Part shown: piece by piece, positions 1 to 23,768 of the stretch | Position numbering within the stretch: position 1 is the first letter of the stretch | How the letters are laid out: every line of letters starts with the position of its first letter | Source of the DNA: a virus | Virus record (IMG/VR): IMGVR_UViG_3300030389_000410 | Location: 1-23,768 of that record | Length of the DNA stretch: 23,768 bases | Direction: 5' to 3' (one strand) | The notes under the pieces: model-generated | Databases searched by the model: none | Seen by the model: the letters and a program-made list of their open reading frames with translations, nothing else | What the model was told of the DNA's origin: nothing | Position numbers and translations under genes: made by a program

Positions 1-2
1 GG

Positions 3-98
3 TACAAAGCAGGGCAACGGTATGTTGTAGATTACCTGATTGAACAACAGGCAAGACAAAAAGATACCATGCTTACACAAACAGTTCTGGAGAACTAA
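3..98 (+). CDS. C-terminal end of an unidentified phage protein (partial)
   Basis: An open frame enters from the left edge and ends at TAA 96-98, leaving 31 residues that begin YKAGQRYVVDYLIEQQARQ and end TVLEN. The fragment looks like a charged helix followed by a short tail. The stop is only two bases before the next start, and a GGAG inside its last codons serves as that gene's ribosome binding site, so it belongs to the same operon. Its place just upstream of the gp7.3-like genes suggests a small morphogenesis or late middle gene. I do not recognise the family from this fragment and assign no function. Confidence 0.55.
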   Translation, partial: YKAGQRYVVDYLIEQQARQKDTMLTQTVLEN

Positions 99-100
99 CT

Positions 101-304
101 ATGTGTCCACCAAGACCAAAACCTGCACCACCTTTACCAGCACCAAGACCAACAGCACCAAGACCCGAACAAACTGCTAAGAATGTTGTAGTTGGTTCTC
201 AAAGAACAACCGAAGGAGGAAAGAGAAAACCTAAGAGATCTAGATCATTAGGTACAGAGTCGCTAAGAATACCTGTAACTATTGCAAGTAACTTGAGGTA
301 TTAA
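101..304 (+). CDS. Small basic Pro-rich protein, T7 gp7.3-like position
   Basis: A 67-residue protein beginning MCPPRPKPAPPLPAPRP, with a proline-rich N-terminal half, then a Lys/Arg-rich patch (GGKRKPKRSRS) and the segment GTESLRIP. A C-terminal basic patch followed by a Ser-Leu-Arg-Ile-Pro type motif is what I associate with short proteins just upstream of the portal gene in T7-like phages, where T7 has gp7.3, a small tail/virion-associated protein needed for adsorption. The ATG at 101 has GGAG at 89-92, eight bases upstream. Next gene follows as TAA-TT-ATG. The role is inferred from position and composition, not from a clear homology. Confidence 0.65.
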   Translation: MCPPRPKPAPPLPAPRPTAPRPEQTAKNVVVGSQRTTEGGKRKPKRSRSLGTESLRIPVTIASNLRY

Positions 305-306
305 TT

Positions 307-528
307 ATGTGTGTATTAGCACCAGTATCAAGAGCTTTAGGACTTACACCAAGTAAGAGAGAAAGAAATGATGCTCCTGTTGTAACAGGGCAACAAACAA
401 AAGTTGAAAATCCTATTGATACATCGAAGGTAACTAAAAGACTAAAGAGACAAAGATCACAAGATGAACCTGTAAAAACAGTAGCTAAAGGTAGAAGCAG
501 ATCACCCTTTGATCTCAAAATAATGTAA
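307..528 (+). CDS. Second small basic Met-Cys protein upstream of portal
   Basis: A 73-residue, strongly basic protein beginning MCVLAPVSRALGL and ending in a basic and Ser-rich stretch (KRLKRQRSQ, then KGRSRSPFDLKIM). It shares with its upstream neighbour the Met-Cys N-terminus, the small size and the Lys/Arg-Ser C-terminal half, so the pair may be diverged copies of one gp7.3-like gene. It starts two bases after the preceding stop (TAATTATG) with no Shine-Dalgarno sequence, and its stop overlaps the portal start (TAATG at 526-530), pointing to translational coupling. Probable minor virion or tail-associated protein; function is inferred only from location. Confidence 0.65.
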   Translation: MCVLAPVSRALGLTPSKRERNDAPVVTGQQTKVENPIDTSKVTKRLKRQRSQDEPVKTVAKGRSRSPFDLKIM

Positions 529-2114
529 TGGAGTATTCAAACCAACAAGGACAAAGTGCTGCTGGTAGATATGCACAACTGCAAAGTTCAAGATCTACCT
601 TTGATAGAGAAGCAAAGGAATCATCAAAGCTAACCATTCCTAGTCTTATTCCAGAAAGTACAACAGGTACAAGGGCAAAGATTAAAACCCCTTTCCAGGC
701 TGTAGGAGCTAGAGGTGTTAATAGTCTTGCTTCAAAACTATTATTTGCATTACTACCACCATCAACCAGTTTCTTCAAACTTAGTATTGATAGTCTTGAA
801 CTTTTAAAACAAGGACAGGAAGGGTTAGAGACAGAGATAGATAAAGGTTTACGAACAATAGAAACAGCTTTGATGAATGAGATAGAGATCTCTAACGACA
901 GGGTGGCAATGTTTGAAGCACTCAAACACCTCATTGTTGGTGGGAATGTTCTTCTCTATCTCACAGATGACGGACTAAAAGTATATCCACTATCAAAGTT
1001 TGTATGTAAAAGAGATGCTGTTGGTAATGTATTGGAAATAATCACACAGGAATCAGTAAGCCCTAATGCCCTTTCACCAGAGTTCTTAGAACAGATCAAG
1101 AAGAAAGAGAATTATGATGAAAAGACAATGGATAGTGACCTTGATATATACACATACGTCAAGAGAGTGAATGATGATTTTATGTGGTATCAGGAATGTA
1201 AAGGAGAAAAGATACCAGGTACTGATGGCAGATCAAAGGTAGATGTATCACCTTGGATAACACTCAGGTTTGTTCGTATTGATGGTGAAGACTACGGTAG
1301 AGGATATGTTGAAGAATACAGAGGAGACTTAATTAGTTTGGAAGCTTTGATGCAAGCCATAATAGAAGGTGCGGCGGCATCAGCTAAGACTATATTCCTT
1401 GTAAATCCTAATGGTGTAACCAGAGCAGCAACACTAGCCAAAGCTCCCAACGGTGCAATACGAGAAGGCAGTGCAGCAGATATAAGCGTCATGCAAGTAG
1501 GAAAGGGGGCAGACTTCCAAGTGTCTTTTTCTGCTATACAAAGAATTGAATCAAGACTTGAATATGCTTTCCTCATGGCAAGGTCTGTACAGAGAGATGC
1601 AGAAAGAGTAACAGCAGCAGAAGTTACCATGATGGCTAACGAATTAGAGAACAGTCTTGGTGGTATCTACAGTATCCTTACACAGGAGTTTCAACTACCA
1701 TACCTAAGACGTAGGATGCACATGCTTGTCCGATCAGGTAAAGCACCGAAGCTACCAGAGAAATTAGTGAAACCTAAGATCGTTACTGGGGTACAGGGTC
1801 TTGGTCGTGGTAATGACAGGAATAAGCTTATTGAATTTATCGGAACAGTAAGTCAAGCTTTAGGTCCAGATATTATGAGGCAGTTTGTAAACGTGGACGA
1901 AGCTATAAAACGGTTAGCAACTTCTATCGGAATAGATACTGCTAACCTAGTGAAGACACAGGAAGAGATACAGAATGAGATGGAAGCTATGCAACAGCAG
2001 CAGCTTATTCAAAGTCTTGGACCTGCTGCTCTTGGATCACCATTACTTGATCCTAAAAACAATGCACAAGCACAACAACTAGCGGAGGTTAATGATGCCA
2101 ACCAAGAAGAATGA
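528..2114 (+). CDS. gp8: Portal (head-tail connector) protein, T7 gp8 family
   Basis: A 528-residue protein close in length to T7 gp8 (536). This family forms the dodecameric portal at the unique capsid vertex through which DNA is packaged and ejected, and to which the tail tubular proteins attach. The N-terminal region has the family's usual layout: a polar helix, then residues about 45-85 with TPFQAVGARGVNSLASKL and LLFALLPPSTSFFKL, then a long helix and LIVGGNVLLYL. The C-terminus is Gln/Ala-rich (MEAMQQQQLIQSLG). The gene follows the gp7.3-like pair and precedes scaffold and capsid, as in T7. Its ATG overlaps the upstream stop by one base, with no Shine-Dalgarno sequence. Its last codons overlap the next small gene. 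Confidence 0.95.
   Translation: MEYSNQQGQSAAGRYAQLQSSRSTFDREAKESSKLTIPSLIPESTTGTRAKIKTPFQAVGARGVNSLASKLLFALLPPSTSFFKLSIDSLELLKQGQEGLETEIDKGLRTIETALMNEIEISNDRVAMFEALKHLIVGGNVLLYLTDDGLKVYPLSKFVCKRDAVGNVLEIITQESVSPNALSPEFLEQIKKKENYDEKTMDSDLDIYTYVKRVNDDFMWYQECKGEKIPGTDGRSKVDVSPWITLRFVRIDGEDYGRGYVEEYRGDLISLEALMQAIIEGAAASAKTIFLVNPNGVTRAATLAKAPNGAIREGSAADISVMQVGKGADFQVSFSAIQRIESRLEYAFLMARSVQRDAERVTAAEVTMMANELENSLGGIYSILTQEFQLPYLRRRMHMLVRSGKAPKLPEKLVKPKIVTGVQGLGRGNDRNKLIEFIGTVSQALGPDIMRQFVNVDEAIKRLATSIGIDTANLVKTQEEIQNEMEAMQQQQLIQSLGPAALGSPLLDPKNNAQAQQLAEVNDANQEE
2084..2088 (+). promoter_or_regulatory. Strong Shine-Dalgarno GGAGG deciding the next start
   Basis: GGAGG lies inside the end of the portal gene. 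Two ATGs follow in one frame, at 2092 (spacer 3 bases) and 2095 (spacer 6 bases). The spacing favours 2095. Confidence 0.6.
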
Positions 2115-2244
2115 TGAAACAAAAACACCAGAAACTGAAGTAGCAAAAGCTGTAGTTTCTGAATTAGGTGTTAATGATAACCCTGCCCCCAACAAGCCGA
2201 GGGTGGTCGAAACTAAGAATGGACGTACAATTACTTATAACTAA
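2095..2244 (+). CDS. 49-residue hypothetical protein between portal and scaffold
   Basis: A short frame in +1 relative to the portal end, starting MPTKKNDETKTPETEVA and ending VVETKNGRTITYN. It is hydrophilic, with a Lys/Glu/Thr-rich N-terminus, and has no membrane segment or recognised motif. It overlaps the portal gene by 20 bases, and its stop is nine bases before the scaffold start. The strong GGAGG upstream supports real translation; a second ATG at 2092 would add one Met. I do not recognise the family; its position between portal and scaffold suggests a head-assembly accessory, but that is only inference. Confidence 0.7.
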   Translation: MPTKKNDETKTPETEVAKAVVSELGVNDNPAPNKPRVVETKNGRTITYN

Positions 2245-2253
2245 TAAAATTTT

Positions 2254-3051
2254 ATGACTTCATCCCAGGTAAATGTCTCTGAGACACCACCAATGTCTCA
2301 ACAAGATTTAGAAACACTAGCAAAGAATGAAACTGATGAGAATGGTCTTATCTTAGGTAAGTTTAAATCAGTAGAAGATCTTGCTGCCAGTTATAAAGAA
2401 CTTGAAGGTAAGCTAGGACAGGTAACAGAAGAAGATCAACCACAATCAGAAGAAGAAACAGAGATTACTGATTCAGAATTTAATGCTGAAGAATATTATG
2501 GCGATGGCCTTGCTTCTGTATTAGAAGAAGTTGGTATCGATCCACAGGAAATATCAGAAAGGTTTTATAACGATGATGGTATTTCAGAAGATGATTACGC
2601 AAAGTTAGGAGAAGCAGGGTTCTCAAGACAAATCATTGATACCTATCTTGATGGACTTAGAGGTGGTGGTCAATCAGAAGATATTGCTTCTAATCAAATA
2701 CAAGGTATTAAAGATTCAGTTGGTGGTGATGAGAATTACAGTAAGATGGTTGCATGGGCTTTAGAGTCATTACCTGCTGAAGAGGTTAAAGCTTTCAATG
2801 ACTTGACTGAAACAGCAAATGCACCTGCTATAAAAATGGCAGTACAAGGTCTTTATTCTCAATACAATAATGCTATGGGTGTTGAACCAAGTTTAGTATC
2901 AGGTCGTGCTTCATCAGGTGGACCTACACCATTCAGATCAACAGCAGAAGTAGTTACTGCTATGTCAGATCCACGCTATGGTAAAGATGTTACATACACC
3001 GAAGATGTACAAAGACGCTTAGGTGGTAGTGACGTATTCACTGGTCGTTAA
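2254..3051 (+). CDS. gp9: Capsid scaffolding (assembly) protein, T7 gp9-like
   Basis: A 265-residue acidic protein in the T7 gene 9 position (T7 gp9 is about 307 residues). Scaffold proteins template procapsid assembly by binding the major capsid protein and leave before or during packaging. Visible features are the motif GKFKSVEDLAASYKELEGKL at residues about 33-52, common in phage scaffolds, a Glu/Asp/Gln-rich middle (EEDQPQSEEETEITDSE), a helical acidic core, and a C-terminal part with DPRYGKDVTYTEDVQRRLG, resembling the capsid-interacting end of such proteins. No Shine-Dalgarno sequence precedes ATG 2254; an in-frame ATG at 2293 is an alternative. The next gene follows as TAATTATG. Confidence 0.88.
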   Translation: MTSSQVNVSETPPMSQQDLETLAKNETDENGLILGKFKSVEDLAASYKELEGKLGQVTEEDQPQSEEETEITDSEFNAEEYYGDGLASVLEEVGIDPQEISERFYNDDGISEDDYAKLGEAGFSRQIIDTYLDGLRGGGQSEDIASNQIQGIKDSVGGDENYSKMVAWALESLPAEEVKAFNDLTETANAPAIKMAVQGLYSQYNNAMGVEPSLVSGRASSGGPTPFRSTAEVVTAMSDPRYGKDVTYTEDVQRRLGGSDVFTGR

Positions 3052-3053
3052 TT

Positions 3054-3200
3054 ATGGCTAACACACCTACTAATCCTAAGCTTTATGCAAGGGTAAAGTC
3101 AGAAGCAAAGAAGAAGTTTAGAGTTTATCCTTCTGCTTATGCTAATGCGTGGTTGGTTAGAACTTATAAAAAACGTGGTGGAGGTTATCGTAAAACTTAA
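3054..3200 (+). CDS. 48-residue basic microprotein (VYPSAYANAW motif)
   Basis: A short gene starting MANTPTNPKLYARVK and containing KKKFRVYPSAYANAWLVRTY and the C-terminus KKRGGGYRKT. The pattern of a basic helix, V-Y-P-S-A-Y-A-N, then a Tyr-Lys-x-x-Gly-Gly-Gly-Tyr end is one I recognise from many small phage proteins of unknown function, particularly in marine phages. Its biochemical role is not known to me. It begins two bases after the scaffold stop (TAATTATG) without a Shine-Dalgarno sequence, and ends two bases before the next gene (TAATCATG). It is the first of six small basic genes between scaffold and capsid. Confidence 0.8.
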   Translation: MANTPTNPKLYARVKSEAKKKFRVYPSAYANAWLVRTYKKRGGGYRKT

Positions 3201-3202
3201 TC

Positions 3203-3490
3203 ATGGCAAAACTTACAAAAAAACAAAAAAAAATAGCAGCATTAGCATCACCTAAAAATAAAATTACTAGGGAGGATCTTAAAATTCTTCGTGAAGAAGA
3301 ATTAGCTGCTGCTAAAAGAATCAAAGGTCCAAGAAGAGGTGGTGTTATTAGACCAGGTTTTAGGATACCAACCCCTGCTGAAAAACAAGAATACTTTGAT
3401 TCAATGGAGGTAGATTTTTATCAACCAGCAAGAGAAGCAGGTCTTGTTAAAAGAGTAAGAAAAAACAAAAAGAAAAATGGCAAAGCTTAA
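3203..3490 (+). CDS. 95-residue Lys-rich hypothetical protein
   Basis: A very basic protein starting MAKLTKKQKKIAALASPKNK, with a charged helix (EDLKILREEELAAAKRIKG), then GPRRGGVIRPGFRIP, an acidic/aromatic stretch (EYFDSMEVDFYQP) and a Lys-rich C-terminus ending KNKKKNGKA. No family is recognised. Both ends resemble those of the 5559 gene product (MAKL start, GKA end), so they may be distantly related. It starts as TAATCATG; the last 14 bases overlap the next gene. The high charge suggests nucleic-acid or capsid-surface contact, which is speculative. Confidence 0.75.
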   Translation: MAKLTKKQKKIAALASPKNKITREDLKILREEELAAAKRIKGPRRGGVIRPGFRIPTPAEKQEYFDSMEVDFYQPAREAGLVKRVRKNKKKNGKA

Positions 3491-3629
3491 TCTTTCACAG
3501 ATGAAAAAGCTGAAGGCACATTCAGTTCATCACACACCCAAGCACATGAACCTTATGAAAAAGCTAATGCGTGAAGGTAAAACATTCAAACAGGCACATA
3601 CTGCTGCACAAAAACAGGTAGGCAAATGA
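3477..3629 (+). CDS. 50-residue His/Lys-rich microprotein (HSVHHTPKHM motif)
   Basis: A short gene starting MAKLNLSQMKKLKAHSVHHT and continuing PKHMNLMKKLMREGKTFKQA to the end AQKQVGK. The pattern of a basic helix with a His cluster, then Lys-His-Met, Met-x-x-x-Met and a G-K-x-F-x-x-A-H segment is one I associate with small proteins of marine phages and large DNA viruses; its function is not known to me. It overlaps the previous gene by 14 bases in another frame and the next gene by four bases (ATGA at 3626). The His cluster could bind metal, but there is no direct evidence. Confidence 0.8.
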   Translation: MAKLNLSQMKKLKAHSVHHTPKHMNLMKKLMREGKTFKQAHTAAQKQVGK

Positions 3630-3760
3630 CAAAACGTTCTCTTACTGGTTCTGATAAAGCCATGGTTCAAATGTTTTTTAACCAAGCCAAAAGAAGAGGT
3701 GATGACAAAGAAATGAAAAGACTTAAAAAAATGTATGGTATGTTTTTGGATTTAGTCTGA
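3626..3760 (+). CDS. 44-residue basic microprotein
   Basis: A short frame starting MTKRSLTGSDKAMVQMFFNQ and ending KRLKKMYGMFLDLV, predicted as one or two basic amphipathic helices. It starts at the ATGA overlap with the preceding stop, and its own stop overlaps the next start as TGATG (3758-3762), so it is embedded in a chain of coupled genes. That, rather than recognised homology, is the evidence that it is translated. No function is assigned. Confidence 0.65.
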   Translation: MTKRSLTGSDKAMVQMFFNQAKRRGDDKEMKRLKKMYGMFLDLV

Positions 3761-4014
3761 TGAGTCTTACAAGATGGTTTAAAGAGAAGTGGGTTGATGT
3801 CAAAACAGGTAAACCCTGTGGAAGACAAAAGGGAGATCAACGTGGCTATCCTGCCTGTAGACCATCTAAAAGAATTAGTAGTAAAACACCAAAGACTACA
3901 GGTGAAATGAGTAGTAAAGAGAAGGCAAGATTTAAGGCAGAGAAGACCAGCAGTAAAAGAATTTCTTACAATCACAAAAGGAGAAAAGGACGAAACAGTT
4001 TAAAGATTGCATAA
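3760..4014 (+). CDS. 84-residue Cys/Lys-rich phage protein (DUF5872-like)
   Basis: Begins MSLTRWFKEKWVDVKTGKPC and continues GRQKGDQRGYPACRPSKRIS. The sequence of Trp-Phe-x-x-x-Trp-Val-Asp, Lys-Pro-Cys-Gly-Arg and Gly-Tyr-Pro-Ala-Cys-Arg-Pro is a recognisable domain of phages and large DNA viruses that I believe is the Pfam DUF5872 family (unknown function); the name needs confirming. Residues C20 and C33 could form a small metal or disulphide knuckle. The C-terminal half is Ser/Lys-rich and highly basic (KEKARFKAEKTSSKRI), likely disordered or nucleic-acid binding. It starts in a TGATG overlap and is followed by a short AT-rich gap before the next gene. Confidence 0.8.
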   Translation: MSLTRWFKEKWVDVKTGKPCGRQKGDQRGYPACRPSKRISSKTPKTTGEMSSKEKARFKAEKTSSKRISYNHKRRKGRNSLKIA

Positions 4015-4057
4015 GGGTGTTATATTTTAATTAACTGCTTATCTTTCCTTTATGTCG

Positions 4058-4064
4058 AAGGGAG
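4058..4064 (+). promoter_or_regulatory. Shine-Dalgarno AAGGGAG selecting ATG 4070
   Basis: AAGGGAG lies five bases before ATG 4070 and inside the longer frame that begins at ATG 4052. ATG 4052 has only a pyrimidine-rich stretch upstream, so the downstream ATG is the better start. Confidence 0.6.
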
Positions 4065-4069
4065 TATCA

Positions 4070-4315
4070 ATGACTAAGAAGGATAAAGATCCCACAGGGG
4101 GTCTTACTGCTTCTGGTCGTAGAAAATACAACCGAGCAACAGGTGGAAACTTGCAAGCTCCTGTTACTAAAAAGACAGGTCTATCCAAGACAGAGAAAGC
4201 CAGAAGAAAATCTTTCTGTGCAAGGATGTCTAAGGTAAAAGGACCATTAAAGAAAGATGGTAAGTTGACTCGTAAAGCTCTTGCATTACGCAAGTGGAAT
4301 TGCGGTTCAGTATAA
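4070..4315 (+). CDS. 81-residue basic phage protein (GGLTASGRRKYNR motif, DUF6321-like)
   Basis: Starts MTKKDKDPTGGLTASGRRKY, with NRATGGNLQAPV, RRKSFCARMSKVKGP and a C-terminus KALALRKWNCGSV. The Asp-Pro-x-Gly-Gly-Leu-Thr-x-x-Gly-Arg start, the Arg-Arg-Lys-Ser-Phe-Cys-Ala-Arg-Met centre and the Leu-Arg-Lys-Trp-Asn-Cys end form a domain I recognise from marine phages and large DNA viruses, which I think is Pfam DUF6321; function unknown and name to be confirmed. Two conserved Cys flank a basic core. An in-frame ATG at 4052 would add MSKGVS, but the AAGGGAG spacing favours 4070. A 55-base gap precedes it (36 bases before ATG 4052), AT-rich with no promoter I can defend. Confidence 0.8.
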   Translation: MTKKDKDPTGGLTASGRRKYNRATGGNLQAPVTKKTGLSKTEKARRKSFCARMSKVKGPLKKDGKLTRKALALRKWNCGSV

Positions 4316-4437
4316 ACTTAACAAAACGAAAATCTTAATATCAATAGTGCCTGATGCGTCAGATAACACTTGAGAGAACAGACATTAGTGAAGTTAGTTT
4401 CTCAAATTATTTAATCAATCCAAAAGGAGTTTAATCT
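4316..4437 (+). promoter_or_regulatory. Capsid-gene leader (122 bases, non-coding)
   Basis: The longest gap in the window lies immediately before the major capsid gene. It holds TTAATATC-like AT-rich sequence near 4335, a small inverted repeat CTGATGCGTCAG at 4351-4362, the larger hairpin listed at 4370-4405, and the ribosome binding site AAAAGGAG at 4422-4429, eight bases from the ATG. In T7 the gap before gene 10 carries a promoter and an RNA processing site. By analogy this is where a late promoter or processing site is expected, but I see no clear T7-type or sigma-70 promoter consensus. Confidence 0.45.
4370..4405 (+). promoter_or_regulatory. Hairpin in capsid leader (possible RNA processing or stability element)
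   Basis: TTGAGAGAAC (4370-4379) pairs with GTTTCTCAA (4397-4405), giving nine base pairs with one bulged G and a 17-base loop. It lies 32 bases before the capsid ATG and has no U-run, so it is not a terminator. A role as a processing site or 5' stabiliser is inference from position. Confidence 0.4.
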
Positions 4438-5424
4438 ATGGCTAACGCCACAGTTTCACGCCTGGGTCTGGTCAACAATACAGGAACAAACTTTGATGCA
4501 TTGTTCCTTAAAGTGTTCAGTGGAGAAGTTCTTACAGCATTTGCTCGTAACAACATCTTTAATGATTCACTTCATTCTGTTCGCACCATAACCTCAGGTA
4601 AATCAGCACAGTTCCCTGTAACAGGAACAGCAACAGCAGCGTATCATACGCCTGGCGTTCCCTTGGTAGGGGCAAACCAGATCAGACATGGTGAGCGTAT
4701 CGTGTCTATCGATGATCTGCTTATCTCTCAAGCATTTGTAAGCAATCTAGATGAGCTTAAAAATCATTACGATATAAGGGCTACTTACGCTGATGAGCTA
4801 GGTAAGGCACTCGCTAAAACATACGACCAAAATGTAGCGAAGGTAATTGCAAATGCTTCAAGAGCATCTTCAACAATTTCTGGACCTGCTGGTGGACTTA
4901 CACTAACTCTACCTTCTGGTAACACAACTTCAGCAAACGTATCTGGTGATGAAATAGCAGCAGCTATCTATGACATTGCACAGACATTTGACGAAAGAGA
5001 CATTCCTCCAACAGATCGTTTCTGTGTACTGCCACCTGCTGAGTATTACAAGTTAGCTGAATCAGCTACAAGAACTGTAGATGTTGACTTCAACCCAGGT
5101 GGAAATGGTTCGTTTGCATCAGGTCGTGTACAAATGATTGCAGGTATTCCTGTAATGATGAGTAACAACGTACCTCAATCAAACGTTGGATCAAACCCAT
5201 CAGGTGCTAACAACACATACAGTGGTGACGATAGTAAAACTATTGGTCTTGTCTTCCATAAATCAGCAGTAGGAACTGTAAAATTAATGGATATGACAAC
5301 TGAGATCTCAGGCTCTGACTACGGTATTATGTACCAAGGTACATTGCTTGTAGCGAAGTACGCACTTGGTCATGGAATCCTAAGACCAGAGTGTGCAGCA
5401 GCTATCAAGTTATCCAACTCTTAA
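4438..5424 (+). CDS. gp10: Major capsid protein, T7 gp10 family
   Basis: A 328-residue protein close in length to T7 gp10A (345), the HK97-fold shell protein. The N-terminus MANATVSRLGLVNNTGTNFD, the early core LFLKVFSGEVLTAFARNNIF and the following SGKSAQFPVTGTATAAYHTP are characteristic of the family. Later segments include HGERIVSIDDLLISQAFVSN and ERDIPPTDRFCVLPPAEYY, as in other T7-type capsids. The gene stands alone between a non-coding leader and an intrinsic terminator and has the clearest Shine-Dalgarno sequence of the large genes (AAAAGGAG, spacer 8), consistent with high expression. I see no sign of a gp10B-type frameshift extension: the terminator starts ten bases after the stop. 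Confidence 0.96.
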   Translation: MANATVSRLGLVNNTGTNFDALFLKVFSGEVLTAFARNNIFNDSLHSVRTITSGKSAQFPVTGTATAAYHTPGVPLVGANQIRHGERIVSIDDLLISQAFVSNLDELKNHYDIRATYADELGKALAKTYDQNVAKVIANASRASSTISGPAGGLTLTLPSGNTTSANVSGDEIAAAIYDIAQTFDERDIPPTDRFCVLPPAEYYKLAESATRTVDVDFNPGGNGSFASGRVQMIAGIPVMMSNNVPQSNVGSNPSGANNTYSGDDSKTIGLVFHKSAVGTVKLMDMTTEISGSDYGIMYQGTLLVAKYALGHGILRPECAAAIKLSNS

Positions 5425-5433
5425 TAACAACAC

Positions 5434-5466
5434 AAAGGGTACTCAGTAAACTGGGTACTCTTTTTC
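5434..5466 (+). terminator. Intrinsic terminator after capsid gene (T-phi-like position)
   Basis: AAAGGGTACTCAG (5434-5446) pairs over 13 positions with CTGGGTACTCTTT (5451-5463), with two G-U pairs and a TAAA tetraloop, and the 3' arm runs into a run of five T (5461-5465). It starts ten bases after the capsid stop. T7 has its T-phi terminator for the phage RNA polymerase in the same place, between genes 10 and 11. Partial readthrough would lower tail gene expression relative to capsid. Confidence 0.85.
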
Positions 5467-5481
5467 TTACTATTTAAAACT

Positions 5482-5556
5482 ATGGCTTACGGTAAAAAAA
5501 CAACCAAAAAGACAACAACCAAAAAAGGTTCTAAAGTATCTAAAAAGGGTTATTAA
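5482..5556 (+). CDS. 24-residue Lys/Thr-rich microprotein
   Basis: A tiny frame encoding MAYGKKTTKKTTTKKGSKVS plus KKGY. Nearly all residues are Lys, Thr, Ser or Gly, so it is very basic and unstructured. It is followed by TAATTATG, the same junction used between established genes here, which is the main support for translation; no Shine-Dalgarno sequence is seen. Similar Met-Ala-Tyr-Gly plus poly-Lys microgenes are something I associate with marine phage structural clusters. Function unknown; chance cannot be excluded at this length. Confidence 0.5.
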   Translation: MAYGKKTTKKTTTKKGSKVSKKGY

Positions 5557-5558
5557 TT

Positions 5559-5729
5559 ATGGCAAAACTTGCTCAACGTAAAAAGAAATCTCGTAAAGAT
5601 CTTAGAATTGCTGTAATTCCTAAAGAGATAAGAGATGCAAACAAACGTCTGTCTGGTCCTGGTCCTCATAGTCCATCAGATATGAAACTTATAAGAGACT
5701 TTTATAAAAATAAAAAAGGTAAGGCATGA
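5559..5729 (+). CDS. 56-residue basic hypothetical protein
   Basis: Starts MAKLAQRKKKSRKDLRIAVI and continues PKEIRDANKRLSGPGPHSPS, ending DFYKNKKGKA. It is basic, with a central Pro/Gly turn. It starts two bases after the preceding stop and overlaps the tail tubular A start by four bases (ATGA at 5726), so its place in the chain is well supported. The N-terminus (MAKL) and C-terminus (NKKGKA) resemble those of the 3203 gene product on the other side of the capsid gene. No known family is recognised. Confidence 0.7.
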   Translation: MAKLAQRKKKSRKDLRIAVIPKEIRDANKRLSGPGPHSPSDMKLIRDFYKNKKGKA

Positions 5730-6334
5730 GTGTAGCTGCAACCACTGAACTAGAAGCTGTAAACATTATGTTGGCTGCTATAGGAGAAGCTCCTATTAAC
5801 AGTCTTACAGGTACTTTGCCTGTTGATGCTCGTCTAGCACAGTCCACTCTTACTGAAGTTAATAAAGATGTACAGAGTGAAGGATGGTCTTTTAATACTG
5901 AAATAGATGTAACTCTTACTAGAGATGCTTCTAAACAAGTAGCACTTTCTACTGATGTATTAAGAGTTGATCCTAATATTCATCAGCATCCAACTATAGA
6001 TGCAATACAACGTGGTTTAAAATTATATGACAGGTTAAATAATAAATTTGAATTTGATGAAGATCTTATCTGTACTGTTGTATATTTAAGAACTTTTGAT
6101 GAGATTCCAGAACCTGCCAGAAGATATGTAATTATTAAAGCTGCACGAGTTTTTGTTGATAGGTTAGTAAGTGATCAAGGATTAAGAACATACACGCAGC
6201 AAGATGAAACAAGAGCGAGAGCTATACTAATGGAAACAGACTTAGCTAATGGTGATCATAATGTTCTCAGAGGTGATCCATCATTAACAAATGTTTTCGA
6301 TACTTATTCACCAGCAAACGTACTTATTAGGTAA
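5726..6334 (+). CDS. gp11: Tail tubular protein A, T7 gp11 family
   Basis: A 202-residue protein with the signature N-terminus of the family: a helix ELEAVNIMLAAIGEAPINSL, then LPVDARLAQSTLTEVNKDVQ and SEGWSFNTEIDVTLTRD. T7 gp11 (196 residues) forms the dodecameric gatekeeper ring between portal and nozzle. The C-terminal half (EIPEPARRYVIIKAARVFVD) also matches the family's helical end. It overlaps the preceding microgene by four bases and is followed by tail tubular protein B as TAATTATG, the conserved gp11-gp12 order. Confidence 0.95.
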   Translation: MSVAATTELEAVNIMLAAIGEAPINSLTGTLPVDARLAQSTLTEVNKDVQSEGWSFNTEIDVTLTRDASKQVALSTDVLRVDPNIHQHPTIDAIQRGLKLYDRLNNKFEFDEDLICTVVYLRTFDEIPEPARRYVIIKAARVFVDRLVSDQGLRTYTQQDETRARAILMETDLANGDHNVLRGDPSLTNVFDTYSPANVLIR

Positions 6335-6336
6335 TT

Positions 6337-8832
6337 ATGGGTCTTGTATCAAGATCAATCCCAACTTTATTAAGAGGGGTTTCACAAGGATCTGAATCAA
6401 CAAAACAAGCTGATCATGCTGATATACAGGATAATGCTAATAGCGATCCTGTATTAGGTCTTACAAAGCGTTCTGGCAGCCAGTTTGTAAGTAAATTAAT
6501 TGCTAGTGGAACGCAGATAGCAAATAGTCATGTAAGAATGATTAATAGAGATCTTAATGAAAGATATGTTGTTTTATTAACTACAAATAATCTAAGAGTT
6601 TTTGAATTAGATGGTACAGAACTTACAGTTAATAAACCTGATGGCGTAAATTATTTATCTTGTACAGATCCAAGACTTCAATTAAAAACTATAACTATTG
6701 CTGATTTTACTTTTATCGTTAATACAACTGTTACCACTGCAATGGATACAACCGTTTCAACAGGTAACGTTACACAGGCAATAGTTTTTTTTAATCGTGT
6801 AACAGATAAAACTACTTATACAGTAAAGGTTGATAATGTAGTAGCTACAAAGGATACGTCAAATGATGATCCTCTTAGTACCAATACTGTTGCACTATCT
6901 ATAGCATCAACTTTAAGTTCAGCTTTAACTGGTTTTACTATTGCTAGAAATGGTCCAGTATTACATATAAAGAAAAATGATAATTCTGATTTTACTGTGG
7001 AGTCTTCTGATACTCAAGGTAATACTCAAATAACAACTGTAAAAAATACAGTACAACAATTTACAGACTTACCAGCAGTCGCACCTAATGGCATGGTAGT
7101 TGAAGTAATAGGTGATGAATCCACAAACTTTGATAATTATTACGTTAAATTTGTTACTAATAATTCCAGTGGTGTAGGTGTTTTAGGTGAAGGGCAATGG
7201 GAAGAATCAGTAGAAGCAGGTATAAAATTTAAGTTTAATTATGACACCATGCCACATGTATTAGTAAGACAGACTGATGGTAACTTTAGATTTGCAAGAG
7301 TTGATGGTGATACTTATGCCGTAAATAATGTTTCTTTTACTTTGCCTAAATGGGGGGAACGAACTGTTGGTGATGAAATATCAGCACCAGATCCATCATT
7401 TATCGGATCAAAAATAAATAATGTTTTCTTTTTTAGAAATAGATTAGGATTCTTAGCTGATGACAATGTAATACTTTCAAGAGTATCAGAGTTCTTTAAT
7501 TTCTTTCCAGAAACAGTTTTATCAGTAGTAGACAGTGATCCTATAGATGTGGCAGCTTCTCATACAAAAGTAGCTATTCTTAAAAATGCTGTAAACATGG
7601 GTGAAAAGTTAATATTGTTTTCTGATCAAACACAATTTGTTCTTACATCATCATCTGATTCCTTAACACCTAAAACAGCTAACGTAGTTGTTACAACAGA
7701 ATTTGAATCAACAGATGAAGCTGCTCCTGTAGGTTCTGGTAGTTCTATTTATTATCTAACAAAAAAGGGTAACTTTGCTGGTGTAAGAGAATATATATCG
7801 CAAGGAAATATTAATGTAAAAGATGCTTCAAATATAACTATTCATATTCCAAGACTAATACCAAGTGATATTTTTAAAGTTGCTGTTTCTACTAATGAAG
7901 ATGTATTGGTTTTATTAGGTGCAACAAATCCTAACGTGCTTTACATTAATAGATGGTTATATGGATCAAAATCAGAAAAGATATTAAATGCATGGTTTAC
8001 ATATACTTTTGATCCAAGCAGAGAAATTAAAAATATAGATTTTATTGGTACTGATTTATTTATAGTAACGGATAGGTCTATATTGTTTAATGATTTAGGT
8101 GCAGAAGTGATTTTAGAAAAAATACCTTTTGCGTCAGATTTTAAAGAACCTAATGCTGATTTTGAATTTCATTTAGATCGTAAAATTACAGAAGCAACTG
8201 CTGGTGTTTCCATTGCTTACAACAGTACTACTAAAGTTTCAACTATTACTGTGCCATATAAATTACATGTCAAGATGGAATTTATTGGAAGATATTTATC
8301 ATCAACAGAAACAAGCACTTATGTTGATGCTTTAGGTGTTACACAAACTTTAAAACCAGGACAAAAGTTAGTTTCTGATAATTCTATAAATGGTCTTACA
8401 TCCACAATAACTATTGCAAATGCAGATGTAAGAAATAGTAAATTTATTATTGGAGAACCTTTTGAAATGCACTATAGATTTTCATCTCAACGTCTTACAG
8501 AATCATCAGGAGGACAAAGAAGTGGTGAAATTATTAGCGGTCGATTACAACTAAAACATTTTTATATTAAATTTGAAGATACTGGATTTTTTAAAGTAGA
8601 AGTAACACCTAGTCAAAGAGATACCAGTACACATAAATTCACTGGTAATGTCATAGGTACAGCATCAAATGTTATAGGACAGATAAGTTTAGAGACAGGT
8701 ACATTTAAAGTACCAGTTATGAGTAGAGCAGATAGAGTGACAATAGATGTTAAAAATAATACTTTTCTACCAACAATCTTATCAAGTGCTGAATATGAAG
8801 CTATGTTCCATATGAGAAGTAGACGTATTTAA
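6337..8832 (+). CDS. gp12: Tail tubular protein B (nozzle), T7 gp12 family
   Basis: An 831-residue beta-rich protein near the length of T7 gp12 (794). The N-terminus GLVSRSIPTLLRGVSQGSES with NANSDPVLGLTKRSGSQFV is the family hallmark. Downstream, AVNNVSFTLPKWGERTVGDE, FFFRNRLGFLADDNVILSRV and the SEFFNFFPETVLSVVDSDPI region match the conserved central part. The family makes a hexameric nozzle at the tail tip, to which fibres attach and through which DNA leaves. The gene begins two bases after gp11 without a Shine-Dalgarno sequence, and its stop overlaps the gp13 start by one base. Confidence 0.95.
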   Translation: MGLVSRSIPTLLRGVSQGSESTKQADHADIQDNANSDPVLGLTKRSGSQFVSKLIASGTQIANSHVRMINRDLNERYVVLLTTNNLRVFELDGTELTVNKPDGVNYLSCTDPRLQLKTITIADFTFIVNTTVTTAMDTTVSTGNVTQAIVFFNRVTDKTTYTVKVDNVVATKDTSNDDPLSTNTVALSIASTLSSALTGFTIARNGPVLHIKKNDNSDFTVESSDTQGNTQITTVKNTVQQFTDLPAVAPNGMVVEVIGDESTNFDNYYVKFVTNNSSGVGVLGEGQWEESVEAGIKFKFNYDTMPHVLVRQTDGNFRFARVDGDTYAVNNVSFTLPKWGERTVGDEISAPDPSFIGSKINNVFFFRNRLGFLADDNVILSRVSEFFNFFPETVLSVVDSDPIDVAASHTKVAILKNAVNMGEKLILFSDQTQFVLTSSSDSLTPKTANVVVTTEFESTDEAAPVGSGSSIYYLTKKGNFAGVREYISQGNINVKDASNITIHIPRLIPSDIFKVAVSTNEDVLVLLGATNPNVLYINRWLYGSKSEKILNAWFTYTFDPSREIKNIDFIGTDLFIVTDRSILFNDLGAEVILEKIPFASDFKEPNADFEFHLDRKITEATAGVSIAYNSTTKVSTITVPYKLHVKMEFIGRYLSSTETSTYVDALGVTQTLKPGQKLVSDNSINGLTSTITIANADVRNSKFIIGEPFEMHYRFSSQRLTESSGGQRSGEIISGRLQLKHFYIKFEDTGFFKVEVTPSQRDTSTHKFTGNVIGTASNVIGQISLETGTFKVPVMSRADRVTIDVKNNTFLPTILSSAEYEAMFHMRSRRI

Positions 8833-9284
8833 TGGGGTATTTAAGAAAATCAAATTTAAATGATCTTAATTATGTTGCAAACAACATGAGAATTATGGAC
8901 AAAATTGAAGCTTATTATCAAACAGGAAATCAACCAGAAGAAGCATTACGACTAGCTTATTTATATAGTCAGACAACTATGGCAATAGCTGATGACAATG
9001 ATAGTCCTATTGGTTTATGTGGTGTTGTAGCTGATGGTTGTATATGGATGGTAGCTACAGATGAGTTGTTTAATAATAAAAAATATAAAATACAACTTAT
9101 AAGAGAAGGAAGGAAATGGGTAGACAGCCTGTTGAAAAGTTATAATCTGCTATACAATATGGTATATGCAGAGAATCTATCTGCTATAAAGTGGTTAAAG
9201 TCTTTAGGTTTTACTTTTATCAACTACCACGAAGAATATGGAAAAGAAAGTAAACCATTCTACGAATTTCTGAGGATCTCTTAA
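8832..9284 (+). CDS. gp13: T7 gp13-like protein with acetyltransferase-type (GNAT) fold
   Basis: A 150-residue protein between gp12 and gp14, as T7 gp13 (138 residues). Length, position and pattern suit the gp13 family (DUF2833): MGYLRKSNLNDLNYVANNMR at the start, a beta-strand pair SPIGLCGVVADGCIWMVATD in the middle, and a late NLLYNMVYAENLSAIKWLKS followed by LGFTFINYHEEYG. The last part, asparagine-led helix then Leu-Gly-Phe-strand, is typical of GNAT folds. In T7 the protein is needed for virion assembly; whether this one has enzymatic activity is unknown, and I see no clear acetyl-CoA pyrophosphate loop. It starts in a TAATG overlap. Confidence 0.85.
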   Translation: MGYLRKSNLNDLNYVANNMRIMDKIEAYYQTGNQPEEALRLAYLYSQTTMAIADDNDSPIGLCGVVADGCIWMVATDELFNNKKYKIQLIREGRKWVDSLLKSYNLLYNMVYAENLSAIKWLKSLGFTFINYHEEYGKESKPFYEFLRIS

Positions 9285-9851
9285 ATGTGTGTCGCAGCAG
9301 CACCATTAGCATTGGGTTTAGGTCAAGCAGCACCTTTGTTTTATGCTGGGTTAGGAATACAAGCTGCACAGGCTATTCAAGGTAACAGAGCAGCTAATCA
9401 GGCAGCACGTTATCAATACCAAGCAGCAGCAAGATCAGCAGAGTCAGCAGAAAAAGCCTTTGCACAACAACAAGAAGGGTTAGCAGCAAACCTTAAGGAA
9501 ACAAGAGCAAGTAAAGCACAGGAACGATTAGCAGCAGGCATACAGGGATTACAGGCAAGAGGAGCAGTAGCAGCAACAGAAGGTTTAAGTGGTCGTACAG
9601 CACAGTTATTATCAATGGATGCTGCTAGACAATCAGCAAATCTTACAAACTCTATAAATCAAAGTTTGGAATCTGCAACAGCACAATTTAGAAGACAATC
9701 ATTAGGATTAGCAGCACAAAGAGATAGTAGACGTAATGCTGCTATAGATATGCAAAACCAGGCTTATGCAAGAGCAAGAGCAAGTAATACAGGAATCTTT
9801 GACCTGCTAGGTGCTGGTGTTCAATCTTATGTTGGTTTAAGAAATTTCTAA
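9285..9851 (+). CDS. gp14: Internal virion protein B, T7 gp14-like
   Basis: A 188-residue Ala/Gln-rich protein (T7 gp14 is 196) starting MCVAAAPLALGLGQAAPLFY. The N-terminus has a hydrophobic segment at residues about 5-30, followed by a long helical Ala/Gln/Arg-rich body (RAANQAARYQYQAAARSAES) and a C-terminal GIFDLLGAGVQSYVGL. T7 gp14 is ejected first and forms the outer-membrane channel of the ejection tunnel, which fits the N-terminal hydrophobic stretch. The Met-Cys start matches T7 gp14 and also the two genes at 101 and 307. ATG directly follows the gp13 stop, with GAGG upstream, and the stop overlaps the gp15 start. Confidence 0.88.
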   Translation: MCVAAAPLALGLGQAAPLFYAGLGIQAAQAIQGNRAANQAARYQYQAAARSAESAEKAFAQQQEGLAANLKETRASKAQERLAAGIQGLQARGAVAATEGLSGRTAQLLSMDAARQSANLTNSINQSLESATAQFRRQSLGLAAQRDSRRNAAIDMQNQAYARARASNTGIFDLLGAGVQSYVGLRNF

Positions 9852-12310
9852 TGACATCAAGTTACCGTCCTCCTACATTTCAATCTTCAGCAAGACCTGT
9901 TGATACCTTTGTCAGACAAAGCACTGTACCTCTTATAGAAGATGATGGGTTTAGTCAGCTAACAAAAGCTTTGTCAGCAGTAAATCCAATACTTGATATG
10001 TATATGGATAGAAGTATTGAAGAAGAAAAAAAGATAGGTAGAAATAGAGCTATACAAGAAGAATTAGATAATGGTGAATTTGGAAAAGTTGTTACTGATA
10101 TAAGAAAGAAAAAAGGAGAAGATGCTGCTAATCAAGCTTTTAGTTCAATATTTGCAAAGAAAGCATATGGAAGGCAAAAAGCAAAAAATGCAGGTTTAAA
10201 GATTGACAACATTCTCACTACCGCTTATCAAAGAGATACTATAGATTTTACAGACGACGATGGTAATACAGTTACTAAACGTCTTAATGAAATTGATCCT
10301 ACAACACCAGAATTTAATAATTGGTATAACAATAAAATCAGTTCAGTCTTAAATAGCATACAAAATGATGTAGACGAAGACATTTTAGATCAATTCTTTT
10401 TTCCACAAATGCAAAAAGCAGTAAGCAAGTTAAATACTCATGCTTATAAAGAATATAATACGTTTGTAAAAAATCAATTAATGTCTGAAGCTACAGTAAA
10501 AATAAAAGAAAATTCAAAAATATTTATTAAAGCTCAAAAATTTAGTTTTAGAAATCCAGAAGCAAAAAAACTTGCCATAGCAGGTTTGCAAGAAGATTTT
10601 AAACAATTAAATATTGACATGAGAAATGCAGGTATTACAGGTAGTGATGCTACAAAATTAAATGAAGATTATATTTCTACTGCTGTTAATATCGGTAAAT
10701 TAGCTGTTGCTCAAGGTAATTATCAATCTGCCTCTAAATTAGTAAATTTTCTAGGAAGTTCTATACCAGGTTCTTCTCCTGGAAAGACATTAAAAGATAA
10801 TCCTAAATGGCTTGAAAAAACAACAGATTTTTTTGCTGATATATATGAAAAAGAAGTAGAAATAGCTTTAAGGCCAGAGAAACTACGCAAAGCACAAAGA
10901 AGAAATTCTTTTAATACTCAGATTGAAGATTATCGAAATGAAAAAGATCCAATCGTCAGAAGTCAAAAGTATGAAAAACTTAAATTAGATTACCCAGAAA
11001 AAGAATTTCAAACAGATATTGATGAATTTGGTGTTCTTGATAATAAAACCTTTACTGAAAAAGCTAATGAGTTTAAAAAACAATTAAGAAGAGGTCAGTA
11101 TTTAGTTGATGGTGAACCAGATAAAGGAAGTGCTTTTCTTCAGCTAGATGTCATAGAACGTCTAGATCCTACCCCAGATTCAGAAAGTCAAGAAGCTATT
11201 AAAAATCTTGAAGAACGAATAAACAACATGAAAGGTTATGCAAAGGATATTGAAAAGTTTGAAACAAAAATAATGAATGATGCCAAATCAGCATTAAGTA
11301 GAAGAAATAGATTTCAAGGCAGAAGTATAAGTAATAAAGATGCCAAACTACTACAACGATATGAAAGGATTTTACAAGATGAAGCTGATGAAAGAATGGA
11401 TGAGTTTGAGGAAGAAAATAATAGACCAATGACTTTAAGAGAAGCAAAAGAAATGTACAGAGATTTAGATAATCTCTTAAAACTTGAACTTGGAGTTTTT
11501 ACAGAAAGTGAAGCAGGTGTAAGGATTCCACAAGCTGATGCTATTGGTAAACAAGGTGAAATAGAAAATCCATTTACAGCAGCAGACAGAAAGAAAAATG
11601 CGATACAGCAATCAAATCAACCAGTAAATCAATCAATAAACAAAACCTTAAAAGACGATTCTTTTGATATACCAAAATTAAAAGATCAAGCTTCTAATAA
11701 CCAAGTTACAGACAATCGAATTGTAAGTGACATGACCCCTACAGGTCTTGGGGGAGAGGATGGAGCTTTAATTGCTATGGCAAGAATAAATCAAAATACA
11801 AATAAGGAGAATGATTTAACGGAAAAAGAACCAGCAATATTAAGAACTGGAAACGGAGTAACAAGGATGGAAACAAACTTTCCAATAATTTATAACTTAG
11901 CAAAAGAAATAGGTATTAAATTTCCAGAAGTTGTAGCTGCTCAATTCGGCCTAGAATCTGCTCATGGAGAAAAAGAATCAGGCAAGAATAATTATTTAGG
12001 TATTAAAGCAACACAACAAGAAATAGCTGATGGAAAAGCTACATTGCGTAAAACAAAAGAAATTATTGATGGTAAAGAAGTTCTTGTTGATGCCTACTTT
12101 AAGAATTTTGATTCAATAAGAGATATGTTATTGCAGTATAAAAAAGAATGGAATGATGATTTCTTAGATAGAAAAGGAACTATTAATGTCAATACAGCAG
12201 AAGAAGCTGTTCAGAGATTAAAAGATAATAAATATGCTACAGATCCAGATTATGTTAAAAAGGTAATAAGTGTTATAAAAAGTGCTAAAACTAATCCTCC
12301 ACTTTTCTAG
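9851..12310 (+). CDS. gp15: Internal virion protein C (gp15-like) with C-terminal GH73-type glucosaminidase domain
   Basis: An 819-residue protein (T7 gp15 is 747). Residues 1 to about 560 are helical, charged and without a recognised fold, as expected for the tunnel-forming gp15 family. After a polar Asn/Gln/Lys linker (about 570-670), residues about 675-815 form a peptidoglycan hydrolase domain: PEVVAAQFGLESAHGEKESG with the likely catalytic Glu702, then NNYLGIKA, AYFKNFDSIRDMLLQYKKEW and YATDPDYVKKVISVI. That order (Glu motif, Asn-x-x-Gly-Ile-Lys, YATDPxY) is that of FlgJ/GH73 glucosaminidases. In T7 the lytic domain is instead a transglycosylase at the N-terminus of gp16. Identity as gp15 rests on order and length. 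It starts in a TAATG overlap. Confidence 0.88.
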   Translation: MTSSYRPPTFQSSARPVDTFVRQSTVPLIEDDGFSQLTKALSAVNPILDMYMDRSIEEEKKIGRNRAIQEELDNGEFGKVVTDIRKKKGEDAANQAFSSIFAKKAYGRQKAKNAGLKIDNILTTAYQRDTIDFTDDDGNTVTKRLNEIDPTTPEFNNWYNNKISSVLNSIQNDVDEDILDQFFFPQMQKAVSKLNTHAYKEYNTFVKNQLMSEATVKIKENSKIFIKAQKFSFRNPEAKKLAIAGLQEDFKQLNIDMRNAGITGSDATKLNEDYISTAVNIGKLAVAQGNYQSASKLVNFLGSSIPGSSPGKTLKDNPKWLEKTTDFFADIYEKEVEIALRPEKLRKAQRRNSFNTQIEDYRNEKDPIVRSQKYEKLKLDYPEKEFQTDIDEFGVLDNKTFTEKANEFKKQLRRGQYLVDGEPDKGSAFLQLDVIERLDPTPDSESQEAIKNLEERINNMKGYAKDIEKFETKIMNDAKSALSRRNRFQGRSISNKDAKLLQRYERILQDEADERMDEFEEENNRPMTLREAKEMYRDLDNLLKLELGVFTESEAGVRIPQADAIGKQGEIENPFTAADRKKNAIQQSNQPVNQSINKTLKDDSFDIPKLKDQASNNQVTDNRIVSDMTPTGLGGEDGALIAMARINQNTNKENDLTEKEPAILRTGNGVTRMETNFPIIYNLAKEIGIKFPEVVAAQFGLESAHGEKESGKNNYLGIKATQQEIADGKATLRKTKEIIDGKEVLVDAYFKNFDSIRDMLLQYKKEWNDDFLDRKGTINVNTAEEAVQRLKDNKYATDPDYVKKVISVIKSAKTNPPLF

Positions 12311-12313
12311 TAA

Positions 12314-15300
12314 ATGACTGACTCCAATCTAAATAACTCCAGTAAAAAAAAGAAAGCTGAAGCCCTCAGAGCAAAAAAACTGAATATTAATAAAAATGAG
12401 CCTATTATTAAAGGTCTTGAACCCGTTGATGAAGCTTTACAACAGTCTTATGCTAAAACTGTAGATTTTTTTGATAATACTTTTTTAGGAGACAAGAGAT
12501 CATTAAACGAGATTAGAGCTAATAGAGATAAAATATTACAAGACGCCAGAAATAAAAGGCAAGAACTGCGAAATAAATATGCAGATAGTTTAGGACCTGT
12601 TGGTGATGTTTACAGAGGATTTTTATCTGTTCCTATTGGATTGACAAATAATGTAAATAATCAAATAAGAGGTTATTTTTCAGCTTTAAAAGGTAATCCG
12701 TATGAAGAAGAAGATTTAATTAATTTAGACGCTTTAGGACTAAGAAGACCAGGAGATGAAAATAGACTTGGTTATAGTCTTACTTACAATTTTGGTAAAG
12801 CTTTTGTAGGTTTCAACTTAGCAAATAAAGCTTTAAAAGGTGCTGGTTTTAAAAAAATAGTTAAGTCAAAAAGAGGTGGTAAAGAAGTAGTTGAAGATGT
12901 TGTTACTCCCTTAAGGTTTTTTGCAGCAGGTCAGCTTGCAGATGCTGTTGCTTTCACACCTTACGAAGAAAACGTATATAACATGCTTAACAAATGGAAA
13001 CCAATAAGAAATGATTTTTTTGAGCATTGTTCAGCAGCAGATAAAGATATTCCTTTTATAGAAGCAAAGTTGCGACAACAGTACTGCATGGGTCTTGCAG
13101 GTGAAGCTATTGGTTTTGGTGGTCGTTTTGCAGGTAAACTTGCTAGTGGTAGTACTGAGTTTATTAAAAAATCACCAGATATAGCGTCTGGATTAAGAGG
13201 TCTTTTTTCTGAAGAGACAATAAGAAAAGCAGATAACATGATTGAAGGCTTCAGAAGCATAAGAAACAATCCAATTAAGAGACAACAATCATTAGATGTT
13301 CTTTCTCAATATCAAAAAAACACATTAGATGATGTTGATACCTTTGCTAAAAGCAATACTGAATTACTTGTTGATGAAGGTGATGATGACATTATTGATG
13401 AACTGCTTAAAGTATCAAAAACTGATGTAGGTGAAGAAGTAACAGAAGATTTAGTAAACAGACCACAACCACCTGCAACTCAAAAGTTTTCTAAAGATTT
13501 ACAACCTACAAAACCAGTAGGAATCTTTGATCAAAAGAAAGGTACTTTAATTCCAAGTCGTAAAGTATTGCCTAATTCTGATAAAGATGCACAGTTAATT
13601 TATGACGGTATAAATGCTTCTGATCTAACTGATCCTAAAACTACAAAAGTAATGACTGACGAGATGCAGTTAGGTCGTATTGTAAAAATGACTGATGAGA
13701 CTACAGTTGCAAACCTTACTTATCTATTTAACAACTATGCAGATCAAACAAAAGAAACACTAGCTGATTATGTTCTTAAAGGTATAAGAGTACAAAGAAG
13801 ATCAGCAAGAAACATTAATAGATCTCTTGAAATATTAGAAGAAGCAAGATTAACTGATAACAAAGAATTATATGAAAGAGCAAAACCAATATTTATTAAA
13901 AACTGGAGAAAGTTTACTAGCTTTATAACAGAGCTAAAAGGACTTAGATCTGAAATAGCAAGAACACAAAGAATAGGACAGGTAGCTGGTGAAAATCCTA
14001 CCATTCTTAAAGATGGATCAAATCTACGAAACGTTAAGCAAACAAAAACAACAGATAAAAATGTTTTAGGTCAGATACAAGAGCAACAAAGAATTGCAGA
14101 AGATCAAAAATTAATGAAAGAGTTAGTTCCTTCAGAAGAACAAATTGAAAAAGCCTTAGACTCTAAAGACTTAAATGAACTTTTAGATTTTAGTAGAAAA
14201 CTTAGAATGATAAATGGTGATCCTAATGCTTTAACAAAACTATTAAAGGGTGATGTATCAGGTGATGAATTGATAGAGGATTTAGCCTTTGGTCTTAGGA
14301 TGAGTAAAGAAATATATATAAACAATTTACTTGGAGCAGTAGAAACACAACAAATAAACGTAGCTTCTGGTCTTCTTAACATGACTCTAGGACCTATAAA
14401 ATCAATAAGTTATGCTGCTTTATCAGATGAAGGCAATTCAAAACAAATAGCTAGAGGTATTGCAGAGTTAGTTGCTCAACAATTAGTTTTGAAAGATTCT
14501 GTAAGAATGGCAAAACGTGCATGGACTTTAAATCAGAATTTAGTTGCACCTGCAAATAGAAAATTTGTTGATAAAAGTAGCACCTTTACTGAACTAGCAG
14601 AAAAAATAAAAAATGATCCAGAGAATTTATCTTTTCTCGGTAAAAAATCAGAAACTGTTAATAGAGCAGTCAAAGATCTCAATATACCAATAACCAAAGA
14701 ACCAGTAGAATTACCTTTCTTCAATAAATCCATTGCACCAATATCAATTACAAACGAATCCATATCTTCATTAGTAAAAACTTTTGGTACTGCTGTAAAT
14801 TTACCTGGTCGTTTTACAATGAGTTTTGGTGATGAACTTGTAAAACAACAGATATTAAGAAGTGGTGCTTTAGCAGACTTTATTGAGAAGGGTTGGGAAA
14901 CTGGATTACGTTCTGATCAGTTTGAAACTTTTGTTAGAAGAGGTATGGAAGATATAAATAAGTTATTAGTTAATCAGAGTATTGAAGGTGTTTCAGATTT
15001 AGCTCAACAGGTATTTGCTAAAAACGCAGAGCAGGCAATTCTTGATACATTTACCCGACCTATGGGACAAGGCTATTTTAAAAAAGTTACAAAACCTATT
15101 GCTGATTTAGCTAGAAAACCTGGAATGGATTTTATTAATGCTTTTGTTGGTACACCAGTAAATATTAAAAAATTTGTATTACGAAAGTTTCTTACTGCTC
15201 CCACCTCCCTAATAGGCACAAAATATGACGCATCAAGGCCAGGTAGTTTATTAAACAAATTAAATTTTCAAACTGGTAAACCTATCAATATTGGCTTTGG

Positions 15301-16744
15301 TAACGTTTTAAAAGAATATAACGATGCAATGCTGAGTGATGATTGGAGTACAAGGTCTAAAGCGTTAGGAGAAGCAATCATAGGACAAGGTTTCTTATTA
15401 GGATTAGGTCTTATGTCTTCAGCAAGAAATGACCCTGATGCCGAAATGGTTTTAGTTGGTGCAGGTCCTAGAAATTATCAAGGTCAACAATTAAGAAAAG
15501 AACTGGGTGAAATACCAAGTAGTGTTGGTTTTTTAAAAAAAGATGAAGAAGGTAATAAAATTATTGGTCCAGATGGAAAACCAGAAAGATATTATTTGTC
15601 ATTCTCAGGTTTAGATCCTTGGGAAAGTGCTTTAGAAATTATGGGTGATTGGCCTGAAGTAACAGCAGAATTAGATGCAGAGGACAAAGAAGAAGCAGGT
15701 AATGTTGTGCTGGCTCTTACTTGGAGATCATTACAAAATGATATTTTCTTACAAGGAGTTACAGAATTTGTTGATGTATTTAGAAACCCAGATAGAGCTG
15801 CAAGATGGATGGGAAGGCAAATTATTAACAGAATACCTTTCTCTGGTAGAGCTTCTATAGGTGATATAGCTAAAAGTCTTGGCATGCCAGAAAGCACAGT
15901 TAAATATTTAGATATAGCTTCTTTAAGTGCTACAAAAATACCAATACCAATGTGGCAAACTACTGCTAGATCTATAAAAAGAGCTAATGATTATGATTAT
16001 TTTGATGAATCTACAGGAATACAATACAACTTAGAAAATCCTAAATTTGATAAAAAAGTACGCAAAGGTGACATAACAAAACAAACAACTAGAGATGATG
16101 GAACACTTGTTGATATAGAACCAACAATACCAGTAGTAGAAAATTATTTAAAAAAGTTTGGTTTAAGTTTTAAACGTACATTATCTCAAGGAGTTACTGG
16201 TTGGGATGCTGATTTAGAACCAGTTCGTAATAAATACACTGGTAAATATATGCAATATCCTGTTGGTTTTGGTTATAAGAACTATAACCGTTTTAAATAT
16301 AGTGAATCAGAAAACAACCCTATCCTTACCTTTATGGATGAAATAGGAATTGTAGATACTCCATTGCCTGATGAGTTGTTAGGTGGCATATATTTAGATA
16401 GCGAAAATTGGTTAAAGATTAACAACAGTATTCCTTTACTTAGGGATGAAGAAGGTGTGTCTTTTCAAGAAAAATTACTTGATTATATTAATGATCCAGA
16501 AGTAAAGAAACGTAGAAAAATATTAAAAGAAGGTCCAGATGCTATAGATTCACAAAGGTCAAAAAGATACAGAGATCAAATTACTAAAGAATTAAGAAAC
16601 GGATTTAGAGATATTTATAAGGAACAAGAAGAAAGAGCTATTATGAGGTGGTTAGAACAAGACAGACCAGATCTGCTTGACGCATACATCAAAGAACTCG
16701 AAGCTCTTGACGAAGGCTTTGAACGCAACCTTGACACTAATTAA
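12314..16744 (+). CDS. gp16: Internal virion protein D (gp16-like), very large ejection protein
   Basis: A 1476-residue protein, the largest in the window (T7 gp16 is 1318), in the gp16 place between gp15 and the fibre. It starts MTDSNLNNSSKKKKAEALRA and continues with predicted helices. I see no lytic-transglycosylase signature (Glu-Ser pair followed by a Gly-Leu-Met-Gln-type loop) in the first 160 residues. Features include SLGPVGDVYRGFLSVPIGLT near residue 100 and hydrophobic patches (IIGQGFLLGLGLMSS around 1025-1040) that may insert in the host membrane. T7 gp16 spans the periplasm and inner membrane during DNA entry; the same role is inferred. No Shine-Dalgarno sequence precedes the start, three bases after gp15. 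Confidence 0.85.
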   Translation: MTDSNLNNSSKKKKAEALRAKKLNINKNEPIIKGLEPVDEALQQSYAKTVDFFDNTFLGDKRSLNEIRANRDKILQDARNKRQELRNKYADSLGPVGDVYRGFLSVPIGLTNNVNNQIRGYFSALKGNPYEEEDLINLDALGLRRPGDENRLGYSLTYNFGKAFVGFNLANKALKGAGFKKIVKSKRGGKEVVEDVVTPLRFFAAGQLADAVAFTPYEENVYNMLNKWKPIRNDFFEHCSAADKDIPFIEAKLRQQYCMGLAGEAIGFGGRFAGKLASGSTEFIKKSPDIASGLRGLFSEETIRKADNMIEGFRSIRNNPIKRQQSLDVLSQYQKNTLDDVDTFAKSNTELLVDEGDDDIIDELLKVSKTDVGEEVTEDLVNRPQPPATQKFSKDLQPTKPVGIFDQKKGTLIPSRKVLPNSDKDAQLIYDGINASDLTDPKTTKVMTDEMQLGRIVKMTDETTVANLTYLFNNYADQTKETLADYVLKGIRVQRRSARNINRSLEILEEARLTDNKELYERAKPIFIKNWRKFTSFITELKGLRSEIARTQRIGQVAGENPTILKDGSNLRNVKQTKTTDKNVLGQIQEQQRIAEDQKLMKELVPSEEQIEKALDSKDLNELLDFSRKLRMINGDPNALTKLLKGDVSGDELIEDLAFGLRMSKEIYINNLLGAVETQQINVASGLLNMTLGPIKSISYAALSDEGNSKQIARGIAELVAQQLVLKDSVRMAKRAWTLNQNLVAPANRKFVDKSSTFTELAEKIKNDPENLSFLGKKSETVNRAVKDLNIPITKEPVELPFFNKSIAPISITNESISSLVKTFGTAVNLPGRFTMSFGDELVKQQILRSGALADFIEKGWETGLRSDQFETFVRRGMEDINKLLVNQSIEGVSDLAQQVFAKNAEQAILDTFTRPMGQGYFKKVTKPIADLARKPGMDFINAFVGTPVNIKKFVLRKFLTAPTSLIGTKYDASRPGSLLNKLNFQTGKPINIGFGNVLKEYNDAMLSDDWSTRSKALGEAIIGQGFLLGLGLMSSARNDPDAEMVLVGAGPRNYQGQQLRKELGEIPSSVGFLKKDEEGNKIIGPDGKPERYYLSFSGLDPWESALEIMGDWPEVTAELDAEDKEEAGNVVLALTWRSLQNDIFLQGVTEFVDVFRNPDRAARWMGRQIINRIPFSGRASIGDIAKSLGMPESTVKYLDIASLSATKIPIPMWQTTARSIKRANDYDYFDESTGIQYNLENPKFDKKVRKGDITKQTTRDDGTLVDIEPTIPVVENYLKKFGLSFKRTLSQGVTGWDADLEPVRNKYTGKYMQYPVGFGYKNYNRFKYSESENNPILTFMDEIGIVDTPLPDELLGGIYLDSENWLKINNSIPLLRDEEGVSFQEKLLDYINDPEVKKRRKILKEGPDAIDSQRSKRYRDQITKELRNGFRDIYKEQEERAIMRWLEQDRPDLLDAYIKELEALDEGFERNLDTN

Positions 16745-16746
16745 TC

Positions 16747-18582
16747 ATGGCTACTAACACTGCTGCATCTTTTACAAACCATACTGGTAATGGTACTGCT
16801 GGTCCTTTCGCTATATCTTTTTCTTACATAAAAGATACTGATGTTGATGTAACAGTAGGAGGTGTTTTAAAAACTCTTTCTACTCATTACACTTTTACCA
16901 GTGCAACACAAATAACCTTTACCAGTGGTAATGAACCTAGTAATGGTGTTGCTATTAAATTTCAAAGAGATACTAATATCAGTGCAAAAGCTGTTGATTT
17001 TCAAGATGGTAGTGTTCTTACTGAAACAGATTTAGATGCTAATACAAATCAAGTTTTATTTAGTGTACAAGAAAATTTAGCAAAGCTTTCAACTATTGAA
17101 GAGGGTGCAACAGGAGATCAAACAGCAGCAGAGATTAGAACATTAGTAGAAGCTGCAACTGATAGTAATGTCTTTACAGATGCAGACCATACAAAATTAA
17201 ATGCGATAGAAAGTGGTGCTACTGCAGATCAAACTAATGCTGAAATCAAAACTGCATACGAAGCCAACTCTAATACCAACGCTTTTACAGATGCGGAAAA
17301 AACTAAATTAACAGGTATAGAATCTAACGCTACAGCCGATCAAACTAATGCTGAAATAAAGACAGCTTATGAAGCAAACTCTGATACAAATGCTTTTACA
17401 GATGCAGAAAAAACAAAGCTTACAAATATTGAAAGTAACGCTACTGCTGATCAATCAGATAGTGAAATTAAAACAGCCTATGAAAATAATAGTGATACCA
17501 ATGCTTTTACAGATGCAGAGAAAACAAAACTTTCTGGTATAGCTGCTAATGCAGATGTAACCTCAACAAAACAAATTGGTGATCTTTCTAATGTAAATAC
17601 AACAGGTGTAGCAGACGGTAAGATTCTTAAGTATCAAGCTTCTAGTGGTAACTTTATTATTGCTGATGATGGAGGTGGTGGTGGAACTAGTCTTACTAAT
17701 GGTGATAAAGGTGATATAACAGTCGCAAATGCTGGTACTGTAAGTGAATCATTCACTATAGATAACGCTGCTGTAACGTCAGCAAAGATAGCAGGTCAAG
17801 CTGTTACAAAAGATAAAACTAATTTTATATCTACATCTTCAGCAGCAGGTCTTGAAATCAAAGGTACGTCTGGACAATCGGAAGGATATATACAACTTAA
17901 CTGTGCAGAAAACAGTCATGGTGTAAAAATTAAATCACCACCTCATAGTGCTGCACAAAATTATACTCTTACATTACCTTCAAATATAGTTAATGGACAA
18001 TTTTTAAAAACAGATGCAAATGGAAATCTTAGTTGGGCTGCTGTTGATTTAACAGCTTTAAGTGCATCTAATTTAATTTCTGGAACCATTCCTGATGCTA
18101 GATTTCCAGCTACTTTACCAACAGTAAGCGGAACAAATCTTACAAATCTACCCTCTGCTAGTTTGACAGGAGCATTACCTGCAATTTCAGGAGCAGCATT
18201 AACATCTTTAAATGCCACTAATCTAGGTAGCGGAACAATACCTGATGCCAGGTTCCCTGCAACACTACCAGCAGCTTCAGCAGCTAACTTAACAGCAATA
18301 CCTGCTGCTAATATTACAGGTACTTTACCTGCGATAAGTGCAGCTAATTTAACTAATATCCCTGCTGCAAACATAACTGGTACATTACCTGCAATAGATG
18401 GGTCAGCATTAACAGGTATTGCAACGACTACTGGTGGTGGTGCTATCTACGAGAATAGTGCTACTATTAGTGCATCAAGAACAATCCCATCAGGGTCGAA
18501 CGGTATGAGTGCAGGTCCTATAACCATAGCTAATAACGTAATTTTAGCTATTAGTGTTGGTAGCGTTTACACAGTAGTTTAA
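16747..18582 (+). CDS. gp17: Tail fibre protein with T7 gp17-type N-terminus and two repeat blocks
   Basis: A 611-residue protein. Residues 1 to about 115 are the virion-attachment domain of T7-type fibres (Phage_T7_tail): MATNTAASFTNHTGNGTAGP, VTVGGVLKTLSTHYTF, then AIKFQRDTNISAKAVDFQDG and the helix TETDLDANTNQVLFSVQENL. Residues 117-264 are four tandem 37-residue repeats (separate entry). A Gly-rich linker near 315 follows, then VKIKSPPHSAAQNYTLTLPS and a second repeat block (residues 438-557). The end, GAIYENSATISASRTIPSGS to AISVGSVYTVV, is a small distal domain common in marine phage fibres. It should reach from the nozzle to the host surface; the receptor is unknown. Starts as TAATCATG after gp16. 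Confidence 0.92.
   Translation: MATNTAASFTNHTGNGTAGPFAISFSYIKDTDVDVTVGGVLKTLSTHYTFTSATQITFTSGNEPSNGVAIKFQRDTNISAKAVDFQDGSVLTETDLDANTNQVLFSVQENLAKLSTIEEGATGDQTAAEIRTLVEAATDSNVFTDADHTKLNAIESGATADQTNAEIKTAYEANSNTNAFTDAEKTKLTGIESNATADQTNAEIKTAYEANSDTNAFTDAEKTKLTNIESNATADQSDSEIKTAYENNSDTNAFTDAEKTKLSGIAANADVTSTKQIGDLSNVNTTGVADGKILKYQASSGNFIIADDGGGGGTSLTNGDKGDITVANAGTVSESFTIDNAAVTSAKIAGQAVTKDKTNFISTSSAAGLEIKGTSGQSEGYIQLNCAENSHGVKIKSPPHSAAQNYTLTLPSNIVNGQFLKTDANGNLSWAAVDLTALSASNLISGTIPDARFPATLPTVSGTNLTNLPSASLTGALPAISGAALTSLNATNLGSGTIPDARFPATLPAASAANLTAIPAANITGTLPAISAANLTNIPAANITGTLPAIDGSALTGIATTTGGGAIYENSATISASRTIPSGSNGMSAGPITIANNVILAISVGSVYTVV
17095..17538 (+). repeat. Four tandem 111-base in-frame repeats (37 residues each)
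   Basis: Units at 17095, 17206, 17317 and 17428. The consensus begins IESNATADQTNAEIKTAYEA and ends with SDTNAFTDAEKTKLTG. Copies 2 and 3 are nearly identical in protein; copy 1 is the most diverged (GDQTAAEIRTLVEAATDSNV). The DNA differs at many third positions, so the copies are not very recent. They probably form an elongated coiled or beta-helical fibre shaft. Confidence 0.9.
18058..18417 (+). repeat. Second fibre repeat block (20/30-residue Ala/Leu/Pro repeats)
   Basis: Five units of 30, 20, 30, 20 and 20 residues built on the theme A-N-[IL]-[ST]-G-T-[IL]-P-A followed by S-x-A-x-L-T. The 30-residue units carry an additional ARFPATLP segment. The last two are almost identical (IPAANITGTLPAI). 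A regular beta-solenoid or fibre shaft is likely. Confidence 0.85.
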
Positions 18583-18584
18583 TT

Positions 18585-19148
18585 ATGCCCATTAGCTTAA
18601 ACGGAAACGGAACTATCACAGGAGTCTCAGTAGGAGGACTACCTGACGGAATAGTTGACACAGATATGATTGCTGCGAATGCAGTAACATTTGCTAAATC
18701 AGCAGGAAGAAAAATTCTTCAAGTTGTGACCTCTGGTATTGATAATGGAGAAAATATGGTTGCAACCACCAGCACTTCATATGTAACTGATACAAATTTA
18801 CCTCAAGCTACAATAACTCCAATTAGTTCAAGTAGTGATATTTTAATTATTGCGCATATAGGTATGCAACATGATGGTACTGATCAAATCGAAAATACAA
18901 TATATCGTGAGGTAAGTGGTGCATCAGCAGTTGATTTATCAGCTAGTAATACTTATGGTTTAGCATTTAATGGCACCAATGGTGCTCAGACTTATGCTGG
19001 ATGTTATATCAATGTGGTAGATACTGGCAGACCATCTGGAACTACTCAAACTACCTATAAATGGTATGGTAGATCTGAATTTGGTGCTGAGGTAAAATTA
19101 AGACATAAGAGTAGTGTTTGTATGACTTTAGTGGAGTTTGAACCATGA
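18585..19148 (+). CDS. Tail fibre / appendage protein, 187 residues
   Basis: Starts MPISLNGNGTITGVSVGGLP with GIVDTDMIAANAVTFAKSAG, a short N-terminal connector common in marine phage fibre proteins. A beta-rich domain follows (VTSGIDNGENMVATTSTSYV, then SSSSDILIIAHIGMQH) and the end VKLRHKSSVCMTLVEFEP. The pattern suggests an adhesin-like head carried on a fibre. It follows the main fibre with a TAATTATG junction and overlaps the next gene by four bases. It probably forms part of the receptor-binding apparatus; the ligand cannot be told from sequence. Confidence 0.8.
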   Translation: MPISLNGNGTITGVSVGGLPDGIVDTDMIAANAVTFAKSAGRKILQVVTSGIDNGENMVATTSTSYVTDTNLPQATITPISSSSDILIIAHIGMQHDGTDQIENTIYREVSGASAVDLSASNTYGLAFNGTNGAQTYAGCYINVVDTGRPSGTTQTTYKWYGRSEFGAEVKLRHKSSVCMTLVEFEP

Positions 19149-19423
19149 TCATAGAAAAAATAGATAGTGTTTATTCTTTATATCCAACCGCAGTAACTGT
19201 ATCTGGTACAGAGGATAATTTTACTGCTGTTGATAAGGATGGCAATTCAATAAGTATTAACATGGACAATGTAAATGCTGACTATGCTTCTAAAGAGTAT
19301 AAAAACAAAAGAGAAAGAGAGTATCCTCCTGTGGTCGACCAGTTGGATGATATATACCATAATGGCATAGATGCTTGGAAAGCTACTATCAAAACTATCA
19401 AAGACAAATATCCTAAACCATGA
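19145..19423 (+). CDS. Small fibre-associated protein (YPPVVDQLDDIYHNGIDAW motif)
   Basis: A 92-residue protein. Residues 1-50 are a small beta domain (SVYSLYPTAVTVSGTEDNFT), and residues 55-92 hold REREYPPVVDQLDDIYHNGI followed by DAWKATIKTIKDKYPKP. The Tyr-Pro-x-x-x-x-Gln-Leu-Asp-x-x-Tyr-His-x-x-x-x-Ala-Trp helix is widespread in small proteins encoded beside phage tail fibre genes (XkdW-like or fibre-assembly type); I infer a fibre chaperone or cap. GGAG at 19133-19136 is eight bases from the ATG, giving a good ribosome binding site, and the gene overlaps both neighbours by four bases. Confidence 0.78.
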   Translation: MIIEKIDSVYSLYPTAVTVSGTEDNFTAVDKDGNSISINMDNVNADYASKEYKNKREREYPPVVDQLDDIYHNGIDAWKATIKTIKDKYPKP

Positions 19424-20622
19424 CTGCACAAATTAAACTAAAACATAGTGGTGGTAACGGTGTAATTATAGAAGCACCTGCTAGTAACCCCGCATCAGAT
19501 AAAACTATTGCTTTACCAAGTACAGAGTCTGGAGTATTTGCAACAAAAGATTCTGCTAATAGTTTGCAAAACGTAACTGGTATTAATGGCGGACAGCTTG
19601 GCAATCGAAACTTAATAATCAACGGAGCTATGCAAGTGGCCGCTAGGGGAACGTCAGCAACAGGAAAAACTACTAGCGGAGTTTATAGTACTGATCGTAT
19701 AAATCTTACTATTGGTAATGCAGGGACTTGGACTGTTTCTCAAGATAGTGATTCTCCTAATGAATTTGCAAAAAGCACTAAATTCCAATGTACAACAGCT
19801 AATGCATCTTTAGGCACAGGTGCTTTTCTATTATTAGGTTACAGATTAGAAGGACATGATGTACAATCTTTAGCCAAAGGAACTTCTAGTGCAAAAACAT
19901 TTACAGTATCTTTTCATGTTAAATCAAACAAAACAGGAACATATGTTTTAGGAGTTAATGATAGAGATAACAGCAGAAATAATAGTAAACCATACACAAT
20001 TAATGTTGCTAATACTTGGGAAAAGAAAACTATTACTTTTGAAGCAGATACATCTGGTGCATTAGATGATGATGCAAATGAATCTTTAAGATTAGATTTT
20101 TGGTTAGCAGCAGGAACAGATTTTACAAGTGGTTCTGCTGTTACAGGTTGGGAGTCTACTACAAATGCTAATCGTGCTAAGAATTTAAGTGTGAATTTAG
20201 CTGATAATACAGCAAATAATTGGTATATTACGGGATTGCAGTTAGAAGTAGGCTCCGTGGCAACGGATTTTGAGCATAGGTCATTTGCAGAAGAGCTTGA
20301 TTTATGTCAAAGATACTTCACACAAGTAAGAGGTGGTATTGGTGTTAATTCTACAACTGCTATACACACTGGAGTTTTAAGATATAAACCTATGAGAGCA
20401 AACCCATCAATAAGCAAAGGAACTGGTAGTACTTATAACTATGGAAATATGATCAACGCAGGATTTACTTCAACAGCCACACCAACTTTTTTTAAAAATG
20501 ATGGATTAAAAGGATATTCTTGTTATACACTTTCAGGTTTTACTAGTTTAGTCCAAGGTGATAATTTGCGTGATGAAGGTGAAGGTACTAGTGCTACATT
20601 TGATTTAAGTGCGGAGCTTTAA
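19420..20622 (+). CDS. Tail fibre / receptor-binding protein, copy A of a duplicated cassette
   Basis: A 400-residue protein starting MTAQIKLKHSGGNGVIIEAP, whose N-terminal strand region (residues about 10-45, KTIALPSTESGVFATKD) is a connector module common in marine phage fibres. The body starts at GNRNLIINGAMQVAARGTSA near residue 62 and is a beta-sandwich of carbohydrate-binding type (SFHVKSNKTGTYVLGVNDRD, NTWEKKTITFEADTSG). It ends that domain with TGLQLEVGSVATDFEHRSFA and EELDLCQRYF. A C-terminal receptor-facing region ends in DLSAEL. The body matches the 20798 protein throughout, while both ends differ. ATGA overlap with the preceding gene. Confidence 0.88.
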   Translation: MTAQIKLKHSGGNGVIIEAPASNPASDKTIALPSTESGVFATKDSANSLQNVTGINGGQLGNRNLIINGAMQVAARGTSATGKTTSGVYSTDRINLTIGNAGTWTVSQDSDSPNEFAKSTKFQCTTANASLGTGAFLLLGYRLEGHDVQSLAKGTSSAKTFTVSFHVKSNKTGTYVLGVNDRDNSRNNSKPYTINVANTWEKKTITFEADTSGALDDDANESLRLDFWLAAGTDFTSGSAVTGWESTTNANRAKNLSVNLADNTANNWYITGLQLEVGSVATDFEHRSFAEELDLCQRYFTQVRGGIGVNSTTAIHTGVLRYKPMRANPSISKGTGSTYNYGNMINAGFTSTATPTFFKNDGLKGYSCYTLSGFTSLVQGDNLRDEGEGTSATFDLSAEL

Positions 20623-20624
20623 TT

Positions 20625-20798
20625 ATGACTATTACTTACAAAAAATTTAAAGACCCTTACGGTAACGTTGTAACGTCAGCTATTAATAAATTTATTGATG
20701 GTGTACATGTTCTTTGTTTACCATTTGACGAGGCGAACACCGATTACCAAGAGTATTTAGAATGGGCTAAAACTAATACAGCAGAGGAGGCTGATTAA
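20625..20798 (+). CDS. 57-residue fibre-associated protein, copy A
   Basis: Starts MTITYKKFKDPYGNVVTSAI and ends with DEANTDYQEYLEW, then AKTNTAEEAD. The C-terminal Asn-Thr-Asp-Tyr-Gln-Glu-Tyr-Leu-x-Trp motif is common in tiny proteins next to marine phage fibre genes. It begins two bases after the fibre stop (TAATTATG), and its stop overlaps the next fibre start (TAATG). The same motif recurs in the 21895 gene, showing that fibre and small protein were duplicated as a unit. It may be a fibre-specific chaperone or tip cap; this is inferred from co-occurrence. Confidence 0.8.
   Translation: MTITYKKFKDPYGNVVTSAINKFIDGVHVLCLPFDEANTDYQEYLEWAKTNTAEEAD
20786..20790 (+). promoter_or_regulatory. Shine-Dalgarno GGAGG for second fibre gene
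   Basis: GGAGG lies in the last codons of the 20625 gene, seven bases before ATG 20798. It is one of the few strong ribosome binding sites in the operon and suggests that this fibre has independent translation. Confidence 0.6.
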
Positions 20799-21898
20799 TG
20801 TCTGAAATAAAAGTCAACAGTATTAAAGGAGTAAGTGCTAGTACGGCTGCCATCAGTATTGATAATAGCTCTGGGACTTGCACTGCCAATATTACTAATA
20901 ACCTAAGTAATCGTAATTTAATAATAAATGGGTCACAAATTGTTAGTCAAAGAACTACATCAGCAACAGGTAAAACTACAACAGGATATTATTGCACAGA
21001 TAGATTTCGGTTTGTTAATAATAACATTGGAACTTTTACTTTGGCACAATCTACAGATGCACCTAGTGGATTTGCAAAAAGCTTAAGACTTGATTGTACT
21101 ACTGCTGATACTTCTATTGGTGCTGGTGATTATCTTTCAGTAGATCAAGCAATTGAAGGTTTTAATGTTCAACAATTAGATTACGGATTATCTTCGGCTA
21201 AAAGTATTACAATATCTTTTTATGTAAAAAGCACAACAACAGGTACTTACACACTTGAAATTTATATGAATGATGGAGATTATTTTAATTCAAAAACTTA
21301 TACTATTTCTTCTGCTAACACTTGGGAAAGGAAAACTATTACTTTTACAGGTAATACATCTAATGCAATAGCTGATGATAATACAAGAGGACTGACTTGT
21401 AATTTTTGGCTTTCTAATGGAAGTAATTTTGAAGGTGGAACATTTAGCGATGGAACTTGGCATAATACCACTAATAGAAGAGTTCATTCATCCCAAGTTA
21501 ATATTGCCTCAAGTACTAATAATGATTGGTCAATTACAGGAGTTCAATTAGAAGTAAGCAGCGTTGCAACAGATTTTGAGCATAGGACATTCGGTCAGGA
21601 GCTTGCTTTATGTCAGAGGTATTTCTATAGATGCCAAGATAGACTGATAGGTAATGCACTTAATGCCTCGGACTTTTACAATCCAAGATTAGATCATCCT
21701 GTAGAAATGAGAGCATCACCTAGTCTTTCTAATGGCTCGTTCACGGCACATTCTGGTAATAATGGTTCACCAGTTATAGGTAACACAAGATTTGTTGGTG
21801 GTGGTGGTACTTTATCGGTTGCTATTCATAATCAAAACAATAACTGGAGTTCTGGTGCTTGGATTAAACTTACAGGAGACATCTCAGCAGAATTATGA
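20798..21898 (+). CDS. Tail fibre / receptor-binding protein, copy B of a duplicated cassette
   Basis: A 366-residue protein starting MSEIKVNSIKGVSASTAAIS, an N-terminal connector type different from that of copy A. From NRNLIINGSQIVSQRTTSAT (near residue 38) it aligns with copy A through YYCTDRFRF, SISFYVKSTTTGTYTLEIY-like strands, NTWERKTITFTGNTSNAI and TGVQLEVSSVATDFEHRTFG to QELALCQRYFYRC. The distal region (about 275-366) is unrelated except for the end DISAEL, which parallels DLSAEL of copy A. This is the expected pattern for duplicated fibres whose receptor-facing tips diverged. It has a strong GGAGG, and its stop overlaps the next gene (ATGA). Confidence 0.88.
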   Translation: MSEIKVNSIKGVSASTAAISIDNSSGTCTANITNNLSNRNLIINGSQIVSQRTTSATGKTTTGYYCTDRFRFVNNNIGTFTLAQSTDAPSGFAKSLRLDCTTADTSIGAGDYLSVDQAIEGFNVQQLDYGLSSAKSITISFYVKSTTTGTYTLEIYMNDGDYFNSKTYTISSANTWERKTITFTGNTSNAIADDNTRGLTCNFWLSNGSNFEGGTFSDGTWHNTTNRRVHSSQVNIASSTNNDWSITGVQLEVSSVATDFEHRTFGQELALCQRYFYRCQDRLIGNALNASDFYNPRLDHPVEMRASPSLSNGSFTAHSGNNGSPVIGNTRFVGGGGTLSVAIHNQNNNWSSGAWIKLTGDISAEL

Positions 21899-22041
21899 CT
21901 TACACTTATAAACTAATAAAAGATTCAAATTCAATTATGCGTTCTGATAATACCTGTATTTGTAAAGACGAAGCAAACACCGATTACCAAGAGTACCTTG
22001 CGTGGGTAGCAGAGGGAAATACACCCGAAGCTGCTGATTAA
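21895..22041 (+). CDS. 48-residue fibre-associated protein, copy B
   Basis: Starts MTYTYKLIKDSNSIMRSDNT and ends DEANTDYQEYLAW, then VAEGNTPEAAD. It is a homologue of the 20625 product: both begin MT(I/Y)TYK and share the C-terminal motif; the DNA for that motif (21967-21995 against 20727-20755) differs at only two of 29 positions. The N-terminal half is shorter by about nine residues and carries two Cys (Cys-Ile-Cys). It overlaps copy B of the fibre by four bases. The gene is followed by a 39-base gap with a hairpin. Confidence 0.8.
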   Translation: MTYTYKLIKDSNSIMRSDNTCICKDEANTDYQEYLAWVAEGNTPEAAD

Positions 22042-22060
22042 TTAGTCTTATGTTGCATCT

Positions 22061-22075
22061 GCCTTGTCACAAGGC
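22061..22075 (+). promoter_or_regulatory. Small perfect hairpin before the membrane gene
   Basis: GCCTTG-TCA-CAAGGC is a six-pair stem with a three-base loop, six bases upstream of the GTG start at 22081. No T-run follows, so it is probably not a terminator. It lies where a Shine-Dalgarno sequence would be, so it could limit translation of the GTG gene; it may also be chance. Confidence 0.35.
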
Positions 22076-22080
22076 TCATA

Positions 22081-22380
22081 GTGACGTACAAAGGTGATAG
22101 ACCTATAATAAGCAGTAATACAGCTATACTCATCACTGACATAGCTCTTATTATTGCAAGTTTTATCATGTTTAATAAAATAGCTAACATCCTTTCTATT
22201 ATTTCATTCCTGATGGTGTCGTCAATGAGTGTAGGGGCTTACTTAGCAATTCAATATATGAAATCACCAGAGTTTGAACGTAACCTTAAAAATAAAGTTA
22301 TGGGTGATTTACAAGATAAAATGAAAAACGAAATACCAAAACAATTACCAAAGTTTAGTGGACCTTCATTACCTATGTAA
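22081..22380 (+). CDS. Small membrane protein with two transmembrane segments (GTG start)
   Basis: A 99-residue protein, MTYKGDRPIISSNTAILITD at the start, with hydrophobic segments at residues about 14-31 (TAILITDIALIIASFIMF) and 37-59 (ILSIISFLMVSSMSVGAYLA). A charged amphipathic C-terminal tail ends PKQLPKFSGPSLPM. GTG at 22081 is the only conventional start giving the full first segment; an ATG at 22050 is in another frame and closes after 15 codons. The stop overlaps the next start as TAATG. I associate such a small two-segment protein next to an Ile-Pro-rich one with cyanophages. Position after the fibres would also allow a holin; two segments fit, but nothing specific supports it. Confidence 0.75.
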   Translation: MTYKGDRPIISSNTAILITDIALIIASFIMFNKIANILSIISFLMVSSMSVGAYLAIQYMKSPEFERNLKNKVMGDLQDKMKNEIPKQLPKFSGPSLPM

Positions 22381-23030
22381 TGGAAATACCAGAAATAAAA
22401 ATACCGCAGATAAATATACCAGTACATAACCCCTATCAAGTATTAAACGTACCTCTACCATCGTTAAAATTACCTGGATGTGTAAAGTATCATAGAGATG
22501 CTTCTCCAAAGAATACGGCCTTATATAACGATGATCCGAGGGGAACTGTAATTAGTTGCCCTTATGGTTCAATGCCTACTTTTGAACCTTTGTTATACAA
22601 CAGAAGAAAAATACAAATAATAGAAACTAAGCAACAATCACAACAAAGAAAACAAGAACCAACACCACAAGTAAAAACTAAAAAACCTAAATTACCAGAA
22701 AAGAAGAAAGAAGAGTTTTTTATAAAATGCCCAGGTGATAAAGATCAAAGAGTTGGAGATTTTAGAAACTCTAAAAAATTAGAGGTTGTCGTATCTCATA
22801 AATTATCAGATGATAAAAGTGAGTGCATAACACTCTATGAAGACACAAAGTTCATCGACCAATATCTACCTTCAGCTAAAGCTGCTTCTACTGCTGCTGG
22901 TATTGCTCTGGTCGCTGCTACTACTCCATTACTTATCAATGCTGTAAAACCATTAGTAAAGAATTTAGTAAAAAAAGTTACTTCTCGGAAGTCAAAGAAT
23001 GACGATGAGGTAAAACCTGACCCTTCTTAG
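22380..23030 (+). CDS. Ile-Pro-rich protein with C-terminal membrane anchor
   Basis: A 216-residue protein starting MEIPEIKIPQINIPVHNPYQ, with Ile-Pro or Val-Pro dipeptides spaced through the first 30 residues. The middle is Lys/Gln-rich and probably disordered (about 75-110). A small Cys-containing domain follows (FIKCPGDKDQRVGDF to SECITLYEDTKFID), then one transmembrane helix at about 170-189 (STAAGIALVAATTPLLINAV) and a basic tail (KNLVKKVTSRKSKNDDEVK). Cys occur near residues 34, 60, 116 and 151. Starting in TAATG, it appears cotranslated with the preceding membrane protein. Its 3' end overlaps the opposite-strand gene by 53 bases. Function unknown; I associate the type with cyanophages. 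Confidence 0.75.
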   Translation: MEIPEIKIPQINIPVHNPYQVLNVPLPSLKLPGCVKYHRDASPKNTALYNDDPRGTVISCPYGSMPTFEPLLYNRRKIQIIETKQQSQQRKQEPTPQVKTKKPKLPEKKKEEFFIKCPGDKDQRVGDFRNSKKLEVVVSHKLSDDKSECITLYEDTKFIDQYLPSAKAASTAAGIALVAATTPLLINAVKPLVKNLVKKVTSRKSKNDDEVKPDPS

Positions 23031-23622
23031 GTACAACTTCTATATCCTTACAAATGTTGTAATAAGGACTGTCTTTTGCAAACTGAATACCAGCCAACTT
23101 CTTCTCACCACAGTGACGTAATCTTGCCATATGCCAGTCTAGTTCTAGGTTTTTAAGCTTTTGTTTCTGTATGTTTATCTGTGTCTGTGCTGCTTCTTTA
23201 CATTGCCTACCTAGTTGTCTATCTAAAGGAATAGAAAAGTTTAGAGTTATACCTGTACCAACTGCATAACTATCTTTGTTAGTACCAGAATAGTTTTGTT
23301 GATAATATAAAATATCTCCTGGATTATCAGGTGTACCATCACCTATAGCATTACCATCATCATCAAAGTCACCAACTATATCAGTCTGGTCATATACAGG
23401 TGTTTCATATCTATGATCAAAAGGTTTTCTATAGTTACTATTGAAGGTAGTAAAAGGAGTTATAGTCATCATTGCACCCTGACAAACAATATTTCCTCCA
23501 TACTGATTAGTATGAAAACTACCGTTGTTTACATTCCAGTTCTGATTAGTAACAGATCCACTGTTACTTTGACTTACAGCATTGGCTAAAACCTTTACTG
23601 GACTAAGTATTATTGTGAGAAT
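22978..23622 (-). CDS. Secreted or periplasmic protein of unknown function, minus strand (start uncertain)
   Basis: Read on the minus strand, a segment LTIILSPVKVLANA|VSQ looks like a signal peptide with an Ala-x-Ala cleavage site. Then come an Asn/Ser/Thr/Gln-rich stretch (SQSNSGSVTNQNWNVNNGSF), an acidic loop DFDDDGNAIGDG resembling a calcium-binding DxDxDG loop, and a helical C-terminus with QCKEAAQTQINIQKQKLKNL, ARLRHCGEKKLAGIQF and SPYYNICKDI. The last pattern recalls cyanophage proteins of unknown function. No ATG, GTG or TTG precedes the signal segment until TTG 23754, which would run 145 bases antiphase through the upstream gene. I give ATT 23622 as a placeholder; a start error, unusual start or frameshift is possible. 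Coding below about 23610 is the secure part. It converges with the 22380 gene. Confidence 0.65.
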   Translation of the reverse strand: MLTIILSPVKVLANAVSQSNSGSVTNQNWNVNNGSFHTNQYGGNIVCQGAMMTITPFTTFNSNYRKPFDHRYETPVYDQTDIVGDFDDDGNAIGDGTPDNPGDILYYQQNYSGTNKDSYAVGTGITLNFSIPLDRQLGRQCKEAAQTQINIQKQKLKNLELDWHMARLRHCGEKKLAGIQFAKDSPYYNICKDIEVVPKKGQVLPHRHSLTSEK

Positions 23623-23768
23623 ACAGAGGTAGTAGTAGTAACGGATTCCGTTGTTATATCTCTTGTTATTGACGTTACGTTTTGTAGACCCGGACCAGAA
23701 TATGTCTCTGTGAATTGGAAAGCATTTCCTGATGTTGGATTTGTAAGAGTCCAATTTGGTTTTGTTGT
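23610..23768 (-). CDS. C-terminal end of a Thr-rich protein, minus strand (partial)
   Basis: Reading in from the right edge on the minus strand gives 52 residues and then TAA (23612-23610). It contains NWTLTNPTSGNAFQFTETYS, GPGLQNVTSITRDITTESV and the end TTTTSVFSQ. The composition (Thr/Ser/Asn-rich, regular hydrophobic spacing) is that of an extracellular or virion-surface beta protein. The overlapping frames look less natural: the same-strand one starting at TTG 23754 is Arg/Lys/Tyr-rich, and the plus-strand one has no start. Its stop lies within the signal region of the downstream minus gene, in the zero frame relative to the downstream minus-one frame. Family not identified; the N-terminus is outside the window. 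Confidence 0.6.
   Translation of the reverse strand, partial: TTKPNWTLTNPTSGNAFQFTETYSGPGLQNVTSITRDITTESVTTTTSVFSQ

Follow-up and report, generated by a model that had tools for sequence, protein, structure and literature searches.

Four genes lie at the end of the window, i.e., the whole 23,768-nt stretch of viral DNA that was analyzed (positions 1 to 23,768 of IMG/VR record IMGVR_UViG_3300030389_000410). On re-examination, the genes set out in a preliminary description of this DNA were all present (22081-22380 and 22380-23030 on the plus strand; 22978-23754 and 23610-23768 on the minus strand), and each matched a phage protein family by PHROG profile search and, for the Thr-rich gene, in Pfam as well. 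The two-segment reading of the first protein in that description is doubtful, and the listed TTG start of the longer minus-strand gene does not hold; the features are given here as revised:

22168..22380, plus strand: P0002, probably 70 aa with one membrane segment; T4-GC 414 'plasmid stability' family
22380..23030, plus strand: P0003, 216 aa, Ile-Pro-rich; T4-GC 234 family
22978..23768, minus strand: P0001, predicted to be exported, with a reading frame that is still open at the window end; T4-GC 235 family
23584..23634, minus strand: predicted signal-peptide hydrophobic core and AxA-like cleavage site of P0001, translated as YYLCILTIILSPVKVLA
23610..23768, minus strand: P0004, C-terminal 52 aa of a predicted exported, Thr-rich DUF6322 protein; T4-GC 236

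Tail genes precede this block in the window. A 10-N assembly gap (record bases 23769-23778) directly follows the window, and the block runs on beyond it in the same record with the rest of the DUF6322 gene, a second exported protein (T4-GC 237) and a small DUF6450 membrane protein (T4-GC 218). The genes form two convergent groups, P0002 and P0003 facing DUF6450, 237, DUF6322, and P0001. P0001 was convergent with P0003 and at most 300 nt from it in 70 of 80 P0003 loci; nine of the other ten had too short a flank and one differed in arrangement. This repeated convergence exceeds chance and bears out the earlier suggestion that the genes form a module. Its parts also look envelope-directed, as had been supposed, comprising three predicted exported proteins and three small or tail-anchored membrane proteins, none of which matched an enzyme or endolysin family.

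Proteins of the module

The listed P0002 ORF opens at GTG 22081, which relatives do not conserve. Among tblastn alignments from 148 loci, eight fell short of the relevant spot, and the remainder held 80 distinct sequences, all of which carry a Met at the codon corresponding to window positions 22168-22170; in 29 of the 80, a stop codon lies upstream of this Met within the aligned part. A second count found a stop within 33 codons upstream in 43 of 64 loci, none in 19, and a contig end in 2, but it used a motif that requires the Met and is therefore uninformative on the Met itself. Only 11 of the 64 have a Shine-Dalgarno (SD)-like sequence ahead of the ATG. Considering the conserved Met and the upstream stops, P0002 is more likely to be 70 aa long with a single membrane segment than to be the two-segment protein first described. 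P0002 matched phrog_568 weakly (E 1.5e-4; E 0.001 for the slice from 22180) and, by tblastn, the CPPG_00154 region of P-RSM1 (E 2.6e-5).

P0002 and P0003 abut at 22380 and, therefore, T4-GC 219 does not lie between them. P0003 (phrog_570, E 1.1e-39; tblastn matches in 195 phage records) was correctly described as Ile-Pro-rich with a C-terminal anchor, since hydropathy gives one C-terminal hydrophobic segment (168-186), followed by a basic tail. In an alignment of 11 relatives, Cys 34 and 60 never varied, and Cys 117 and 149 were almost invariant. The sequence shows no signal that would put its N-terminal part in the periplasm. The 3' ends of P0003 and P0001 overlap by 53 nt.

P0001 matched phrog_848 (E 2.4e-70) and phrog_1755 (E 9.4e-57), was found by tblastn in 429 of 50,697 phage records, and has four invariant cysteines (Cys 91, 185, 215, and 235; 15 sequences). 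A weak match to the Pfam outer-membrane efflux family OEP (E 0.09) fell below the cut-off and was rejected. The signal-peptide-like segment noted earlier is present; however, TTG 23754 is ruled out as the start. In all 69 loci examined (those of 80 matching from the query's first residues), relatives begin 11 codons upstream, with ATG in 68 and GTG in 1, which would place the start here at ~23787, beyond or within the gap and inside the Thr-rich gene. The region before the hydrophobic core is 50-67 aa long with a net charge of +3 to +11, and the core and cleavage region spans the DUF6322 stop codon at 23610-23612. A permissive AxA-like match followed the core in 107 of 107 P0001 loci, although at least one parse (L238) looks wrong; this argues for cleavage rather than an uncleaved inner-membrane anchor. 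When the segment was cut 8 residues before the motif, 61 of 107 matched; in the six misses listed, this cut removes the last A of VLA. The AlphaFold model of mature P0001 was poor (pLDDT 63) and had no significant Foldseek or VIA-align structural match.

The Thr-rich partner gene is likewise present, cut by the window end; its 52-aa fragment scored 57.4 bits against DUF6322 (PF19847; cut-off 30.6) and also matched phrog_650. Its N-terminal part, beyond the gap, has its own signal-peptide-like start, as does T4-GC 237, also Thr-rich, both judged by eye. By tblastn, DUF6322 occurred in 404 of 50,697 phage records. An AlphaFold model of the mature protein from a relative (L007; pLDDT 82) has two very long, Ser/Thr-rich antiparallel strands (24 and 25 residues) in which inspection found no alternating hydrophobic belt. 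Its neighbors in the PDB, which comprise chains from phage tails and beta-barrel pore stems, were weak (best Foldseek E 0.02, none below 0.001; best Z 4.2). The structure alignments comprised 71 and 70 sequences.

The DUF6450 gene scored 33.7 bits (Pfam cut-off 25) and matched the 218 genes of Syn9 and Syn1 by tblastn. Its product is small with a charged tail, and has one hydrophobic segment in this record and two in P-SCSP2; no holin family matched, DUF6450 being the only Pfam family above cut-off and NCBIfam giving none. Of 10 isolates, only 4 have the late-promoter-like [CA]TAAATA ahead of 237 and a fifth has TTAAATA, counted without a matched intergenic control. A scan of the record end was uninformative, with 11 promoter-like sites vs. 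14.3 expected and 3 terminator-like sites vs. 1.4 expected. A literature search at the level of search listings found no paper naming DUF6322, DUF6450, or these PHROGs.

Overlap of the P0001 and DUF6322 genes

The P0001 set of 154 locus identifiers reduced to 117 distinct mature sequences, 109 of them with a DUF6322 frame of at least 80 aa; these loci are related and the counts are not independent. P0001 begins inside the DUF6322 gene, in its -1 frame, in 107 of the 109 (106 ATG, 1 GTG), with an overlap of 166-178 nt, while the other two (L051 and L056) have no ATG, GTG, or TTG at that position. The DUF6322 C-terminus thus encodes most of the P0001 leader. Annotated records also reveal the overlap, at 166 nt in Syn9, Syn33, and P-RSM1, 178 nt in P-HM1, and 172 nt in S-SM1, and P0001-type starts lie inside DUF6322-type genes in P-SCSP2 (56 nt) and P-SSP7 (112 nt, GTG). 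No comparable internal start was found in MED4-184. The P0001 gene is unannotated in S-PRM1 and Sf-CH11 and is annotated in shortened form in Syn1, S-TIM5, and S-WAM1; the overlap may explain why it was missed or truncated.

Since P0001 occupies the -1 frame and its frame stays open together with that of DUF6322 across 55 codons in 109 of 109 loci (the third frame is open in 0 of 109), P0001 could conceivably be made as a fusion protein, through programmed -1 frameshifting during translation of the DUF6322 message, rather than from an internal start. We regard this as very unlikely. The start is kept at one place in the 107 loci although the DUF6322 codon ending there varies among T, K, S, and R (third base A in 106, G in 1), an SD-like core precedes it in 96 of the 107, and the codon directly before it is a stop in 23. 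Furthermore, the P-SCSP2 protein has an ordinary signal peptide beginning at the internal ATG, 56 nt before the end of the DUF6322 stop. The SD-like sequence doubles as conserved DUF6322 residues.

Pairwise amino-acid differences in P0001 were 0.39 in the overlap vs. 0.17 in the rest of the protein (0.55 vs. 0.30 in the distant group), indicating by sequence comparison that the leader evolves fast. Third-base change in DUF6322 was mildly lower in the overlap than elsewhere (0.356 vs. 0.459; distant group, 0.489 vs. 0.550). Taken together, selection seems to keep the P0001 frame open and its start codon in place, rather than a fixed leader sequence. A resampling test covered 19 of the 109 loci.

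Distribution among cyanophages

The preliminary description held that these genes are not part of the T7 plan. T7 places its holin and Rz/Rz1 lysis genes between tail-fiber and terminase genes, and the homologues in P-SSP7 (gp42-gp45) and P-SCSP2 (PSCSP2_00035-00038) sit between tail-fiber-like and terminase genes. The block therefore occupies the position of the T7 lysis genes and is not foreign to that plan, so that of the earlier interpretation the module and its envelope-directed parts stand, and the claim of foreignness does not. In Syn33, Syn9, P-RSM1, and S-SM1, the genes lie near regA and hsp20, not among the late genes.

Organism tallies of tblastn matches to P0001, P0003, and DUF6322 comprised cyanophages, marine single-cell virus records, and one uncultured phage. 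Members of these families are found in podoviruses of the T7 type, myoviruses of the T4 type, and MED4-184, a phage of siphovirus type. DUF6450 was present in all seven named phages picked for matching P0001 or P0003, and S-PM2, Syn5, P60, and PSS2 gave no match to phrog_1755, DUF6450, or DUF6322. A pattern-based scan of host genomes returned nine loci, by title seven in metagenome assemblies, one in a single-cell Prochlorococcus, and one in an isolate.

A cyanomyovirus cassette of T4-GC 218, 219, 234, 235, and 237 with a 'plasmid stability' gene was described by Sullivan et al. (2010; PMC3037559). In the present record, homologues of 234, 235, 236, and 237 occur together, with 234 convergent with 235-236-237. 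By homology, the four genes are the T7-like-phage version of this cassette, in print since 2010.

Possible function and comparison with known systems

We tentatively propose, at a probability of roughly 40%, that the block is a cyanophage-specific envelope module whose likeliest job is to break through the outer membrane of the lysing host, substituting for spanins. DUF6450 would act as a holin or timer in the inner membrane, while DUF6322 and 237, with two predicted long beta-strands, would gather with P0001 into a barrel or tube on the periplasmic side of the outer membrane. P0003 would bridge to the inner membrane, and together the proteins would open the outer membrane at cell lysis, with the gene overlap coupling P0001 production to DUF6322. 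In favor of this reading are the linkage of the genes, the predicted export of their products, their position in P-SSP7 and P-SCSP2, the lack of known spanins in these phages, the overlapping-gene layout, the long strands of the DUF6322 model, and the restriction of the matches to cyanophage and marine records. Weighing against it are the near absence of a lipobox, the lack of holin, enzyme, or endolysin matches, the regA/hsp20 location in several myoviruses, the few late-promoter-like sequences ahead of 237, the missing periplasmic signal in P0003, the insignificant structural matches with a poor P0001 model, and the fast-evolving P0001 leader. A stronger version, which we consider rather unlikely as it stands, is that several cyanophage body plans share one spanin-independent opener of the outer membrane, in which a hairpin barrel or tube of DUF6322 and 237 with P0001 would be bridged to the inner membrane by the Pro-rich protein and DUF6450, and the P0001 leader, encoded in its partner's last strand, would tie their production together.

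A spanin survey asks, in the part available to us, whether another route through the outer membrane exists (PMC6139136), a question that bears on the phages of Prochlorococcus and Synechococcus. Of the 677 phages surveyed, 91 lacked spanins, 24 of them cyanobacterial phages, and this spanin-less list includes P-SSP7, P-HM1, P-SSM2, Syn1, Syn33, Syn9, and S-SM1; we found P0001 in all seven. As possible stand-ins, the survey names an outer-membrane protein or one that sits in the inner membrane and has a C-terminal segment, and, as its authors' alternative, it raises that the outer membrane of cyanobacterial hosts may be fragile (PMC6139136). Because so many cyanophages are on the spanin-less list, the correlation between module and spanin lack is weak. 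Moreover, S-PM2, Syn5, P60, and PSS2 gave no P0001 match, nor did S-CBS4, Pf-WMP4, and A-4L (these three in a search without any positive record), although all seven are spanin-less in the survey; the module therefore cannot be how cyanophages in general achieve lysis. The available part of PMC2784084 mentions a lysozyme in P-SS2 and nothing else on lysis.

A possible though less probable function is superinfection exclusion or surface remodeling, in which the exported proteins would coat or plug the periplasm or outer membrane of the infected cell and so keep related phages from adsorbing or injecting DNA, or would shield the envelope while a long latent period lasts. Exclusion genes typically encode exported and membrane proteins that lack enzyme domains, and the module's products fit this type; the strand switch in the window and the regA/hsp20 location in several myoviruses also fit expression apart from the late genes, and the surface-exclusion lipoprotein TraT was among the neighbors of the P0001 model, albeit insignificantly (Foldseek E 0.9). 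However, exclusion genes are usually variable and single, whereas here several genes stay in the same order in phages that differ greatly, and in P-SSP7 it shares one strand with the tail and terminase genes. Transcription in P-SSP7 passes through three gene classes one after another, according to a report whose available part does not name the module genes (PMC9860041).

It is quite unlikely that the proteins belong to the virion, forming a fiber, tube, or collar of the particle used in adsorption. The DUF6322 hairpin does resemble tail-tube and lower-collar proteins, its PDB neighbors including the Andhra upper tail (E 0.02), phi29 collar/tail (E 0.038), and P68 tail (E 1.1) and, in a viral library, a predicted lower collar protein (E 0.036), and the module follows tail genes in the window. 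Yet signal peptides on three of the proteins would export them from the cytoplasm, where virions assemble, and the families span podoviruses, myoviruses, and MED4-184, whose tails differ. Virion homologues were what the preliminary description had set against a lysis or exclusion role. In the 92 kb covered of the 174-kb S-SM1 record, a weak test, the seven cassette genes are called 'hypothetical' or 'plasmid stability' and none a virion protein, while SSM1_041 is a 'virion structural protein'; the S-SM1 virion was analyzed by mass spectrometry (PMC3037559). The S-CREM1 virion is reported to contain 14 proteins (PMC9964418).

That the 'plasmid stability' gene marks a selfish addiction unit with its neighbors as cargo is highly improbable, since P0002 is a small membrane protein with weak matches only (PADLOC, E 0.0086; NCBIfam, E 0.057) and no Pfam match, as is also true of Syn9 gp162 in Pfam, and P-SSP7 and P-SCSP2 keep the core without a detected P0002 (no tblastn match below E 1 in the P-SSP7 stretch; no phrog_568 match among the P-SCSP2 neighbors scanned). 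PADLOC returned nothing for the other five module proteins.

Returning to outer-membrane opening at lysis, the P0001 and DUF6322 families provide a few-gene core that is testable in culturable phages (P-SSP7, P-SCSP1, and Syn9). Like the two-component spanins (lambda Rz/Rz1 and T7 18.5/18.7), this core consists of two products, both predicted to be exported, whose genes overlap in different frames, and, as in T7, the module is placed between the genes for the tail and the large terminase. Among spanins, such overlap of exported genes in different frames is the most frequent arrangement (228 overlapped and 182 embedded among 677 phages, according to the available part of PMC6139136). In contrast to spanins, a regular-expression search found no lipobox in the 109 DUF6322 sequences, three of which end at contig ends, and a single one among the 107 P0001 sequences, a permissive AxA-like match takes the place of the plain N-terminal anchor, and the DUF6322 model is beta-rich rather than a coiled coil. 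The stems of beta-barrel pores (lysenin and the aerolysin family) and tail tubes (phi29 and P68) share the two long antiparallel strands, but their similarity to the DUF6322 model is at the level of shape only (Z at most 4.2).

P-SSP7 gp42-gp45 and P-SCSP2 PSCSP2_00035-00038 encode a Pro-rich tail-anchored protein (phrog_9426) and DUF6450-, DUF6322-, and P0001-type proteins, and 235 starts within 236 there too. These sets differ in their shorter overlaps, in that 237 was not recognized, in that P-SSP7 has all its module genes on the strand that also carries its tail and terminase genes, and in that kinship of phrog_9426 with P0003 was not significant (hhalign probability 34 and 13). The T4-GC cassette differs in that ours is in a T7-like podovirus, lacks 219 between P0002 and P0003, and has DUF6450 at the head of the minus-strand group, whereas in the myoviruses it lies with 234; the internal start of 235 within 236 is not discussed in the available part of the cassette paper (PMC3037559). 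The two correspond, with P0003 as 234, P0001 as 235, DUF6322 as 236, DUF6450 as 218, P0002 in the 414 family, and the second exported protein as 237, in the same convergent layout.

A convergent gene block in a T7-like phage

At the window's end, two plus-strand genes face two on the minus strand:

ending at 22380, plus strand: P0002, small membrane protein, phrog_568
22380-23030, plus strand: P0003, Ile-Pro-rich, tail-anchored protein, phrog_570
from 22978 up past the window end, minus strand: P0001, exported Cys-containing protein, phrog_848/1755
23610-23768, minus strand: P0004, C-terminal 52 aa of a Thr-rich protein, phrog_650 and Pfam DUF6322

The phage is classed by sequence as T7-like, since its portal shares 76% identity with the one in Prochlorococcus phage P-SCSP2 and its tail fibre contains the Pfam T7 tail-fibre N-terminal domain. 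The virus record comprises 25,500 bases, and the window (bases 1-23768) ends at a run of 10 N. Past this gap, the minus strand encodes the N-terminal portion of DUF6322 and another Thr-rich protein (phrog_564, cyanomyovirus gene cluster T4-GC 237), both of which begin in a signal-peptide-like manner, as well as a small membrane protein matching Pfam DUF6450 at 33.7 bits (cut-off 25). DUF6322 and 237 are mutually related (tblastn E 5.7e-5 and 9.9e-6 in P-HM1; database of 12 loci). Ahead of the module lies a duplicated fibre cassette, in which a tail-fibre-like protein occurs in two tandem copies (19420-20798 and 20798-22041, both phrog_4492). After each comes a short acidic protein that contains the common stretch EANTDYQEYL. 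A GNAT-like protein at 8832-9284 matches Pfam Phage_T7_Gp13 (T7 gp13) at 37.7 bits, and its acetyltransferase matches are weak.

The preliminary description gave the first gene two membrane segments, a claim that we revise. P0002 probably begins at 22168, with a single membrane segment: all 80 distinct relatives reaching the spot keep Met there, 29 of them with an aligned upstream stop, and in a second count 43 of 64 carried a stop in the 33 codons before it. The proposal that the genes form a module was borne out: in 70 of the 80 viral-contig loci found with P0003, P0001 lies no more than 300 nt from it and on the other strand (nine others have too little flank and one a different spacing).

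Among 50,697 phage records, tblastn found P0001 in 429, DUF6322 in 404 and P0003 in 195, all tallied as Synechococcus/Prochlorococcus phages, cyanophages, "marine virus" single-cell records or one uncultured phage. In a search of eleven named phages over their whole length, both phrog_1755 and DUF6450 matched the seven chosen for a prior P0001 or P0003 match (P-SSP7, P-SSM2, MED4-184, Syn33, Syn1, Syn9 and P-HM1), and neither matched S-PM2, Syn5, P60 or PSS2. The DUF6322 Pfam model gave the same pattern except in P-SSP7, whose gp44 it missed although that protein matches phrog_650 (E 1.7e-32). S-SM1 carries P0001, and the phrog_1755 model matches in both P-SSP7 and S-SM1; no match was found in S-CBS4, Pf-WMP4 or A-4L, a search set without any positive record. 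Nine P0001 relatives (L265-L273) come from assemblies filed under bacterial or archaeal names (Nonlabens, Formosa, Lewinella, Euryarchaeota, Prochlorococcus and others); these may be cyanophage contigs that were binned together with the named organisms. In a relative, locus L076, a further small, very basic, secreted-looking protein adjoins P0002 (7253-7522), and two additional small genes stand between P0002 and P0003. Just past its DUF6450 gene, the locus encodes a 76-aa protein (3703-3933) that has a hydrophobic segment at the N-terminus and a coiled-coil-like tail, an architecture resembling that of spanins or XhlA-like proteins.

Start of P0001 within the DUF6322 gene

The minus-strand P0001 frame is open upstream of the listed TTG and spans 326 residues altogether. 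In the first 69 loci examined, the start lay 11 codons upstream of the TTG, within the DUF6322 gene (68 ATG, 1 GTG). Among 109 loci whose mature P0001 sequences are distinct, such a start occurs in 107, in the -1 frame and 166-178 nt ahead of where the DUF6322 stop codon ends. Across the final 55 codons of DUF6322, the P0001 frame is free of stops in 109/109 and the third frame in 0/109; synonymous-codon resampling in 19 of these loci left the P0001 frame open with a probability of 0.0015-0.051. The DUF6322 codon supplying the A of the ATG specifies Thr (50), Lys (34), Ser (19) or Arg (4), and nonetheless it ends in A in 106 and in G in 1. In 96/107 the start follows an SD-like core (AGGAGG in 53), and in 23/107 it comes immediately after a stop codon. 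The region before the hydrophobic core has 50-67 residues (median 52; median net charge +8), and an AxA-like site, by a permissive pattern, follows the core in 107/107.

Overlaps of 166-178 nt are already annotated in Syn9, Syn33, P-RSM1, P-HM1 and S-SM1. In P-SCSP2 the overlap is short, at 56 nt, and the signal peptide an ordinary one; in P-SSP7 a GTG start lies at 112 nt. In several lineages, therefore, the P0001 leader begins inside the coding sequence of the neighbouring gene. The leader sequence evolves fast; the conserved features are the start, the open frame and the hydrophobic export signal. The internal start was not found in two of the 109 loci or in MED4-184 (L004:4335-4931), where the P0001 match runs across a TGA with no long internal start; this phage may begin P0001 elsewhere or carry a change. 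At three loci (L002:6001-6789, L167:3001-3756 and L169:3001-3867), P0001 is unannotated (Sf-CH11, S-PRM1) or shortened (S-TIM5), perhaps due to the overlap.

A candidate role at the envelope

Since three proteins carry export signals, three are membrane proteins and none of the six has a recognised enzyme domain, their predicted features point to an envelope job. In the survey by Kongari et al. (2018; PMC6139136), spanins could not be found in 91 of 677 phages; of these 91, counted from its list, 24 infect cyanobacteria. P-SSP7, P-HM1, P-SSM2, Syn1, Syn33, Syn9 and S-SM1 are among them, and all seven carry the module. The survey suggests that a protein held in the inner membrane by a C-terminal segment, or one located in the outer membrane, might serve as a spanin. 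The predicted DUF6322 structure (pLDDT 82) contains two strands, 24 and 25 residues long, and its nearest PDB shapes, none significant, are phage tail chains and stems of beta-barrel pores. A viral structure library gave only five rows under E 0.001: two are named as uncharacterised proteins of marine or Synechococcus phages, and three are nameless.

Because of this make-up, the spanin-less carriers, the model's shape and the DUF6322-237 kinship, we tentatively favour disruption of the outer membrane at lysis (probability about 0.4), in which P0003 would pair with P0001/DUF6322 in a spanin-like manner. Counting against it are the lack of a P0001 match in seven spanin-less cyanobacterial phages searched, the lack of a lipobox and of a holin family match, the lack in P0003 of a visible means of placing its Cys-bearing part outside, and the position of the cassette near replication genes in several myoviruses. 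Superinfection exclusion or surface change ranks behind the lysis role and is itself unlikely. A virion role is improbable. The S-SM1 record, by its labels rather than a proteome table, marks no cassette gene as a virion protein, which is weak evidence.

Relation to the cyanomyovirus cassette and the T7 plan

The cassette was described by Sullivan et al. (2010; PMC3037559) as T4-GC 218, 219, 234, 235 and 237 together with a "plasmid stability" gene. Annotated records link P0003 with T4-GC 234, P0001 with 235, DUF6322 with 236, the second exported protein with 237 and the DUF6450 protein with 218; by these ties, we therefore regard the window as the podovirus version of a known cassette whose function is not assigned. 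P-SSP7 gp42 and P-SCSP2 00035 form one family (phrog_9426) built like P0003, Pro-rich with a C-terminal hydrophobic segment and basic tail; its kinship with P0003 is suggestive only. The block had been thought foreign to the T7 plan. However, P-SSP7 gp42-gp45 and P-SCSP2 00035-00038 sit between tail-fibre-like and terminase genes, and at that same place T7 has its holin (17.5) and overlapping Rz/Rz1 (18.5/18.7); the block fits the T7 plan.
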